From Flavobacterium aestivum (lineage in GTDB: Bacteria > Bacteroidota > Bacteroidia > Flavobacteriales > Flavobacteriaceae), in the NCBI RefSeq assembly GCF_026870175.2, contig NZ_CP113977.2, positions 4,278,001 through 4,342,000 of the forward strand: a stretch of 64,000 bases of DNA, written 5' to 3'. Positions 1 through 64,000 of this stretch are shown here, piece by piece (the first letter of the stretch is position 1; each line of letters starts with the position of its first letter). A program made the translations under genes and the position numbers. Under the pieces are notes generated by a model, which was not told the DNA's origin, ran no database searches, and saw only the letters and a program-made list of their open reading frames with translations.

Positions 1-1
1 T

Positions 2-247
2 AAGGCATATCCAAATCCAGCCAATGATGTTGTTACTATAGCTGTACAATCAAACGATGAAAAGAACATTCTATTGAAACTTTTTGACCTAAATGGCAGA
101 TTAATTGGTTATCCTATTGAAATCAAAGGAGCTTCAGATGGAAACACCACTAAAATACCTGTGGGTCATTTACAGTCTGGTTTTTATTTTTACACATTAA
201 GTATTGATAATAAAGTGGTTCTCAAAGACAAAATAATCATACAATAA
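2..247 (+). CDS. C-terminal end of a T9SS-sorted secreted protein (partial)
   Basis: The frame is open from the left edge and stops at 245-247, giving about 81 residues of a protein whose start lies outside the window. It opens with the YPNPAND motif, continues through a KLFDLNGR strand and a GFYFYTL strand, and ends in KDKIIIQ. This is the pattern of the type A sorting domain (Por secretion tail) that directs cargo through the type IX secretion system across the outer membrane, where the tail is cleaved. The function of the missing part cannot be told. A strong hairpin terminator follows. Confidence 0.85.
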   Translation, partial: KAYPNPANDVVTIAVQSNDEKNILLKLFDLNGRLIGYPIEIKGASDGNTTKIPVGHLQSGFYFYTLSIDNKVVLKDKIIIQ

Positions 248-267
248 ACCAATCTTTTTTAAATACA

Positions 268-305
268 AAATGCTAGGTTCTTTCACAAGAATCTAGCATT
301 TTTTT
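268..305. terminator. Bidirectional Rho-independent terminator
   Basis: AATGCTAGGTTC (269-280) pairs with GAATCTAGCATT (289-300), with one G-T wobble and an 8-base loop, and runs into a T tract to 305. It lies between two convergent genes and an A-rich stretch on the other side could let it serve both. Confidence 0.8.
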
Positions 306-331
306 ATGATTAATGTTTCTTTTAATAAATT

Positions 332-2155
332 TTAGAAAGAAACATTCAAACCTACATTAAACATCCATTGAAATTGATTAAACGATTGATTCTCTAATGG
401 ATTGATATAATAATTCATTCCAGGCTCTACAAATACTTTAGTTTTTTTATAAAATTCATATTGTAAAGTACTACTCAATAAAGTTCCATAAACATATTGA
501 TTTACGTTTTTATTCTCTCCTATTGAATTCCCATCCAAAGCAATGTCGTTAGAAATTAACTTCCCAACAAAACCTCCGGTATTCATTATTATATTGGTTT
601 TCTTTTTGCTCAAAAGAGCGTACGAAACCTCCAAAGGCATTTCGAAATACTTCAAATTTTGTGTTACATCGCCCTTTTCTAAACCATTTTCTTTTTTAGA
701 ACTGGATGCGAATAGATATTCATCATCAATCGTAATAGACACAAATTGATAATTGGTTGATGGATTAGGTACATAATTATCATTAGCTATAGGTACCGAA
801 ACTGCACTAGACAAACTTTGCTTATTATAATATGAAACTCCTGCTATTTTTTGTCCCAATTCATTAATTTTAAAACCCGAGCTTACACCCCATTTTTTGT
901 TCAGTTTATAATTGGTCTTCACGCCATAGCCATTAGACTGTTTTGATGCTATAGTGTTTCCTAATGATTTTGCATTATTATAATTTTGAGAACTCATAAC
1001 TCCTGCAAAAACCTGAAGCGACCATTTATCAATACTTTCAGGATCTTTTTTCTTCGTAGTTTTATCTTTATCCAATTGAGCTAAAGCATTCTCAAGCTGA
1101 GCAACCTCTTTTTTGATTTTATCCAGAGAATCTTTCGAACTTGTATTTACTGCAATTCCTTTATTGTTATTCGATTCCGAAATAATATTCTTTTCGGTAC
1201 CCACAACTGATTTATCATTGGCATTTAAATTATTAACCTGAGCTGATTTGGGAATTACTTTTGTTGAAACTACTTTATCGACATTCGATTCCGAAATAAT
1301 ATTCTTTTCGCTACTTACAACTGATTTACTATTTGCGTTTATATTATTCGCTTGAACCGATTTAGGAGTTACTTTTGTTGTAACTACTTTATTGATATTC
1401 GCTCCTGAAAATGCATCATTTTCGTTACTTACAGCTACTTTATTATTTGCATTTGAATTATTGGTTTGAACATCTTTTGCATTTACCAATTTTGATGTAG
1501 AAACAGTAAGCGGTAAATTTTGATCCGCTACTGCTGTATTTACTTTGGATTCAGCTACAACTATTGCATTCCTCTTATTATTTTTCTGCAATTTCAAGTT
1601 CTGCTCTTTCGCTTTAATTGGAGTATTCAAAATGTTTGCCTCAGCAACTTGATTCGTATTATTGTTTAAATGAATACTATTTTTATTTAATTTACCGTTG
1701 CTCGCATTATTCTTTTTATCATTGAAACTCTCATTACCATTGAGGTTGTTCTCTCTATCATTTATTTTTACATCGGTATTTGCAACCCCATTATTCTCTT
1801 TAATGTTTCTACCCTTTTCATTAGCATTCTTGTTCTCATTATCAATGTTTTTTTCATTGATATTGTTATTATTATTATTATTATTCCTGTGTGATCCCTT
1901 TTGTAGTACAACACTATTGGCATCATTTTCTATGCTTCTTTCAAAACCATTCACTTGGTTAGATTTAAAATACAAAATAGTTGGAACAGAAAGTCCAACT
2001 AGTAAACTAGCAGCAATAGACCACCAAATAATGGCACGCTTCTTCTTTTTAGGTTCGTCTAATTGTGCTTCAATTTTATCCCATAACTCGGGTGGTGGAA
2101 TACTGGAGAAGTTTTCCAATGAAGAAAAAATAGATTTTGCTTCTTTATTTTTCAT
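332..2155 (-). CDS. Anti-sigma-like transmembrane protein fused to an outer-membrane beta-barrel
   Basis: The protein has 607 residues. Residues 1-40 are a short cytoplasmic segment with a PPELWDKIEAQLD motif resembling the sigma-binding N-terminus of Bacteroidota anti-sigma factors. One hydrophobic helix follows at about 41-63. Residues 64-350 are an Asn/Lys/Ser-rich low-complexity linker holding a run of eight Asn (91-98) and three imperfect 38-residue repeats (229-342). Residues 345-365 look like a short coiled coil. From about 377 to 607 there are alternating amphipathic strands of a porin-like barrel ending in Phe, as outer-membrane proteins usually do. It follows the ECF sigma gene by 19 bases. 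Such genes are usually annotated simply as outer membrane beta-barrel protein; the anti-sigma role is inferred from the motif and the neighbour. Confidence 0.75.
   Translation of the reverse strand: MKNKEAKSIFSSLENFSSIPPPELWDKIEAQLDEPKKKKRAIIWWSIAASLLVGLSVPTILYFKSNQVNGFERSIENDANSVVLQKGSHRNNNNNNNNINEKNIDNENKNANEKGRNIKENNGVANTDVKINDRENNLNGNESFNDKKNNASNGKLNKNSIHLNNNTNQVAEANILNTPIKAKEQNLKLQKNNKRNAIVVAESKVNTAVADQNLPLTVSTSKLVNAKDVQTNNSNANNKVAVSNENDAFSGANINKVVTTKVTPKSVQANNINANSKSVVSSEKNIISESNVDKVVSTKVIPKSAQVNNLNANDKSVVGTEKNIISESNNNKGIAVNTSSKDSLDKIKKEVAQLENALAQLDKDKTTKKKDPESIDKWSLQVFAGVMSSQNYNNAKSLGNTIASKQSNGYGVKTNYKLNKKWGVSSGFKINELGQKIAGVSYYNKQSLSSAVSVPIANDNYVPNPSTNYQFVSITIDDEYLFASSSKKENGLEKGDVTQNLKYFEMPLEVSYALLSKKKTNIIMNTGGFVGKLISNDIALDGNSIGENKNVNQYVYGTLLSSTLQYEFYKKTKVFVEPGMNYYINPLENQSFNQFQWMFNVGLNVSF
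1130..1471 (-). repeat. Three tandem 114-bp in-frame repeats in the linker
   Basis: Codons 229-266, 267-304 and 305-342 encode three related 38-residue units built around NxNANxKxxV, a Glu-Lys/Asn-Asn-rich core and KVxPKS. Copies 2 and 3 are the closest (both carry EKNIISESN), which suggests recent duplication. Unit length is a multiple of three, so copy-number change would alter linker length without frameshift. Confidence 0.75.
1862..1885 (-). repeat. Asn-codon trinucleotide microsatellite
   Basis: Eight consecutive Asn codons (AAT/AAC) read on the minus strand, seen as an ATT/GTT run on the plus strand. It lies in the low-complexity linker of the barrel protein. Slippage would keep the frame. 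Confidence 0.8.
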
Positions 2156-2174
2156 GCGTTGTTGTTATTTGCTT

Positions 2175-2720
2175 TTATGCTATTTTACAATTTAATACAG
2201 CCAAAATTCTTTTTTTTAGAATGCTCTTGGCTCTATTCAAATTAGATTTCGATGTGCCTTCTGTAATTTGGAGCAATTTTGCTATCTCTTTATGTTTCAT
2301 TTTTTCGAAAATAAACAAATTAAAAACCATTCGGTATTGATCTGGTAATTCTTGAATGTATTCTAATAATTTTTCATGTTCAACTGGAGCCAATTCTAAT
2401 TCCTCTTCCTCTACTATTTCGGCATCAAAAACATCCAAAAACAGCACATCTTTTTTCTTTTTCTTTAATGTTTCCAGTAACTTATTAATAAAAATACGCT
2501 TGATCCAACCTTCAAAACTTCCTTCAAATTTATATTGCCCTATTTTTTGAAAAGCAATTACAAAAGCCTCCTGAAAAACATCTTTGGCATCGTCCTCATT
2601 TCTCATGTATTTAAGACATAACCCATATAAAACGGGAGAAAACAACTGATATACTTTCAGTTGTGCTTCCCGGTCGTTTTCGACACATTTTTTAATATAT
2701 GGTTCTATATTTTCTTTCAA
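2175..2720 (-). CDS. ECF-type RNA polymerase sigma factor
   Basis: The 181-residue protein has a sigma-70 region 2 at about 20-90 (LCLKYMRNEDDAKDVFQEAF, then GWIKRIFINK) and a region 4 helix-turn-helix at about 115-175 (LPDQYRMVFNLF, HKEIAKLL, SKSNLNRAKSILKK). It has no region 3, as in ECF factors. The frame has no ATG before region 2, and an in-frame stop lies 12 codons upstream, so TTG at 2720 is the most likely start. It would direct core polymerase to a small regulon, probably including its own operon. It stands 19 bases before the gene for its likely membrane antagonist, the barrel fusion protein. The target promoters cannot be named from the sequence. Confidence 0.9.
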   Translation of the reverse strand: MKENIEPYIKKCVENDREAQLKVYQLFSPVLYGLCLKYMRNEDDAKDVFQEAFVIAFQKIGQYKFEGSFEGWIKRIFINKLLETLKKKKKDVLFLDVFDAEIVEEEELELAPVEHEKLLEYIQELPDQYRMVFNLFIFEKMKHKEIAKLLQITEGTSKSNLNRAKSILKKRILAVLNCKIA

Positions 2721-2753
2721 GAAACTAGGTTTTGACTTCGTTATTTTTTTGTT

Positions 2754-3065
2754 TTAATTCCTGTAAAACTGATAATTCATTATTGCATCACTGGATGCAA
2801 CATCTTGATGATTCAAAAAGAAATTGTCATTTTTATAATTCTGCCAAACATCTTTTACAAAAATAGACTTATCTTTTATAGTATTATCAAAATTATCTTT
2901 GACATTTCCAACTGGCATTTTTTCTCCTACATCTGTAAAAATAAAAATTTTCCATGCCCAACTTTCCATTACTTCTTTTTTGGAAATTTGCTCAAAACCT
3001 ACCTCATCAGAAGCGCATGAACAAAATGTAAAAAACACAAGAAACACTAAAATTAAATTTTTCAT
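2754..3065 (-). CDS. Small predicted lipoprotein, unknown function
   Basis: 103 residues. The N-terminus is MKNLILVFLVFFTF followed by CSC, a lipoprotein signal with the likely lipidated Cys at 17. The mature part is short, acidic to neutral, rich in Asn, Phe and Trp, and matches no family I recognise. It ends 33 bases before the sigma factor start and is preceded by a PrcB-domain lipoprotein on the same strand, so the four genes may be cotranscribed. It could be an envelope component sensed by, or regulated by, the sigma system; this is inference from position only. Confidence 0.65.
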   Translation of the reverse strand: MKNLILVFLVFFTFCSCASDEVGFEQISKKEVMESWAWKIFIFTDVGEKMPVGNVKDNFDNTIKDKSIFVKDVWQNYKNDNFFLNHQDVASSDAIMNYQFYRN

Positions 3066-3159
3066 ATGCTGCGTATTTAATTTTTACAAGAGTCGACGTC
3101 TCATTCTTTCTAATCGTTTCAAAATCAAGATAATAAAAAACTTATTAATTTACAACATT

Positions 3160-4029
3160 CTATACTTTGGTTTTTAATTCTAAAATTTTATCTTGAATTA
3201 CTTTCTTAAAAAGAATAATATTTTGGGTTTGATCTGCCGAATTATCTACATCTAAATATACTTTGGTCACAACACCTCCTTGACTCCATTCAAAATAAAC
3301 ACCTCCTTGATCGTGAGAATCAGGTGAACCAAATGTTTTTGTCTGACCTTTTAGATCTTTAATCTCAGTTGGAATTTTCAAAAGAAAAGCTGCAAAATCA
3401 TCTTTAAAACCTAATGCTTTATAACCATATTGATTAAAATCATAAGAATCATAATTCACTCTTAGATAACGAAGTACTTTCTCGTTTTCTATTCTAAAAA
3501 ATTGCTGGCAATCAGCACCTGAACATTCACCAAAATAAGTTCCAACAACTACATAATCATTAATTGGATTAACTTTCTTAAAGAAAATAGGTTTATTTGA
3601 TTTTGGAAGTACTACATAATCTGCAGGATAAGTTAAAACTGTAGTTACAAAATCATCCTTTTTGGGTTCTTGTTCAAAATATTCTACCACAATTTGACAA
3701 TTGTCTTCAACCACCGATTGAATTTTTATAGTATACCCACCTGTTGGTTTTTGTCCTGCCAAAAGACCTAATACTCTTTTCTGACTAAAATCAGGCAGTG
3801 CCACATCTGTAGTTTGACACGTTGTAAACAGTTTCTGGATATCTTCATTAGAATTTACAATTATAAAAGAAGGTTGTTTTGGGTTCTCTTTCAAAACACC
3901 ACAATAACTAAAACTCTCATACATAACATTAGTGACTTTGCCACAATCAATCGTATTATTATTATCTGATGGATCAGTACATGAATAAAGACTTAAGGTA
4001 GTAAACAACATCAAAATTAAATTCTTCAT
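3160..4029 (-). CDS. PrcB-domain lipoprotein
   Basis: 289 residues with a lipoprotein signal (MKNLILMLFTTLSLYS then Cys17). Residues of about 75-145 carry VLGLLAGQKPTGGYTIKI followed by strands such as CQIVVEYFE and YPADYVVLPKS. This is the pattern of the PrcB C-terminal domain, named after a subunit of the Treponema dentilisin protease complex. The remaining C-terminal half (about 150-289) is of unknown function and may bind a surface partner. It is the first gene of the minus-strand cluster that ends with the sigma factor and the barrel-linked anti-sigma protein. The domain assignment is good; the molecular role is unknown. Confidence 0.7.
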   Translation of the reverse strand: MKNLILMLFTTLSLYSCTDPSDNNNTIDCGKVTNVMYESFSYCGVLKENPKQPSFIIVNSNEDIQKLFTTCQTTDVALPDFSQKRVLGLLAGQKPTGGYTIKIQSVVEDNCQIVVEYFEQEPKKDDFVTTVLTYPADYVVLPKSNKPIFFKKVNPINDYVVVGTYFGECSGADCQQFFRIENEKVLRYLRVNYDSYDFNQYGYKALGFKDDFAAFLLKIPTEIKDLKGQTKTFGSPDSHDQGGVYFEWSQGGVVTKVYLDVDNSADQTQNIILFKKVIQDKILELKTKV

Positions 4030-4155
4030 ATTATATTTTATTAGATTATATAGTTAAGATTACTTTCTAATAAAAAGGTTGCGTTGCGATGGTAAAAAAA
4101 ATGTTCTTTTAGTATTAAATTCAGAATAGTTCGTGAAATTTTATTTTTTAAAATT

Positions 4156-4180
4156 AAGTACTCCGTATTAATCAGTACTT
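4156..4180. promoter_or_regulatory. Inverted repeat upstream of rmuC
   Basis: AAGTACT (4156-4162) and AGTACTT (4174-4180) form a 7-bp inverted repeat with an 11-base spacer, 26 bases before the rmuC start and in the divergent promoter region. It could be an operator or a weak hairpin. Nothing else identifies a binder. Confidence 0.3.
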
Positions 4181-4206
4181 TTACTTTTTTAAAAAAGCAA
4201 AAATTT

Positions 4207-5577
4207 ATGTTAACGACTCTTCCTCTGTTATTGGTTTTTATTATCGCTCTCGCAATAGGTGTTTTTATTGGCAAACTCATATTTTCTGCCCGATTTCAGT
4301 CGGAAAAAGTAAGTTTGGAAGAGAAGCTAATCGCGCTTAATTCGCAAATCAGTCAACAAAAAGAACAATTTTTATTAGATAAAAACACTTTCGAAAAGCA
4401 ATTGGAATTATCCAATTCCGAAAAAGAAAATATCCGAAACGAAAAAGACAGTCTGGCTATTCAACTATCTAAAAAAGAAGTTGATTTTGAAAATCTTTGG
4501 GAACGCAACAAGGAACAAAAAGAAGAAGTTGAAAAACTTCAAGAAAAATTCACCAAAGAATTCGAAAACCTCGCCAATAAAATATTAGACGAGAAATCGA
4601 ATAAGTTTACCGAGCAAAACAAAGAAAACATGAAAAGCATCTTGTCTCCACTACAAGATAAAATTCAGTTATTCGAAAAGAAAGTCGAAGACACACATAA
4701 AGAAAGTATTGATTATCATGCTGCTTTACGCCAACAAATACTTGGTTTACGCGAAATGAATATTCAAATGAGTAAGGAAACCATCAACTTGACAAAAGCG
4801 CTAAAAGGTGATAGCAAAATGCAAGGAAATTGGGGTGAACTGGTTCTGGAACGTGTACTCGAAAAGTCTGGATTAGAAAAAGGACGTGAATACGAAGTTC
4901 AACAATCACATATCAATGGAGACGGTCAACGTGTTTATCCTGATGTGGTAATTAATCTTCCTGATGGCAAAAAGATGGTTGTCGATTCTAAAGTTTCCTT
5001 AACTGCATATGAGAAATACATTAATGAAGACGATGATGTAGCTAAAACAGGTTATTTAAAAGAGCATGTAAATTCTATAAAACGTCATGTTGAACAATTG
5101 GGAGATAAAAATTATCAGGATTTATATCAAATAGAAAGCCCTGATTTTGTTTTATTGTTTATCCCAATGGAACCTGCATTTGCCATAGCGCTCAACGAAG
5201 ATACTTCGTTATACAACAAAGCATTCGAGAAAAACATCGTTATTGTAACGCCTTCAACTCTATTGGCCACTTTACGTACTATAGACAGTATGTGGACCAA
5301 CCAAAAACAACAGGAAAATGCCTTTGAAATAGCACGTCAAGCGGGTGCTCTATATGATAAATTTGAAGGTTTTGTTGCCGATTTAATAAAAATTGGAAAA
5401 AAAATAGATGAGAGTAAAGTTGAATATCAAGGTGCTATGAATAAACTGGTAGACGGAAAAGGAAATTTAATCATTAGTATTGAAAAACTTAAAAAAATGG
5501 GTGCCAAGGCCAAAAAAGCCCTTCCGGATAGTATTCTAAAAAGAGCCGAAACCGATGAAAACTCGCTTATAAACTAA
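4207..5577 (+). CDS. rmuC: DNA recombination protein RmuC
   Basis: 456 residues. A transmembrane helix (about 3-24) is followed by a long charged coiled coil (about 30-150) and the RmuC domain (about 155-440), with the signature GDSKMQGNWGELVLERVLEK and the nuclease-fold segment PDVVINLPDGKKMVVDSKVS. RmuC proteins are membrane-tethered PD-(D/E)xK-like proteins that limit inversions at short inverted repeats. ATG at 4207 puts the membrane helix at the N-terminus as in the family. The next gene starts 6 bases after the stop and the third 6 bases later, so the three form an operon. Confidence 0.93.
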   Translation: MLTTLPLLLVFIIALAIGVFIGKLIFSARFQSEKVSLEEKLIALNSQISQQKEQFLLDKNTFEKQLELSNSEKENIRNEKDSLAIQLSKKEVDFENLWERNKEQKEEVEKLQEKFTKEFENLANKILDEKSNKFTEQNKENMKSILSPLQDKIQLFEKKVEDTHKESIDYHAALRQQILGLREMNIQMSKETINLTKALKGDSKMQGNWGELVLERVLEKSGLEKGREYEVQQSHINGDGQRVYPDVVINLPDGKKMVVDSKVSLTAYEKYINEDDDVAKTGYLKEHVNSIKRHVEQLGDKNYQDLYQIESPDFVLLFIPMEPAFAIALNEDTSLYNKAFEKNIVIVTPSTLLATLRTIDSMWTNQKQQENAFEIARQAGALYDKFEGFVADLIKIGKKIDESKVEYQGAMNKLVDGKGNLIISIEKLKKMGAKAKKALPDSILKRAETDENSLIN

Positions 5578-5583
5578 CCAAAC

Positions 5584-5949
5584 ATGAAAAAATTTCTAGT
5601 CCTAATTATAGCATTAATTACCATTGGCAATCTAATTTATTTTGCCTTCATTTATTATGTTCCTGTTAGCGATGGAATCCGATCTGGAGAATTGATTCGA
5701 TTAAGCCATAAAGGAATTATCATAAAAACATGGGAAGGAGAATTGAGCCAAGGAGTATCCGGCTCTCAAATCTTTAAATTTTCTATTTTAGATAGTAACA
5801 AAGAAGTGATCGAAAGCATGAAGAATCTTCAAGGACATTATGTAAAACTTACCTATGTAGAAAAATACAGAACCTTTGTCTGGTGGGGAGAAACCAGATT
5901 TTTTATAACATCAATACAAAAGGAAAAATCTCCTTTTAACCCAAAATAA
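5584..5949 (+). CDS. Conserved small membrane-anchored protein
   Basis: 121 residues with one N-terminal hydrophobic helix (about 4-26) and a soluble domain that is probably periplasmic. The segment GELIRLSHKGIIIKTWEGEL suggests a small beta-barrel-like fold. Relatives in Flavobacterium databases often bear the label 6-phosphogluconate dehydrogenase, but no dehydrogenase motif is present and I consider that name wrong. It lies in an operon between rmuC and a thioesterase, and the function is unknown. Confidence 0.75.
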   Translation: MKKFLVLIIALITIGNLIYFAFIYYVPVSDGIRSGELIRLSHKGIIIKTWEGELSQGVSGSQIFKFSILDSNKEVIESMKNLQGHYVKLTYVEKYRTFVWWGETRFFITSIQKEKSPFNPK

Positions 5950-5955
5950 TCATCT

Positions 5956-6531
5956 ATGGATAAAACTTTTAAGACTGTTGCCTCATCATACATTAGTATA
6001 TCTGAATTAATGTTGCCTTCTCATTCCAATTTTAGCGGAAAAATACATGGAGGTTATATTTTATCACTTCTGGATCAAGTTGCTTTTGCTTGCGGTTCTA
6101 AATTTTCCGGAAACTATTGCGTAACGGCTTCAGTAGATACAGTCAATTTTTTAAGTCCTATTGAAGTAGGTGAATTAGTAACCATGAAAGCCTCAGTGAA
6201 CTATGTTGGAAAAAGTTCTATGATTATAGGTATTCGTGTAGAAGCCGAAAATATTCAAACAGGAAATATAAAACATTGCAATTCCTCTTATTTTACAATG
6301 GTTGCCAAGGATAGTGAGGGTAAAAGCGTAACTGTTCCCGGTTTGATCCTTTCTACCTTTGATGAAGTGCGAAGATTTTGTAATTGCTTAAAACAAATAG
6401 CATTAAAAAAAGAAAAGGACCTACATGAAGAAATCTTCGATTATAGCTCAAAAGATACACTTTTGGCGTTAACAAAATACAATATTAAACTCGAATTAGA
6501 TTCCAATATCCCTATCGGAAAATCAGAATAG
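5956..6531 (+). CDS. Acyl-CoA thioesterase, hotdog fold
   Basis: 191 residues. The N-terminal 125 residues form one hotdog domain, with SGKIHGGYILSLLDQVAF (the long helix region with the catalytic-site signature of the acyl-CoA hydrolase/YciA-like group) and a CVTASVDTVNFLSPIEVGE strand. The enzymes hydrolyse acyl-CoA to free fatty acid and CoA in the cytoplasm. The C-terminal 60 residues (about 130-191) extend beyond a single YciA domain and have no second hotdog. It is the last gene of the rmuC operon. Substrate length cannot be predicted. Confidence 0.85.
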   Translation: MDKTFKTVASSYISISELMLPSHSNFSGKIHGGYILSLLDQVAFACGSKFSGNYCVTASVDTVNFLSPIEVGELVTMKASVNYVGKSSMIIGIRVEAENIQTGNIKHCNSSYFTMVAKDSEGKSVTVPGLILSTFDEVRRFCNCLKQIALKKEKDLHEEIFDYSSKDTLLALTKYNIKLELDSNIPIGKSE

Positions 6532-6781
6532 TTTTCAATCCTCGCAAGAATAAAAAAAGTACAAATTTGAATCAAGAACTCAACAATTCTTGATTCAAGT
6601 CATTTATTTTGACTGTTTTTTAAGAATAATGTGGCTAAAATTACGTATCTTTAAGAGTGAATCCGATTTAAGAAAAGGATAAAATTTAAAAGAATTATAT
6701 GCACATTTTGTTTATGTCAATATTCTTTCAGAAAAAAATCGGGTCAAAAAATATAATTGTATAATTTTTGTAATAGAAAAA

Positions 6782-7324
6782 ATGATGAGAAAAATTACTC
6801 TATTATTTCTACTGTTAAACATCTATTTCATTGACGCCCAAGAAAAACTGACTTCTTCAGATTGTGTAATTCATTTTGAAGCGTCTGTCCCGCTTTTTGA
6901 AGCAGTCGAAGCGAAAAACGATGCAGTTAGTTGTGTTTTAATCCCTCAAAAAAGCCAAATTACTTTTGTTGCCATTATCAAAAAATTCCAATTTAAGAGA
7001 GATTTAATGAAAGAGCATTTTAATGCTAATTATATGGAAAGTGATCGTTATCCTAAAGCCATTTTTAAAGGTCTTATCGAAAAATTTGACATGAAAGACA
7101 TTAATGAAATTGAGAAGGACTATCAAATAAAAGGAAAAATAGAAATTCATGGCCGATCTAAAATAATTGCAGTTTTGGCAAGAATAAAAAAAGTAAAAGA
7201 CGGAATCCAAATCAATTCTAATTTTACTTTGAATACTGATGATTTTAATATAGAAATCCCATCTATAGTAATTGCTAAAGTTTCAAAACTTGCCAATACA
7301 GAAGTAGAATGTATATTACGGTAA
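6782..7324 (+). CDS. YceI-family exported lipid-binding-like protein
   Basis: 180 residues with a cleavable signal (MMRKITLLFLLLNIYFIDAQ). The mature part matches the YceI lipocalin-like barrel, with NANYMESDRYPKAIFKG, then KGKIEIHGRSK and FTLNTDDFNIEIPS. YceI proteins bind isoprenoid or similar amphiphilic molecules in the periplasm; the ligand here is unknown. Compared with typical YceI (about 190 residues) the N-terminal strands are short. Two consecutive ATG codons (6782 and 6785) are possible starts. The gene stands alone. Confidence 0.82.
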   Translation: MMRKITLLFLLLNIYFIDAQEKLTSSDCVIHFEASVPLFEAVEAKNDAVSCVLIPQKSQITFVAIIKKFQFKRDLMKEHFNANYMESDRYPKAIFKGLIEKFDMKDINEIEKDYQIKGKIEIHGRSKIIAVLARIKKVKDGIQINSNFTLNTDDFNIEIPSIVIAKVSKLANTEVECILR

Positions 7325-7386
7325 CCATTTAGTGGGTGGTAATTTGTTTACCATTCACTAATTACAAATTACAAAAACCAGAAAAA

Positions 7387-8298
7387 CTATTTGATACAAT
7401 CCGCAAGAGCTTTTTTCAAGTTTTTAAACTTAAATCGAAAACCCAGGCTTTTTATTTTATCAGATGAAACTCTTCTACCGGCCAAAATAGCAGTAGCCAT
7501 TTCTCCCAAAATCAGTCGCAATACAAAAGCAGGCACATTCGGAAGCCAGATAAAATATCCATACTCTCTTGCCAATAATTTTGAAAAGAATGAGTTTGTA
7601 GTACTGTCATTTATGGTTGCATTATACGCACCAGTCATATCTTTGTTTTCAATAGCTTCTAGATAAATGGCACACAAATCATATATATGTATCCAAGGCA
7701 TATACTGTTTCCCTGATCCTAATGCTGATCCTAAACCAGCTTTAAAAATAGGAGCCATTTTTTTTAGAAGTCCACCGTTTCTCCCTAAAACTAAACCAGT
7801 TCTGATTTTTACCGTTCGAATGCCTAAATCGGCAAATAAATCGGCTGTTTTTTCCCATTTTTGGCATGTTACCCCGACAAAATCATTCCCAGGAAGTGTA
7901 TTTTCTGTGCAAATTCCTTCACCATTTAAAGCTCCATAAATCCCAACGGCAGAAGCTGATACAAAAGCTTCAATTTTTTTATTATGCTTTTTCAGAATAG
8001 TATAAATCAACTGAGCTGAGAGTGTTCTACTATCTATTATCTCAGCCTTTCTTTTGGCAGTCCATCTTTTTTCGGCAATACCCTCTCCTGCCAAATGAAT
8101 AATATAATCCGCACGGAGCACCGCTTCTTCATCAATACTTCGATTCGTAACATCCCAAACGTAATAGGTAATACCTTCGGTGTTAGGCTTACTGCTCCTA
8201 GTCAATATAGAAACTGTGTAACCTTTATCTAATAACATTTTCGTCAAATACTTTCCAATAAAACCAGTCCCTCCCGTTATTAAAACATTCTTATTCAT
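7387..8298 (-). CDS. NAD(P)-dependent epimerase of the TIGR01777/SDR39U1 family
   Basis: 303 residues from the ATG at 8298. That start puts the dinucleotide-binding motif GGTGFIG at residues 9-15; a longer frame would need a TTG at 8322. Further motifs are YVWDV, IIHLAGEGIAEKRW and SASAVGIYG, with the C-terminal DUF1731 segment at about 250-300 (VPAFVLRLILGEMATAILAG, then KSLGFRFKFKNLKKAL). Members are extended short-chain dehydrogenases of uncertain substrate, sometimes called YfcH or cell-division-inhibitor SulA-like by annotation drift. It is probably monocistronic. Confidence 0.88.
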   Translation of the reverse strand: MNKNVLITGGTGFIGKYLTKMLLDKGYTVSILTRSSKPNTEGITYYVWDVTNRSIDEEAVLRADYIIHLAGEGIAEKRWTAKRKAEIIDSRTLSAQLIYTILKKHNKKIEAFVSASAVGIYGALNGEGICTENTLPGNDFVGVTCQKWEKTADLFADLGIRTVKIRTGLVLGRNGGLLKKMAPIFKAGLGSALGSGKQYMPWIHIYDLCAIYLEAIENKDMTGAYNATINDSTTNSFFSKLLAREYGYFIWLPNVPAFVLRLILGEMATAILAGRRVSSDKIKSLGFRFKFKNLKKALADCIK

Positions 8299-8334
8299 AG
8301 CAATCAAAATTAGGGCAGTCAATTAATGACTATA

Positions 8335-8342
8335 CAAATATA
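8335..8342 (-). promoter_or_regulatory. Candidate -7 element upstream of the SDR gene
   Basis: TATATTTG on the minus strand matches the Bacteroidota -7 consensus TAnnTTTG and lies 36 bases before the ATG at 8298. I see no TTG at the proper spacing upstream, so the call is weak. Confidence 0.35.
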
Positions 8343-8458
8343 AGTTACTATTAAACACCTCATTATTAATGTTTAGTTAAACGTAAACCTCTTCATACTA
8401 AAAAACAGAAGCGCAATTAACAAAATCATTTATTAACTGAAACGGAGAAAATTCAGAA

Positions 8459-9754
8459 TCACTTCAAAATTCCTGCTTTATAAGTCGCAATGGCTCTATC
8501 TCTGGCAAATGCATGTTCTATCATAGGTTCACCATATCCCAAATCAAATTCAGGAATCCATTTGCGGATATAGATTCCTTTCTCATCAAACTTTTTAAGC
8601 TGAATATCGGGATTAAAGACCCTGAAATAAGGTGCTGCATCACAACCCGTTCCGGCTGCCCATTGCCAGTTACCTATATTGGCAGACAAATCGTAATCTA
8701 ATAGTTTTTGGGCAAAATAGGCTTCTCCCCACTGCCAATTGATCAATAAATGTTTGCACAAAAAACTCGCCACCACCATACGCACTCTATTGTGCATATA
8801 CCCCGTTTGATTAAGTTGACGCATTCCAGCATCGACCATAGGATAGCCTGTAGTTCCTGTACACCATCGTCTGAAATCTTCCTCATTATTACGCCATTGT
8901 ATGCCATCATAAGCCGATTTGAAATTTTGAGTGACTACTTTGGGAAAGCTAAATAATATTTGCATAAAGAATTCTCTCCAAATCAGTTCGCTCAAAAAAA
9001 CATCGTTTTTGCGAGCAGCCCAGTTCACTAACTTTCGGATACTGACTGTTCCAAAACGCAAATGTGGCGAAAGATACGAAGTACTATCAATAGCGGGAAA
9101 ATCCCTTGTTTCTTGGTAATTAGCAATCTGCGTCAGATTATAGGGAATTACTTTTATCTCACTTTCCTCAAAACCTATTTGCTGTAAGGTCGGAAAATCA
9201 AAATGATTTTTGCAAAAATGGGAAAAGTAATTTTGGGTATCATATTCTTCTAGTGGAGCCAAGGATTTGTATTTCTCTAACCATTTATTTTTATATGGTG
9301 TATAAATGGTATAAGGCAGTCCATCAGCTTTGATGATTTCTTTTTCTTCAAAGACAACTTGATCTTTAAAAGAAAAACAAGCTGCATTGTTCGCATTTGC
9401 TAATGCACAAATATCCCAATCTCTTTTGATTGCGTAGGGTTCATAATCCTTATTAAAGTAAATTTCTGAAATAGCAAACTCCTTAAAAAGATTTTCCCAA
9501 ACCTCAGTTGTCCTTCCTTTTTTGATTAACAGTGAACTGCCAATGGCATTTAATTGCGCATTTATTTTTTGGAGTGATTCGTGTATAAAACCAACACGAG
9601 CATCGTTTTGGGGTAAACTCTCCAAAATATCCGTATCAAAAATAAACAAAGGAATTACAGGATTCTTAGATTGCAAAGCATGATGCAACGCCACATTATC
9701 ATCCAGACGCAAATCGCGGCGGAACCAAAAAATAGATACTTGTTGTTTTGTCAT
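8459..9754 (-). CDS. phr: Deoxyribodipyrimidine photolyase, cryptochrome/photolyase family
   Basis: 431 residues. The N-terminal antenna-binding alpha/beta domain (about 5-130) begins FWFRRDLRLDDNVALHHAL. The FAD-binding helical domain (about 215-430) holds WREFFMQILFSFP, TGYPMVDAGMRQL, GYMHNRVRMVVASFL and LDYDLSANIGNWQWAAGTG followed by DAAPYFRVFNP. These are class I CPD photolyase motifs; the enzyme uses blue light and reduced FAD to split cyclobutane pyrimidine dimers in DNA. At 431 residues it is slightly shorter than the E. coli enzyme (472). It stands alone on the minus strand, divergent from purB. Confidence 0.93.
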   Translation of the reverse strand: MTKQQVSIFWFRRDLRLDDNVALHHALQSKNPVIPLFIFDTDILESLPQNDARVGFIHESLQKINAQLNAIGSSLLIKKGRTTEVWENLFKEFAISEIYFNKDYEPYAIKRDWDICALANANNAACFSFKDQVVFEEKEIIKADGLPYTIYTPYKNKWLEKYKSLAPLEEYDTQNYFSHFCKNHFDFPTLQQIGFEESEIKVIPYNLTQIANYQETRDFPAIDSTSYLSPHLRFGTVSIRKLVNWAARKNDVFLSELIWREFFMQILFSFPKVVTQNFKSAYDGIQWRNNEEDFRRWCTGTTGYPMVDAGMRQLNQTGYMHNRVRMVVASFLCKHLLINWQWGEAYFAQKLLDYDLSANIGNWQWAAGTGCDAAPYFRVFNPDIQLKKFDEKGIYIRKWIPEFDLGYGEPMIEHAFARDRAIATYKAGILK

Positions 9755-9931
9755 TATTTAAAAAAAAGAAAATTCATGTAATTACTTCGCTTGCTCATTA
9801 TCGCCCAGATTAGGTCAAAAAACATTTTCTGTTGGCAAATAATTCGCTAAAATTAACAAATTGAATCCTTTTTTATCATTAATTTATATGTCAAACGATA
9901 AATTTCCGCCCCTTAATCCCCAAATTCTCTT

Positions 9932-9939
9932 TATATTTG
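9932..9939 (+). promoter_or_regulatory. -7 promoter element of purB
   Basis: TATATTTG matches TAnnTTTG exactly and lies 24 bases before the purB ATG at 9964, predicting a 5' leader of about 20 bases. A clear TTG -33 element is not seen at the usual distance. Confidence 0.55.
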
Positions 9940-9963
9940 TGCCTTTCAAAAAAACAACAAAAA

Positions 9964-11310
9964 ATGACTACATTAAACGAATTGAATGCTATATCTCCAA
10001 TTGACGGACGCTATAGAAACAAGACCATTTCTCTGGCTCCTTTCTTCTCTGAAGAAGCTTTAATCAAATACCGTGTATTAGTTGAAATTGAATATTTCAT
10101 CACTTTATGTGAAGTTCCTTTGCCACAATTAAAAAACGTAAACCCTAATCTTTTTGATAGTTTACGTGCTATTTATAAAAACTTTTCTACCGAAGATGCT
10201 CTTTGGATAAAAGAAACCGAAAAAGTAACCAACCACGATGTAAAAGCAGTTGAATATTTTATAAAAGATGCTTTTGAAAAATTAGGTTTATCTGAATACA
10301 AAGAGTTCATCCATTTCGGATTAACTTCTCAGGATATTAACAATACAGCGATTCCGTTATCTACAAAAGAGGCTTTTGAAAAAGTGTACATGCCATCGTT
10401 AATTACTTTGACATCTAAATTAAAAGAATTAAGCCAAGAATGGAAAGACGTTCCAATGCTAGCTCGTACGCACGGACAACCTGCCTCTCCTACTCGTTTG
10501 GGTAAAGAGATTGCTGTTTTTGTAGAGCGTTTAGAAGAGCAAATGCGTTTGTTGTTTAACGTTCCGTTTGCTGCCAAATTTGGTGGTGCTACCGGAAATT
10601 ACAACGCACACCATGTAGCTTACCCACAAATTGACTGGAAACAATTTGGAAGCAAATTTGTAGAAAACAACTTGGGATTACACCATTCTTTCCCAACAAC
10701 TCAAATAGAACATTACGATCATTTTGCAGCATTTTTTGATGCTTTAAAAAGAATCAACACAATCATTATTGATTTAGACCGAGACATTTGGACATATGTT
10801 TCAATGGAATATTTCAAACAAAAAATAAAAGCGGGTGAGATTGGATCATCAGCTATGCCACACAAAGTAAACCCAATTGATTTTGAAAACTCCGAAGGTA
10901 ACTTAGGAATAGCTAATGCAATTTTTGAGCATTTGTCAGCTAAATTACCAATTTCAAGATTACAACGTGATTTGACAGACAGTACTGTTTTAAGAAATGT
11001 TGGTGTACCAATGGGACACACTTTAATCGCATTTGAAGCTACATTAAAAGGTTTGAACAAGTTACTATTGAACGAATCTAAATTTCATGAAGATTTAGAG
11101 AAAAACTGGGCAGTTGTTGCTGAGGCAATTCAAACCATATTAAGACGTGAAGCCTACCCGAATCCGTATGAAGCTTTAAAAGGTTTAACCAGAACCAATG
11201 AAGCCATTGACAAAAATGCGATTCATGGCTTTATAGCAACATTAGATGTTTCTGATGACATTAAAACAGAATTGATGAAGATTACGCCAAGTAATTTCTT
11301 GGGGATTTAG
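9964..11310 (+). CDS. purB: Adenylosuccinate lyase
   Basis: 448 residues from the ATG at 9964, which starts MTTLNELNAISPIDGRYR as in other PurB proteins; the TTG 27 bases earlier falls in the promoter. The enzyme removes fumarate from SAICAR and from adenylosuccinate in purine and AMP synthesis. Key motifs are TSQDINNTA, ARTHGQPASPT with the catalytic His, and the fumarase/lyase signature GSSAMPHKVNPIDFEN. Length and architecture are those of the E. coli-type enzyme (456). A deacetylase gene follows after 33 bases and may be read through. Confidence 0.96.
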   Translation: MTTLNELNAISPIDGRYRNKTISLAPFFSEEALIKYRVLVEIEYFITLCEVPLPQLKNVNPNLFDSLRAIYKNFSTEDALWIKETEKVTNHDVKAVEYFIKDAFEKLGLSEYKEFIHFGLTSQDINNTAIPLSTKEAFEKVYMPSLITLTSKLKELSQEWKDVPMLARTHGQPASPTRLGKEIAVFVERLEEQMRLLFNVPFAAKFGGATGNYNAHHVAYPQIDWKQFGSKFVENNLGLHHSFPTTQIEHYDHFAAFFDALKRINTIIIDLDRDIWTYVSMEYFKQKIKAGEIGSSAMPHKVNPIDFENSEGNLGIANAIFEHLSAKLPISRLQRDLTDSTVLRNVGVPMGHTLIAFEATLKGLNKLLLNESKFHEDLEKNWAVVAEAIQTILRREAYPNPYEALKGLTRTNEAIDKNAIHGFIATLDVSDDIKTELMKITPSNFLGI

Positions 11311-11343
11311 AGAAAAAACATCCACAAAAGTACAAAGTCAATT

Positions 11344-12114
11344 ATGAACAAAAATATTTTTAAATTCATATTGCTTTGTACTTTCTTTCTATTTTCATGT
11401 GAGAATAAAAAGCTTCCTGTCATAAAACCTAAGCATTCTGATGCCGGAGTAGTCATCACATTTGATGATGCTAGTATTAACGAATGGTTTGAAACCGACA
11501 AACTATTACATCAATATTCTTGGAAAGCTACTTTTTGTGTTTCTAACATAAATACTTTAAGCCATTCCGAAATAACCAAACTCCTGATGTTACAACAGGG
11601 AGGACATGAAATTGCAGGTCATGGCTTTCATCATTTTGACGCTCCAAAATTTGTTGCCAAAAATGGAATCAACAAATACATTGATCAGGAAATAAATTCA
11701 ATGATGAATTTGATGCGTTTTTATTCTTTTAAAGTGACTACGTTTGCATATCCTTTTGGTTTTAGAAACCCTGAAATAGACGAGGCACTTTTAAAAAAAT
11801 TTAAAATTGTAAGAGGTACTACCTATGGAGCTGAAGACCCTTTTTTTCAAAATTGCTACTTCGACAACTCCAGATTAGTTTTTGCAATAGGTATAGACAC
11901 CAATCATCCAAAATTTAGCATTCCGTATCTTTTAAAGCTACTGGATTATGCCAAACGAAAAGATAAAATTCTGTTATTATTTGGTCACAAACCTGTTCAA
12001 AAAATAACCGCCAACTACCAAACCAAAATAGAAACATTAGAACTGATTTGCAATTATGTTAAACAGCATAATATGACATTTTACAGTTTATCGGAATTGA
12101 ATATTTTAAATTAA
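11344..12114 (+). CDS. Polysaccharide deacetylase-family lipoprotein
   Basis: 256 residues with a lipoprotein signal ending LFSC (Cys19). The NodB-homology domain (about 35-215) shows VVITFDDAS (motif 1, the Asp pair that gives base and metal ligand), HEIAGHGFHHFDAP (motif 2, HxxxH-like metal ligands) and FAYPFGFRNPEI (motif 3). Such carbohydrate esterase family 4 proteins remove N- or O-acetyl groups from peptidoglycan or other glycans in the envelope. The substrate is not predictable. It starts 33 bases after purB on the same strand. Confidence 0.85.
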   Translation: MNKNIFKFILLCTFFLFSCENKKLPVIKPKHSDAGVVITFDDASINEWFETDKLLHQYSWKATFCVSNINTLSHSEITKLLMLQQGGHEIAGHGFHHFDAPKFVAKNGINKYIDQEINSMMNLMRFYSFKVTTFAYPFGFRNPEIDEALLKKFKIVRGTTYGAEDPFFQNCYFDNSRLVFAIGIDTNHPKFSIPYLLKLLDYAKRKDKILLLFGHKPVQKITANYQTKIETLELICNYVKQHNMTFYSLSELNILN

Positions 12115-12180
12115 AATATCATTTCATTCTATTTCGACCCAAAAAGTCTTAATTTTATAACATACAGCTATTCTTGACAA

Positions 12181-12327
12181 TTTAGTCCAGACTGTAGTGA
12201 TACACCTCCAGAAAAAAACTATTTTTTCTTGTACCTACTGAGCGACTGGAGAAAGCACCTGTAAGACCAATAGAAAAACAGTTTTTTTCTGGATCTTATA
12301 ATGAATAACTAGAATAGCTCCTAAAAA
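12181..12327 (+). repeat. Intergenic structured repeat element, copy A (diverged)
   Basis: It begins TTTAGTCCAGACTGTAGTGA and ends AGCTCCTAAA, matching the ends of copies at 34.4, 38.0 and 60.7 kb with several changes. An internal perfect 13-bp stem, CCAGAAAAAAACT (12208-12220) with AGTTTTTTTCTGG (12280-12292), occupies the position of the internal stem in the other copies. The interior (ATTTTTTCTTG, then GAGCGACtGGA) is also alignable to copy C. It lies just before the antiporter gene in sense orientation. Confidence 0.55.
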
Positions 12328-12338
12328 AATAAAAATCT

Positions 12339-14570
12339 ATGAGTGCAATATCTGATACAACACAACATCTGGAACCTTTAATAACCGATTTAGGATTGAT
12401 TTTAATGACAGCCGGAATTGCTGTTTTGATTTTCAAAAAGCTGAAACAACCACTGGTATTAGGGTATTTAATAGCTGGATTTTTAGCAGGAAATCATTTT
12501 AATTTTTTCCCATCCGTAACTGATATGAAAAGCGTTGAGGTTTGGGCTGAAATTGGAATTATCATTTTATTATTTAGTCTGGGGCTTGAATTTAGTTTCA
12601 AGAAATTAATGAAAGTAGGCGGAACAGCTTCTGTCACTGCTATTACACAAATTGCTACCATGACTGTTTTTGGGTTTATAGTTGGCCAATGGTTAGAATG
12701 GTCTAAAATGGACAGTATCTTTCTGGGAGTTATGCTCTCTATCTCATCGACAACCATTATCCTTAAAACATTTGACGAATTAGGGGTAAAAGCCCAAAAA
12801 TTTGCCGGAAATGTAATTGGTTCCCTCATTGTACAGGATATTATTGCCATATTAATGATGGTTTTATTATCGACTATTGCGGCTAGCGATCAGTTTTCTG
12901 GCAGCGTATTAGTGCAATCTATATTTAAATTGTTCTTTTTCCTCGTCCTTTGGTTTTTGGGAGGAATATTTATAATTCCAACTGTCTTAAAAAAGACAAA
13001 ACATCTACTCTCTGATGAAATGTTGCTTATTATCTCTCTTGCTTTGTGCTTGATGATGGTAATGCTGGCTTCAAATGTTGGTTTTTCACCTGCGTTGGGG
13101 GCATTTATCATGGGATCTATCATTGCAGAAACAACCCAAGCTGAGCATATCGAACATTTAGTAAAACCGGTTAAAGATTTATTTGGAGCCGTATTCTTTG
13201 TATCAGTAGGAATGCTAATCAATCCCCAAGCTTTATATGAACATGCAATTCCGGTTTTGATTTTATCCTTTGTTACTATTTTTGGGCAATCCATAAGCTC
13301 TACCACTGGTGCATTACTTTCTGGACAACCCTTAAAAGAATCAATTCAAACAGGGATGAGTTTGTCTCAAATTGGGGAATTTTCTTTTATCATTGCCACC
13401 TTAGGTATGACTCTCCATGTTACAAGTTCATTTCTTTACCCTATTATCGTGGCAGTTTCGGCAGTAACTACGTTTACTACTCCGTTTATGATTAAGCTTT
13501 CGGCTCCTTTTTCGGAATATTTATCCAAAAAATTACCTCGAAGATGGACCAAACGAATTGAACGTTATAGTGCCAATACTCAGGCCATAAAAACTGTTAG
13601 TAATTGGCAAACTGTTCTTAATGCCTACTTGACTCAAGTAATTGTATTGTCCGTAATTATTTTAGCTGTTATTCTGTTATCCTCAACTTATATTTTGCCT
13701 TTGGTAATACAATACCATTTTGGGAATACAATGGGGGCTTTGATTACGTTAGCTATTTTATCCCCTTTTTTATGGGCTCTCTCTTTACGTAGAGTAGCGG
13801 TAAAAGAGGTAGCTATTCTATTGGAAGAAAGAAAATCTCGTGGTCCAATGGCCATGTTATTTTTGTTCAGAATTCTGCTTTCTACTTTCTTTATTGGTTT
13901 TTTATTGAATATCTTTTTTTCTCCTCGTATTGCATTTATAGTTTTCATTATTGCTACGACTGTATATTTTATTTTTCAGAGGAAACTCAATGCACAATAT
14001 CATAAAATCGAGAATCATTTCTTGTCTAATTTAAATGAAAGAGAAATCACTAAAGCCCGAAGAAGCAGAAGTGATTTATCTCCTTGGGATGGACACATGG
14101 CCTACTTTGATATTGCTGCCGAATCTAATATTGCGGGGAAAACATTGCAAAGACTACAAATTAGAGAACAAATGGGAATCAATATCGCTTCCATCAAAAG
14201 AGGAGATATCACAATTCACATACCAACGGCCAAAGAGCGTCTTTTTCCGGGAGATGAGATTTGCGTTATTGGTACTGATGCTCAAGTACAGGAATTTAAA
14301 AAGTTTTTAGACCAACATGAAACGGATGTTTCTCCAGAAATTACAGAACCCGATATTGTTTTACGCCAAATCGAATTAAAAAATCACACTTTTTTAGGGA
14401 AAAGTATTAAGGAATCTAAATTACGTGAGAGTACAAAAGGATTGATCGTAGGTATCGAGAAAAGAGGAAAGCGTATGCTAAATCCAGAATCGAATGTTAT
14501 TTTAGAAAAAGATGATATTTTATGGATTGTTGGTGATCGAAAATTATTAGGGAATTTGGCTCATGATTAA
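12339..14570 (+). CDS. CPA2-family monovalent cation:proton antiporter with C-terminal TrkA-C domains
   Basis: 743 residues. A membrane domain of 12-13 helices (about 15-400) begins with TAGIAVLIFKKLKQPLVLGY and contains the GLEFSFKKL and ALGAFIMGSIIAET segments of the KefB/YbaL group. Four more hydrophobic segments (about 430-560) follow. The cytoplasmic tail (about 580-743) has two TrkA-C-like regulatory domains (about 590-655 and 670-740), each with the hydrophobic-Gly pattern around GDEICVIG and DDILWIVGD. No RCK_N nucleotide-binding domain is seen between membrane and tail, unlike KefB/C. It probably exports K+ or Na+ against H+. It is monocistronic, ending at a shared terminator. Confidence 0.88.
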   Translation: MSAISDTTQHLEPLITDLGLILMTAGIAVLIFKKLKQPLVLGYLIAGFLAGNHFNFFPSVTDMKSVEVWAEIGIIILLFSLGLEFSFKKLMKVGGTASVTAITQIATMTVFGFIVGQWLEWSKMDSIFLGVMLSISSTTIILKTFDELGVKAQKFAGNVIGSLIVQDIIAILMMVLLSTIAASDQFSGSVLVQSIFKLFFFLVLWFLGGIFIIPTVLKKTKHLLSDEMLLIISLALCLMMVMLASNVGFSPALGAFIMGSIIAETTQAEHIEHLVKPVKDLFGAVFFVSVGMLINPQALYEHAIPVLILSFVTIFGQSISSTTGALLSGQPLKESIQTGMSLSQIGEFSFIIATLGMTLHVTSSFLYPIIVAVSAVTTFTTPFMIKLSAPFSEYLSKKLPRRWTKRIERYSANTQAIKTVSNWQTVLNAYLTQVIVLSVIILAVILLSSTYILPLVIQYHFGNTMGALITLAILSPFLWALSLRRVAVKEVAILLEERKSRGPMAMLFLFRILLSTFFIGFLLNIFFSPRIAFIVFIIATTVYFIFQRKLNAQYHKIENHFLSNLNEREITKARRSRSDLSPWDGHMAYFDIAAESNIAGKTLQRLQIREQMGINIASIKRGDITIHIPTAKERLFPGDEICVIGTDAQVQEFKKFLDQHETDVSPEITEPDIVLRQIELKNHTFLGKSIKESKLRESTKGLIVGIEKRGKRMLNPESNVILEKDDILWIVGDRKLLGNLAHD

Positions 14571-14603
14571 ATACTCCAGATTTTACTAATCCTTATGAAA
14601 ACA

Positions 14604-14636
14604 AAAAAGGTGTAAATTTTAAATTTACACCTTTTG
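14604..14636. terminator. Bidirectional terminator between the antiporter and guaB
   Basis: AAAAGGTGTAAATTT (14605-14619) pairs with AAATTTACACCTTTT (14621-14635). The hairpin is flanked by A and T tracts on both sides and sits between convergent genes. Confidence 0.85.
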
Positions 14637-14663
14637 TTATTTATAGTTATTCTCGAATAAATC

Positions 14664-16136
14664 TTATCTTGAATAATTTGGAGCTTCTTTTGTAATAGTC
14701 ACATTATGAGGATGACTTTCAGTTATACCGCTAGAAGTAATACGAACAAAACGTCCTGTTTCCTGTAAAGTAGTAATATCTTTTGCCCCACAGTATCCCA
14801 TTCCGGCACGAAGACCACCTATGAATTGTTGCATACTTTCGTTCAATTCTCCTTTATAAGGTACACGTCCAACGATTCCTTCCGGAACCAATTTCTTAAC
14901 ATCGTCTTCCACATCCTGGAAATAACGATCTTTAGAACCGCCTTGCATCGCTTCAACAGATCCCATTCCTCTATAAGATTTGAATTTTCTTCCTTCAAAA
15001 ATAATAGTCTCACCTGGTGATTCCATTGTTCCTGCTAATAATGAACCTAACATCACACAATCAGCACCAGCAGCGATAGCTTTAGGAATATCTCCAGTAT
15101 AACGAATTCCTCCATCGGCAATAACTGGAACACCTGTTCCTCTTAGAGCTGCAGCAACTTCTAATACCGCAGAGAATTGAGGAAAACCAACTCCTGCAAC
15201 TACACGAGTAGTACAAATAGAACCAGGCCCTATTCCTACTTTTACACCATCAGCACCGTTTTCAACTAAATATAAAGCAGCTTCTGGAGTAGCAATATTA
15301 CCAACGATTACATCTAATTCTGGGAATTTAGCTTTTACAGCTTTCAATACATCTACCACACCTTTTGTATGTCCGTGAGCTGTATCAATAATTACGGCAT
15401 CAACTCCTGCGTTTACTAAAGCTGTAGCTCTTTCAACAGCATCTGCAGTAACACCTAAAGCAGCTGCTACGCGTAAACGACCGAATTTATCTTTATTGGC
15501 ATTTGGTTTTTGAGTCAATTTAGTAATATCTCTAAAAGTGATTAACCCAACCAATTCATTTTTACTATTTACTACTGGAAGTTTTTCAATTTTATGACCT
15601 TGTAAAACTACTTCAGCTTGTTCTAATGAAGTACCTTCTGCAACTGTCACTAAATTTTGACTTGTCATTATCTCAACAATTGGTCTCAAGTTGTTTTTCT
15701 CGAAACGCAAATCACGATTGGTTACAATTCCTTTTAAAATTTTATTTTCATCTACAATTGGAATTCCACCAATACCATATTCTTTCATCACATTTTTAGC
15801 ATCTGCAACTGTAGAACTTAATGGTAAAGTAACTGGATCGATAATCATACCTGATTCTGCACGCTTTACTTTACGAACTTTGGTTGCTTGTTGCTCAATC
15901 GTCATGTTTTTATGTAAAACACCTATTCCTCCTTCTTGAGCCATAGCAATTGCCATTGCACTTTCGGTAACTGTATCCATAGCTGCAGATACAATAGGAA
16001 CATTAAGCGTAATATTTTTTGAAAATTTGGATTGAATACTCACTTCGCGCGGAAGAACATTTGAGTAATTGGGAACTAATAATACATCATCGTAAGTTAA
16101 ACCTTCACCGATAATCTTGGAGTTATGTGCTTTCAT
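14664..16136 (-). CDS. guaB: Inosine-5'-monophosphate dehydrogenase
   Basis: 490 residues from the ATG at 16136 ([20 protein letters not shown]); the frame upstream lacks the conserved N-terminus. The TIM barrel carries the catalytic loop [17 protein letters not shown] with the active-site Cys, then [11 protein letters not shown] and YRGMGS. Two CBS domains are inserted at about 95-210 ([22 protein letters not shown] and a second copy). It oxidises IMP to XMP with NAD+, the committed step to GMP. Gene and length are standard for the family. The promoter lies just upstream. Confidence 0.97.
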
Positions 16137-16162
16137 GTTGCAATTTGTAGTTGAATTGCGTG

Positions 16163-16170
16163 CAAATATA
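16163..16170 (-). promoter_or_regulatory. -7 promoter element of guaB
   Basis: TATATTTG on the minus strand, 26 bases before the guaB ATG at 16136. It matches TAnnTTTG; the -33 region is AT-rich without a clear TTG. It supports the shorter start, since the longer frame would begin upstream of the promoter. Confidence 0.5.
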
Positions 16171-16411
16171 CACAATCTTAAGCTAAAAAGCATATTAGAC
16201 CCAAAATTTATTTTTAAATCGCTGTATAAATCAATTAGATATAGTTTCTCTCTTTTTTAGGCAGTATTTTAACCGTTAAAAAAATGAGAAAGTTTTAAAA
16301 ACATATATACGAAATAGATTCATTAGCAAACTTTAGAACCGCTGAGGTTTATATAGACATATATTTTATATGATTTTTTTTTGAATAATCTCTTTTTGAA
16401 TAAGACACAAC

Positions 16412-17815
16412 TTATCTATTACTTCCGCCCGAAATTATATTAAACCCTATTTGAAACGAGAGCGCATTTGCCTTTGCGAGATCCGTATAACCCAAGAGAT
16501 TATCCGCAAGTGCATAGAAATTTACAATCCCTACTTTAGTATACAATCCAAGACCAACGTTCTTATAGGAATAGGAATCTAATGTATAGGTAGCTTTCAT
16601 CTGCAATCCATTAAAAAATCTTCTTCTATAATAAGCTGTCAAAGCCACCATAGGTGCTCTTGGCGTAGACATGGCAAAAAATTGAGCTCCAACTGCACTT
16701 CTATACCAAGAATCTTCATCGGTTTCACAATCACATTCCATTTGTCTTACTTCTTCAAAAGAATACTGATAAGATGAATAAAACTTTAATGGCCGTTGTG
16801 TTTTATAAGGAGTATACAATGTATCTAATGGAATAGCATCTTTAAAATCTTGGTAAGCGTTATCCGGCGTACCATCGGCATTAAAATCAGTAATAACACC
16901 TTTAAAATCATAATGACCTTTAAAAGTAAAACTTTCTACTTCCTGTGTATGCTTTATATATCCAATATCTACTAAACTAGCCGTTACCTGAATATTTTTT
17001 TGAGGATAATACGTTAAACCAATATCCAAACCTAATCCTAGATTACCTCCCAAAAGTGCCTTCTGCTTTACATCTTCTACCAAATCACTTCCAAGATCAC
17101 CATCATAATCTTCATCTAAATATTTTGCTGCTCCAGAAGTATTTAGTTCTAAATTAGATTGTATAGCCTGATCATAAATTAAATCTTTCCCTTGTACCGT
17201 ATAAAAAGAGCCTGAATTTCTAGTTGATGTAGCATTAAAAATACTGGAATAAATTTTCCCTCGCACTCCAAGTGTAAGTTTTTCATTAATCGGTTTATTG
17301 AATCCTACATGAAATACAGACAATAATTCGGCTTTTACACTTAAATCTCCCAAATTAAATGTTTTCCCAATATAATCCTTGTTTCCATAAAAACCCAATA
17401 TGGCAAGATCTGTAGGGATGTATATAAATGAATCTAATTCTTGGTACATCCCAAAAGAAACATACGACCTATTTTCTGGTCCTCCTAATCCAAAACCTGC
17501 ACTAAACAATTCTAATTGTTGATTTGCCGTAACATAATCATTTCTATTGGTTGTTGCAATTACCTTTTTGACCTTGGTTGTGAAATTAACTCCATCATTA
17601 GCAAATAAATTATAGGCATTAATTCCTGTTGAACCAACATTAGCCGAAATACCAGACAATAATGGCACACCAAAAAACCATTTGTATTTTACATCGGCTC
17701 CGGGATTTGTTAATAATGATTGAGGTAACGGGGTGAAATTATATAATATTTCTTTGTTTTGAGAAGAACAAACCACCGGTGCCAATAGGCATATAAAGAT
17801 CTTTAGTTTCATCAT
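16412..17815 (-). CDS. DUF5723-like outer-membrane protein
   Basis: 467 residues with a signal peptide (MMKLKIFICLLAPVVCSSQ). The mature part has many alternating beta-strands, an early PQSLLTNPGADVKYKWFFG segment, and a DADGTPD-like loop (DFNADGTPDN). I place it in the DUF5723 family of Bacteroidota outer-membrane proteins, often near gliding or secretion genes. Its ATG overlaps the stop of the upstream lipoprotein gene by four bases (ATGA), so the two are translationally coupled. It is probably a beta-barrel; the role is unknown. Confidence 0.7.
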   Translation of the reverse strand: MMKLKIFICLLAPVVCSSQNKEILYNFTPLPQSLLTNPGADVKYKWFFGVPLLSGISANVGSTGINAYNLFANDGVNFTTKVKKVIATTNRNDYVTANQQLELFSAGFGLGGPENRSYVSFGMYQELDSFIYIPTDLAILGFYGNKDYIGKTFNLGDLSVKAELLSVFHVGFNKPINEKLTLGVRGKIYSSIFNATSTRNSGSFYTVQGKDLIYDQAIQSNLELNTSGAAKYLDEDYDGDLGSDLVEDVKQKALLGGNLGLGLDIGLTYYPQKNIQVTASLVDIGYIKHTQEVESFTFKGHYDFKGVITDFNADGTPDNAYQDFKDAIPLDTLYTPYKTQRPLKFYSSYQYSFEEVRQMECDCETDEDSWYRSAVGAQFFAMSTPRAPMVALTAYYRRRFFNGLQMKATYTLDSYSYKNVGLGLYTKVGIVNFYALADNLLGYTDLAKANALSFQIGFNIISGGSNR

Positions 17816-18360
17816 TTTACATCAAAATAAGCAGTTATACTTGAACTTAACTCTACTCTACCAGGACTCGTTGAAGTTAAAGGTGGTCCTGGAAGCATTG
17901 CGATGGAAAATGTTATGTTTTTGGTGTTTTTTAAGATATCTATATTAGTGCTGTCAAATTTTTCGGTTTTTTCTACAACTATTTCAGTACCATTATAGGC
18001 TGGTACTGCCAAGTTTACATTGTGAATAGTAATATTATTGGCGTCCTGAAAAGCAATATTATAGGTATAAGCTCTATTAATTGTATTTTTTACCCTGAAA
18101 TACAATTCAGTTTTAACTAAATCATCCCTAATAAAACCGGTATGAAAAAAATCAACATTGGAAATGTATGAAAACGTACTTTGTTCCACTCCATCAACAA
18201 TAAATTGATTGGCCTCTAGTGGAAAATAAGCCAAATTAGTTGTAAAAACTGGCTTTATATTAAATTGATCCGCTTGATTAAAATCTAAATCGCTACTACA
18301 CGAAAAAGTGAGTATCAATGATAGAATGCAAATTATTCGTTTAAAAAAAGAGTATTCCAT
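17812..18360 (-). CDS. Predicted lipoprotein, partner of the DUF5723 protein
   Basis: 182 residues from the ATG at 18360 (MEYSFFKRIICILSLILTFS, then Cys21-Ser-Ser). The longer frame begins at a TTG and would spoil the signal peptide. The mature part is made of beta-strands of an immunoglobulin-like kind (YFRVKNTINRAYTYNIAFQD, then NVNLAVPAYNGTEIVVEKT) and has no recognised domain. The 4-base ATGA overlap with the following barrel gene suggests that the two products act together at the outer membrane. Confidence 0.65.
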   Translation of the reverse strand: MEYSFFKRIICILSLILTFSCSSDLDFNQADQFNIKPVFTTNLAYFPLEANQFIVDGVEQSTFSYISNVDFFHTGFIRDDLVKTELYFRVKNTINRAYTYNIAFQDANNITIHNVNLAVPAYNGTEIVVEKTEKFDSTNIDILKNTKNITFSIAMLPGPPLTSTSPGRVELSSSITAYFDVK

Positions 18361-18475
18361 ATCCCTGTTATTTAAGCATTGAACTTTACACAATCTTGAA
18401 ACAATAATAAAGAAACAACAAGTATTCTATTTATTTAACTTTAAGCTATTTTTTAGAATTACCTGCTCATTATTT

Positions 18476-19339
18476 TTAATGAAAATCTCCAAACAATTTA
18501 GAAGCCTCATTATAAGCGCTTTCAAAACTCATTGGACTGCAATTGGTATTTTCTTTTTGAACTGTAAAATAGGACAGTAATTTTTCTGTAGGCATGTTAC
18601 CTGTCAAATTATCGGTAGCCATAGGGCAGCCACCAAAACCTTGAACAGCGCCATCAAAACGATAACAACCTCCTTTATAAGCAGCATCAACTTTTTCAAA
18701 CCATTTATCTGGTGTTGTATGCAAATGGGCGCCAAACTCAATTTGAGGGTATTGAGGAATCAGGCTGGAAAATAAATATTGAATTACATCTGGTGTTGAA
18801 CTACCGACTGTATCTGAAAGAGATAAAATTTTCACACCCATGCTAGCCAATCTCTCGGTCCACTGTGCTACAATTTCTACATTCCAAGGATCTCCGTACG
18901 GATTTCCAAAACCCATAGAAAGATAGGCTACTACCTCTTTATTGGTCTTATCGGCAATATCTAAAATCTCCTGTAGAGTCACTAAAGACTCTGCAATGGT
19001 TTTATGCGTATTTCGCATTTGAAAATTCTCTGAAATTGAAAAAGGGAATCCTAAATACTGAATTGCATTATGCTGTGAAGCCAGAGTTGCTCCTTGTGTA
19101 TTAGCTATAATGGCTAATAACTTGCTTTTGGTTTGAGATAAATCAAGTTGTTCTAAGACCTCTGCTGTATCTTGCATTTGAGGAATAGCCTTTGCTGAAA
19201 CAAAACTTCCGAAATCAATTGAATCAAAACCTACACGTAATAAGGACTGAATGTACGCTACCTTCCTTTCGGTAGGAATAAATGATTTTATGCCTTGCAT
19301 AGCATCACGTGGACATTCGATAATTTTTATAGTCTTCAT
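18476..19339 (-). CDS. Hydroxymethylglutaryl-CoA lyase
   Basis: 287 residues from the ATG at 19339 (MKTIKIIECPRDAMQGIKSFIP); the TTG nine bases upstream is less likely. The TIM-barrel HMGL-like fold carries IECPRDAMQG at the start, LSLSDTVGSSTPDVI, GAHLHTTPDKWFEKV (metal-binding HxH) and the GGCPMATDNLTGNMPTE loop with the catalytic Cys. The enzyme splits HMG-CoA into acetoacetate and acetyl-CoA in leucine degradation. No other leucine-catabolism gene is adjacent. Its promoter stands unusually close to the ATG. Confidence 0.92.
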   Translation of the reverse strand: MKTIKIIECPRDAMQGIKSFIPTERKVAYIQSLLRVGFDSIDFGSFVSAKAIPQMQDTAEVLEQLDLSQTKSKLLAIIANTQGATLASQHNAIQYLGFPFSISENFQMRNTHKTIAESLVTLQEILDIADKTNKEVVAYLSMGFGNPYGDPWNVEIVAQWTERLASMGVKILSLSDTVGSSTPDVIQYLFSSLIPQYPQIEFGAHLHTTPDKWFEKVDAAYKGGCYRFDGAVQGFGGCPMATDNLTGNMPTEKLLSYFTVQKENTNCSPMSFESAYNEASKLFGDFH

Positions 19340-19345
19340 AACTTT

Positions 19346-19375
19346 CAAATATATGAAAAAGGTTTTGAGTTACAA
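19346..19375 (-). promoter_or_regulatory. Promoter of HMG-CoA lyase, implying a leaderless mRNA
   Basis: On the minus strand TTG (19373-19375), 19 bases, then TATATTTG (19346-19353) fits the Bacteroidota promoter exactly. The -7 element ends only 6 bases before the ATG at 19339, so transcription would start within a few bases of the start codon. Confidence 0.6.
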
Positions 19376-19588
19376 AGTAAGAAAAATTACAGTAATTTAA
19401 AAATATTCGGCTCTGAATAATTAATAAAAGTGAGTAATCTTGGAACGCACCGAAAAAAATGTCTTATAACAAGAAAACATTTTTATTAAAATTATCGTGT
19501 TAACCTCAAGGAATTTATCTTACAATATATGGTTCATGGCAAATCATCAATAACAGTCCGCTATTCACTTAATAGCTATCTATCATTT

Positions 19589-20608
19589 TTATTTTTTTGC
19601 CAAAATTGCTTTATTAATCGATTTTATTAAAGCTGGGCCTTCATAAATAAAACCGGTATACAACTGAACTAAACTTGCCCCTGCTTCTAGTTTTTCCAGA
19701 GCATCTTCGGCTGAATGTATTCCTCCCACTCCAATAATTGGGAATGACTTATTGCTCTTTTGAGAAAGAAAACGAATTACCTCTGTTGAACGTTTGGTTA
19801 AAGGCTTTCCAGACAATCCTCCAGTTTCAATTTTTGCTTCGGATTGCAATCCTTCACGAGAAATAGTCGTATTGGTTGCAATAACACCCGCAATTTTAGT
19901 TTCATTTACAATATCAATAATATCCAGTAATTGTTCATCGGTAAGATCCGGAGCAATTTTTAGCAATACTGGCTTTTGTTTTGGCTTAGCCAAATTCTTA
20001 TTTTGCAAAGTTTGCAATAATTGTGTGAGTGGTTCTTTGTCTTGCAATGCTCTCAAATTTGGAGTATTGGGAGAACTCACATTTACCACAAAATAATCTA
20101 CATAATCATATAAAGCATCAAAACATATCTCATAATCTGATGTTGCTTCATCATTTGGTGTCAATTTATTTTTACCAATATTCCCTCCAATAAGAACATC
20201 TTTATTCTTCTTTAATCGCTCAACCGCTTCTTGAACACCTCCATTATTGAATCCCATTCTATTAATGATAGCCGAATCTGCCTTAAGGCGAAACAAACGC
20301 TTTTTAGGATTTCCTTCCTGTCCTTTTGGTGTAAGTGTACCTATTTCTATGAATCCAAAACCAAAATTAGAAAGTTCTTGATACAAAGCAGCATCTTTAT
20401 CGAAACCAGCAGCTAAACCAACAGGATTTTTAAACTTTAAACCAAAAACCTCAGTTTCCAATCTTTTGTCATTGACTTCATATAGTGATTTAAAAAGGGT
20501 TGGAAATCCTGGTATTTTAGATACCATTCTTATCATAGAGAAAGTAAAATAATGTACTTTTTCAGGATCAAAACAAAAAAGTATAGGACGGATAAAAAGC
20601 TTGTACAT
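19589..20608 (-). CDS. pyrD: Quinone-dependent dihydroorotate dehydrogenase (class 2)
   Basis: 339 residues. The N-terminal amphipathic segment with [11 protein letters not shown] is the membrane-docking extension of class 2 enzymes. The barrel shows [28 protein letters not shown] with [33 protein letters not shown] with the catalytic Ser, and GLSGKPL plus [12 protein letters not shown] for the FMN phosphate. It oxidises dihydroorotate to orotate in UMP synthesis and passes electrons to the quinone pool. carB of the same pathway lies 2.5 kb away, on the same strand but not in the same operon. Confidence 0.95.
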
Positions 20609-20628
20609 GGTTCAAATATTGATTTGCA

Positions 20629-20636
20629 CAAAAGTA
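20629..20636 (-). promoter_or_regulatory. Candidate -7 element of pyrD
   Basis: TACTTTTG on the minus strand matches TAnnTTTG, 20 bases before the ATG at 20608. No TTG stands at the usual -33 distance. Confidence 0.4.
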
Positions 20637-20755
20637 AAGAATAGTTTTTAGTTTTTAGGTATGGATTAAACTTAAAGCATTTCATTTTTAAAAAATTGAA
20701 CTATTACTCAATATCAATCCTGCATTTATTTTCAAAAACAAGACAGCTGCAAAAT

Positions 20756-20784
20756 AAAAAACGACACCCAAAAGCATCGTTTTT
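20756..20784 (-). terminator. Terminator of the NTF2-like lipoprotein gene
   Basis: On the minus strand AAAACGA and TCGTTTT close a small hairpin (20758-20764 with 20777-20783), followed by a T run. It lies 30 bases after the stop of the gene ending at 20814. Confidence 0.55.
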
Positions 20785-20813
20785 CATCAATTAACTAATT
20801 CAACAATTAAATA

Positions 20814-21353
20814 TTATTTCGGGAGTGCTGCATTTATAGCCGCTTTATCTACATATTGAACTACCCTATCGATTTTGTCATTATCATCAAAATGATAATC
20901 AGTGTGTATCCATTGAGTCATTTCTTTTCCTTTTTTATATTTGGCTGTCGTTTTGTACCAACCAAGCAACCAAACTCCTTTAGCTTCTACACTCTGTGGC
21001 TTATTGACCTTGATAGGTAGCCATATTGTATTCTTAAAAGTAATGGATTCAATAACATTTGCTCTTCTTTGTTTCCAATATGATGCTATAGCAGCTTTGC
21101 CAACCAAACTATCACCGCTATTCCAAACATAAACGGCGCTATCAGCATACATGTTCATCCAACTGTCTATATCGCCTTTTTCTAAATCAGCCAAACCTTT
21201 TTTGCCCATTTCTGCATATTTAGGGTCGGCAAATTCAGCGGGTTTTGCTACTGTATCCATTAAAGCGGCTTCTACTTTCTTTTCGGCAATTTCTTTTTTA
21301 TTACAACTCACAAATACCGAAGCACTCAAAACAAATAAAAAAATCTTTTTCAT
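20814..21353 (-). CDS. NTF2-like (SnoaL-type) lipoprotein
   Basis: 179 residues with a lipoprotein signal (MKKIFLFVLSASVFVSC, Cys17). The mature domain has the cone-shaped NTF2/SnoaL pattern: GLADLEKGDIDSWMNMYADSAVYVWNSGD, split by a helix pair, then KAAIASYWKQRR, VWLLGWYKTTAKYK and WIHTDYHFDDNDKIDRVV. These domains serve as small-ligand pockets or isomerases; no catalytic assignment is possible. It is monocistronic, divergent from the phosphoribosyltransferase gene. Confidence 0.75.
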   Translation of the reverse strand: MKKIFLFVLSASVFVSCNKKEIAEKKVEAALMDTVAKPAEFADPKYAEMGKKGLADLEKGDIDSWMNMYADSAVYVWNSGDSLVGKAAIASYWKQRRANVIESITFKNTIWLPIKVNKPQSVEAKGVWLLGWYKTTAKYKKGKEMTQWIHTDYHFDDNDKIDRVVQYVDKAAINAALPK

Positions 21354-21751
21354 AATTCTAAATATTTAAATTAATACTGAAAAATTGTTTGATTTTTAGC
21401 AAAGCTTTATTCTGAAAAGGAGCATAAATTTAACAAAAAAAGAAACATGTTTTCTAAAAACCAATAAAAACAAATTGATTATCAATTATTTAAAACAAAA
21501 CCAATCAAAACGATTAAGAATTAAAACACACATTCAACACGCACATAAATAAAAACTGTTTTAAAGCTTTTGGCTGTACAAATCAACATAAACAGCATCT
21601 TCAAATACTCAAATGATTACTTTCCTTTCCGATTTTATCTTTAATTCAAAAAAAGCTAGCTTGATAAAATCCAGTATCAAAAAACAAACATAATAAGCTA
21701 TATATCAGTAACTTTACACTTTAATTTCATTGTATTTTAAATTATTTAGAA
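21354..21751. other. 398-bp divergent intergenic region
   Basis: The stretch is AT-rich, lies between two divergent genes and holds no ORF or RNA that I can support. The segment TAACTTTA near 21706 is one base off the -7 consensus and could serve the rightward gene. Confidence 0.4.
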
Positions 21752-22387
21752 ATGTATTGCAGCAGACTTACAAACAGAAAAGAAGCAGGTATTTTACTTT
21801 CGGAAAAATTAAAAAAATACCAAGATACCAACTCAATAGTTCTGGCAGTCCCTAGAGGTGGAGTTCCTGTAGCCTATGAAATTGCCCAAAAACTACATCT
21901 CCCCTTAGACGTTATTCTTTCAAAAAAAATTGGCCATCCTAAAAATCAAGAATTTGCCATAGGTGCAATGACTATGGATGCAACAATAATAGACGAGCAC
22001 CCCGAAGTTTCCAAGCAATATATATCAGATGAAATTATTAGATTAAAAGAATTATTACAGGAAAAATACAAGCTTTATATGGGGTTTCGCGAGCCTCTGG
22101 AAATAAACGGAAAAAATGTGATTGTTGTTGATGATGGCATTGCAACAGGCAATACCTTATTAGCCAGCATAAGCATGCTGAGAAAAAGAAACCCTGCAAA
22201 ACTAATTGTTGCCGTACCCGTTTTACCTTTGGATGCTCTGGAAATCTTTAAACAACAAACAGATGAATTTGTCTACCTTATTACCTCAAGTAGTTTTAGG
22301 TCTGTTGGGGCTTTTTACGACCAATTTCATCAAGTTGAAGATGATGAAGTGATTCAAATGTTACGAATCACAAATTCAATTATTTAA
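21752..22387 (+). CDS. Phosphoribosyltransferase-family protein
   Basis: 211 residues with the type I PRTase fold. The PRPP-binding motif is VIVVDDGIATGNTL at about 127-140, and AVPRGGVPVAYEIA and LSKKIGHPKNQEFAIGA are typical of the group of predicted phosphoribosyltransferases often joined to or encoded beside dienelactone-hydrolase-like proteins. Here the hydrolase is a separate gene 42 bases downstream. The acceptor base is unknown, and these enzymes are not standard purine or pyrimidine salvage enzymes. Confidence 0.85.
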   Translation: MYCSRLTNRKEAGILLSEKLKKYQDTNSIVLAVPRGGVPVAYEIAQKLHLPLDVILSKKIGHPKNQEFAIGAMTMDATIIDEHPEVSKQYISDEIIRLKELLQEKYKLYMGFREPLEINGKNVIVVDDGIATGNTLLASISMLRKRNPAKLIVAVPVLPLDALEIFKQQTDEFVYLITSSSFRSVGAFYDQFHQVEDDEVIQMLRITNSII

Positions 22388-22429
22388 AAACCTTAATTGC
22401 AACATCGATTCTTTTAAAATTTATGAATC

Positions 22430-23074
22430 ATGAATAAATCAGACATAGACATCCCATTGTCAACCGTGACATTGAAGGGAGATTTAGTACTTCCTGAAAA
22501 TGCAATCGGAATAGTTGTGTTTTCTCACGGAAGTGGCAGTAGCAGATTTAGCCCAAGAAACAAAATGGTTGCAGAATTGATTCAACAACAAAATATTGGT
22601 ACTTTTCTTTTTGATCTGCTAACCGAAAAAGAAGATCAGATTTACGAAAACAGATTTAATATTGATTTATTAACAAGCCGATTGATCGAAACAACCGAAT
22701 GGCTAATGACAAACGAAATTACAAAAGATACACCAATAGGTTATTTTGGAGCTAGTACTGGAGCAGCATCTGCACTGAAAGCGGCAGCCTATTTCAAAAA
22801 ATCAATTAAAGCCGTTGTTTCTCGAGGTGGTCGTCCTGATTTGGTCATAAATGAACTGCATCTAGTAACTGCTCCTACTCTACTCATAGTAGGAGGACTT
22901 GATATTGCTGTTATTGGTATGAATAAAATGGCATTTGCTCAATTAGAATCCGTAAAAGAAATTAAGATAATCCCAGATGCTACACACCTCTTTGAAGAGC
23001 CTGAAAAATTATCCGAAGTAGCCGATCTGGCCATTACATGGTATAAAACTTTTTTAAGAGAGCCTGAAAGATAA
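22430..23074 (+). CDS. Alpha/beta hydrolase, dienelactone-hydrolase-like
   Basis: 214 residues. FSHGSGSSRFSPRN gives the oxyanion-hole region, GYFGASTGAASAL holds the nucleophile Ser, and late VGGLDIAV and DATHLFEEP supply the likely acid and His. The fold is that of the small hydrolases linked to phosphoribosyltransferase-like domains in many bacteria. The substrate is unknown. It is the second gene of a two-gene operon ended by a strong terminator. Confidence 0.83.
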   Translation: MNKSDIDIPLSTVTLKGDLVLPENAIGIVVFSHGSGSSRFSPRNKMVAELIQQQNIGTFLFDLLTEKEDQIYENRFNIDLLTSRLIETTEWLMTNEITKDTPIGYFGASTGAASALKAAAYFKKSIKAVVSRGGRPDLVINELHLVTAPTLLIVGGLDIAVIGMNKMAFAQLESVKEIKIIPDATHLFEEPEKLSEVADLAITWYKTFLREPER

Positions 23075-23092
23075 ACTACCTAATAAATCAAC

Positions 23093-23120
23093 AAAAAAGC
23101 CCCAAAAAGGGGCTTTTTTA
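23093..23120. terminator. Bidirectional terminator between hydrolase and carB
   Basis: AAAAAAGCCCC and GGGGCTTTTTT form a perfect stem with a 5-base loop, with A and T tracts on either side, between convergent genes. Confidence 0.92.
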
Positions 23121-23136
23121 ATATATAAACTCAAGC

Positions 23137-25989
23137 TTATTTACTCAAGTACATTTTTCTTCTAGAGTACAATTCGTAGAATTGGTCATCCTTCAAATCA
23201 TCAATAAACAAGATGCTCTCTCCTGTAGATTTCATTTCTGGTCCTAATGCTTTATTCACATTATGGAATTTACTGAAAGAGAAAACCGGTTGTTTGATAG
23301 CGTATCCTTTTAGCTGTGGGTTAAAAGTAAAATCTGTAACTTTATTTTCTCCCAACATTACTTTAGTAGCATAATTTACATAAGGCTCACCATACGCTTT
23401 CGCTATGAAAGGTACTGTTCTTGAAGCTCTAGGATTTGCTTCAATAATATAAACCGTATCGTCTTTTATAGCAAATTGAATGTTGATTAAACCAACTGTT
23501 TTCAGTGCTAAAGCAATTTTATGGGTATGGTCTTTTATTTGTTGCATTACAAATTCACCCAAGTTAAATGGTGGCAAAGTCGCATTACTATCACCAGAGT
23601 GTACTCCACAAGGCTCTATATGTTCCATTATTCCAATAATGTATACATTTTCTCCATCACAAATCGCATCAGCTTCAGCTTCTATTGCTCCGTCTAGGTA
23701 ATGGTCTAAAAGTAATTTGTTTCCTGGAATCGTTTTCAATAAATTGATTACGTGCTCTTCTAACTCTTGTTTGTTGATTACAATTTTCATTCCCTGACCT
23801 CCCAAAACATAAGAAGGGCGAATCAATAATGGGAAGTCTAAAGTATCTGCCAAAGCTGAAGCTTCTTCTGCCGTTTCTGCAATTCCGAATTTAGGGAAAG
23901 GAATATGTAATTCTGTCAATAAATCAGAGAAACGTCCTCTATCTTCGGCTAAATCTAGCGCTTCAAAACTCGTTCCTATAATTTTAACACCATACTTAGA
24001 TAATTTTTCTGCTAATTTAAGAGCCGTTTGACCTCCTAATTGTACAATTACCCCTTCTGGTTTTTCATGTTGTATAATGTCATAAATATGCTCCCAGAAA
24101 ACTGGCTCAAAATACAATTTATCAGCAGTATCAAAATCTGTCGAAACCGTTTCCGGATTACAGTTGATCATAATAGTTTCGTAACCACACTCTTTGGCCG
24201 CAAGCACTCCGTGTACACAAGAGTAATCAAACTCGATTCCTTGTCCAATTCTGTTTGGTCCTGAACCAAGAACTATTATTTTCTTTTTATCAGTTAAAAC
24301 ACTTTCGTTATCTACATAACGCTCTCCGTTAGCTTTTTCTATTTCAGCTTCAAAAGTAGAGTAATAATAAGGTGTCTTAGCTTTGAACTCTGCCGCACAA
24401 GTATCAACCAATTTAAACACACGATTAATATTCATCGTAGAGCGTAAAGTATGTACTTGACTTTCAAGACAGCCCATCATATGTGCTACTTGTCTATCTG
24501 CAAATCCTTTTTGTTTGGCTTCAAGCAATAATTCTCTTGGTAACGTTTCTACTTTATAATTCGAAATTTCTTTTTCTAAAGTAAATAGCTCTTCGTATTG
24601 TTTTAAGAACCACATATCTATTTTTGTGATTTCATGAATACGACTCAATGGGATTCCCATTGCGATAGCATCATAAATTACAAAAACACGATCCCAACTT
24701 GCAAATGTTAGTTTCTCTATAATTTGCTCGTAATTTGTATATCCTTTTCCATCGGCTCCTAGCCCATTTCTCTTGATTTCTAATGACTGAGTAGCTTTGT
24801 GTAATGCTTCTTGGAATGAGCGTCCAATTCCCATAACCTCACCTACTGATTTCATTTGAAGCCCCAAAGTTCTATCGGCACCTTCAAACTTATCAAAGTT
24901 CCAACGTGGTATTTTCACAATTACATAATCCAAAGTTGGTTCAAAAAGAGCCGAAGTTGATTTTGTAATCTGGTTTTGTAATTCATCTAGGTTGTATCCA
25001 AGCGCAAGTTTTGAAGCAATTTTTGCAATAGGATATCCTGTTGCTTTTGATGCCAATGCTGATGAACGAGATACACGTGGATTGATTTCGATAGCCACAA
25101 TATCTTCTTTTTCGTCTGGAGATACCGCAAACTGTACATTACATCCTCCTGCAAAGTTCCCGATACTACGCATCATCAATATAGCGTAATCACGTAATTT
25201 TTGGAAAGTTCTATCAGATAACGTCATTGCTGGCGCAACTGTGATTGAATCTCCTGTGTGGATTCCCATTGGATCCATATTTTCGATAGAACAGATAATA
25301 ACTACATTATCATTCTTATCTCTTAACAGTTCCAATTCGTATTCCTTCCAACCCATTAAAGCTTTATCAATTAAAACCTCGTGAATTGGTGATGCCTCCA
25401 AACCTCTGGTCAATAGGTCATCAAATTCTTCTTTTTTATAAACAACTGCAGCTCCAGTTCCTCCCAAAGTGAAAGAAGGACGAATAACTAATGGAAAACC
25501 AAACTCCTGAGCTATTTCTTTTCCTTGAAGGTAAGAAGTTGCTGTTTTTGCTGGAGCCGTAGGAACATTAATTTTTTCTAACAATTGTTTGAACTGCTCT
25601 CTGTCCTCAGTAATATTGATTGCATTAACATCAACTCCAATCAATTTCACTCCAAAATCTTGCCAAATTCCTTTTTCATCAGCTTCCAAACACAAGTTCA
25701 GTGCTGTTTGACCTCCCATTGTAGGAAGTACTGCATCAATTTGCGGATGTGCTTTAAGAATCTCAATAATAGACTTTGTCGTTAGAGGTTTCAAATAAAT
25801 ATGATCCGCCATAGATGGGTCAGTCATAATTGTAGCAGGATTTGAATTGATCAAAATCACTTCAATTCCTTCTTCACGCATAGAACGTGCAGATTGTGAA
25901 CCTGCATAATCGAATTCACACGCTTGACCAATTACAATTGGACCTGAACCTATTATTAATACTGATTTTATAGATGTGTCTTTTGGCAT
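23137..25989 (-). CDS. carB: Carbamoyl-phosphate synthase large subunit, lacking the allosteric domain
   Basis: 950 residues. Two homologous ATP-grasp halves are present: the first (about 5-400) with GSGPIVIGQACEFDYAGSQ, RPSFTLGGTGAA and EINPRVSRSSALASKATGYP, the second (about 560-930) with GSGPNRIGQGIEFDYSCVH, RPSYVLGGQGM and EANPRASRTVPFIAKAYG. A helical oligomerisation segment lies between them. The protein stops soon after GPEMKSTGESI, with none of the approximately 130-residue MGS-like domain that binds UMP and ornithine in E. coli CarB (1073 residues). The enzyme makes carbamoyl phosphate for arginine and pyrimidines; carA is not in the window. The short form is, to my knowledge, usual in flavobacteria. 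Confidence 0.96.
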   Translation of the reverse strand: MPKDTSIKSVLIIGSGPIVIGQACEFDYAGSQSARSMREEGIEVILINSNPATIMTDPSMADHIYLKPLTTKSIIEILKAHPQIDAVLPTMGGQTALNLCLEADEKGIWQDFGVKLIGVDVNAINITEDREQFKQLLEKINVPTAPAKTATSYLQGKEIAQEFGFPLVIRPSFTLGGTGAAVVYKKEEFDDLLTRGLEASPIHEVLIDKALMGWKEYELELLRDKNDNVVIICSIENMDPMGIHTGDSITVAPAMTLSDRTFQKLRDYAILMMRSIGNFAGGCNVQFAVSPDEKEDIVAIEINPRVSRSSALASKATGYPIAKIASKLALGYNLDELQNQITKSTSALFEPTLDYVIVKIPRWNFDKFEGADRTLGLQMKSVGEVMGIGRSFQEALHKATQSLEIKRNGLGADGKGYTNYEQIIEKLTFASWDRVFVIYDAIAMGIPLSRIHEITKIDMWFLKQYEELFTLEKEISNYKVETLPRELLLEAKQKGFADRQVAHMMGCLESQVHTLRSTMNINRVFKLVDTCAAEFKAKTPYYYSTFEAEIEKANGERYVDNESVLTDKKKIIVLGSGPNRIGQGIEFDYSCVHGVLAAKECGYETIMINCNPETVSTDFDTADKLYFEPVFWEHIYDIIQHEKPEGVIVQLGGQTALKLAEKLSKYGVKIIGTSFEALDLAEDRGRFSDLLTELHIPFPKFGIAETAEEASALADTLDFPLLIRPSYVLGGQGMKIVINKQELEEHVINLLKTIPGNKLLLDHYLDGAIEAEADAICDGENVYIIGIMEHIEPCGVHSGDSNATLPPFNLGEFVMQQIKDHTHKIALALKTVGLINIQFAIKDDTVYIIEANPRASRTVPFIAKAYGEPYVNYATKVMLGENKVTDFTFNPQLKGYAIKQPVFSFSKFHNVNKALGPEMKSTGESILFIDDLKDDQFYELYSRRKMYLSK

Positions 25990-26086
25990 TTTATTTTCTT
26001 ATTGTAGTTATTTTTTTATCACTTAAAGTTTGAAGTTTGTTAAATTCTTCAAATATCGATCTTAAAACATCGTTACCGCTTGGGTA

Positions 26087-26121
26087 TAAAAAAAGGCGGT
26101 ACTAAAAAAAAGTAACGCCTT
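26087..26121 (-). terminator. Terminator downstream of rpmH
   Basis: On the minus strand AAGGCGTTACT pairs with AGTACCGCCTT with one mismatch, followed by a T run (26088-26094 read on the minus strand). It lies 20 bases after the rpmH stop and before carB. Confidence 0.7.
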
Positions 26122-26140
26122 ATTTATGTTTATACAAACA

Positions 26141-26302
26141 TTATTTTTTGTGTCTTGGTTCACAAGAAACAGTCAATTTATGTCTTCCTTTAGCTCTTCT
26201 ACGCGCAAGAACTTTTCTTCCATTAGCAGAAGCCATTCTGTCCATAAATCCGTGCTTATTTCTTCTTTTTCTTTTCGATGGTTGAAATGTTCTTTTGCTC
26301 AT
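26141..26302 (-). CDS. rpmH: 50S ribosomal protein L34
   Basis: A 53-codon frame from ATG at 26302 to TAA at 26141, [20 protein letters not shown] followed by [20 protein letters not shown] and ending HKK. This is the very basic L34 signature (KRTFQPSxRKR, HGFRxRM-like, GRxVLxxRRxKGR). The C-terminal extension of about seven residues beyond the E. coli length (46) is common in Bacteroidota. It has its own promoter and terminator, and dnaA or rnpA are not adjacent. Confidence 0.97.
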
Positions 26303-26373
26303 TGCTTTGTATCTTTAAAATCTTAATTAGTGTCTATTTATTTTTTGAATAACCGTTATTCTAAAACCGAGTG

Positions 26374-26403
26374 CAAATATACAAAGACTTTTTTTTCTGG
26401 CAA
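26374..26403 (-). promoter_or_regulatory. Promoter of rpmH
   Basis: Minus strand: TTG (26401-26403), 19 bases, TATATTTG (26374-26381). An exact fit to the Bacteroidota consensus, 72 bases before the start codon. Confidence 0.75.
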
Positions 26404-26437
26404 GTAGTTTTTAAAAAATATTTTTAATTCCTTTTAC

Positions 26438-26445
26438 TATCTTTG
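26438..26445 (+). promoter_or_regulatory. -7 promoter element of the TPR membrane protein gene
   Basis: TATCTTTG matches TAnnTTTG and lies 22 bases before the ATG at 26468. The -33 region is T-rich without a clear TTG. Confidence 0.5.
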
Positions 26446-26467
26446 CAGCCTTAAAACTTTATATATT

Positions 26468-26983
26468 ATGTTTCATAAAAATATTAAACTTATCATTGCC
26501 GGACTTGTTATAATTACTGGTATTTGGCAATTCACTGAAAGCAACATTGGTAACGGAATATTTCTTATTTTATTATCTGGAATTCCTATCTTTTTATATT
26601 TTAAAAATGAATTTATTTTACTGGCATTTTTAAAACTAAGAAAGCAAGATTTTGAAGGAGCAAAAAAATGGTTAGCATACATAAAAAATCCTGAAACTGC
26701 TCTAGTAAGGAAACAACAAGGCTATTTTAATTATCTTCATGGAATTATGCTTTCGCAAACCAATATTAATCAAGCTGAAAAATACTTCAAAAAAGCAATA
26801 GAATTAGGACTATCTATGGATATGGATCTTGCTGTAGCCAAATTAAATCTTGCCGGAGTTGCCATGACACGCAGAAGAAAATTAGAAGCTACTGCATTAC
26901 TGAACGAGGCCAAAAAATTAGACAAGCAAAACATGCTAAAAGACCAAATTTTGATGATGAAGGAGCAAATGAAAAAAATATAA
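26468..26983 (+). CDS. Small membrane protein with TPR-like repeats
   Basis: 171 residues. Two hydrophobic helices at about 8-22 and 28-56 form an N-terminal membrane hairpin. The rest (about 60-170) is helical with TPR spacing: AKKWLAYIKNPETALVRKQQ, then INQAEKYFKKAIELGL, and LNLAGVAMTRRRKLEATALL with LNEAKKLD. It is probably an inner-membrane protein with a cytoplasmic scaffold domain; no specific function is recognised. It is monocistronic with its own promoter and terminator. Confidence 0.75.
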   Translation: MFHKNIKLIIAGLVIITGIWQFTESNIGNGIFLILLSGIPIFLYFKNEFILLAFLKLRKQDFEGAKKWLAYIKNPETALVRKQQGYFNYLHGIMLSQTNINQAEKYFKKAIELGLSMDMDLAVAKLNLAGVAMTRRRKLEATALLNEAKKLDKQNMLKDQILMMKEQMKKI

Positions 26984-27025
26984 TTTATTATACAAAATTA
27001 TCTATTTTTTGATACTATATAAACT

Positions 27026-27053
27026 ACCATCCGCTTTTGGATGGTTTTTTTTT
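27026..27053 (+). terminator. Rho-independent terminator
   Basis: ACCATCC (27026-27032) and GGATGGT (27039-27045) enclose a 6-base loop, followed by T's to 27053. It ends the TPR protein gene. Confidence 0.88.
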
Positions 27054-27157
27054 GAATTTTAACGTACTTAATCGGATTTATATGTATCTTGTCGATAATA
27101 TAGTACTTATACACACAAAGCAAATACTTTTACTAAATGTTTTATTATTAGGTTATT

Positions 27158-27853
27158 ATGCATAAATTTTTATTTACCGTATTATTTACTTTATCCACTT
27201 TCTTTTCCTACAGCCAAAATACAATTAGTTATTTTTCTGACGCTGTAAAAAAAAATATCAAGCCTTACACTAAAGCATCCAATAAAGCATACGAGGCAAA
27301 TAACGTAAAAGAAGGTAAAGATCTTTTTGATTCCTTAGTAAAAAACAAACTTATCGGAACCAAATTTGACGATTTCAACCTTAAAGTGTACAAAGAAAAA
27401 AATGTAAAAATAAACCGAATCAACAAACCCATCTTTATAATTACCTATTCTTCTTGGTGTGTAATTGCTAAAGGAGAAATTCCCGCTTTAAACATATTAG
27501 CCAAAGAACATCGTAATGACATGCAAATCATTGTGATATTTTGGGATAAGAAAAGTGATATTAAAAATATTGCCCATAAATTTAGTGATGATATTAAAGT
27601 ATGCTACGCTAACGAAAATTACGCAAAAGATGCTCACATTATTGCCACCATCAAACATACTTTAGGATTTCCTACTTCTATATTTATAGATGAAAACAAA
27701 AATGTGGTTAGCGTAAAACATTTTGAAAACACCATTAAATTAAAAACTCCTATAAAACAAGCTATTATTACGAGTTATAACTACTTTAGCAAAGACATTA
27801 ATGAAAACCTTGTAAACGCCATATCTAACAACAAGGGATTTACCAATAACTAA
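27158..27853 (+). CDS. Exported thioredoxin-fold protein with a degenerate active site
   Basis: 231 residues with a signal peptide (MHKFLFTVLFTLSTFFSYSQ). Residues of about 60-190 follow the TlpA/thioredoxin-like layout: PIFIITYSSWCVIAKGEIPAL, then MQIIVIFWD and LGFPTSIFIDENKNV with the cis-Pro. The place of the CxxC motif reads Trp-Cys-Val-Ile-Ala-Lys, so the second Cys is replaced by Ala. It probably lies in the periplasm. It could be a one-Cys peroxidase-like, a thiol-binding or a chaperone-like protein; dithiol exchange is unlikely. Confidence 0.75.
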   Translation: MHKFLFTVLFTLSTFFSYSQNTISYFSDAVKKNIKPYTKASNKAYEANNVKEGKDLFDSLVKNKLIGTKFDDFNLKVYKEKNVKINRINKPIFIITYSSWCVIAKGEIPALNILAKEHRNDMQIIVIFWDKKSDIKNIAHKFSDDIKVCYANENYAKDAHIIATIKHTLGFPTSIFIDENKNVVSVKHFENTIKLKTPIKQAIITSYNYFSKDINENLVNAISNNKGFTNN

Positions 27854-27892
27854 ACATTGTTATAAACTTCGCAAAACCCTTTTTATCGCTAT

Positions 27893-28558
27893 CTAAACGG
27901 GATCAGCCATAATTATTGAAGGTAAATTAGCATTTAACCATTTGTATTTATTAAGAATCATAATATGTGTTCCTCCTGCCACAGCAATACAGTCTTTTAT
28001 GTATTTAATTGGAAAGATATCGTCTAAGTCCCCGTGTATGTGAATTACTTTTTGATCCGCTACAGTTCGATTCCATAAAAAAACCTGTTCGATTGCCCAA
28101 TCTAAATAACGCTTATCCCGAACCGAAAGAAATTTTTCGTACAATTTAAGCCTTTGATTTACTTTTTTGCCAAAAGAAAACTTAGCCAAACTTTCAATAT
28201 TCTGAACTAAACTAAACGGAATCAACCTATAAGCCTTTGTCTTTTTGACTACACCCATTCGTTTAGGAAATTCAAGATTGGTTTTTACACTCGAAATAAT
28301 AATTACTTTTCTAGTCGCTATAAAACCAGCCATTTCCTGTACCAAAATACCTCCAAACGAAACACCAATCAGTACTGGATTTTCATGTTTAATTTTTTCA
28401 GTCATTCGTTTGGCATAGTCCGCCAAAGTTTCTTTTTCTAGAGGAATTTCCCATTCCAAAAACACCATCTCAAATTGATCTTCCGGAAGTTTAATCCTTT
28501 CAAAAATAGCAACGCTAGCAGCCAAACCTGGCATAAAATACACTGGAATCTTACTCAT
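27893..28558 (-). CDS. Alpha/beta hydrolase
   Basis: 221 residues from the ATG at 28558 (MSKIPVYFMPGLAASVAIFE); the 36-base longer frame begins at TTG. LIGVSFGGILVQEMAG contains the nucleophile Ser in a GxSxG elbow, HIHGDLDDIFP gives the likely acid and GGTHIMI the His. Central lid segment at about 105-165 is basic. The product is a cytoplasmic esterase-like enzyme of unknown substrate. It is convergent with the thioredoxin-fold gene and divergent from the export operon. Confidence 0.82.
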   Translation of the reverse strand: MSKIPVYFMPGLAASVAIFERIKLPEDQFEMVFLEWEIPLEKETLADYAKRMTEKIKHENPVLIGVSFGGILVQEMAGFIATRKVIIISSVKTNLEFPKRMGVVKKTKAYRLIPFSLVQNIESLAKFSFGKKVNQRLKLYEKFLSVRDKRYLDWAIEQVFLWNRTVADQKVIHIHGDLDDIFPIKYIKDCIAVAGGTHIMILNKYKWLNANLPSIIMADPV

Positions 28559-28977
28559 AATTGATTTAAATGATATGTTGGTTATATCAAACAAAAGCTC
28601 AATACAAAATCAACATTAAGACTTGAAAAAGTTAAAAAATCAAACAACAAAAGAAAAAATATTCCCAACACTCCTTGTAGAAAAACTTTTTCAAATACTA
28701 TTGAATTCTATGGCAATTTACCCATAAGTAAGTCAAAATAACAATCAAAAACTTTATTTTAACAATAATATAAGTATTTAATTCTACCTAAGAGCCCTCG
28801 GAAAAATACTAAAATATTTAGCCACAATAAAACTCAATTAACACTCTCTAGAAGCAAAAACAAGATTCAATCTTCAAAAAATACAAGATAAAAATCCTAT
28901 CTTTACAATTACCCTATCTAAGGAAGATAAAATTAAATCACAAAAATTTAATTTATAATTCGAAACTTAAAATTAAA
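28559..28977. other. 419-bp divergent intergenic region before the export operon
   Basis: It is very AT-rich and lacks any ORF or structured RNA that I can support. The segment TATCTTTA at about 28896 is one base off the -7 consensus and lies about 75 bases before the TolC gene, so it is the likeliest promoter of the export operon. Confidence 0.4.
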
Positions 28978-30366
28978 ATGATGAAATATCCTATAATCTC
29001 ATTTTTCTTCTTTTTTTCTATCACCTATAGTAGCTATTCACAAATAGAAACATCTTCTTCTTTAAATAATGCCATTTATAAAGCGATAGAAAAAAATACA
29101 TCTATACAAAATAAGGCAATTGAAATTGAAAAATTAAACCTGCAAGAAAAAGGGGTTCGCAACAAATATATCCCAACTATTGAAGCCAATGCTCTTTATT
29201 CCTATTTTGACAGTAACTTAACTCTCGACCTACCCTCCTCAACTATACCAATCGTGAATTATCCTTTATTTGACAAAAAGGCAACTTATGATAATACCGG
29301 TAATTTCTTCATAGGAAGTGTGATGGCCAAAACTGTTTTATTTAGTGGCATGCAAATACCTAACGGAGCCAATGCCATTAAACAAAAAGCAATAGGAACC
29401 ACTTACCTAAAAGACTCCGAAAAAGATGCAATAATAAAAGACGTCATTAATACTTTCGACCAGCTAAAACTTCTAGATGAAACTGAAAAACTAATAAATG
29501 ACAGCGATAAGAGATTAAAATCCGAAACCAAAAGAATTTCTAAAGCTATAGAACAAGGCCTTGCTGTTCCTTATGATAGAGATAAAATAAAACTGGCGTT
29601 ACTGGAACTAGAATCTAAAAAAGTTGAATTTACCGGAAAACGTGCCTTACTTTATAAAAAGCTACGATATCTAACCAACTATTCGGACGAGGAGATCAAT
29701 GCAGTTCAATACAATCTAGTTCCCTATTTAATTTCCGAAGAAAAATTAAGCACCGAAAATAAACAAGAAATCAAAGCATTAGAATCATTCAAACTGGCTA
29801 GTGAATATCTCTTAAAAAAAGAGAAAGGAACCTACCTCCCTACTATAGGAGCTTTTGGTGGTATTGTATATTCTAGTTTATTTGATGTAAACGGAACTAC
29901 ATCAACCGTACCCATTATAAACCAACCTTTGAGCCTAGGCCTAAATGAATTTTCATTAAGTCCACTCTTGACGGTAGGAGCTGCACTTAAATGGGAAATT
30001 TTTGCAGGCTTTGAAAGAGAACACAAAGTACACGAAGCCAAATTAAACATTGAACAAATTCAGAACCAAATTGATGATACTAAAGAAAAACTGCAATTAC
30101 TACTTGAAAACAATCTTGTAAATTACAACGTCTTATTAAAGAGAATTGAAATATCAGCACAGCAAGAAAAAATTGCAAACAACAACCTCAACTTAGCTTC
30201 AAAACAATACAAGGAAGGACTCATCAATGTTTCTGAGCTTTTGGAGGCAGAGAATGATTATTTTAAAGTATCGGTAACAAAATTGAATACTTTAATCGAA
30301 CAACGACTATCAGCTATTGAAACCATAATCACTACCGGAGAATTATCTAATAAATTGTCTCAATAA
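28978..30366 (+). CDS. TolC-family outer-membrane efflux protein
   Basis: 462 residues with a signal peptide (MMKYPIISFFFFFSITYSSYS, then Q). Two OEP repeats of long coiled-coil helices and strands are visible, with the second ending in LASKQYKEGLINVSELLEAENDYFK, the usual conserved segment before the last helix. It forms the outer-membrane and periplasmic tunnel of a tripartite exporter. The HlyD-family adaptor follows after 10 bases and an ABC-2 permease after two more, so the three form one transport operon. Confidence 0.9.
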   Translation: MMKYPIISFFFFFSITYSSYSQIETSSSLNNAIYKAIEKNTSIQNKAIEIEKLNLQEKGVRNKYIPTIEANALYSYFDSNLTLDLPSSTIPIVNYPLFDKKATYDNTGNFFIGSVMAKTVLFSGMQIPNGANAIKQKAIGTTYLKDSEKDAIIKDVINTFDQLKLLDETEKLINDSDKRLKSETKRISKAIEQGLAVPYDRDKIKLALLELESKKVEFTGKRALLYKKLRYLTNYSDEEINAVQYNLVPYLISEEKLSTENKQEIKALESFKLASEYLLKKEKGTYLPTIGAFGGIVYSSLFDVNGTTSTVPIINQPLSLGLNEFSLSPLLTVGAALKWEIFAGFEREHKVHEAKLNIEQIQNQIDDTKEKLQLLLENNLVNYNVLLKRIEISAQQEKIANNNLNLASKQYKEGLINVSELLEAENDYFKVSVTKLNTLIEQRLSAIETIITTGELSNKLSQ

Positions 30367-30376
30367 ATATCCGCAT

Positions 30377-31330
30377 ATGAAAAGAGCTCTTACCATATTA
30401 TCACTAATACTTATAACGATTAGTTGTAAAAACCCAAAAGATAATGCTGTTATCCAAGGAAAAGTTGAGAATGAACAAATTGCAGTAGTAAGCAAAATCC
30501 CTGGTAAAATTGCAAAATTACTGGTAAAAGAAGGAAATTTTGTTAAAAAAGGTGACACCCTTGCTATTCTAGATATCCCTGAAGTAGATGCTAAAAAAAA
30601 TCAAGCCGAAGGCGCACTCCTATCTGCAAAGGCGCAATATACAATGGCTGTAAAAGGCGCAACTACTAATCAGATTTTACAACTTGAAGCTAAAAAACAA
30701 GGCTTGAAGGAACAATATGAATTTGCTCAAAAATCAATCAAAAGATTGAGCAATATGCTCAAAGACTCATTAGTTTCACAGCAAACTTACGATGAGGCAT
30801 TTGCAAAATACCAAGGAGCTCAAGCACAGTACAACGCTGTTATTGCCGAATTGAATGATGCAAAAAAAGGTGGTCGAATCGAGCAACAAGACATGGCGTT
30901 GGGGCAACAAGAAAGAGCTATAGGAGCTTTGCAAGAAGTTGAAACCGCCAATAAAGAACGCTATGTTATTGCACCGCAAGACATGAATATAGAAACCATA
31001 ACCCTAAGCATAGGAGAACTTGCATTGCCTGGCTATACCTTATTTAGTGGCACCATAAGCAATGGTACATATTTCCGATTTACATTACCAGAAAGCAAAC
31101 TAAATAAAATAAAAAAAAGGCAAGAAATTACCGTTTCAATTCCTTACCTCAATAAAGACATTAAGGGAACCATAACCTCCATAAAACAATTAAGCGCATA
31201 CGGCTCTATCGCTACTGCTTATCCTGATTACGAAATGCAAGAAAGTTTATTTGAAATAAAAATATCACCAAAAAACAGTACTGAAAGCAAAGATTTAATC
31301 ACGAAAACAACGGTTACCTTATCTTTATAA
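30377..31330 (+). CDS. HlyD-family periplasmic adaptor (membrane fusion) lipoprotein
   Basis: 317 residues. A lipoprotein signal (MKRALTILSLILITISC, Cys17) takes the place of a transmembrane anchor. The lipoyl-like half-motif KIPGKIAKLLVKEGNFVKKGDTLAILD is followed by a coiled-coil hairpin (about 65-200) and beta-barrel strands (NGTYFRFTLPESKLNKIK). It would bridge the inner-membrane permease and the TolC channel. Its place between the TolC and ABC-2 genes, separated by 10 and 2 bases, supports that. Confidence 0.9.
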   Translation: MKRALTILSLILITISCKNPKDNAVIQGKVENEQIAVVSKIPGKIAKLLVKEGNFVKKGDTLAILDIPEVDAKKNQAEGALLSAKAQYTMAVKGATTNQILQLEAKKQGLKEQYEFAQKSIKRLSNMLKDSLVSQQTYDEAFAKYQGAQAQYNAVIAELNDAKKGGRIEQQDMALGQQERAIGALQEVETANKERYVIAPQDMNIETITLSIGELALPGYTLFSGTISNGTYFRFTLPESKLNKIKKRQEITVSIPYLNKDIKGTITSIKQLSAYGSIATAYPDYEMQESLFEIKISPKNSTESKDLITKTTVTLSL

Positions 31331-31332
31331 AT

Positions 31333-32490
31333 ATGCAAAATTTCTTTTCATTACTAAAAAGAGAATTTCAATTCTTTTGGCAAAATAAAATCCTTCGAAT
31401 GCTTTTTATTGGAGCACCTATCTTATATGGTATTTTATTGGGTTATGTTTATGGCAAAGGAAAAGTTACAGATTTACCAATCATTGTTATCGATCAGGAT
31501 AGGACCGAAATGAGTACTAAAATTATGCAAATGTTTGAAGACAACGAAGTCATTAAGATTGCTGCTGTTTTACATGACCAGAACAACTTTTCGAATATTG
31601 CAATCGAAAAAGAAGCCAATTGTGTAGTGATTATCCCTAAAGGATTCCAAAAAATGGTATTTACAAAAAAATATCCCGAAATCACCACCATAGTAAATAC
31701 CGCAAATGTCTTAACTGCTAATTATGCCTCATCTGCAGTATTATTATGCCTTGGTACTTTTAAAACCGGAGTTCAATTAGAAACCCTCCGGAAACAAGGA
31801 ACTCCAGAAAAACTTTTACAGTCGCAATACGAACCTTTCAAAACCACTTTCTTAAAAAAATACAATCGAAGCACCAATTACATGTATTTTCTATGGCCTG
31901 GAGTCTTAGCAACCGTTTTGCAACAAGTATTACTTTTGGCACTAGCCCTCTCTTTTGCCTCCGAATTCGAAAACAACACTTTCATCGATTTAATTTATAA
32001 ATGCCCTTCTGTTGTAAAAATGATGACCGTAAAGATCATTCCTTATATGATAATGAGCTTTGGAATATGGCTTTTATATTGGGCTTTTGCAACTTGGTTC
32101 CGAATACCTTTTTTTAACAATTTAGGTTCCTTAACATTTGTTGCAGGATTTTTTGTGCTCTCAGTTTCTTTCATCGGAATATTAGTTAGCATCCTAATCC
32201 CTAATCAACTGAAAGCAACCGAAATTTTGATGGTTATTGCAACACCTAGCTTTATTTTGAGTGGTTTTACCTGGCCCTTGAGCCAAATGCCGGTTTGGGT
32301 ACAAAATATAGCAAATGTAATTCCGCTAACTCATTTTCTAAAAGCATTTAGAATCTTAAGTGTAGAAAACGGAGAACTTTACCAAACATACAGACCCGTA
32401 ATCAATATGATAATCATTGGAACTGTATGCGCCATACTCTCCTTCTTTGCTTTGTATTTTAAGAAAAAATCGGTTTTAAAAAACTCATGA
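31333..32490 (+). CDS. ABC-2 type exporter permease
   Basis: 385 residues. The first helix (about 21-40, MLFIGAPILYGILLGYVYG) is followed by a large periplasmic domain (about 45-180) containing LPIIVIDQDRTEMSTKI, then five more helices (about 190-380). This is the ABC2_membrane_3 layout of YhhJ/YbhS-type permeases. The matching ATP-binding subunit is not encoded in this operon, and only one permease is present. The partner ATPase could be elsewhere, or the system may work without one. A terminator follows. Confidence 0.88.
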   Translation: MQNFFSLLKREFQFFWQNKILRMLFIGAPILYGILLGYVYGKGKVTDLPIIVIDQDRTEMSTKIMQMFEDNEVIKIAAVLHDQNNFSNIAIEKEANCVVIIPKGFQKMVFTKKYPEITTIVNTANVLTANYASSAVLLCLGTFKTGVQLETLRKQGTPEKLLQSQYEPFKTTFLKKYNRSTNYMYFLWPGVLATVLQQVLLLALALSFASEFENNTFIDLIYKCPSVVKMMTVKIIPYMIMSFGIWLLYWAFATWFRIPFFNNLGSLTFVAGFFVLSVSFIGILVSILIPNQLKATEILMVIATPSFILSGFTWPLSQMPVWVQNIANVIPLTHFLKAFRILSVENGELYQTYRPVINMIIIGTVCAILSFFALYFKKKSVLKNS

Positions 32491-32493
32491 TAT

Positions 32494-32531
32494 AAAAAAA
32501 GGCAAAAGATATAAACTTTTGCCTTTTTTAA
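32494..32531. terminator. Bidirectional terminator after the export operon
   Basis: AAAAAAAGGCAAAAG (32494-32508) and CTTTTGCCTTTTTT (32516-32529) pair around a 7-base loop between convergent genes. Confidence 0.9.
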
Positions 32532-32553
32532 TTCTTTGAATAGAAATCAAAAT

Positions 32554-34188
32554 CTACTTCTCAATTTCTTTCATGCTATCCATTTTCTTGTGTGCCAAGA
32601 AACCGGTAATATCTTCAAAATGTTCAACCACACGTTTGTTTCCAAACTCAAAAACTTTGGTAGCCAATCCGTCAAGGAAATCACGGTCGTGAGATACTAA
32701 AATTAAAGTTCCATCAAAATCACGTAAAGCATCCTTGATAATATCTTTAGTTTTCATATCCAAGTGATTCGAAGGCTCATCCAGAATCAACAAGTTTACT
32801 GGCTCTAACAATAATTTAATCATAGCCAAACGTGTTTTTTCACCTCCTGAAAGCACCTTAACTTTCTTGGTAATATCATCTCCATGAAACATGAAAGCTC
32901 CAAGTATGTTTTTTATTTGTGTTCTTACATCACCTACAGCAATATCGTCTATAGTTTCAAAAATTGTAGCATTTTCATCCAATAAAGCCGCTTGATTTTG
33001 TGCAAAATATCCAATTTGGGAATTGTGTCCAATTTCAACAGAACCGCTATCAGGCGCAAATTCCTTCATTATAGCTTTGATCATTGTTGATTTTCCTTCT
33101 CCATTTTTCCCAACAAAAGCCACCTTTTGCCCTCTTTCAATTACGATATTAGCATCTTTGAAAACCACATGATCTCCATAAGATTTTGACATTTCTTTTA
33201 CAATAACAGGATATTGACCAGAACGTGCAGCAGGAGGAAATTTCAATCGCAATGCAGAAGTATCCACTTCATCAACCTGAACAATTACTAACTTTTCCAA
33301 CATCTTAACCCTAGATTGTACCGCATCAGTTTTAGAAAAAGTTCCTTTGAAACGATCGATAAAAGCTCTGTTATCAGCAATCATTTTTTGTTGTTCATCA
33401 TAGGCTTTCTGCTGATGAATACGACGGTCTTTTCTCAATTCTAAATAATGAGTATATTTTGCTTTGTAATCATAAATACGACCCATTGTTACTTCAATAG
33501 TACGATTGGTAATATTATCTACAAAAGCCCTATCGTGTGAAATTACCACAACCGCTTTGGCTGAATTGATCAGGAAATCTTCCAACCATTGAATACTTTC
33601 AATATCCATGTGATTGGTAGGCTCATCCAGCAAAATCAAATCTGGTTTTTTCAAAAGGATTTTAGCCAATTCAATTCTCATTCTCCAACCACCTGAAAAT
33701 TCAGAAGTCTGACGCGTAAAATCTTCTCTTTCAAAACCAAGACCTATTAGAATTTTCTCTACTTCTGCTTCATAATTTACTTCTTCAATCGCATAATATT
33801 TCTCGCTTAAGTCCGAAACTCTTTCGATTAATTTCATGTAGGCATCACTTTCATAATCAGTACGGACAGTCAGTTGTTCGTTGATTTCATCGATTTCAGC
33901 TTTCATTTTAAAGATTTCGCCAAACGCTTTTGACGCTTCTTCCATTACAGTTGCTCCATCTTTAGTCAATAAATGCTGAGGCAAATAAGCCACAACAGCT
34001 TCTTTTGGAACAGAAACACTTCCAGTAGAAGGCTTACCTTCTCCTGCAATAATTTTTAAAAGCGTTGATTTTCCCGCACCATTCTTACCCATAAGGGCTA
34101 TTTTATCATTTTCATTTATTGCAAAAGACACATCACTAAAAAGCGTTGTTCCACCAAACTGAACTGAAATATCGTTAATTGTAATCAT
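32554..34188 (-). CDS. ABC-F family ATPase
   Basis: 544 residues with two ABC ATPase domains and no membrane segment. Walker A motifs are GKNGAGKSTLLK and GKNGEGKSTMIK; signature motifs FSGGWRMRIELAKILL and LSGGEKTRLAMIKLLL; Walker B sequences LILLDEPTNHMD and LLILDEPSNHLD. A charged P-site-tRNA-interaction linker lies between domains (about 235-320). ABC-F proteins bind the ribosomal E site and rescue or tune translation (EttA, Uup, YbiT, or antibiotic target protection). The linker points to the housekeeping YbiT/Uup side, though resistance cannot be excluded. Confidence 0.92.
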   Translation of the reverse strand: MITINDISVQFGGTTLFSDVSFAINENDKIALMGKNGAGKSTLLKIIAGEGKPSTGSVSVPKEAVVAYLPQHLLTKDGATVMEEASKAFGEIFKMKAEIDEINEQLTVRTDYESDAYMKLIERVSDLSEKYYAIEEVNYEAEVEKILIGLGFEREDFTRQTSEFSGGWRMRIELAKILLKKPDLILLDEPTNHMDIESIQWLEDFLINSAKAVVVISHDRAFVDNITNRTIEVTMGRIYDYKAKYTHYLELRKDRRIHQQKAYDEQQKMIADNRAFIDRFKGTFSKTDAVQSRVKMLEKLVIVQVDEVDTSALRLKFPPAARSGQYPVIVKEMSKSYGDHVVFKDANIVIERGQKVAFVGKNGEGKSTMIKAIMKEFAPDSGSVEIGHNSQIGYFAQNQAALLDENATIFETIDDIAVGDVRTQIKNILGAFMFHGDDITKKVKVLSGGEKTRLAMIKLLLEPVNLLILDEPSNHLDMKTKDIIKDALRDFDGTLILVSHDRDFLDGLATKVFEFGNKRVVEHFEDITGFLAHKKMDSMKEIEK

Positions 34189-34192
34189 TTAG

Positions 34193-34216
34193 ATTTTTAG
34201 ATTTTTAGATTTTTAG
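34193..34216. repeat. Three exact 8-bp repeats (ATTTTTAG) in the ABC-F leader
   Basis: Three tandem copies of ATTTTTAG at 34193-34200, 34201-34208 and 34209-34216, preceded by a partial copy. They lie between the ABC-F promoter and its ATG at 34188, in the 5' untranslated region. Confidence 0.85.
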
Positions 34217-34261
34217 ACTACTAAGATTATTAGATCTCCTAGCAGTTATTTTTTGAAGGTG

Positions 34262-34291
34262 CAAAGATAGATTAAATAGATAATTAGGCAA
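34262..34291 (-). promoter_or_regulatory. Promoter of the ABC-F gene
   Basis: Minus strand: TTG (34289-34291), 19 bases, TATCTTTG (34262-34269). An exact fit to the Bacteroidota consensus, giving a leader of about 70 bases that contains the ATTTTTAG repeats. Confidence 0.75.
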
Positions 34292-34358
34292 TTTGTAAAT
34301 TAGAAAATGTGTCAATTAGATAATGTGAAAATTTTGAAATCCAACTCAATTTATATTT

Positions 34359-34497
34359 TTTAGGAGCAGAAACATTTAGCATTCTATCAACATTACTCCC
34401 GCTATCCGTTTCACACGAGCGATAGCGAACTGACGAAGTAATCTTGCAAACCAAAACACCGGCTTACAAGGATTTCCACTTTTATCGGGGCTAAAAA
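34359..34497 (-). repeat. Intergenic structured repeat element, copy B (reverse orientation)
   Basis: Read on the minus strand it begins TTTTTAGCCCCGATAAAAGT, has GGAAATCC next, CGGATAGCGGGA further on and CTGCTCCTAAAAA at the end, matching copies C and D. The internal stem is CTTGTAAGCC with GGTTTGCAAG around an 8-base loop. All ten pairs form on the minus strand when two G-U wobbles are allowed. A copy of the CTTCGTCAGTTCGCTATCG sub-motif is embedded after the stem. Confidence 0.6.
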
Positions 34498-34608
34498 TCA
34501 ACATTCTGCTTTTTTTTAGATTCTGCATTACATTAAAAACAAAAAAACTCCACAAAGCATTCAGCCTTGTGGAGCATTATCAAATTATCTAATTGACTAA
34601 TTATCTAA

Positions 34609-35784
34609 TTAATAGTTTCTCCATTTTTTGGTCAACTCAAAAACGTGTTCTAAAATTGCAGCTTCTTTTTCATCAAACTCCACATTTCTGCGACTCATAA
34701 CTATTTTTGCAGTTTCGAAAGCTTTTTTGGTTACATAAGTTGTAAACCCAGCTGCACCTCCCCAAGAAAAACTAGGAATGAAATTACGAGGAAACCCGCT
34801 TCCAAAAATATTAGCACTCACTCCAACTACAGTACCAGTATTAAACATGGTATTTATGCCACATTTACTATGATCTCCCATCATTAATCCACAAAATTGA
34901 AGTCCCGTTTTCGCAAAACTTTCTGTTTCATAACTCCACAATTTCACTTGTTCGTAGTTGTTTTTTAAGTTTGAGTTGTTACTATCAGCTCCAATATTAC
35001 ACCACTCCCCTAAAACAGAATCACCTAGATATCCTTCATGTCCTTTATTTGAATTTGCAAAAAGAACCGCATTCTTCACTTCACCACCAATTCGGGAATT
35101 AGCCCCAACTGTAGTAGCTCCATAAACTTTGGCCCCCATTTTTACTTGTGCATTTTCGCATAAAGCAAATGGACCACGAACTACGGTACCTTCCATAATT
35201 TCGGCATTTTTACCTATATATATTGGTCCTGATGATGCGTTTAAAGTCACAAATTCTAATTTAGCCCCTTCTTCTATAAAAATGTTTTCAGGCGCAATTA
35301 CATTTACACTTTTAGGTATTGGTTGTGATTTTCTGTCTTCTGTCAAAAAATCAAAATCCTCGCGAATAGCTTCTTCATTTTTAGAAAAGATATCCCAAGT
35401 ACGTTCTATGGTTATACACTTTTCATTGTATTCAAGAATCTCGTAAGTATCAAAATCTACTGATTCCTGGTCTTCTTGAGTATAGAAAGCAATCACTTCA
35501 TCTCCCTTAAAAATAGCTTGATTCGGTTTTAAGTCGCTTACCATTTCGGCTAAAACATCATTAGGAAGAAAAGAAGCATTAATCATTACATTATCTTCCA
35601 GTTCTACCATTGGGTATTTATCTGATAAATACTCCTCTGTCAAGGTTGTTGTTGTAGAACCCAGACGCATTTCCCATTTTTGACGAATGGTCATAATACC
35701 TACTAGAATATCGGCAACTGGTCGGGTAAAAGTAAAGGGTAATAAAGCGTTCCGAGCCGGCCCGTCAAAAAGAATATAGTTCAT
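34609..35784 (-). CDS. GlmU-like sugar-1-phosphate nucleotidyl/acetyl-transferase (Bacteroidota form)
   Basis: 391 residues. The C-terminal part (about 160-350) has left-handed beta-helix hexapeptides (IYIGKNAEIMEGTVVRGPFA, then GGEVKNAVLFANSNKGHEGY and NIGADSNNSN). The N-terminal part begins MNYILFDGPARNALLPFTFTRP and lacks the LxGGxGTRM loop of standard nucleotidyltransferases. I place it in the GlmU-like family described for Bacteroidota (TIGR03991), thought to supply UDP-GlcNAc. It stands alone, with a fitting promoter upstream. Confidence 0.82.
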   Translation of the reverse strand: MNYILFDGPARNALLPFTFTRPVADILVGIMTIRQKWEMRLGSTTTTLTEEYLSDKYPMVELEDNVMINASFLPNDVLAEMVSDLKPNQAIFKGDEVIAFYTQEDQESVDFDTYEILEYNEKCITIERTWDIFSKNEEAIREDFDFLTEDRKSQPIPKSVNVIAPENIFIEEGAKLEFVTLNASSGPIYIGKNAEIMEGTVVRGPFALCENAQVKMGAKVYGATTVGANSRIGGEVKNAVLFANSNKGHEGYLGDSVLGEWCNIGADSNNSNLKNNYEQVKLWSYETESFAKTGLQFCGLMMGDHSKCGINTMFNTGTVVGVSANIFGSGFPRNFIPSFSWGGAAGFTTYVTKKAFETAKIVMSRRNVEFDEKEAAILEHVFELTKKWRNY

Positions 35785-35827
35785 AAATTGATTTGTAAAT
35801 TGTTAAAATGTGATTTGGTTATCACGG

Positions 35828-35860
35828 CAAAGTTACAAATATTTTTACATGTTTATTCAA
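35828..35860 (-). promoter_or_regulatory. Promoter of the GlmU-like gene
   Basis: Minus strand: TTG (35858-35860), 22 bases, TAACTTTG (35828-35835), 44 bases before the ATG. Spacing is at the long end of the accepted range. Confidence 0.55.
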
Positions 35861-35902
35861 ACGAAACTCCCCATAATACAGGGATTTCCAATGCAAATTC
35901 CA

Positions 35903-35930
35903 TAAAAAAAGCCTCGCATTTGCGAGGCTT
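35903..35930 (-). terminator. Terminator of rpmE2
   Basis: AAGCCTCGCA and TGCGAGGCTT form a hairpin (35909-35930) with a T run on the minus strand side, 26 bases after the rpmE2 stop. Confidence 0.9.
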
Positions 35931-35955
35931 TACTGTATTTAGAAACAGGTTATAA

Positions 35956-36207
35956 TTATTTAACGTGTTTAGCGTATTTAGTTTTGAATTTATCAATACG
36001 TCCTGCAGTATCGATAAGTTTAGATTTACCTGTGTAAAAAGGGTGAGAAGTTCTAGAAATCTCCATTTTTACAACTGGATATTCAACACCTTCGTGAATG
36101 ATAGTTTCTTTAGTATCAGCAGTAGATTTAGTGATAAAAACATCCTCGTTTGACATGTCTTTAAAAGCAACTAATCTGTAATTTTCTGGGTGTACACCTT
36201 TTTTCAT
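35956..36207 (-). CDS. rpmE2: 50S ribosomal protein L31 type B
   Basis: 83 residues beginning [20 protein letters not shown], with [20 protein letters not shown] and [10 protein letters not shown] at the end. This is the type B (YkgM-like) L31, which lacks the CxxC zinc motif of the classic form and has the characteristic insertion. In many bacteria the zinc-free form is made under zinc limitation, but flavobacteria often carry it as the only L31, so no Zur regulation is implied. It has its own promoter and terminator. Confidence 0.95.
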
Positions 36208-36317
36208 CTTGAATCTTTTTTATTTGTTAATTACAACTTGTCTTGAAGCTTTTCTTTCTAACAGAAAAGGTATAAACGCGCTATAATTTTTTGTTTTACA
36301 ATATTATTTTGAGTCTG

Positions 36318-36346
36318 CAAATTTACACTTATTTTCCAATATACAA
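36318..36346 (-). promoter_or_regulatory. Promoter of rpmE2
   Basis: Minus strand: TTG (36344-36346), 18 bases, TAAATTTG (36318-36325), about 110 bases before the start codon, leaving a long leader that could carry autoregulation. Confidence 0.65.
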
Positions 36347-36414
36347 ACCTTTACGTAACTTTTTTTATATTATGGTAAAAAACTTTTTTTACACGTCAAT
36401 ATATTGGGAATTGC

Positions 36415-36422
36415 TATCTTTG
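36415..36422 (+). promoter_or_regulatory. -7 promoter element of the DUF4199-glycosyltransferase operon
   Basis: TATCTTTG matches TAnnTTTG, 25 bases before the ATG at 36448. Confidence 0.5.
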
Positions 36423-36447
36423 TGGATTCTTAAAAAAACAACTACTA

Positions 36448-36990
36448 ATGATAAATGAAATCGTAAAAAGAAACGGGATTACCTATGGAGCAATTACAGG
36501 AGTCATATTATGTTTAATTACAGCTTCTATATACGCAACAAATTTAGAATTATTTATTGCTTGGTGGACCACACTTTTAAGCTTTTCTGTAATTATCATT
36601 ATACCTATTATAGCACTAGTAAAAACAAAAAAAGAGCTGAATGGCATATTTCCTTATAAAGAAGCCTTTACGACCTATTTTATTACGGCTGCAATAGGAT
36701 TGCTTATCTCTATCGCTTTTAAAATTGTTTTATTTAATTTTATAGATCCATCCGTAAAAGACACTCTACTGGATATGACTGTAAAATATTTGATTAGTAC
36801 TTCAGAAAAATTTGGAGTAACCAAATCTGCACTAAGCGAAACTATTTCTAAACTTAAGGCCACGGATCCTTTTTCAGTCGTAGAACAATTAAAAGGAGCA
36901 ATTTTCAACCTCTTTTTTTGCATCATACTAGGCTTGCTAATGGCCGCATTCTTTAAAAGCAAATCTTCATCATCCCAAGAATACAAATAA
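36448..36990 (+). CDS. DUF4199 membrane protein
   Basis: 180 residues with four hydrophobic helices (about 12-32, 37-55, 73-97, 146-170) and a helical soluble stretch (about 100-145). The start (NGITYGAITGVILCLITAS) and the layout fit the DUF4199 family, common next to a glycosyltransferase gene in Flavobacteriia. Its TAA stop overlaps the next ATG by one base (TAATG), which couples it to the glycosyltransferase; it may help anchor or modulate that enzyme. Function unknown. Confidence 0.8.
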   Translation: MINEIVKRNGITYGAITGVILCLITASIYATNLELFIAWWTTLLSFSVIIIIPIIALVKTKKELNGIFPYKEAFTTYFITAAIGLLISIAFKIVLFNFIDPSVKDTLLDMTVKYLISTSEKFGVTKSALSETISKLKATDPFSVVEQLKGAIFNLFFCIILGLLMAAFFKSKSSSSQEYK

Positions 36991-37946
36991 TGAACTTATC
37001 CATACTCATACCGCTTCTTAACGAAGAGGAATCACTACAAGAATTGTACACTTGGATCATTTCGGTTATGAAATCGAACAATTACAGCTACGAAATCATT
37101 TTTCTGGATGACGGAAGTACAGATGAATCCTGGAATATTATATCAGGATTTGCCTCAGAAAATCCAAATGTAAAAGGAGTTCGTTTTATGAAAAACTTTG
37201 GTAAATCCCAAGCTTTGCATGCTGGTTTTGCTAAAGCAAAAGGTGATGTTATTATTACCATGGACGCCGATTTACAAGATAGTCCGGATGAGATCCCGGA
37301 TTTGTATGAAATGATTACCAAAGAAAAATACGACTTGGTTTCGGGATGGAAAAAGAAACGATACGACTCTGTTGTAGCCAAAAATATTCCGTCAAAACTA
37401 TTCAATTGGGCAGCCAGAAAAACATCTGGTGTAGAATTGAATGATTTTAATTGCGGATTGAAAGCTTACAAAAATGTAGTGGTAAAGAATATTGAAGTCT
37501 CTGGTGAAATGCACCGATATATCCCAGTTTTGGCGAAAAATGCCGGTTTTGGAAAAATTGGTGAAAAAGTAGTACAGCATCAAGCTAGAAAATATGGTGA
37601 AACTAAATTTGGAATGGAGCGTTTCATTAATGGTTTCTTAGATTTAATAACGATTTGGTTTCTTTCTAGATTCGGAAAAAGACCAATGCATTTATTTGGC
37701 GCCATAGGTTCTTTTATGTTTATTATTGGTTTTTTATTGGCCGGATATATTGGTTTTTCTAAACTATACCATATGTATATGGGAATGCGCTACAATTTAG
37801 TAACCAATAATCCTTGGTTTTATATCGCATTGACAACAATGGTTTTAGGTACACAATTGTTTTTGGCAGGATTTCTGGGTGAAATTATTTTAAGAACCAA
37901 AAACAACGAAGAACGTTATAAAGTTTCGACTGAAGTGAATTTTTAA
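36990..37946 (+). CDS. Family 2 glycosyltransferase, polyprenyl-phosphate sugar transferase type
   Basis: 318 residues. The GT-A domain (about 1-225) has LSILIPLLNEEESLQEL, FLDDGSTDESW (the first Asp pair), TMDADLQDSPDEIPDL (DxD-like metal site) and FNCGLKAYK. Two transmembrane helices follow at about 230-255 and 270-300. This matches DPM1/GtrB/ArnC-type enzymes that move a sugar from a nucleotide donor to undecaprenyl phosphate at the inner membrane. It is translationally coupled to the DUF4199 gene. The sugar is not predictable. Confidence 0.9.
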   Translation: MNLSILIPLLNEEESLQELYTWIISVMKSNNYSYEIIFLDDGSTDESWNIISGFASENPNVKGVRFMKNFGKSQALHAGFAKAKGDVIITMDADLQDSPDEIPDLYEMITKEKYDLVSGWKKKRYDSVVAKNIPSKLFNWAARKTSGVELNDFNCGLKAYKNVVVKNIEVSGEMHRYIPVLAKNAGFGKIGEKVVQHQARKYGETKFGMERFINGFLDLITIWFLSRFGKRPMHLFGAIGSFMFIIGFLLAGYIGFSKLYHMYMGMRYNLVTNNPWFYIALTTMVLGTQLFLAGFLGEIILRTKNNEERYKVSTEVNF

Positions 37947-38020
37947 TTTTCCACTTGTTTTATAAAAGCAATTTACTGAAAATAAAAAATTAAAATAAGT
38001 TACAAGAATTAAGTTTCTCA

Positions 38021-38196
38021 TTTTAGCCCTGATAGAAGCGGAAATCCTTTTTTGAATAAATCTATTTTTTCTTGAACAGACAGAGCGACCAACGGAAGCT
38101 CCTGACAGTTCTTAGAAAAAAAGATTTAAGAGAAAAAGATTATAGTGGATAGCAGGACGCATGCTGAACGAACTAACGAAGTAAATAGCTCCTAAC
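38021..38196 (+). repeat. Intergenic structured repeat element, copy C
   Basis: It begins TTTTAGCCCTGATAGAAGCG and contains GGAAATCC, TAGTGGATAGCAGGA and a final AGCTCCTAA. The internal stem is AAATCT with TTTTTTCT (38058-38072, one bulged A) paired to AGAAAAAAAGATTT (38114-38127), with nested GAAC/GTTC and GAGC/GCTC pairs. After the conserved GGA it also carries the sub-motif CGAACTAACGAAGTAA in reverse orientation relative to copy B. It fills most of the 305 bases between the glycosyltransferase and phosphohexomutase genes. Confidence 0.65.
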
Positions 38197-38251
38197 TAAA
38201 CTAATTTCTTGTTTTCATAAACATAGATTAACAACATAAACTAAATATAAA

Positions 38252-39979
38252 ATGCACATACCGCAAAACATTTTAGACGCAGTAAACGAATGGTTAACCC
38301 CAACATTTGATAATGAAACACAAGTAGCTATTAAGGAATTAATGACTACATCACCAAAAGATTTAGAAGAGAGTTTTTATAAAAATTTAGAGTTCGGTAC
38401 TGGCGGAATGCGTGGTGTGATGGGAGTTGGAAACAACCGTATCAACAAATATACTTTGGGTAAAAATACTCAAGGGCTTTCTAATTATATGCATACTGTT
38501 TTTCCTGGACAGGATTTAAAAGTTGTAATTGCTTATGATTGCCGTCACAATAGTCAATCATTAGCCAAAGTGGTTGCCGATGTTTTCTCTGCCAATGGTA
38601 TTCAGGTTTATTTATTTTCGGACTTGAGACCTACTCCAGAATTGTCATTTGCACTTAAATATTTAGGTTGTCAATGCGGTATTGTACTAACTGCATCTCA
38701 CAATCCACCGGAGTATAATGGTTACAAAGTCTATTGGCAAGACGGGGGTCAAATCGTTCCTCCACAAGACGGAGCCATCATTGAAATTATTGAAAAATTA
38801 AATTACGATGAAATCAAATTTTCGGCAAATGAAAGTTTGATACAATATATAGATACCGAAGTTGATGAAGCTTTTATAAAATCATCTGTTCAAAATGCAA
38901 GTTTCAATACTCCAAAAGAAGCCAAAGACAATTTAAACATTGTTTTTACTTCTTTGCACGGAACTTCTATTATGTCTGTTCCTGCAACTTTAGAAGAAGC
39001 AGGTTACAACAATGTAAACATTGTTCCGGAGCAGGCAAAACCAGATGGAAATTTCCCAACTGTAAAATCACCAAATCCTGAAGAACCAGAAGCATTGACA
39101 ATGGCTCTTGCCCTTGCTGATAAATTGAATGCCGACATTGTTATTGGTACTGATCCGGACTGTGACCGATTAGGCGTTGCTGTTAGAAACAATGAAGGCA
39201 AAATGACTTTGCTAAACGGAAATCAAACAATGATTTTGATGACCGCTTTCTTATTAGAGCAATGGAAAAAAGCTGGCAAGATAAACGGAAAACAATTTGT
39301 AGGCTCTACTATCGTTTCGACTCCAATGATTATGGAATTAGCAACGGCTTATGATGTAGAATGCAAAGTAGGTTTAACAGGCTTTAAATGGATTGCCAAA
39401 ATGATTAAAGACTTCCCTGAACTGCAATTTATTGGAGGTGGAGAAGAAAGTTTTGGATACATGGTTGGTGATGCCGTTCGTGATAAAGATGCCGTTGCAG
39501 CTACTTTATTAATCTGCGAAATTGCAGCTCAAGCCAAAGCTAAAGGCAATTCTGTTTACAACACCTTACTACAACATTATGTAGATTATGGTTTCTACAA
39601 AGAACATTTGGTTTCTCTTACCAAAAAAGGAATGGAAGGATTGGCAGAAATCAACCAGATGATGATTTCCTTACGCGAAAATCCATTGAAAGAAATCGAC
39701 GGACAAAGAGTGGTTATGGTAGAAGACTATAAATCATCGATCGCCAAAAACTTGTTTACAGATGAAGAGGAAACGATGAGTATACCAAAATCTGACGTAT
39801 TGATTTATTATACAGAGGATGGATCTAAAATATGCGCCAGACCAAGCGGAACGGAGCCTAAAATTAAATTTTACATCAGTGTAAAAACTGAATTAGATAG
39901 CGTTGCCAATTTTACTGAGATTGAACAAGTGCTGAACGAAAAAATTAAAAATATAATTATTGCAATGCAATTGAACTAA
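38252..39979 (+). CDS. Phosphohexomutase (phosphoglucomutase/phosphomannomutase)
   Basis: 575 residues with the four-domain alpha-D-phosphohexomutase layout. The active-site loop is TASHNPPEYNGYKVYW with the phosphorylated Ser, the metal loop GTDPDCDRLGVAV, the sugar-binding loop GGEESFGYM, and the phosphate-binding loop ARPSGTEPKIKFYI. The N-terminal FGTGGMRGVMGVG places it with the PGM2-type enzymes that convert glucose-1-phosphate and glucose-6-phosphate or act on deoxyribose- or ribose-1-phosphate. It interconverts sugar phosphates in the cytoplasm. The next gene follows after only 8 bases. Confidence 0.94.
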   Translation: MHIPQNILDAVNEWLTPTFDNETQVAIKELMTTSPKDLEESFYKNLEFGTGGMRGVMGVGNNRINKYTLGKNTQGLSNYMHTVFPGQDLKVVIAYDCRHNSQSLAKVVADVFSANGIQVYLFSDLRPTPELSFALKYLGCQCGIVLTASHNPPEYNGYKVYWQDGGQIVPPQDGAIIEIIEKLNYDEIKFSANESLIQYIDTEVDEAFIKSSVQNASFNTPKEAKDNLNIVFTSLHGTSIMSVPATLEEAGYNNVNIVPEQAKPDGNFPTVKSPNPEEPEALTMALALADKLNADIVIGTDPDCDRLGVAVRNNEGKMTLLNGNQTMILMTAFLLEQWKKAGKINGKQFVGSTIVSTPMIMELATAYDVECKVGLTGFKWIAKMIKDFPELQFIGGGEESFGYMVGDAVRDKDAVAATLLICEIAAQAKAKGNSVYNTLLQHYVDYGFYKEHLVSLTKKGMEGLAEINQMMISLRENPLKEIDGQRVVMVEDYKSSIAKNLFTDEEETMSIPKSDVLIYYTEDGSKICARPSGTEPKIKFYISVKTELDSVANFTEIEQVLNEKIKNIIIAMQLN

Positions 39980-39987
39980 CCCAGTAA

Positions 39988-41022
39988 ATGGACAAACTCA
40001 ACACAAATGACACTCCTCAACTATTAAATTCGATTATCGATTTAATAGATCAAACGCGTCATTTTGTTGCCAAAACAGTCAATCAAGAACTGACTTTATT
40101 GTACTGGAATATTGGAAAAAGTATCAATGATGAAATTCTAAAAAACGACAGGGCTGATTATGGTAAGAAAGTAATTTTAGGCCTAAGTCAAGAACTACAA
40201 AACAGATACGGAACAGGCTTTAGCAAAAGAAACTTACATAGTTTTATAAAACTAAGTACTGTTTTTCAAGACATTACAATTGTGCAGACAGTGTCTGCAC
40301 AATTGAGTTGGTCTCACTTATATTCAATTATCAATATAGAAAATCAAATAAAACGGGAGTTCTACATTCAAATGACTATTCACGAAAGATGGAGTGTAAG
40401 AACTTTACAAGAACGAATAGACAGCATGCTTTTTGAAAGAACAGCTATCAGCAAAAAGCCAGAACAAACTATTGTCAACGAATTAAAAGCATTAGAGACC
40501 GAAAAGAAAATAAGCCCAGATTTAGCATTTCGAGATCCTTATTTTCTGGACTTTCTAGGTTTACATGACAGTTATTCTGAAAAAGATTTAGAAAGTTCAA
40601 TTTTGGCCCAGCTTCAACATTTCATAACTGAGATGGGAAGCGAATTTGCATTTTTAGCCCGTCAGAAAAGAATAACCATTGATAATGAAGATTTTTATAT
40701 CGATTTACTATTTTACCATAGAGGATTAAAAAGTCTAGTTGCCATAGATTTGAAACTTGGAAAATTCAAAGCGAGCTACAAAGGTCAAATGGAACTATAT
40801 CTTCGTTGGTTAGAAAAAAACGAACAAAAAGAAGGCGAAAACAAGCCTGTTGGTTTAATTCTTTGTAGCGAAAAATCTCCAGAGCAAATCAATTATTTAA
40901 TGCTTGATAACCACGAGCACATCAAAGTAGCGGAATACCTGACTCAATTACCAGAAAAAAAATTATTGCTAGAAAAATTAGAAAAAGCTATTGCTATAGC
41001 AGAAAACAATAACAGAAAATAA
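39988..41022 (+). CDS. DUF1016/YhcG-family protein with PD-(D/E)xK nuclease domain
   Basis: 344 residues. The N-terminal DUF1016 domain (about 10-165) has LIDQTRHFVAKTVNQELTLLYWNIG, GTGFSKRNLHSFIKL and SAQLSWSHLYSI. The C-terminal half (about 175-335) has the nuclease core IDLLFYHRGLKSLVAIDLKLG with the D...DxK spacing and QMELYLRWLEKNE. Family members are often found near restriction systems and mobile DNA and are suspected DNA-binding nucleases. It is squeezed between a mutase gene (8 bases upstream) and an exporter gene (directly after its stop), so it looks inserted into a housekeeping operon. A perfect 29-base palindrome lies within it. Substrate and biological role are unknown. Confidence 0.9.
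   Translation: MDKLNTNDTPQLLNSIIDLIDQTRHFVAKTVNQELTLLYWNIGKSINDEILKNDRADYGKKVILGLSQELQNRYGTGFSKRNLHSFIKLSTVFQDITIVQTVSAQLSWSHLYSIINIENQIKREFYIQMTIHERWSVRTLQERIDSMLFERTAISKKPEQTIVNELKALETEKKISPDLAFRDPYFLDFLGLHDSYSEKDLESSILAQLQHFITEMGSEFAFLARQKRITIDNEDFYIDLLFYHRGLKSLVAIDLKLGKFKASYKGQMELYLRWLEKNEQKEGENKPVGLILCSEKSPEQINYLMLDNHEHIKVAEYLTQLPEKKLLLEKLEKAIAIAENNNRK
40277..40305. repeat. Perfect palindrome within the DUF1016 gene
   Basis: CAATTGTGCAGACA (40277-40290), one central G, and TGTCTGCACAATTG (40292-40305): 14-bp arms with no mismatch. It overlaps codons for IVQTVSAQL, the most conserved part of the DUF1016 domain. Confidence 0.95.
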
Positions 41023-42852
41023 ATGAACAATTTTAAAAAAATATTCCCTTTTGTAGTTCCATATAAGAAGTATGCTTATATGAACATATTTTTTAATATT
41101 CTATATGCCCTTTTTAGTACGCTATCTTTTGTATCCTTGATTCCGATGATGCAGGTTTTATTTGACCAAACCAAAAGAAACACAACAATGCCAGTTTACA
41201 AAGGAATATGGGAACTCAAAAAATATGGTGAAGATTATTTAAGTTATTACATTACCCATACTACCGATACATTTGGCGTAGGGCGAACTCTCACCATAAT
41301 GGTCGCTATAATCATCTCTATCTTTTTGCTAAAAAATTTATGTGACTATCTGGCGATGTTTTTCATTACCTTCTTACGTAATGGTGTTTTGAGAGATATG
41401 CGAAATGCCATGTACAAAAAAACTATTGAATTGCCTCTCGCCTTCTACTCTGAAAAAAGAAAAGGAGATGTTATTGCAAGAATTTCCGGAGATGTTAACG
41501 AGGTTCAGACTTCTTTTTTATCTATTCTGGAGCTTATTGTAAAAGAACCTCTAACCATTGTATTTACTTTAATAACAATGGTAACCATCAGTGTACAATT
41601 AACACTTTTTGTATTCATTTTTATTCCCGTTTCAGGCTATGTTATTTCCCTTATCGGAAAACAATTAAAAAAGAAATCGACTAGAGCACAAGAAGAGCAA
41701 GGAATCTTTTTGTCTACCATTGAAGAAACTTTGGGTGGATTAAAAGTTGTAAAAGGATATAATTCTGAAAATTACTTCAATCGCGTTTTTAAAGAATCGA
41801 CTCAACGCTTTTTTATATTATCCAATAGCATTGGTAACCGCCAAAATCTAGCTTCTCCAGCCAGTGAGTTTATGGGAATTATGGTTATTGCCATTTTGCT
41901 TTGGTATGGTGGGCACATGGTTTTGATAGACAAAACACTAAATGGTGCTTCCTTTATTGCCTACATGGGATTGGCTTATAACATTCTTACTCCTGCAAAA
42001 TCTATTTCGAAAGCATCATATGCTATCAAAAGAGGTAATGCAGCAGCAGAACGCGTTTTAGAAATTCTGGATCAGGAAAACCCAATTACCAGTAAAATCG
42101 ACGCTATAGAAAAATCATCTTTCGATTCTCAAATCGCAATAAACAACATCAACTTCAAATATGAAGATGAAACGGTTTTAAAGGATTTTTCTCTTAACAT
42201 AAAAAAAGGACAGACTGTAGCGCTTGTAGGACAATCAGGAAGCGGAAAAAGTACCATTGCCAATCTACTAACCCGTTTTTATGATGTAAATGAAGGAACC
42301 ATAGCTATTGATGGTGTTGCCATAAAAGATTTGAATTTGCAATCACTTCGTGGATTAATGGGATTGGTTACACAAGACAGTATTTTATTTAATGATACTA
42401 TAAAAGCCAATATATCCTTAGGAAAATTAGACGCTACCGATGAAGAAATCATCGAAGCTCTAAAAATAGCGAATGCTTATGAATTTGTAAAAGAATTACC
42501 TAAAGGGATTTACACCAACATTGGAGACAGCGGAAACAAACTTTCCGGAGGTCAAAAACAACGATTATCTATTGCCCGTGCCGTGTTGAAAAATCCACCG
42601 ATCATGATTTTGGATGAAGCAACATCCGCTTTAGACACAGAAAGCGAAAAACTGGTACAAGTGGCTCTAGAAAACATGATGCAAAACAGAACCTCTATTG
42701 TAATTGCACACCGCCTTTCAACCATACAAAAAGCAGATTTAATTGTGGTTATGAAAAAAGGAAAAATAGTAGAGCAAGGAAAACACGAAGAGCTTACTGC
42801 CATGAATGGTACTTATAACAAATTAGTAACGATGCAAAGTTTTGAATCATAA
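41023..42852 (+). CDS. ABC exporter half-transporter, MsbA/multidrug-like
   Basis: 609 residues. An ABC transmembrane domain of six helices occupies about 15-340 and the ATPase about 365-600, with Walker A GQSGSGKST, signature LSGGQKQRLSIARAVL and Walker B PIMILDEATSALD, then the AHRLST switch His. The domain order is that of homodimeric exporters such as MsbA (lipid A flippase) and LmrA; the lipid A role is likely in a Gram-negative with no other msbA seen here, but it is inference. It begins directly after the stop of the DUF1016 gene. Confidence 0.9.
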   Translation: MNNFKKIFPFVVPYKKYAYMNIFFNILYALFSTLSFVSLIPMMQVLFDQTKRNTTMPVYKGIWELKKYGEDYLSYYITHTTDTFGVGRTLTIMVAIIISIFLLKNLCDYLAMFFITFLRNGVLRDMRNAMYKKTIELPLAFYSEKRKGDVIARISGDVNEVQTSFLSILELIVKEPLTIVFTLITMVTISVQLTLFVFIFIPVSGYVISLIGKQLKKKSTRAQEEQGIFLSTIEETLGGLKVVKGYNSENYFNRVFKESTQRFFILSNSIGNRQNLASPASEFMGIMVIAILLWYGGHMVLIDKTLNGASFIAYMGLAYNILTPAKSISKASYAIKRGNAAAERVLEILDQENPITSKIDAIEKSSFDSQIAINNINFKYEDETVLKDFSLNIKKGQTVALVGQSGSGKSTIANLLTRFYDVNEGTIAIDGVAIKDLNLQSLRGLMGLVTQDSILFNDTIKANISLGKLDATDEEIIEALKIANAYEFVKELPKGIYTNIGDSGNKLSGGQKQRLSIARAVLKNPPIMILDEATSALDTESEKLVQVALENMMQNRTSIVIAHRLSTIQKADLIVVMKKGKIVEQGKHEELTAMNGTYNKLVTMQSFES

Positions 42853-42903
42853 TTTAGATTAGTACCTTTAGATTTCTAATGGTCACTTATTTAAATTAGG
42901 ACA

Positions 42904-43605
42904 ATGTATCTTAACAATCCCAACATAAAACTTCCACAAGATCCAGAAACCATTGTATGGAAATATCTGGACTTGTCGAAGTTTTTAGATTTATTGCTTT
43001 CGCGAAAACTCTTCATGTCGCGATCTGATAAATTTGAAGACCAATATGAAGGAACTTTTAGCGAGCCAACATACGAGGAAATCAAAAAACTTTCTACAAA
43101 CAATCCTGATTTTTTAAATTACTACAAAACACACCGGGAGAAGGTAGCCATTAGCAGTTGGCACATTAATGAATATGAATCGTTTGCCATGTGGCAGATT
43201 TTTACTCAAAACAGCGAAGGATTAGCCATACAATCTACAGTAAAAAGACTTCAAGATGCTTTAGTTCCTGAAAAAAATCACAAACAATATATAGGCGAAG
43301 TCAATTATATTGATTACAAAAAAGAATACATCCCATTTGATGATTTGTTTTTCCCATTTCTATTCAAACGCAAAAGCTTTCAATACGAACGCGAAGTACG
43401 CATCATTACTGATGTAACAGAAACCACCATCAAACTAAATGATGGTTTAAAAATAAATGTGGATATCAACCAATTGATCGAAAAAATATACATTCACCCA
43501 AAATCCGAGAATTGGTATAAAAACCTGGTAATTCAATTGGTAACGCAGCTGGGCTTTGATTTTGAAATTGAAAAATCAGATTTAGAAAGCAATATTTTGA
43601 TTTAA
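42904..43605 (+). CDS. DUF2971 family protein
   Basis: 233 residues, cytoplasmic. It starts with ETIVWKYLDLSKFLDLLLSR and LFMSRSDKFEDQYEG, then ISSWHINEYESFAMWQIFTQ and FKRKSFQYEREVRIIT. This is the DUF2971 pattern, a family found scattered in bacteria, sometimes in phage-defence or toxin neighbourhoods. No catalytic mechanism is known. It follows the ABC exporter by 51 bases and ends two bases from the convergent lipoprotein gene. Confidence 0.78.
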   Translation: MYLNNPNIKLPQDPETIVWKYLDLSKFLDLLLSRKLFMSRSDKFEDQYEGTFSEPTYEEIKKLSTNNPDFLNYYKTHREKVAISSWHINEYESFAMWQIFTQNSEGLAIQSTVKRLQDALVPEKNHKQYIGEVNYIDYKKEYIPFDDLFFPFLFKRKSFQYEREVRIITDVTETTIKLNDGLKINVDINQLIEKIYIHPKSENWYKNLVIQLVTQLGFDFEIEKSDLESNILI

Positions 43606-43607
43606 AA

Positions 43608-44330
43608 TCATATCGGATTGTAATTCTCAATCTTCCACTCTTTTGACGCCAAATCGATGTAATTGTAGTGCACTACATCCTTACTATCAAATTTCCCGTT
43701 TTTATTGGTATCATCAACGGTTCTAAAATACAAACGGTTTTTAGATTCTATTAAATTCCAATCAATTAATTCTTGAAGATCTGTAGATATTTTTGTGAAT
43801 TTATCACCACCTATTTTACTTAGATATAATGCTTTAATATCACTGGTATCAAGCTTTCCGTCTTTATTGGTATCCATATCATACATGGTATAAACCATAA
43901 TTTGATTTTTGGTTCTATCTGCAACAGTCTTTAGGTAACTTACTGTCTGAATCAAAACAGGTTTATCTGTTAATGCTTTTATGGAATCCGAATCTATTCT
44001 TTGGAATTTAATATTTTGTAAATAGCCCGTAATCTCATATTCTGATGTGTTTGATATCGTAAAACTCAAATCATTTACACTCGAAGAACCATATCTGTTT
44101 TTTGATCCTTTTTCATAAACATTCAAATCCCCAACTGGATGAATCAAGTAATTGGTTCCCTCCATTTGTATTGGCAAATCGGCTATTTTTATTTGAGTCG
44201 AATCGGCTTTGGTAAGCTCTCGTCCAGCTTTTGAAGCATCATAAATCACTTTCGGCTTTTCTGTTTCTTCTTTACAGCTTGCTAAAAGCAAAAGTGAAAT
44301 CCCTATATAGACAAAATGTGATGTTCTCAT
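43608..44330 (-). CDS. Lipoprotein with two EF-hand-like loops
   Basis: 240 residues from the ATG at 44330 (MRTSHFVYIGISLLLLASC, Cys19); the longer frame starts at TTG. Two calcium-binding-type loops appear, DMDTNKDGKLDTSD and DDTNKNGKFDSKD, at about 155-168 and 207-219, each DxDxNxDG-like. The remainder has no recognised domain. It lies 103 bases after the TonB-dependent receptor gene on the same strand, so it could be its surface or periplasmic lipoprotein partner (SusD-like function is not supported: the size and sequence differ). Confidence 0.75.
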   Translation of the reverse strand: MRTSHFVYIGISLLLLASCKEETEKPKVIYDASKAGRELTKADSTQIKIADLPIQMEGTNYLIHPVGDLNVYEKGSKNRYGSSSVNDLSFTISNTSEYEITGYLQNIKFQRIDSDSIKALTDKPVLIQTVSYLKTVADRTKNQIMVYTMYDMDTNKDGKLDTSDIKALYLSKIGGDKFTKISTDLQELIDWNLIESKNRLYFRTVDDTNKNGKFDSKDVVHYNYIDLASKEWKIENYNPI

Positions 44331-44433
44331 AATAATTCTAATATTAAAAAATAAACTCAAATGTAATCATTTTTAAAAATGGAAAGGAAATATACAACAG
44401 ATTTATTAATTCTGGTGATGCAGTAAAAACAGG

Positions 44434-46899
44434 TTACAACCGCACATTTAACTTCAGATTAAAAACTCGGGTTGTCATATAATTTGGAATCGCATATTCT
44501 GTTTTGGTATACACATCACGAACCCAAGTATTGGTAATGGCATTTTGATTGTTAAAAAGATTAAAAATTTCAAAACCTAAAGTCAACTCCTTGAAATGCT
44601 TGAAAAATTTCTTATTAGACATTCCTACCTTTTGATCTATAAAAACTTTTGAAAACCCAACATCAACCCTACGATAATCCTTCAATCTGTTCTGATACAA
44701 ATACGGATCAGCATAAGCAGGCGAACCTCCTGGTAATCCTGTATTATAAACCATATTAAGATATAACTTTAGACTCGGGATCTTTGGCATATAATCTTGA
44801 AACAAAAGTCCAAACTTTAATCTTTGATCCGTTGGTCTGGCAATATATCCTTTGTTATCAATATTCTCTTCTGTCTTTAGATAACCAAAACTAATCCAAG
44901 AATCGGTCCCGGGTACAAATTCACCATTAAGCCGAACGTCCAGTCCTTGTGCATACGCAACGGCATTATTATCCGCTGCATAACGTATTCTTACATTATC
45001 AACCGTATAAGGATTTACATCCTTCATCTTTTTATAATAGGCTTCGGTAATCAGTTTAAAAGGGCGTTGCCACATTTTGAAACTATAATCGTTCCCCAAA
45101 ACAATATTTAAAGATTTTTGAGCTTTTGTATCAGGTAGTACTACTCCATCATAATCGCGCAACTCTCTATAAAAAGGTGGCTGGCTATAAATCCCGACAG
45201 TAAATCTAAAGAGCATGTCTTTTTTCCAATCTGGTTTTATGGCAAATTGAGCTCTCGGACTAAAAACAGTTTGAATATTACTATTCAAATTACCCCCAGA
45301 TACTTCCCAACTTTGCATTCTCGCACCCAAATTATACCATATATCGTTTGTCCCTAAATTGTCTTTTCTCCCCCATTGTGCATAGGCTGAAAATCTATCT
45401 ATATCCGTAAAATTAATTGCACTTACATATTGATATGGTACCAACAAACCTGCATAAGGCTGATAAGGTTCATCCTTTTTAGGCAAAAAAATCGGAGGCC
45501 TTACTGAAAACCCAGCAGAATCAATTACTTCCCATTCTGAAACTCGGTCTCGAATTGATTCTTTGGTATATTTTAATCCCCACTCGATCTGATTTTGTTT
45601 CCAATTTTTCAAACCTTTTACTTCTAAATTAGCTATCAAAGCATCCAAATCATTTCTGGCGTGATTCAATTGAGATCCAATTCCTCTTGAAAAGGTAATA
45701 TCACCATAAGTATCAGATCCGATATTAGTATCTACTTCTCCTAAACGATATTGTGCATAAATATCAAAATATTCTTGTTCTATGGTATGATATAGAGACC
45801 CAATAAATTTTAATGTAAAAGTATCACTTACTTGATAAGTAGTTTTTAAAGCTCCAAAATAAGTATCGTATTTGTCTTTTTCCTTGCCTTCGTAATAAAC
45901 AGCAAGAGCCATTGGAGCATCTGCTGTACCAAAATTAGTTTGACGGGTAAGCGGCTGATACAAATACTTATTTTGAGAAATATTCCCTAGAAAACTCCAT
46001 TGCCATTTAGGTGAAGCCTGATAATTAATATTAGTCTGAATATCGGCAAAAGTAGGTGTATAATTCGTTTGAGTCTCTTGGCTATTAACAAGAAGACTAT
46101 TGTTTCTATACCGAACTCCCGTAATTGCCGACCACTTTTTATCTTTAGAAACTGCATCAATAGCGAGGCTTCCGCCAAGAAAACTCATTTCTAGGATAGC
46201 TCCAAATTGAGTAGGATTTCTATAAGTGATATCTAAAACTGAAGACATTTTATCACCATATTTTGCCTGAAAACCTCCTGCCGAAAATTCTATATTTTGC
46301 ACCAAATCAGTATTGACAAAACTCAATCCTTCTTGTTGCCCTGAACGAATGAGAAAAGGACGGTACACTTCGACTTCATTAACATAAACCAAATTTTCAT
46401 CGTAATTCCCACCGCGAACCGAATATTGTGTACTGAGTTCATTATTAGAATTGACTCCTGGCAATGTTTTCAGAACATTCTCAATACCTGCATTGGCACC
46501 AGGAATAAAACGAATGTCTTTGGCTTCAAAAGTAATAATCCCCTGAACTGCTTTCTTATTATTACTATTTATAATAACCTCTCCCATTTGTTCCTCTCTA
46601 TCATTCATATGCATATTAAACACATACACTTCATTTAGTTTTAAAGAAACTTTTAGACTGGTTTTTTTCAAAGAAATATGGGTAAATTCTACCGTGACTA
46701 TTTGATTGGATGGAATAGCGATTTGATAAAATCCCTTTTCATTTGTTTGGGTTTTATTATTTAGACAAGATACATTCACGCCTTCAATAGGAAGATTCTT
46801 TTCATCCAAAACAATACCTTTTACAAAAGCACTTTGGGCAAATGAATTCATTCCCATCCACAAAAAAATAAAACAACACAGAGATTTAAAAATATTCAA
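44434..46899 (-). CDS. TonB-dependent receptor with carboxypeptidase-like regulatory domain
   Basis: 821 residues with signal peptide (MNIFKSLCCFIFLWMGMNSFAQS). An N-terminal CarboxypepD_reg domain (about 24-105: FVKGIVLDEKNLPIEGVNVS) precedes a plug domain (about 115-225: GIENVLKTLPGVNSNNEL, QYSVRGGNYDENLVYVNEV) and a long barrel ending in FNLKLNVRL. It would import a ligand powered by the TonB complex. An in-frame stop lies just upstream and no ATG precedes the signal peptide, so the start is TTG at 46899. The M23 peptidase gene ends 12 bases upstream, so the two are likely cotranscribed. Ligand unknown. Confidence 0.9.
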   Translation of the reverse strand: MNIFKSLCCFIFLWMGMNSFAQSAFVKGIVLDEKNLPIEGVNVSCLNNKTQTNEKGFYQIAIPSNQIVTVEFTHISLKKTSLKVSLKLNEVYVFNMHMNDREEQMGEVIINSNNKKAVQGIITFEAKDIRFIPGANAGIENVLKTLPGVNSNNELSTQYSVRGGNYDENLVYVNEVEVYRPFLIRSGQQEGLSFVNTDLVQNIEFSAGGFQAKYGDKMSSVLDITYRNPTQFGAILEMSFLGGSLAIDAVSKDKKWSAITGVRYRNNSLLVNSQETQTNYTPTFADIQTNINYQASPKWQWSFLGNISQNKYLYQPLTRQTNFGTADAPMALAVYYEGKEKDKYDTYFGALKTTYQVSDTFTLKFIGSLYHTIEQEYFDIYAQYRLGEVDTNIGSDTYGDITFSRGIGSQLNHARNDLDALIANLEVKGLKNWKQNQIEWGLKYTKESIRDRVSEWEVIDSAGFSVRPPIFLPKKDEPYQPYAGLLVPYQYVSAINFTDIDRFSAYAQWGRKDNLGTNDIWYNLGARMQSWEVSGGNLNSNIQTVFSPRAQFAIKPDWKKDMLFRFTVGIYSQPPFYRELRDYDGVVLPDTKAQKSLNIVLGNDYSFKMWQRPFKLITEAYYKKMKDVNPYTVDNVRIRYAADNNAVAYAQGLDVRLNGEFVPGTDSWISFGYLKTEENIDNKGYIARPTDQRLKFGLLFQDYMPKIPSLKLYLNMVYNTGLPGGSPAYADPYLYQNRLKDYRRVDVGFSKVFIDQKVGMSNKKFFKHFKELTLGFEIFNLFNNQNAITNTWVRDVYTKTEYAIPNYMTTRVFNLKLNVRL

Positions 46900-46911
46900 T
46901 TGATTTCGTTT

Positions 46912-48609
46912 TTACTGTTTTTGATTTCTTTGAAAATGAGTTTCAAAGATAGAAGAATTCCCTACATTATCAACTACAACAACTTTTAATTCATTATCTC
47001 CTTCGGTAACAATTCCATCGCTAAAATTATGGGTCAAAAGTCTTGTTTTATTATCATATTCCATCAAGATCCATTTTCCGTTAAGATAACCATTATACGA
47101 TTTAATTCCAGACAAACTATCTGATATACTTACTTGAAGCAGTTTTTGATTGTCTATTTTTTTCCCCTCAATAGATTTTGCCATCGTAATTACAGGTGCA
47201 ATAGTATCTAACACCAGTTTATATTGTCCTAAAGTTTTAACTCTGGTCTCATAAACATTATTTTTTTCACGAGTCGTATTGTAACTTATCTTTCCTCCAT
47301 CTACTCGACCAATGAATACTTTGTCTTTTTGATCTGCTGGATAACTATCGCTTTCCATAGCAATTGTAAAGTTTGTATGCGCCGGAACTGTATCATCATG
47401 TACAACCAAAACATTATTTTTTACATCAAAATTTAAATTAAAGTCACCATAGAATGTACCTGCGGGAAAGAAAACACTGCATTTGTCTTTTTCAAAAAGA
47501 CAATCTTTCGAAGCCTTCACAACATAATTAGAAACAACTGGTTCTTTTTCTATTATAGTCGAAAGCGAATCATACTGCACCGGAATCCCAATTGTTGTTT
47601 TATTTCCATAAAAATCTGAAACCTCCAAACTACATACCGAAGTCAAATTAGGAAGTACCGTGATAACACCATTTGTTTCATCGGTTTTTATGATACTCAA
47701 ATTATAAGGCGGATTCATAAACAACTTTTGAACTCTCTGCTGTGTTTTTTTATAAAGCGAATAATCAATTAACGCATTTACATACCTCATTTCATCAAAA
47801 GAATAAGTGTTAAATTGGTATCCGAAAATAGATTTGCCATTGCAAGACAAATTCACATCGAAAACACCATTTTTGTTAAAAGACACATCATCATAATCAA
47901 AAGTAGCAATAGCAAAACCAATTTTCCCATTGGCAATAACCTTATCTGCCATATACGTTCCGTCCTTTTGCAGGGATAAATTAACAGGAATAGGTCGTTG
48001 TGAATGATTTACTATTGTTTTTGAATCTAATGGATAAGCATATAAATTTGAAACTATTGGCTTCTTAGTATCTTTCATTAAAGCATCAAAACCAAAGAAC
48101 ATCGGGTTGATAATTTTCTCTGTTTTCGTATCCCGAAATTCAAAATGCAAGTGAGGTCCTTCAGAAGCGCCTGTATTTCCGGAAATAGCAATTAATTGTC
48201 CTTTTTTGACTGGCATTTCATTGGGTTTAAAATACATTTCAATTTCAAAAGACTGTTCTTTATAATGAGTTTTCTTTATAAAATCCTCAATAGAATCGGT
48301 CGCTTTTTGCAAATGCCCGTAAACTGATGTGAATCCATTTGGATGATCAATATAAATGGTTTTCCCATTTCCAAAAGTAGAAATCTTGATTCTTGAAACA
48401 TATCCATCAGCAACAGCATACACACTTAATCCTTCTTTTTGAAGGGTTTTCATATCAAAGCCTGCATGAAAATGATTGGGTCTCAATTCTCCAAAATTTC
48501 CAGACAATTGCAACGGAATATCTAGCGGTGGACAAAAATAGTTTTTAGGATAATCTGTTTGAGCAAAGAGGGTGCTAGAGAGAACTAACAGAAAAAAAGA
48601 AAACTTCAT
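46912..48609 (-). CDS. M23-family metallopeptidase (exported)
   Basis: 565 residues with signal peptide (MKFSFFLLVLSSTLFAQ). The M23 domain sits near the N-terminus (about 20-180) with NHFHAGFDMKT (H and D zinc ligands) and GNTGASEGPHLHFEFRD (the HxH ligand), so the site is complete. The remainder (about 190-565) is beta-rich with Ig-like strands (GVFDVNLSCNGKSIFGYQF, DSLSGIKSYNGYLNGKWI), probably adhesion or sensing domains. M23 enzymes cut peptidoglycan cross-bridges, usually as lytic endopeptidases. It precedes the TonB-dependent receptor by 12 bases. Confidence 0.9.
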   Translation of the reverse strand: MKFSFFLLVLSSTLFAQTDYPKNYFCPPLDIPLQLSGNFGELRPNHFHAGFDMKTLQKEGLSVYAVADGYVSRIKISTFGNGKTIYIDHPNGFTSVYGHLQKATDSIEDFIKKTHYKEQSFEIEMYFKPNEMPVKKGQLIAISGNTGASEGPHLHFEFRDTKTEKIINPMFFGFDALMKDTKKPIVSNLYAYPLDSKTIVNHSQRPIPVNLSLQKDGTYMADKVIANGKIGFAIATFDYDDVSFNKNGVFDVNLSCNGKSIFGYQFNTYSFDEMRYVNALIDYSLYKKTQQRVQKLFMNPPYNLSIIKTDETNGVITVLPNLTSVCSLEVSDFYGNKTTIGIPVQYDSLSTIIEKEPVVSNYVVKASKDCLFEKDKCSVFFPAGTFYGDFNLNFDVKNNVLVVHDDTVPAHTNFTIAMESDSYPADQKDKVFIGRVDGGKISYNTTREKNNVYETRVKTLGQYKLVLDTIAPVITMAKSIEGKKIDNQKLLQVSISDSLSGIKSYNGYLNGKWILMEYDNKTRLLTHNFSDGIVTEGDNELKVVVVDNVGNSSIFETHFQRNQKQ

Positions 48610-48646
48610 ATATTGCTATTATTGTTTTTATCGGTCATATGTAATT

Positions 48647-48681
48647 GCTTCGTCTGTTCGCTATCGTTCGGGTCGCATATC
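48647..48681. repeat. Isolated copy of the nested sub-motif of the intergenic repeat
   Basis: CTTCGTCTGTTCGCTATCG followed by TTCGGGTC closely matches CTTCGTCAGTTCGCTATCG in copy B of the intergenic element (34.4 kb), with one difference in the first 19 bases. It lies alone between the M23 gene and the coiled-coil gene. Confidence 0.6.
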
Positions 48682-48844
48682 TTCATTGGTTTTTGCGAAC
48701 AACTTACAATCATGGTCATTTCGTGGAATACATTTTTGCTAAAATAAAAAAAGTAAGTAAGACTTACAAGACAAAACAAGCCAAAATACAACATCTTGAT
48801 TTACAGTTGATTCATTTTTTTAATGTAAAAAAATCGATAAAATA

Positions 48845-48874
48845 TTGCAATAATAAAAAGGAATACTAACTTTG
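48845..48874 (+). promoter_or_regulatory. Promoter of the coiled-coil-zapA operon
   Basis: TTG (48845-48847), 19 bases, TAACTTTG (48867-48874): an exact fit to the Bacteroidota consensus, 28 bases before the ATG at 48903. Confidence 0.75.
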
Positions 48875-48902
48875 TAAGATTAAGAAATGAATAGGAATTA
48901 TA

Positions 48903-49193
48903 ATGAGTGTGATTGCAGAAATAATTGATACTCTTGAAAATAAGATTGATAAGCTTTTTTTTAAAATTAAAAATTTAGAAAAAACCAATCAAGATATAAC
49001 CGTAGAGTTAAATAGAGCTGCAGTGGTGATACAAAATCAATCAAAAGAAATTGATGATTTAAAAACACAATTAGAGACACTCAAAATAGCCAATGCATTA
49101 TTAGGCAGTGACGACAACAAAAGAGATACAAAGCTTAAAATAAATTCAATAATTCGTGAAATTGATTACTGTATAGCCCAGCTATCAGATTAG
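48903..49193 (+). CDS. Small coiled-coil protein upstream of zapA
   Basis: 96 residues, almost entirely helical with heptad spacing (IIDTLENKIDKLFFKIKNLE, then IQNQSKEIDDLKTQLETLK). It is cytoplasmic, with no domain hit that I can name; in size and composition it resembles the cell-division factor ZapB, which is also a short coiled coil. It is followed after 8 bases by zapA, which makes a division role plausible. The similarity to ZapB is compositional only. Confidence 0.75.
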   Translation: MSVIAEIIDTLENKIDKLFFKIKNLEKTNQDITVELNRAAVVIQNQSKEIDDLKTQLETLKIANALLGSDDNKRDTKLKINSIIREIDYCIAQLSD

Positions 49194-49201
49194 TAAAAAA
49201 T

Positions 49202-49495
49202 ATGGACGAAAAGCTTAAAATTAAAATATCAATTGCAGACAGAGTTTACCCATTAACGGTGGATTTCTCTCAAGAAGAAGGACTTAGAAGTGCTTCTAGA
49301 AAAATTGATGCGATGATTAAGCAATTTGAAGAAAATTATGCCGTTCGAGACAAACAAGATGTATTAGCAATGTGTGCTTTACAATTTGCTTCTCAAGTAG
49401 AACAAAAACAGATTGATAATATTATAAATGGTGAAGAAACCGTTGAAAGATTAAACAAAATCAATTTGCTTTTAGACGAATATCTCGACAAATAA
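49202..49495 (+). CDS. zapA: Cell division protein ZapA
   Basis: 97 residues. LKIKISIADRVYPLTVDFSQEEGLR is the N-terminal beta-strand domain and the C-terminal helix (about 55-95) is the coiled-coil dimerisation segment (DVLAMCALQFASQVEQKQID). ZapA binds FtsZ and bundles its filaments at the division site. The gene follows the coiled-coil gene by 8 bases and is followed by a 6S-like RNA and rny, which matches the E. coli habit of encoding 6S RNA next to zapA. Confidence 0.9.
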   Translation: MDEKLKIKISIADRVYPLTVDFSQEEGLRSASRKIDAMIKQFEENYAVRDKQDVLAMCALQFASQVEQKQIDNIINGEETVERLNKINLLLDEYLDK

Positions 49496-49516
49496 ACGTT
49501 CTTTACACAGACTAAA

Positions 49517-49686
49517 AACACTGCCTACATTAGTTCACATTTTGGTAAACTCAACACTAACAATTTAGAATGAGCAAATCATCACTACTAAAGCATGCCA
49601 CGCTTCGACGAGGAAACTTGAACAGTGAGTTAGCTCAAAACTTGTATTTCCGAGTTTATACAAGCAACCTAATGTAGGCTTTTTTT
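49517..49686 (+). ncRNA. ssrS: 6S-like regulatory RNA (6S-Flavo type)
   Basis: GCCTACATTAG (49523-49533) pairs perfectly over 11 bp with CTAATGTAGGC (49669-49679), closing a roughly 157-base rod, and a run of seven T's (49680-49686) ends it. Inside are further paired segments, such as CTTGTA with TACAAG (49640-49645 and 49658-49663). A long closing helix, an interrupted interior and a place directly after zapA are typical of 6S RNA, which binds the sigma-70 holoenzyme and mimics an open promoter. Bacteroidota versions were described as the 6S-Flavo class. The exact 5' end is not certain. Confidence 0.75.
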
Positions 49687-49706
49687 ATATATAAATTTTA
49701 ACAAAC

Positions 49707-51269
49707 ATGGACATCTTAACAATAATTATTTCAGGAATTACTGGTATTGCAGTAGGATTTAGTATAGCCAAAGTCATAGAAAAAAGCAATATCTCTAATT
49801 TAATTAAAAGCGCCAAAAAAGAAGCGGCTTCAATTCTAAAAGACGCCAATCTTGAGGCAGAAAACATTAAAAAAGACAAAATTCTTCAAGCAAAAGAAAA
49901 ATTTATCGAACTAAAATCTGAACATGAACAAGTAATTCTAGCAAGAGATAAGAAAGTAGCAGAGGTAGAAAAAAGAGTTCGTGACAAAGAATCTCAAGTT
50001 TCAAACGAATTATCAAAAGCCAAAAAGATAAATGACGATTTTGAAGCAAAAAATCTAGAATACACCTCTAAAATAGAGAATTTAGACAAAAAACAATTAG
50101 AAGTAGACAAACTTCATAAAAGCCAATTGCAACAATTAGAAGTGATCTCAGGATTATCTGCGGATGAAGCTAAAGAGCAATTAGTTGAAGGCTTAAAAGC
50201 TGAAGCAAAGAGCAAAGCAATGTCTCATATTCAAGATACTATTGAAGAAGCTAAATTAACGGCACAACAAGAGGCTAAGAAAATCATCATTAACACCATT
50301 CAAAGAGTAGGAACAGAAGAAGCAGTAGAAAATTGCGTATCTGTTTTTAACATTGAATCAGATGATGTAAAAGGTAGAATCATTGGTCGTGAAGGAAGAA
50401 ACATTAGAGCATTAGAAGCTGCCACAGGAGTAGAAATCATTGTAGATGACACTCCGGAAGCTATTATCCTTTCTTGTTTTGACCCAGTGCGTAGAGAGAT
50501 TGCTCGTTTGGCATTACACAAATTAGTAACTGACGGACGTATTCACCCAGCACGTATCGAAGAGGTAGTTGCCAAAACAACTAAACAAATTGATGATGAA
50601 ATCATTGAGGTTGGAAAACGAACTGTTATTGACTTAGGAATTCACGGATTACACCCAGAATTAATAAAAGTAGTAGGTAGAATGAAATACCGTTCTTCTT
50701 ACGGACAAAATTTATTGCAACACTCTCGTGAAGTTTCTAAACTTTGCGGAATCATGGCTGCTGAATTGGGCTTGAATGTTAAACTTGCCAAAAGAGCAGG
50801 ATTACTTCACGATATTGGTAAAGTTCCAGATACAGAAAGTGACTTACCACACGCCTTATTAGGAATGCAATGGGCTGAAAAATATGGTGAGAAAGAAGAA
50901 GTTTGCAACGCCATTGGAGCTCACCATGACGAGATAGAAATGAAATCATTATTATCTCCAATTATTCAAGTTTGTGATGCTATTTCAGGAGCAAGACCAG
51001 GAGCCAGAAGACAAGTATTAGATTCTTACATTCAACGTTTAAAAGATCTTGAAGATGTAGCTTATGGATTTAGTGGTGTAAAAAATGCTTATGCCATTCA
51101 AGCTGGTAGAGAACTACGTGTTATTGTAGAAAGCGAAAAAGTATCTGATGATAATGCAGCCACTCTATCTTTCGAAATTTCACAAAAAATTCAAACTGAA
51201 ATGACTTATCCAGGTCAAGTAAAAGTTACAGTAATTAGAGAAACAAGAGCAGTGAATATTGCTAAATAA
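49707..51269 (+). CDS. rny: Ribonuclease Y
   Basis: 520 residues. A transmembrane helix (about 3-23) leads to a long charged coiled coil (about 30-185). The KH domain (about 205-265) shows [20 protein letters not shown] and the HD domain (about 330-430) [18 protein letters not shown] followed by [12 protein letters not shown] and GAHHDEIE. It is a membrane-tethered endoribonuclease that starts mRNA turnover. Length (520) equals that of the B. subtilis enzyme. It follows the 6S-like RNA and ends at a hairpin terminator. Confidence 0.97.
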
Positions 51270-51288
51270 TTAAGGCTCTCAAAATATC

Positions 51289-51328
51289 AAAAAGACTTGT
51301 TGATTAAAAATCGGCAAGTCTTTTTTTA
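51289..51328 (+). terminator. Terminator of rny
   Basis: AAAAGACTTG (51291-51300) pairs with CAAGTCTTTT (51315-51324); the loop also contains a GATT/AATC pair. T's run to 51328. Confidence 0.85.
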
Positions 51329-51383
51329 TGCCTTATATTAATCTTGTTCATAGGCCGTACTTAAGCAATATAACCTACCCTAC

Positions 51384-52283
51384 TTAGCCTTTTCTCGGAT
51401 GAAAGGTATTCATAACTTCGGTTAAATACTTTCGATCCAAATGAACATAGATTTCTGTTGTTGTGATAGACTCATGTCCAAGCATTAATTGTATTGAGCG
51501 TAAATCTGCTCCATTCTCTAAAAGATGAGTAGCAAAGGAATGTCTTAATGTATGTGGACCTATGTTTTTATTTAAGTTTATTTTGACTGTTAAGTCTTTA
51601 ATAATAGTAAAAATCATGGCTCGGGTTAATTGCTTCCCTCTTCTATTTAAAAACAAAGTATCCTCGAACCCTTTTTGAATATTAAGATGCGCTCTATTGT
51701 TATTTTTATAAATCTCAATAAATTTTTGAGTCAAATTTCCAACAGGAACAAAGCGCTGCTTATTTCCCTTTCCGGTTACTTTAACGAAGCCTTCTTCAAA
51801 AAACAAGTCCGAAATTTTCAAGGAAACCAATTCAGAAACACGAAGCCCGCAACCGTATAAGGTTTCAAGCATCGCACGATTACGTTCTCCTTCATTCGTA
51901 CTCAAATCAATTGCTGAGATAAGCGAATCTATCTCTTCGATAGCCAATGTATCTGGTAACTTACGTCCGGTTTTTGGAGTTTCAATCAGCTCCATTGGGT
52001 TATCGTTCCTAAAATCTTCGAATATTAAATAAGAAAAAAAGCTTTTTAATCCAGAAATTATTCTAGCCTGTGACCTGGGATTTAATTCTTTAGAAACATT
52101 GTAAATAAATTGCTGTAACGTTTCTTCACTTATGACTAAAGGTGAAACACGAATCTCATTTTGAGACAAAAACAAGCACAATCGCTCAATATCAAAAGAA
52201 TAATTATCAATAGTATTTTTTGATAACCCCCTTTCAATTTTGAGATAAGACTGATAACTTTTTAGATACGATTCCCAATTCAT
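51384..52283 (-). CDS. xerD: Tyrosine site-specific recombinase XerD
   Basis: 299 residues. The N-terminal SAM-like DNA-binding domain (about 5-85) is followed by the catalytic domain (about 105-290) with the complete set of active residues: Arg in YGCGLRVSELVSL, Lys in VTGKGNKQRFVPV, HTLRHSFATHLLENG with His and Arg, GHESITTTEIYVH with His and Tyr. With XerC it resolves chromosome dimers at dif during division. The length and the lack of neighbouring mobile genes point to the housekeeping enzyme and not an integrase. It is probably followed by its own dif elsewhere; none is seen here. Confidence 0.92.
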   Translation of the reverse strand: MNWESYLKSYQSYLKIERGLSKNTIDNYSFDIERLCLFLSQNEIRVSPLVISEETLQQFIYNVSKELNPRSQARIISGLKSFFSYLIFEDFRNDNPMELIETPKTGRKLPDTLAIEEIDSLISAIDLSTNEGERNRAMLETLYGCGLRVSELVSLKISDLFFEEGFVKVTGKGNKQRFVPVGNLTQKFIEIYKNNNRAHLNIQKGFEDTLFLNRRGKQLTRAMIFTIIKDLTVKINLNKNIGPHTLRHSFATHLLENGADLRSIQLMLGHESITTTEIYVHLDRKYLTEVMNTFHPRKG

Positions 52284-52312
52284 AGTAACAAAGTAAAGAC
52301 TTTTTTAGTCAT

Positions 52313-52337
52313 AAAAAAACCTCCCGAATTGGGAGGC
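52313..52337 (-). terminator. Terminator of the first barrel gene
   Basis: CCTCCC (52320-52325) and GGGAGG (52331-52336) with loop GAATT, and a T run on the minus strand. Nearly the same hairpin ends the next barrel gene at 53.2 kb. Confidence 0.88.
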
Positions 52338-52356
52338 TTCTATAATCATATGAACA

Positions 52357-52989
52357 TTAAAATTTATAGCTACCTGTTACCGACAAAACTCGATTGTCAG
52401 CGTGAAAATCTGTTCCAAATCTATTTTGAGCAGCATTATTTAAGCCAAAATTATATCTTAAATCAATACCCCATTTATCTGTAAAATCATATCCTCCTCC
52501 TATATTTATACCAAAATCGAAAGTTTTAAATTGATCTGTAACATTTTTTGATTTTGAATTAACATAATCATTACCGCTATCTGTATAGCTAAAATAATTA
52601 GATCTGGCTGCTAATAGGAAACCAAATTGAGGCCCTACCTCTAAACTAAACTTTTTCGCCACATAATATTTAGCCATTACTGGCAACAATAAGTAACTTA
52701 AATTTAAATTATCTTGCTGATAGGTTTCAACATTTCCAAAATCATAATAGCTTCTATAAGCACTCCCTTGAAAAGAAAAAAGTAATTCAGGTTGAAAAAT
52801 AAATTCTTTAGAAAGTTTAACTGCTGCAAAACCTCCAAGTACTATACCTGGCTGAATTTGCGATTGCTTAACATAATTTCCCGAAAGAGTAGACAAATTC
52901 AAACCTGCTTTTACTCCAAATCTAGCTTCTTGTGCATTTAAAAATCCAAATGCTAATACTACAACTGCTGTCAGAATGTTTTTCTTCAT
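52357..52989 (-). CDS. PorT-type outer-membrane beta-barrel protein
   Basis: 210 residues from the ATG at 52989 (MKKNILTAVVVLAFGFLNAQ, signal peptide); the longer frame starts at TTG. The mature protein has the eight-stranded porin-like pattern: FGVKAGLNLSTLSGNYV, then IVLGGFAAVKLSKEFIFQPE, YVAKKFSLEVGPQFGFLL and NIGGGYDFTDKWGIDLRYNFG, ending in Tyr-Lys-Phe. It sits in the outer membrane; such small barrels (PorT/OprF-like) have diverse or structural roles. It has a promoter upstream at 53015-53046. Confidence 0.82.
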   Translation of the reverse strand: MKKNILTAVVVLAFGFLNAQEARFGVKAGLNLSTLSGNYVKQSQIQPGIVLGGFAAVKLSKEFIFQPELLFSFQGSAYRSYYDFGNVETYQQDNLNLSYLLLPVMAKYYVAKKFSLEVGPQFGFLLAARSNYFSYTDSGNDYVNSKSKNVTDQFKTFDFGINIGGGYDFTDKWGIDLRYNFGLNNAAQNRFGTDFHADNRVLSVTGSYKF

Positions 52990-53014
52990 TTTATTCAATT
53001 ATATTAGTTCAAGA

Positions 53015-53046
53015 CAAATATATCCCAAATTTACGATCTTAAGCAA
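53015..53046 (-). promoter_or_regulatory. Promoter of the PorT-type barrel gene
   Basis: Minus strand: TTG (53044-53046), 21 bases, TATATTTG (53015-53022), 25 bases before the ATG at 52989. Confidence 0.55.
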
Positions 53047-53160
53047 AAAAACAGAGGATGTTTTTCTTACTTTTTAAAATAGTAAAAAAATTAAAATCAA
53101 CGTAATTTACAATAAACACATAAAGGGTCAACACACCACAAAAAAGATTGTTTTGAACAT

Positions 53161-53187
53161 AAAAAAAAACCTCCCAAGTTGGGAGGT
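53161..53187 (-). terminator. Terminator of the second barrel gene
   Basis: CCTCCC (53170-53175) and GGGAGG (53181-53186) with loop AAGTT, and a long T run on the minus strand. Confidence 0.9.
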
Positions 53188-53213
53188 CTATATAATTTTC
53201 TAACTATATCAAA

Positions 53214-53816
53214 CTACCATTTGTATAATAATCCAAATTTTGGTTGAGCGAAAATATTATTAAACAAGTTAACATTTATAACTAGATCACTAGTACTAGC
53301 TCCATTTTCAGGATTGGCATTATTATAACTTAAAACTTCAGCCAGAACAAATGTAGCAGCCCATTTTGGAGTAAAGAAATAATTCATCCCTAAATCAATA
53401 TTAGCTTTGATACCATTATTGGTATTAGTCGTATTATTTAAATACTCTAATTTTGTATGGTTGTAACCTAAACCTGCTTCACCATAAGCCTTGAAATTCC
53501 CTAAGCTCAAGAAATAATATCTAGCAAATACTCCTATTCCAAATGAACTAGATTTGTCTAGGTTATTAGTATTTGGTAAATATGACACTGTTGAAACATT
53601 AAAATCTCCACCAATAGCCCATTTTTCATCTAAAAAATAACCATATTTAGGAGTTATTGCAAAATAATCGTTACTACTATCACCAGTAGTCAAACTAATC
53701 CCTCCTTCAAGCCACATATCCCCTTTAGAAAAGGTCGCTTTTGGAGCACCAGAATCTTGAGCATTTGCAAAATTAAAAGCAAATATTGCTACTAATACTA
53801 AAATAATCTTTTTCAT
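53214..53816 (-). CDS. Outer-membrane beta-barrel protein (OmpW/porin-like)
   Basis: 200 residues with signal peptide (MKKIILVLVAIFAFNFANAQ). The mature part has GDMWLEGGISLTTGDSSNDYF, YGYFLDEKWAIGGDFNVSTV, FGIGVFARYYFLSLGNFKAYG and NIDLGMNYFFTPKWAATFV, with KFGLLYKW at the C-terminus. The barrel is of about eight strands and probably is in the outer membrane. It is on the same strand as the PorT-type gene and has almost the same terminator hairpin, though the two proteins are only distantly alike. Function unknown. Confidence 0.78.
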   Translation of the reverse strand: MKKIILVLVAIFAFNFANAQDSGAPKATFSKGDMWLEGGISLTTGDSSNDYFAITPKYGYFLDEKWAIGGDFNVSTVSYLPNTNNLDKSSSFGIGVFARYYFLSLGNFKAYGEAGLGYNHTKLEYLNNTTNTNNGIKANIDLGMNYFFTPKWAATFVLAEVLSYNNANPENGASTSDLVINVNLFNNIFAQPKFGLLYKW

Positions 53817-54099
53817 AGTGTTTGATTTTTATAATTTTATGTTAACAAATATAACTAAATTTTTAAAAAACATATATAAAAGGAGTACAAATATTATCTT
53901 AATGTTTTGACTAATATAATAATAATCATAGATTTAAGACAAAACAGTTTAAAACAACGCATCACACAAGTCGTAATGTTTTTTGACTAAAAATCAGAAA
54001 ATCATGAACGAAATTTTTTCAATAGAAACAAAAACTTATTTTGTAAAAAACCATTCTTTAAATTGAATTCGTTTGTATATTTTTACAAAAACTAGTTTT

Positions 54100-54513
54100 A
54101 TGAAAATAGCCATCCTTAATGGACCAAATTTGAACCTTTTAGGAAAAAGAGAACCTGAAGTTTACGGTACCCAAACTTTTGAAGATTATTTTGAAATTCT
54201 AAAGAATAAATTTCCCCAAATAGAATTAACATACTATCAAAGCAATATCGAAGGAGAATTAATTGGCAAAATACAAGAATTGGGGTTCAGTTACGATGGT
54301 ATTATCCTTAATGCCGGAGCCTACACCCATACTTCAATAGGAATTGGTGATGCTATCAAAGCTGTTACAACTCCAGTAATCGAAGTTCATATTTCGAATA
54401 CTTATGCCCGGGAAAGTTTTAGGCATCAATCATACATTTCCGGAAATGCAAAAGGTGTAATTCTTGGTTTTGGTTTAAAAAGTTATGATCTGGCTATTCA
54501 GTCTTTTATATAA
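54100..54513 (+). CDS. aroQ: Type II 3-dehydroquinate dehydratase
   Basis: 137 residues from the ATG at 54100 (MKIAILNGPNLNLLGKREPEVYG); the longer frame starts at TTG. The catalytic Tyr follows REPEV, the lid Arg lies in LLGKRE, LNAGAYTHTSIGIGDA holds the conserved Asn, and VHISNTYARESFRHQSYI holds the catalytic His. It dehydrates 3-dehydroquinate in the shikimate pathway. The length is that of type II enzymes (about 140-150). A carboxypeptidase-regulatory/DUF5686 gene lies 87 bases downstream. Confidence 0.96.
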   Translation: MKIAILNGPNLNLLGKREPEVYGTQTFEDYFEILKNKFPQIELTYYQSNIEGELIGKIQELGFSYDGIILNAGAYTHTSIGIGDAIKAVTTPVIEVHISNTYARESFRHQSYISGNAKGVILGFGLKSYDLAIQSFI

Positions 54514-54600
54514 CACTTTTTAACATTTTTTTATAAAAAGCCATCTATTTTTACATGTAACAATCTTACAAGAAAGCGTCAAACATAAAAACAATAATTT

Positions 54601-57066
54601 ATGAAAAACGCTTTTTTGTTCCTTTTTTTAGTTACTAACTTTTTTAGTTTTGCCCAAATTAAAGGTAGGATATCAGATGAGAAAGGAAATCCATTGCCTT
54701 ATGTTACGATATACGAAGAAAACACCTATAACGGAACTACATCAAACGAGCAAGGATATTACGAATTAAACACAAAAAAATTAGGTCAGCACGTAATAGT
54801 CTTTCAATTTTTAGGCTTTAAAACTAAAAAGATAACAGCTGATATCTCTTCCTTCCCCTATAATTTAGATGTAAAATTGATTGAAGAAAGTTTTTCTTTA
54901 AATGAAGTTGTAATTAATCCAAAAGATAATCCTGCCAATCAAATTATAAGAAACGCTATTGCAAATAAAAAAGCAAATATCGAAAAAACAGCTCGATACA
55001 AAGCCGATTTCTATTCCCGCGGTATTTTCCGAATCAAAAATGCTCCCAAAAAAATTCTAGGACAAAAACTGGACATGTTTGATGAAGTTTTGGATTCTAC
55101 AAGAACTGGCATTCTCTACTTATCGGAAACTGTTTCTAAAATCTCTTTTCAGAAACCAGACAAAATGAAGGAAACTATTATTGCCTCCAAAGTAAGTGGT
55201 GATGATAACGGATTCAGTTTTAACAATGCCGCATCAGCTAATTTTGATTTTTATGATAATTATTTACCTTTTGATGTCAATGTAGTTTCACCAATTGCTG
55301 ACAATGCTTTTAATTACTATAAATACAAACTGGAAGGATCATTTTACAATGAAAACAATCAACAAATCAATAAAATAAAGGTCACCCCAAAAAGAGAGTC
55401 AGAACCTGTCATGGAAGGTTATATTTATATCGTTGATGACAGTTGGGCTATTTATGCCGTTGATGTTAACATTAAGGGAGAACAAATGCAAAATCCAGCA
55501 TTGAACGTTTTGACTCTAAAACAAAACTTCGGTTACAATTCAGCTACTAAAATTTGGGTAAAAAACACTCAAACAATCGATTTCACAGCTGGAATACTAG
55601 GCATTAATATTTCAGGAAAGTTTACTTATGTATATTCTAATTTTGAATTCGATCCTCCATTCACAAAAAAAACATTTACAAGAGAAGTATTGACATTTCA
55701 AGAAAATGCCAATAAGAAAGAAGATGCTTATTGGAATACTATTAGACCTGTACCATTAACCATTGAAGAAAGCACTGATTATACCAAAAAAGATATTTTG
55801 CAGACCAAAAAGAAATCACAGGTATATCTTGATTCTATAGATAAAAAGAATAACAAACTTCATGTTTTTGATATTATTACCGGCTATACCTATAAAAATT
55901 CATTCCAAAAATGGTCTGCCGATTATGAAGGCATATTAACAGGAGTTAATTTCAACACCGTACAGGGTTGGAAAATTAGCACTGGATTGTCTTATACAGA
56001 AAGCGATCGCGAAAAAGGAAAATACACTCAATTCAGAACTGATTTTGATTATGGTTTTTCCGAAGACAAATTTAGATCAACAGGAAGTTTTATCCATAAA
56101 TTTAACAATAGCAACAAAAGCGAAATTCAAATCACTGGAGGGAATCGCGTTACCCAGTTTAATGAAGAAAAGCCAATACTGGAGCTATTGAATTCCGTTA
56201 GTACTTTATTTTTCAAAGAAAATTTGATGAAGATTTATGAAAATAATTTCATCTCATTTTTATACCAGCGTGAAATTACAAATGGATTTTTCCTAAAGGC
56301 TAAAATTGATTATTCAGAAAACAAACCTTTATCAAACACCACAGACCAAACTTTTTTTCAAAAAGAAAAAGACTATACGTCTAACAACCCGTGGGCTCCA
56401 AATGACTATATAACGCCAGCTTTTGAAAAATACAATTTGATAAAGGCTAACATGGAGGTAAAAATTAATTTTGATCAAGACTACATTACACGTCCAGACG
56501 GAAAATATAATTTTTCAAAAGGCAATTATCCTGTACTCACATTGGGTTTTGAAAAAGGATTTGCCGGAAGCGAGAAAAAATATGAATTTGACCACGCAAA
56601 AGCCAAGATCTTCTATAACTCTACGCTAGGAAACAAAGGTGCTTTTTCGCTAAATGCAAAAGCTGGTAAATTGTTTAATGCCAACCAAATATCATTTGTA
56701 GACTACAAACATTTCAACGGAAATCAAACTTATATAGGACTTTCCGAAAATTATTTGAATGTATTTAATTTAATGCCTTATTATACCAATAGCACCAATG
56801 ACAGTTATTTTGAGCTGCATACAGAACACAACGACAAAGGCTATATAATGAATAAAATTCCGCTATTGAATATGCTTAAATCAAACTTAGTTTTAGGTTA
56901 TCACTTGCTTGCCATACCAAATAGAAGTCCTTATGCAGAATACAGCGTAGGTTTGAACAATCTCGGTTTTGGGAAATTCAAAATATTTCGATTGGATTAT
57001 GTTCGCTCCTACCAAAATGGATTTCAAAAAGACGGGGTAATTCTTGGATTGAGTTTTTTCAATTAG
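54601..57066 (+). CDS. DUF5686 and carboxypeptidase-like regulatory domain outer-membrane protein
   Basis: 821 residues with signal peptide (MKNAFLFLFLVTNFFSFAQ). The N-terminal CarboxypepD_reg domain (about 20-105) shows IKGRISDEKGNPLPYVTIYE and GTTSNEQGYYELNT. The rest (about 115-821) is the DUF5686 region, rich in beta-strands and ending in GVILGLSFFN, consistent with an outer-membrane barrel. Unlike a TonB-dependent receptor it has no plug-domain signature (no VRGxxS-like). These proteins are widespread in Bacteroidota; the function is unknown. Confidence 0.82.
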   Translation: MKNAFLFLFLVTNFFSFAQIKGRISDEKGNPLPYVTIYEENTYNGTTSNEQGYYELNTKKLGQHVIVFQFLGFKTKKITADISSFPYNLDVKLIEESFSLNEVVINPKDNPANQIIRNAIANKKANIEKTARYKADFYSRGIFRIKNAPKKILGQKLDMFDEVLDSTRTGILYLSETVSKISFQKPDKMKETIIASKVSGDDNGFSFNNAASANFDFYDNYLPFDVNVVSPIADNAFNYYKYKLEGSFYNENNQQINKIKVTPKRESEPVMEGYIYIVDDSWAIYAVDVNIKGEQMQNPALNVLTLKQNFGYNSATKIWVKNTQTIDFTAGILGINISGKFTYVYSNFEFDPPFTKKTFTREVLTFQENANKKEDAYWNTIRPVPLTIEESTDYTKKDILQTKKKSQVYLDSIDKKNNKLHVFDIITGYTYKNSFQKWSADYEGILTGVNFNTVQGWKISTGLSYTESDREKGKYTQFRTDFDYGFSEDKFRSTGSFIHKFNNSNKSEIQITGGNRVTQFNEEKPILELLNSVSTLFFKENLMKIYENNFISFLYQREITNGFFLKAKIDYSENKPLSNTTDQTFFQKEKDYTSNNPWAPNDYITPAFEKYNLIKANMEVKINFDQDYITRPDGKYNFSKGNYPVLTLGFEKGFAGSEKKYEFDHAKAKIFYNSTLGNKGAFSLNAKAGKLFNANQISFVDYKHFNGNQTYIGLSENYLNVFNLMPYYTNSTNDSYFELHTEHNDKGYIMNKIPLLNMLKSNLVLGYHLLAIPNRSPYAEYSVGLNNLGFGKFKIFRLDYVRSYQNGFQKDGVILGLSFFN

Positions 57067-57084
57067 ATGTAAACTTTACCAATA

Positions 57085-57122
57085 AAAAAACCAATACTTT
57101 TTTGAATCGTATTGGTTTTTTT
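57085..57122. terminator. Bidirectional terminator
   Basis: AAAAAACCAATAC (57085-57097) pairs with GTATTGGTTTTTT (57109-57121), between the convergent DUF5686 and CDF transporter genes. Confidence 0.9.
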
Positions 57123-57138
57123 TAGGTTTTGAGTCCAT

Positions 57139-58005
57139 TTAATTAGGCTCGATATGAATTAAGACATGCCCTAATTCTGGTATCTTTTCTCGTAAAGTAT
57201 CTTTAAGTTTATGGGATAAATCGTGTCCTTCTTTTACTGTTATTTCACCATTTACTCTGGCATGAAGATCTACATGGTATTTCATTCCTGCTTTTCGGAT
57301 AAAACATTTTTCTGTATCAATAATTCCGTCTACTTGATGAGATACTTGTCTGATTTCCTCAACCAAATCATCGTACAAATGTTCGTCCATTATTTCACCA
57401 AGAGCGGGTCTAAAAATGAGGTAGCTATTATATAGAATAAAAGTAGATGCAAATAAAGCTGCCCAATCATCAGCCGCTTCATAGCCTTTCCCTAAAAATA
57501 AGGCAATCGAAATCCCTGTAAATGCCGCTACCGAAGTTATAGCATCGCTTCTATGATGCCAAGCATCAGCTTTTAGAGAGGAACTATTGGTTTCTTTACT
57601 CCTTCTCATCACCAACCGAAAGGAATATTCTTTCCAGATGATAATAGCACCCAACACAAAAAGTGTCCAAGATTTTGGCAATTCGTGAGGCGTCTGGATG
57701 TTTACTATACTTTCATAAGCTATAATTGTAGCCGATGTAATAAGGAATCCAACCACTAAAAAAGTAATTAATGGTTCTGCCCTTCCATGTCCATAAGGAT
57801 GATTCTCATCTGCTGGTCTATTTGAATATTTTATGCCAAATAAAACCAAAAGTGATGCAAAGATATCTGTTGTAGACTCTATAGCATCTGCAATCAAAGC
57901 ATATGAATTTCCGAAAAAGCCAGCTAATCCCTTTATAAGAGCCAACGATGTATTACCGATGATACTAAAATAGGTTGCTTTTATAGCTGTTTGTTCATTA
58001 GACAT
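57139..58005 (-). CDS. Cation diffusion facilitator (CDF) transporter
   Basis: 288 residues. Six transmembrane helices (about 12-30, 40-60, 80-100, 112-130, 150-170, 180-200) are followed by a cytoplasmic domain (about 205-288). Metal-site residues are present in YALIADAIESTTDIFAS (helix 2) and KADAWHHRSDAITS (helix 5), with HPYGHGRAEPL between. It exports Zn2+, Fe2+ or Mn2+ in exchange for protons. The exact metal cannot be told; the HxxxD of helix 5 favours zinc or iron. It is on the same strand as murA but separated by a hairpin. Confidence 0.92.
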   Translation of the reverse strand: MSNEQTAIKATYFSIIGNTSLALIKGLAGFFGNSYALIADAIESTTDIFASLLVLFGIKYSNRPADENHPYGHGRAEPLITFLVVGFLITSATIIAYESIVNIQTPHELPKSWTLFVLGAIIIWKEYSFRLVMRRSKETNSSSLKADAWHHRSDAITSVAAFTGISIALFLGKGYEAADDWAALFASTFILYNSYLIFRPALGEIMDEHLYDDLVEEIRQVSHQVDGIIDTEKCFIRKAGMKYHVDLHARVNGEITVKEGHDLSHKLKDTLREKIPELGHVLIHIEPN

Positions 58006-58023
58006 ATTTCGTTTTTTTATACT

Positions 58024-58080
58024 AAAAATCGCTTAAACAATTTTATTTTCTCCTGAAAACAATTCATTTAAGCGATTTTT
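58024..58080 (-). terminator. Terminator of murA
   Basis: AAAAATCGCTTAAA (58024-58037) pairs with TTTAAGCGATTTTT (58067-58080) around a 29-base loop; the T run on the minus side is short. It follows the murA stop by 17 bases. Confidence 0.65.
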
Positions 58081-58097
58081 AAATTGATAATTCTTTT

Positions 58098-59408
58098 TTA
58101 TTCTCGAACTATTTTGGCTCCAATTGCTCTCAAACGTTCGTCTATACGTTCGTATCCTCGGTCTATTTGCTCGATGTTCTGAATAATACTAGTTCCTTTA
58201 CCTGAAAGTGCAGCAATCAATAATGATATTCCTGCACGAATATCTGGAGAAGACATTGTCGTTGCTTTAAGCTGTGATTTAAAATCATGACCTATAACAA
58301 CTGCCCTGTGCGGATCACACAACATGATTTTTGCTCCCATGTCTATCAATTTATCTGTAAAGAACAAACGGCTTTCAAACATTTTTTGGTGAATCAATAC
58401 ATCTCCTTTTGCTTGAGTGGCTACAACCAAAACAATACTCAATAAATCTGGTGTAAATCCTGGCCAAGGTGCATCTGCAACCGTAAGAATAGAACCATCT
58501 ATATCCGTTTTTACCTCATAACCATTTTTATGCTCAGGAATATATATATCATCCCCTCTTCTTTCTAGTGTGATTCCTAATTTTCTAAAGGTATTTGGAA
58601 TTACCCCTAGATTATCCCAACTCACATTCTTAATAGTTATTTCGCTTCTTGTCATAGCCGCAAGACCAATCCAAGAACCAATTTCAATCATATCCGGAAG
58701 AATTCTATGCTCACATCCTCCTAATTTTTCAACTCCTTCTATAGTTAACAAATTAGATCCTACTCCTGTAATGTTAGCCCCCATAGAGTTCAACATTTTA
58801 CAAAGTTGTTGCAGATAAGGCTCACATGCAGCATTGTAAACTGTTGTTTTCCCTTTGGCTAAAACGGCAGCCATAACAATATTTGCTGTTCCAGTTACAG
58901 ATGCTTCATCAAGTAGCATATCAGAACCAACAAGTCCATCTGGAGCTTCTACTCCATAAAAATGATCTTCTCTGTTGTATCTAAATTTAGCACCAAGATT
59001 GATGAACCCCTCAAAGTGAGTATCCAATCTTCTTCGTCCTATTTTGTCTCCTCCTGGTTTAGGAATATATCCTTTTCCGAAACGTGCCAAAAGTGGCCCC
59101 ACAATCATGATTGAACCACGAAGTGATCCTCCTTCTTTCTTGAATGCTTCGGTTTCTAAATAACCCACATTTACCTCATCAGCTTGAAAAGTATAAGATC
59201 CTGAACCTATTTTCTCAATCTTAACCCCCAAATTACCCAATAGTGTAATCAATTTATTGATATCAATAATATCAGGAATATTGTTGATTGTTACTTTTTC
59301 TGGGGTTAAAAGTACCGCGCACAAAATTTGTAGTGCTTCATTTTTGGCTCCCTGTGGTGTGATCTCCCCTTTTAGGCGAATACCACCCTCGATTTTAAAA
59401 ATTCCCAT
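58098..59408 (-). CDS. murA: UDP-N-acetylglucosamine 1-carboxyvinyltransferase with Asp in place of the catalytic Cys
   Basis: 436 residues with the two-domain EPSP-synthase fold. AKNEALQILCA (Lys22-Asn23) and GGSLRGSIMIVGPLLARFG match the substrate-binding parts; FTPDLLSIV gives the catalytic Asp and RAGISLLIAALSGKGTS the C-terminal Arg. The active-site loop, LPGGCTIG in E. coli, here reads KPGGDKIG, so the Cys is Asp (residue 121, codon GAC at 59046-59048). The enzyme transfers enolpyruvate from PEP to UDP-GlcNAc, the first step of peptidoglycan synthesis. Cys-to-Asp MurA enzymes are active but not alkylated by fosfomycin. The DUF4290 and DUF493 genes lie upstream. Confidence 0.95.
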   Translation of the reverse strand: MGIFKIEGGIRLKGEITPQGAKNEALQILCAVLLTPEKVTINNIPDIIDINKLITLLGNLGVKIEKIGSGSYTFQADEVNVGYLETEAFKKEGGSLRGSIMIVGPLLARFGKGYIPKPGGDKIGRRRLDTHFEGFINLGAKFRYNREDHFYGVEAPDGLVGSDMLLDEASVTGTANIVMAAVLAKGKTTVYNAACEPYLQQLCKMLNSMGANITGVGSNLLTIEGVEKLGGCEHRILPDMIEIGSWIGLAAMTRSEITIKNVSWDNLGVIPNTFRKLGITLERRGDDIYIPEHKNGYEVKTDIDGSILTVADAPWPGFTPDLLSIVLVVATQAKGDVLIHQKMFESRLFFTDKLIDMGAKIMLCDPHRAVVIGHDFKSQLKATTMSSPDIRAGISLLIAALSGKGTSIIQNIEQIDRGYERIDERLRAIGAKIVRE

Positions 59409-59422
59409 GTGTTTATTTTAAG

Positions 59423-59455
59423 GTTCTAAGACTCTAAGATTCTAAATTCCTAAGG
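59423..59455. repeat. Degenerate TTCTAAG-type repeats before murA
   Basis: Four imperfect units of the form TTCTAAGA/TTCTAAAT follow one another. They lie in the untranslated region directly upstream of the murA ATG (59408). Confidence 0.5.
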
Positions 59456-59515
59456 CTCTTGTAAACTTTTCAGCTCGTTCCTTAGCCACTTAGTAGCTTA
59501 ACTTCTCGTTTTAAA

Positions 59516-60223
59516 TTATTTCTTATTAAACGGTTTTGATTTTCCCGTTTTGTTATTTTTATTGCTTTGAATTTTAGGTTGTCCTGAAGGTGTTATTTTG
59601 TTGGAAATCCTTTTATTGGTTCGCAATAAATCGGTAGTGTTTAATAATTCTTCTGAACTCTGAAGTAAATTCAGTTTCCCGTCTGATAACTCATAAAGAT
59701 GTTCAAAAATCACTTCGTCTTTTACAGTGTCTTTGTTCCAACTTAAATAGGATTTTTTCATATGATTGGCAATAACTTTTACCAACGCATTTTTCATTTC
59801 ACCTTCTTCCCATTTGTTGGCAACATCAATCATATACTTTATATTATTACCATAATACCTGTACTTTGGAAAGTTTTGAGGGTATTTTAAAGCATCTGGT
59901 TTGAGTTGTAAAACTTCGCGAGAAGGTATTGGATATGGAGAATCGGCTACCAACTTGAAATCAGACATGATAAAAAGCTGATCCCATAGTTTATGCTGAA
60001 AATCTGGCACGTCCCTAAGATGAGGATTCAAACTTCCCATTACCTGAATAATGTATTTTGCTGTTTTATTACGCTCTACATCATCTTCTATAAGAGTTGC
60101 CTGTTCGATCAATTTTTGCAAATGACGACCATATTCAGGAATGATTAAATGTTTTCTTTCAGAATTATATTCTAGATTAAAAACAACATCACTCGCTATT
60201 TCTTTTTTATATTTTTCGACCAT
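59516..60223 (-). CDS. DUF4290 family protein
   Basis: 235 residues, cytoplasmic. EYNSERKHLIIPEYGRHLQKL and PHLRDVPDFQHKLWDQLFIM, then ANHMKKSYLSWNKDTVKDE, are the DUF4290 signature. The C-terminal 40 residues are basic (PFNKK) and low complexity, perhaps nucleic-acid-binding. The family has no known function but is almost confined to Bacteroidota. Two bases separate it from the upstream DUF493 gene, and murA follows; the three are in a conserved order. Confidence 0.85.
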   Translation of the reverse strand: MVEKYKKEIASDVVFNLEYNSERKHLIIPEYGRHLQKLIEQATLIEDDVERNKTAKYIIQVMGSLNPHLRDVPDFQHKLWDQLFIMSDFKLVADSPYPIPSREVLQLKPDALKYPQNFPKYRYYGNNIKYMIDVANKWEEGEMKNALVKVIANHMKKSYLSWNKDTVKDEVIFEHLYELSDGKLNLLQSSEELLNTTDLLRTNKRISNKITPSGQPKIQSNKNNKTGKSKPFNKK

Positions 60224-60225
60224 AA

Positions 60226-60522
60226 TTATAGGGAAACTATACCTTCTATTGTAGAAACTTCTCGGTATTTATCTATTATTTCTTGTGAATCTTTTACCTC
60301 TAAATCTATTGATATACTGGTAAATTTTCCTGTTCTAGACTTTGTTGTATTGATTACAGCTCCCATGCAGTTAAATGCTTCTTCAACTTTTTTGATATTC
60401 TCGTCGGATGTGGGAACTATAAATTTAAACAAATACTCTGCAGGCCAAGTATTACTTTTATCTAACTCAACCTTCAGTCTTTCGTAAAATTCGTTGGCTT
60501 CTTTTTCTTTATCGTTATCCAT
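60226..60522 (-). CDS. DUF493 (YbeD-like) family protein
   Basis: 98 residues. FYERLKVELDKSNTWPAEYLFKFIVPTSD and TGKFTSISIDLEVKDSQEII, with TIEGIVSL at the end, are the DUF493/YbeD pattern, an ACT-like ferredoxin fold, perhaps sensing a small ligand. It opens the DUF493-DUF4290-murA cluster. Its -7 element and the ATTTTAG repeats lie directly upstream. Confidence 0.85.
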   Translation of the reverse strand: MDNDKEKEANEFYERLKVELDKSNTWPAEYLFKFIVPTSDENIKKVEEAFNCMGAVINTTKSRTGKFTSISIDLEVKDSQEIIDKYREVSTIEGIVSL

Positions 60523-60542
60523 TGTTAAATTAAAAATAAAAG

Positions 60543-60550
60543 CAAATATA
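60543..60550 (-). promoter_or_regulatory. -7 promoter element of DUF493-DUF4290
   Basis: TATATTTG on the minus strand, 20 bases before the ATG at 60522. The expected -33 position falls within the ATTTTAG repeat array and holds no TTG. Confidence 0.5.
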
Positions 60551-60558
60551 CGGTTTTG

Positions 60559-60586
60559 ATTTTAGATTTTAGATTTTAGATTTCAG
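60559..60586. repeat. 7-bp tandem repeats (ATTTTAG) beside the DUF493 promoter
   Basis: Three exact ATTTTAG copies (60559-60579) and one ATTTCAG (60580-60586), directly upstream of the -7 element of the DUF493 gene. Confidence 0.85.
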
Positions 60587-60698
60587 AATTGCGCTTAAGA
60601 ATTTAGGTTTTTTTCAAACCCCCTTATATTCTAACCCATTTTGAATTTAAAAGAGACTTTATCCCAATAAAACACCTCAAAAAAATCAATTCATTTCT

Positions 60699-60831
60699 CT
60701 TTAGCCCTGATGGAAGCGGCATCTCCCGATTTAGAAAAACAAGGCTTTTTGCCGTAGTTTTTGTTAATCGGGAATATAGCGTACAGCAGGAATCATTTCT
60801 CCTGAAAAAGAAACAATAATTCGCTCCTAAG
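60699..60831 (+). repeat. Intergenic structured repeat element, copy D
   Basis: It begins CTTTAGCCCTGATGGAAGCG, contains GGCATC, ATAGCGTACAGCAGGA and ends TCGCTCCTAAG. The internal stem is CCCGATT (60725-60731) with AATCGGG (60766-60772), extended by AAAAAC with GTTTTT and closed by GGC-TTTTT-GCC. The stem sequence differs entirely from copies A, B and C while the ends match. It fills the gap upstream of the AAA ATPase gene, which starts 77 bases later. Confidence 0.65.
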
Positions 60832-60907
60832 CAAACCTCTAAAAATCCTAAACTATTTTTTTCAAATAACGATAACTTTAATTATTTTTGCCGTTTAATT
60901 ACAGAAA

Positions 60908-61441
60908 GTGCAGAAAGAAATTATTGTTATCATTGGTGGTCCTGGTACTGGGAAAAGTTCTATTATAAATAGTTTGATTGCAAAAGGCTATTGCTGTTAT
61001 CCTGAAATTTCTCGGGAAGTAACGCTTGAAGCTCAAAAAAGAGGCATTGAACAATTGTTCCTGGAAGACCCTTTACTGTTTAGCCAAATGCTGCTTGATG
61101 GAAGAATTAAGCAATACAATAATGCTCAAAACGAAACACATCCGATGGTTTTTATAGACCGTGGTATTCCTGATGTTGTGGCATACTTGGATTATATTGG
61201 AGATCCATATCCCGATCATTTTGACTTGGCTTGCCGCGAAAATAATTACACCAAAATTTTTATTCTTCCTCCTTGGGAAGAGATTTACGAAAGTGATAGC
61301 GAACGTTATGAAAATTTTGAACAAGCAACAACCATCTACAAACACCTTATAGAAACCTATCAAAAATATGGTTACAACCTAATTGAAGTACCTAAAGATA
61401 GCGTAGATAACAGAATTCTTTATATATTAGATAAAATTTAG
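60908..61441 (+). CDS. AAA_28-like P-loop ATPase
   Basis: 177 residues from the GTG at 60908; an in-frame TAA lies 12 bases upstream and no ATG is available. Walker A is IIGGPGTGKSS, Walker B-like MVFIDRGIPDVVAY, and FEQATTIYKHLIETY follows. The small single-domain architecture fits AAA_28 or NadR/TmrB-like nucleoside-kinase-like families. The substrate is unknown. It is followed by recQ after 116 bases on the same strand. Confidence 0.82.
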   Translation: MQKEIIVIIGGPGTGKSSIINSLIAKGYCCYPEISREVTLEAQKRGIEQLFLEDPLLFSQMLLDGRIKQYNNAQNETHPMVFIDRGIPDVVAYLDYIGDPYPDHFDLACRENNYTKIFILPPWEEIYESDSERYENFEQATTIYKHLIETYQKYGYNLIEVPKDSVDNRILYILDKI

Positions 61442-61557
61442 TGTTCAGATTGTAGTCTACAAATAGCGGATTACAGTTCCTAGATAGTGTATTTATAAAA
61501 ACATTAGTCATCTATGAGAGCCAAAATCTGAAATCTAACTACCTGAAACCTGAACTC

Positions 61558-63453
61558 ATGCAAGAAGCATTAGCTATTCTTCAAAAGTATTGGAAACACG
61601 ATAATTTTAGATCTCTTCAAAACGAAATAATTGATTCTGTTTTAAGCGGTCAGGACACTTTTGCCTTGATGCCAACAGGCGGAGGAAAATCAGTTTGCTT
61701 TCAGGTTCCAGCCATGATGAAAGAGGGAATGTGTTTGGTAATCTCGCCTTTGGTAGCGTTGATGAAAGACCAAGTTGCTAATTTGCAAAAAATCAACATC
61801 AAAGCAATCGCATTAACAGGCGGAATCAAATCTGACGAAATGATTGATCTGTTAGACAATTGTCAGTTTGGAAATTATAAATTTCTGTACGTATCTCCTG
61901 AACGATTACAATCGGATTGGATTATGGATCGAATAAAAAATCTTCCCATAAACCTAATCACTATAGATGAGGCACATTGTGTTTCGCAATGGGGACATGA
62001 TTTTCGACCTGCTTATTTGAAGATTTCCGCATTAAAAAAACATTTTCCAAAAGTTCCGTTTCTGGCGCTTACCGCAACGGCAACCCCAAAAGTAAAAGAA
62101 GATATTATTACTGAATTGGGTTTGCACAACCCGAAGCAATTCGAAAAATCTTTTGCCCGAAAAAACATTGCCTATATGGTTTTTGAAGTCGAAGATAAAC
62201 TTTTTAGAGTTGAGCAAATCCTTAAAAAAAATCCGCAACCTTCTATAATTTACGTCCGAAACAGAAAATCATGTCTAGATATTTCGAACCAATTACAATC
62301 GTTAGGATTTAAAGCCACTTATTATCACGGAGGCCTTTCGTCTAAAGAAAAAGACAAAAACATGCAGTTGTGGATGGAGGAAAAAGCCCAAGCCATAGTG
62401 GCTACAAATGCTTTTGGAATGGGAATTGACAAAACCAATGTAAAAACCGTTATTCATATTCAGCTACCAGAAAATATTGAGAATTACTACCAAGAAGCTG
62501 GACGCGCCGGTAGAAATGGCAATAAAGCCTTTGCTGTATTATTGACAAGTCCATCTGATATTATTCAGACCGAAAGTCAATTTATAAATATCCTTCCCGA
62601 CAAAGCTTTTTTGAACACTATGTATGTCAAACTCTGTAATTATTTTCAAATTGCTTATGGAGAAGGGATTAACGAACAGTTTACATTTAACTTACATCAT
62701 TTTTGTTTAAAGTATGGATTTCCTGCGCTAAAAACCTTTAACGCGATGCGTTTTCTGGACGGACAAGGTGTTATTACCTTATCTCAGGAATTTTCAGAAA
62801 AAATAACATTACAATTTATAATTCCATCAAAAGAAGTCATTCGCTACACAAGCCTGAACCCTAATGATGAAGAAATCATTTTGGCCATACTAAGAACCTA
62901 TCCGGGAATTTATGAAATGCAAACTGCTTTTAACCTTCCGTTAATAGCCAAAAAATCAAATCGTTCTGAAGCCCAAGTACTAGCCGTATTACACAAATTA
63001 AAAGACAAAGACATTATTGATTATCACTCAAAGAACAATGATGCTACTTTAATATTTAATGAAATTCGAGAAGACGAAAGAACTATTAGTAAAGTCTCAA
63101 AATATTTAGAGAGACAGAATCAGCTCAAAAAAGAGCAACTGCAATCAGTATTACATTATATTAAAGAAACCAATGTTTGCAAAAGCAAAATGATTTTAGA
63201 TTATTTTGGAGAAAAAGCAACTAACGATTGTGGCATTTGCTCGTATTGTATAACAAAAACAAGCACTCAAAAAGATTACGATACACTTTCTAAAAAAATA
63301 ATCAAGCTATTACAAACAGAAGATTTAAATTCAAGAGAAATCCAAAATATAATTAAAGATACCTCAGACGATATTATCTTTGTACTACAACAATTACTAG
63401 AAAATGGAATCCTAACCATTTTAAAGAATAATAAATACACCTTAAAATCATAA
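61558..63453 (+). CDS. recQ: RecQ family ATP-dependent DNA helicase, without HRDC domain
   Basis: 631 residues. Superfamily 2 motifs: motif 0 with DNFRSLQNEIIDSVL, Walker A MPTGGGKSVCFQVP, DEAH box TIDEAHCVSQWGHDFRPAY, motif III LTATATPKVKEDI, motif V VATNAFGMGIDKTNV and motif VI QEAGRAGRNGN. A zinc site is present near 540-560 (VCKSKMILDYFG, NDCGICSYC). After it come about 70 residues of a winged-helix-like tail but no HRDC domain. It unwinds recombination and fork intermediates 3' to 5'. The stop overlaps the fmt start by one base. Confidence 0.93.
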   Translation: MQEALAILQKYWKHDNFRSLQNEIIDSVLSGQDTFALMPTGGGKSVCFQVPAMMKEGMCLVISPLVALMKDQVANLQKINIKAIALTGGIKSDEMIDLLDNCQFGNYKFLYVSPERLQSDWIMDRIKNLPINLITIDEAHCVSQWGHDFRPAYLKISALKKHFPKVPFLALTATATPKVKEDIITELGLHNPKQFEKSFARKNIAYMVFEVEDKLFRVEQILKKNPQPSIIYVRNRKSCLDISNQLQSLGFKATYYHGGLSSKEKDKNMQLWMEEKAQAIVATNAFGMGIDKTNVKTVIHIQLPENIENYYQEAGRAGRNGNKAFAVLLTSPSDIIQTESQFINILPDKAFLNTMYVKLCNYFQIAYGEGINEQFTFNLHHFCLKYGFPALKTFNAMRFLDGQGVITLSQEFSEKITLQFIIPSKEVIRYTSLNPNDEEIILAILRTYPGIYEMQTAFNLPLIAKKSNRSEAQVLAVLHKLKDKDIIDYHSKNNDATLIFNEIREDERTISKVSKYLERQNQLKKEQLQSVLHYIKETNVCKSKMILDYFGEKATNDCGICSYCITKTSTQKDYDTLSKKIIKLLQTEDLNSREIQNIIKDTSDDIIFVLQQLLENGILTILKNNKYTLKS

Positions 63454-64000
63454 TGGAAAAATTAAGAATTATATTCATGGGAACCCCAGAATTTGCTGTT
63501 GGAATTCTGAACACCATAATCAAGAACAATTACGAAGTAGTTGGAGTAATTACTGCTGCTGACAAACCTGCAGGTCGTGGACAAAAATTAAAATACTCAG
63601 CTGTTAAAGAATACGCCTTAGAAAACAACCTTCCTCTTCTACAACCTACAAATCTAAAAGACGAAAACTTTCTTAAGGAATTAAAATCATTGAATGCCAA
63701 TTTACAAATTGTTGTGGCGTTTAGAATGCTACCTAAAGTCGTTTGGGAAATGCCTGCGTTAGGCACCTTCAATCTTCACGCTTCACTGCTTCCTAATTAT
63801 AGAGGTGCCGCTCCTATTAATTGGGCAATTATAAATGGAGAAACAAAAACCGGAGTCACTACCTTTTTTATAGATGACAAAATAGATACTGGAGCCATGA
63901 TCTTAAGTTCCGAAACTGAAATTTCTGAATCTGAAAATGCAGGGCAGTTACACGATCGCTTAATGCATTTAGGAAGCGGAACCGTTATAGAAACATTACA
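63453..64000 (+). CDS. fmt: Methionyl-tRNA formyltransferase (N-terminal part, runs off the window)
   Basis: About 182 codons from ATG at 63453 to the right edge. FMGTPEFAVGIL opens the Rossmann-like domain; NLHASLLPNYRGAAPINWAI contains the catalytic Asn and His and the SLLP loop, and GVTTFFIDDKIDTGAMI carries the catalytic Asp region. It formylates initiator methionyl-tRNA with 10-formyl-THF. The ATG overlaps the recQ stop by one base, so the two are translationally coupled, an order common in flavobacteria. Confidence 0.95.
   Translation, partial: MEKLRIIFMGTPEFAVGILNTIIKNNYEVVGVITAADKPAGRGQKLKYSAVKEYALENNLPLLQPTNLKDENFLKELKSLNANLQIVVAFRMLPKVVWEMPALGTFNLHASLLPNYRGAAPINWAIINGETKTGVTTFFIDDKIDTGAMILSSETEISESENAGQLHDRLMHLGSGTVIETL

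Follow-up and report, generated by a model that had tools for sequence, protein, structure and literature searches.

Flavo-1 elements of Flavobacterium as possible REP-like, single-strand-folding rods with exchanging apical stems

REPs are intergenic hairpins of high copy number that occur in both orientations and are patchily distributed, and the attC sites of integrons combine conserved ends with a variable interior and are folded from a single strand. The family to which the elements described here belong, Flavo-1, is already known as Rfam RF01705, which Rfam types as a small-RNA gene. The accessible part of its discovery paper grades it as a probable RNA of the Bacteroidetes that is probably not cis-regulatory (PMC2864571), and a review, in the part available, ranks it with the commonest of the annotated small RNAs and names no function for it (PMC9029176). 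In the open-access literature searched, we found no function for Flavo-1, and neither the long form, nor the second base class, nor the in-place exchange of hairpin tips reported below; these are new here.

We analyzed 64,000 nucleotides of Flavobacterium aestivum (contig NZ_CP113977.2, positions 4,278,001 to 4,342,000; the window), in which an earlier note had drawn four intergenic stretches (12181-12327, 34359-34497, 38021-38196, and 60699-60831; copies A to D) into one family for which it knew no name. The grouping holds, with our model R2 matching all four stretches and copy B lying on the minus strand, and the family does have a name: a family scan together with R2 identifies all four as members of RF01705, copies C and D scoring 60.0 and 53.2 bits against a gathering threshold of 42 bits. 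They share with RF01705 the conserved 5' and 3' arms, the internal loops, the variable central stem, and the range within Flavobacteriia, but the Rfam model, 76 positions long, describes no more than the base and a generic stem. It has no apical domain, no class-2 base, no GCTCC tail at the 3' end, and nothing on stem exchange. Like REPs and BIMEs, Flavo-1 is an intergenic, high-copy, patchy hairpin found in both orientations; unlike them, it is longer, strand-specific, and variable in its stems, with no linked RAYT found. It resembles MITEs in being non-coding and dispersed, with defined ends and one clean filled/empty pair, but no parent transposon was noticed in the loci read. The likeness to attC sites lies in the conserved ends, the variable interior, and the folding of one strand, whereas the Flavo-1 copies, in the loci read, are solitary and dispersed between host genes.

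Table 1. Flavo-1 copies and their motifs in the window (position 1 is the first base of the window)
Feature	Position	Strand	Description
Copy A	12180..12322	+	Diverged long-form Flavo-1; R2 56.5 bits, E 3.8e-12, outside the R2 training set
Copy B	34388..34496	-	Short-form Flavo-1, 3' arm with inserted stretch CTTCGTCAGTTCGCTATCGCTCGTGTG
Copy C	38021..38166	+	Long-form Flavo-1; base and core loops, then variable stems capped by the conserved apical loop
Copy D	60699..60800	+	Class-1 base bearing a widespread 50-nt apical stem (GATTTAGAAAAACAAGGCTTTT...)
Apical loop, copy C	38085..38099	+	Conserved GCGACCAACGGAAGC; position confirmed on the sequence
Apical loop, copy A	12242..12256	+	Variant GCGACTGGAGAAAGC
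3' end motif GCTCCTAA, copy A	12317..12324	+	Sequence reading
3' end motif GCTCCTAA, copy B	34360..34367	-	Sequence reading
3' end motif GCTCCTAA, copy C	38188..38195	+	Sequence reading and family tail logo
3' end motif GCTCCTAA, copy D	60823..60830	+	Sequence reading

Direct reading bears out a common 5' start (TTTAGCCC in copies B, C, and D; TTTAGTCC in copy A) and a common 3' GCTCCTAA in all four copies; the end that had been given for copy C, 38196, overshoots this motif by one base. The common middle that the earlier note described stands in copies C and D, the only ones to match it at three mismatches or fewer (0.10 expected in shuffles), and fails as a strict motif in copies A and B, where it reads AATGAATAACTAGA and AACGGATAGCGGGA, respectively. 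Copy B scores 35.9 bits with RF01705, under the cut-off, and copy A is absent from the Rfam matches of the window at E ≤ 1. Of our two models, R1, the first, is a short-form model whose training set included copies B, C, and D, and R2 is a long-form model trained with copy C and without copies A, B, and D. R1 gives 60.3 bits to its training member copy B and 13.4 bits to copy A (E 0.0013; 320 nt, filters off), which is absent at E ≤ 1 from a wider R1 scan. R2 recovers all four copies from the 64 kb, with 128.6 bits for its training member copy C, 48.5 bits (E 4.1e-10) for copy D, and 32.2 bits (E 5.5e-6) for copy B, and is the only model to detect copy A clearly. The window also holds a 6S-Flavo RNA match (49549-49657, plus strand; 82.7 bits, slightly under the 85-bit cut-off).

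Pairing in these elements is maintained while the sequence changes, as had been proposed, and real copies are better paired than shuffles in both a short and a long alignment. Among 28 aligned short copies, which are Rfam hits and thus selected partly on structure, 93.9% of cells are paired compared with 74.8% in shuffles and at most 45.9% when partners are slid, covariation is 0.549 compared with 0.188, and pairs changed on both sides number 13 compared with 10.3. Covariation in the 28 short copies and in the 23 long ones described below backs the RF01705 structure and, along with the R2 matches, supports the earlier suggestion that structure is under selection. Mismatches in 122 short hairpins (out of 150 extracted from 152 copies) comprise 42 G-T or T-G, 8 A-C or C-A, and 41 others; this excess of G-T over A-C indicates that one defined strand folds, the Rfam strand, called plus here. 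In the long form, where all pairs together contain 39 G-U and 32 A-C, the wobble excess is weaker. RNA energies make the plus strand the stabler of the two in 149 of 203 copies (21 of 32 long forms), and DNA energies do so in 180 of 203 (29 of 32), locus L393 being omitted from the comparison. Such energy models do not decide between RNA and single-stranded DNA; the loops and wobbles are RNA-like.

The sequences further suggest a long form of Flavo-1 of about 146 nt, predicted to form a 48-bp rod that is interrupted by conserved internal loops and closed by the apical loop GCGACCAACGGAAGC. Elements with this common loop were revealed by a comparison of orthologous gaps, and one of them, L345, is absent from the Rfam list of its genome. 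The 15-mer occurs exactly in 42 of the 81 genomes of the genus and its reversed-pattern control in none of the 81. A rough script assigned 30 fetched loci with the motif to class 1 (15), to a partial base (5), or to none (10), and by eye all 30 have at least one Flavo-1-like arm. In an alignment of the 22 loci with class-1-like arms and copy C (n = 23), 87.4% of cells over 48 pairs are paired compared with 68.9% in shuffles, 36 of the 48 pairs have changed on both sides compared with 26.7, and covariation is 0.500 compared with 0.166. Slid partners pair in at most 55.4% of cells, a comparison that favors the drawn structure because this was taken from the fold of one member; a fairer measure, for that reason, is the exchange of halves among 32 long forms, where the mean duplex energy is −45.8 kcal/mol for halves of the same copy and −25.2 kcal/mol for halves of different copies, and the own partner is the best one in 20 of 32. 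Below the apical loop, pairing in the stem reaches 83%, whereas 500 partner shuffles give a mean of 59% and a maximum of 66%. R2 matches occur in at least 51 of 196 genomes of the order and in at least 12 of 72 genera, with the best 16 candidates or fewer scored per genome. When eight long-form or class-2 loci were compared with Rfam, RF01705 was listed for four, over its cut-off in one, and no other family exceeded its own cut-off on these loci, a weak mir-208 match overlapping one of them.

The family logo is sharply bounded, running from about YYYTAGCCCnGAT to GCnGGA...AGCTCCtaAAA. The 152 oriented copies behind it comprise 52 copies of this genome and 100 of the highest-scoring ones in ten relatives; 137 served for the upstream part and 136 for the tail. 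Across those 137, the 100 nt before the element carry no conserved signal. The motif CTTnTRAAA occurs in the first 40 nt upstream of 30 of 203 copies; the second 40-nt bin has it in 2 copies and the third in none, and this concentration in the nearest 40 nt indicates that part of the family has an extra 5' piece. A second base class, GCGT..AGGGAT..AGCCCGACC..ACGC, takes the place of class-1 TAGCCC..GGGA in some copies: a script assigns 172 of 203 to class 1, 14 to class 2, and 17 to neither, several of these 17 resembling, to the eye, one of the two. Of 81 genomes of the genus, 16 contain a 22-nt piece of copy D's 50-nt stem, and in 30 fetched loci the stem sits on both bases (14 class 1, 10 class 2, 1 partial, 5 unclassified). 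Palindromes like TCCCGATAGCTATCGGGA or TCCCGAAGCTTCGGGA stand within the 3' internal loop of L066, L336, L383, and L404, and small modules (AGTTCAGTGAACTTCGTTTG and its variants; CTTCGTCAGTTCGCTATCGCTCGTGTG) replace or interrupt one arm in L067, L370, L373, L419, and copy B.

The "swapped internal stem" of the earlier note proves literal between species. From genomes G006 and G015 we fetched 35 copies each (out of 40 and 41) and obtained 17 orthologous pairs, 13 at first pairing and 4 among the comparisons of unshared sites; in our reading, 11 of the 17 keep the base and the orientation and differ in the apical stem, and in 6 (L211, L213, L310, L318, L321, and L333) the stem is the same or nearly so. 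The stems of L310 and L329 are a single compensatory double change apart, so ordinary compensation also occurs. In two pairs, L206/L336 and L319/L244, the stem is a different one while the arms and the adjacent flanks hardly differ; the L336 stem is one base off that of L300 in the same genome, which makes L300 a candidate donor, and L206 shares a different stem with its G008 orthologue, L240. We infer stem exchange from this candidate donor and from the recurrence of the long stem at different loci. Identical stems were counted in 15 of 1,979 pairs within genomes and 25 of 13,421 between genomes, rRNA-linked copies excluded; for GC-richer stems the figures are 2 of 873 and 8 of 3,783, so the within-genome excess is not robust.

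Across the whole genome RF01705 matches 56 times at E ≤ 10; 38 matches lie above the cut-off, which it exceeds in none of 14 control genomes, although 10 of these match at the loose E ≤ 10. A further 40 genomes yielded 26 with matches at E ≤ 0.001, with no control among them matching. Copy number is patchy: with up to 89 candidates scored in each genome, the 25 congeners compared (this genome among them) range from 0 copies to at least 88 in G004, with 44 in G011. Two patterns gave no match in viral contigs, and one 85-nt example, a single sequence, gave none among plasmids and phages.

The 152 oriented copies lie in tandem gaps (47 with and 48 against the genes), between divergent genes (39), or between convergent genes (16), with one flank missing in 2, and 13 of them overlap a mechanical ORF of at least 70 aa; in this genome the 52 copies divide into 31 tandem, 16 divergent, and 5 convergent. 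The shares of 63, 26, and 11% (of 150) follow the distribution of intergenic sequence, of which 67, 22, and 10% of the bases in a 400-kb sample of this genome fall into these gap types, so the available space by itself accounts for the gap types. The fixed orientation to neighboring genes that characterizes a cis-regulatory leader is not found in these tandem copies, nor in the long forms, 8 of which run with and 11 against their flanking genes in tandem gaps. A replication-strand preference is likewise not established, since the orientations of 54 copies stand at 37 to 17 if dnaA marks the origin and at 28 to 26 with the GC-skew axis.

As the earlier note remarked, the neighboring genes are unrelated, yet many sites are conserved between species. 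Both flanking genes are shared by 36 between-genome pairs of copies, all with the same orientation, and one gene by 41 other pairs, some within a genome, a few of which disagree in orientation or side (for example L143/L171, L153/L249, and L158/L162). Of 80 relatives, 11 have an R1 match (E ≤ 0.001) on the same strand and with another stem in the gap of copy C (L065, L067-L070, L072, L076, L077, L079, L080, and L083); most of the remaining relatives, some Flavobacterium species among them, have none there. This gap precedes a phosphoglucomutase-type gene, the relatives of which place the genome in Flavobacterium, and, in L068, L070, L074, L076, L079, L081, L082, L085, L088, and L089, contains a small gene, partial in some, which by eye we take to be ORF6N/KilA-N-like. 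Five copies lie upstream of 16S rRNA genes (L013, L015, L019, L021, and L022, elements at about 1501-1578), and in this genome the identity of the rRNA operons stops near the Flavo-1 3' end. We considered whether Flavo-1 is the end of a larger mobile element and rejected this, the five copies with some 1.5 kb in common upstream proving, by eye, to stand before 16S rRNA genes. The near-identical G006 copies L205, L209, and L212 have a flanking gene in common with some rRNA-linked copies or lie near contig ends.

Out of 25 unshared sites asked in the other genome of the G006/G015 pair, 21 were matched: one was a clean 107-bp empty site (L307/L350), one held a decayed-looking remnant, one a RAYT-type REP pair instead, 4 were orthologous elements missed at first, and 14 were diverged or unclear. 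ATAA stands on both sides of L307/L350, possibly by chance in this one clean pair of 21, and the ends of copies A to D amount to TTAG...CTAA at most as terminal repeats. For copy B no empty site was found in the 11 relatives compared, where the gap is much longer and different.

High copy number and intergenic hairpins would suit a REP mobilized by a Y1/RAYT transposase, and this genome has two Y1 matches and a third, RAYT-like match. Still, the two RAYT-like Y1 genes read, L031 and L032, are flanked by REPs of other kinds (CCTAACAGGTTT...AAACCTGTTAGG and CCTACAAGGTTT), and no Flavo-1 lies in their two 3-kb loci; the copy-rich G004 and G011 gave nothing at E ≤ 0.001 with either the Y1 profile, which is weak on this subgroup (4.3e-5 and 7.1e-4 for this genome's own genes), or the RAYT protein query, and the queried RAYT subgroup does not track Flavo-1 copy number. 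These searches linked no recombinase or transposase to Flavo-1. We therefore rejected this partner and regard such mobilization as very improbable. A REP pair of the L031/L032 kind occupies the place of Flavo-1 at the orthologous site L347. Quasi-palindrome correction yields perfect palindromes of changing sequence, and could keep pairing by mutation alone, with no selection. Such a process would be expected to be strand-blind, however, against the 42 to 8 excess of G-T over A-C, and would leave the conserved loops and arms and the 50-nt stem at many loci unexplained, and we give it hardly any credence.

An RNA role, in which copies are transcribed, fold, and work in trans or bind a protein, gains from the strand-specific, G-U-tolerant fold (42 vs. 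8), the purine-rich internal loops, the fixed apical loop, the strong covariation, and the grading by Rfam and the discovery paper; it is weakened by upstream sequences that, over 100 nt in 137 copies, show nothing conserved, by unbiased orientation (47 vs. 48; long forms 8 vs. 11), and by the Flavobacterium psychrophilum transcriptome, where, in the accessible part of the report, hits fall indistinctly in sense and antisense and many lie outside transcribed regions (PMC9723704). The earlier note left the choice between an RNA and a REP/MITE-like element; these were the right options, and gene context, the absence of an upstream signal, and that transcriptome, as far as its report is accessible, favor the REP-like one; we consider an RNA role rather unlikely. 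Also rather unlikely, in our judgment, is a role of each copy as a structural DNA site under local selection, for instance one bound by a chromosome-organizing or insulating protein, and kept by purifying selection. Conserved position and orientation in several species, bases that by eye seem better conserved than flanks, and the position of some of this genome's copies ahead of rRNA operons agree with such a site, but some congeners have few copies or none, the first pairing of 35 with 35 fetched copies in G006 and G015 gave only 13 orthologous pairs, gap types match intergenic space alone, and the 50-nt stem at many loci suggests copying.

We favor, over a cis-regulatory RNA and with about even confidence, the reading of Flavo-1 as REP-like interspersed elements that fold as a single strand and exchange their apical stems. 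It builds on what was observed directly: the structure, the strand preference, the neutrality to gene orientation, the persistence at orthologous sites, and the change of stem on the same base. The plus strand, as DNA or RNA, would fold into a rod whose complete form of about 146 nt would rise from a basal stem through purine-rich internal loops and variable stems to the fixed apical loop; the short form would retain base and core, with a simple hairpin replacing the apical part, and long forms may give rise to short ones. A putative trans-acting factor would recognize base and core, and the apical stem would need only to form a hairpin. Stems may be copied from another copy by gene conversion or template switching between the near-identical arms that flank the hairpins, and new copies would appear rarely. 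The comparisons between species suggest that the tip is replaced in place while the base stays; intact bases persisting in diverged species also fit plain selection for a local function. Flavo-1 might even be a recombining element of an unrecognized class, its conserved base and core serving as an address at which a dedicated strand-specific or RNA-templated enzyme would swap apical cassettes (the simple hairpins, the 50-nt stem, and the GACCAACGGAA-loop domain) between dispersed chromosomal sites and between the two bases, a reading that we consider rather unlikely.

If the copies are indeed exchanging REP-like rods, as in the reading that we favor, their annotation as small RNAs misleads across the Flavobacteriales. 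The long form is a defined object for structure probing and for the search for a partner protein, and in-place exchange of hairpin tips would, if true, be an unusual kind of sequence turnover in bacterial chromosomes.
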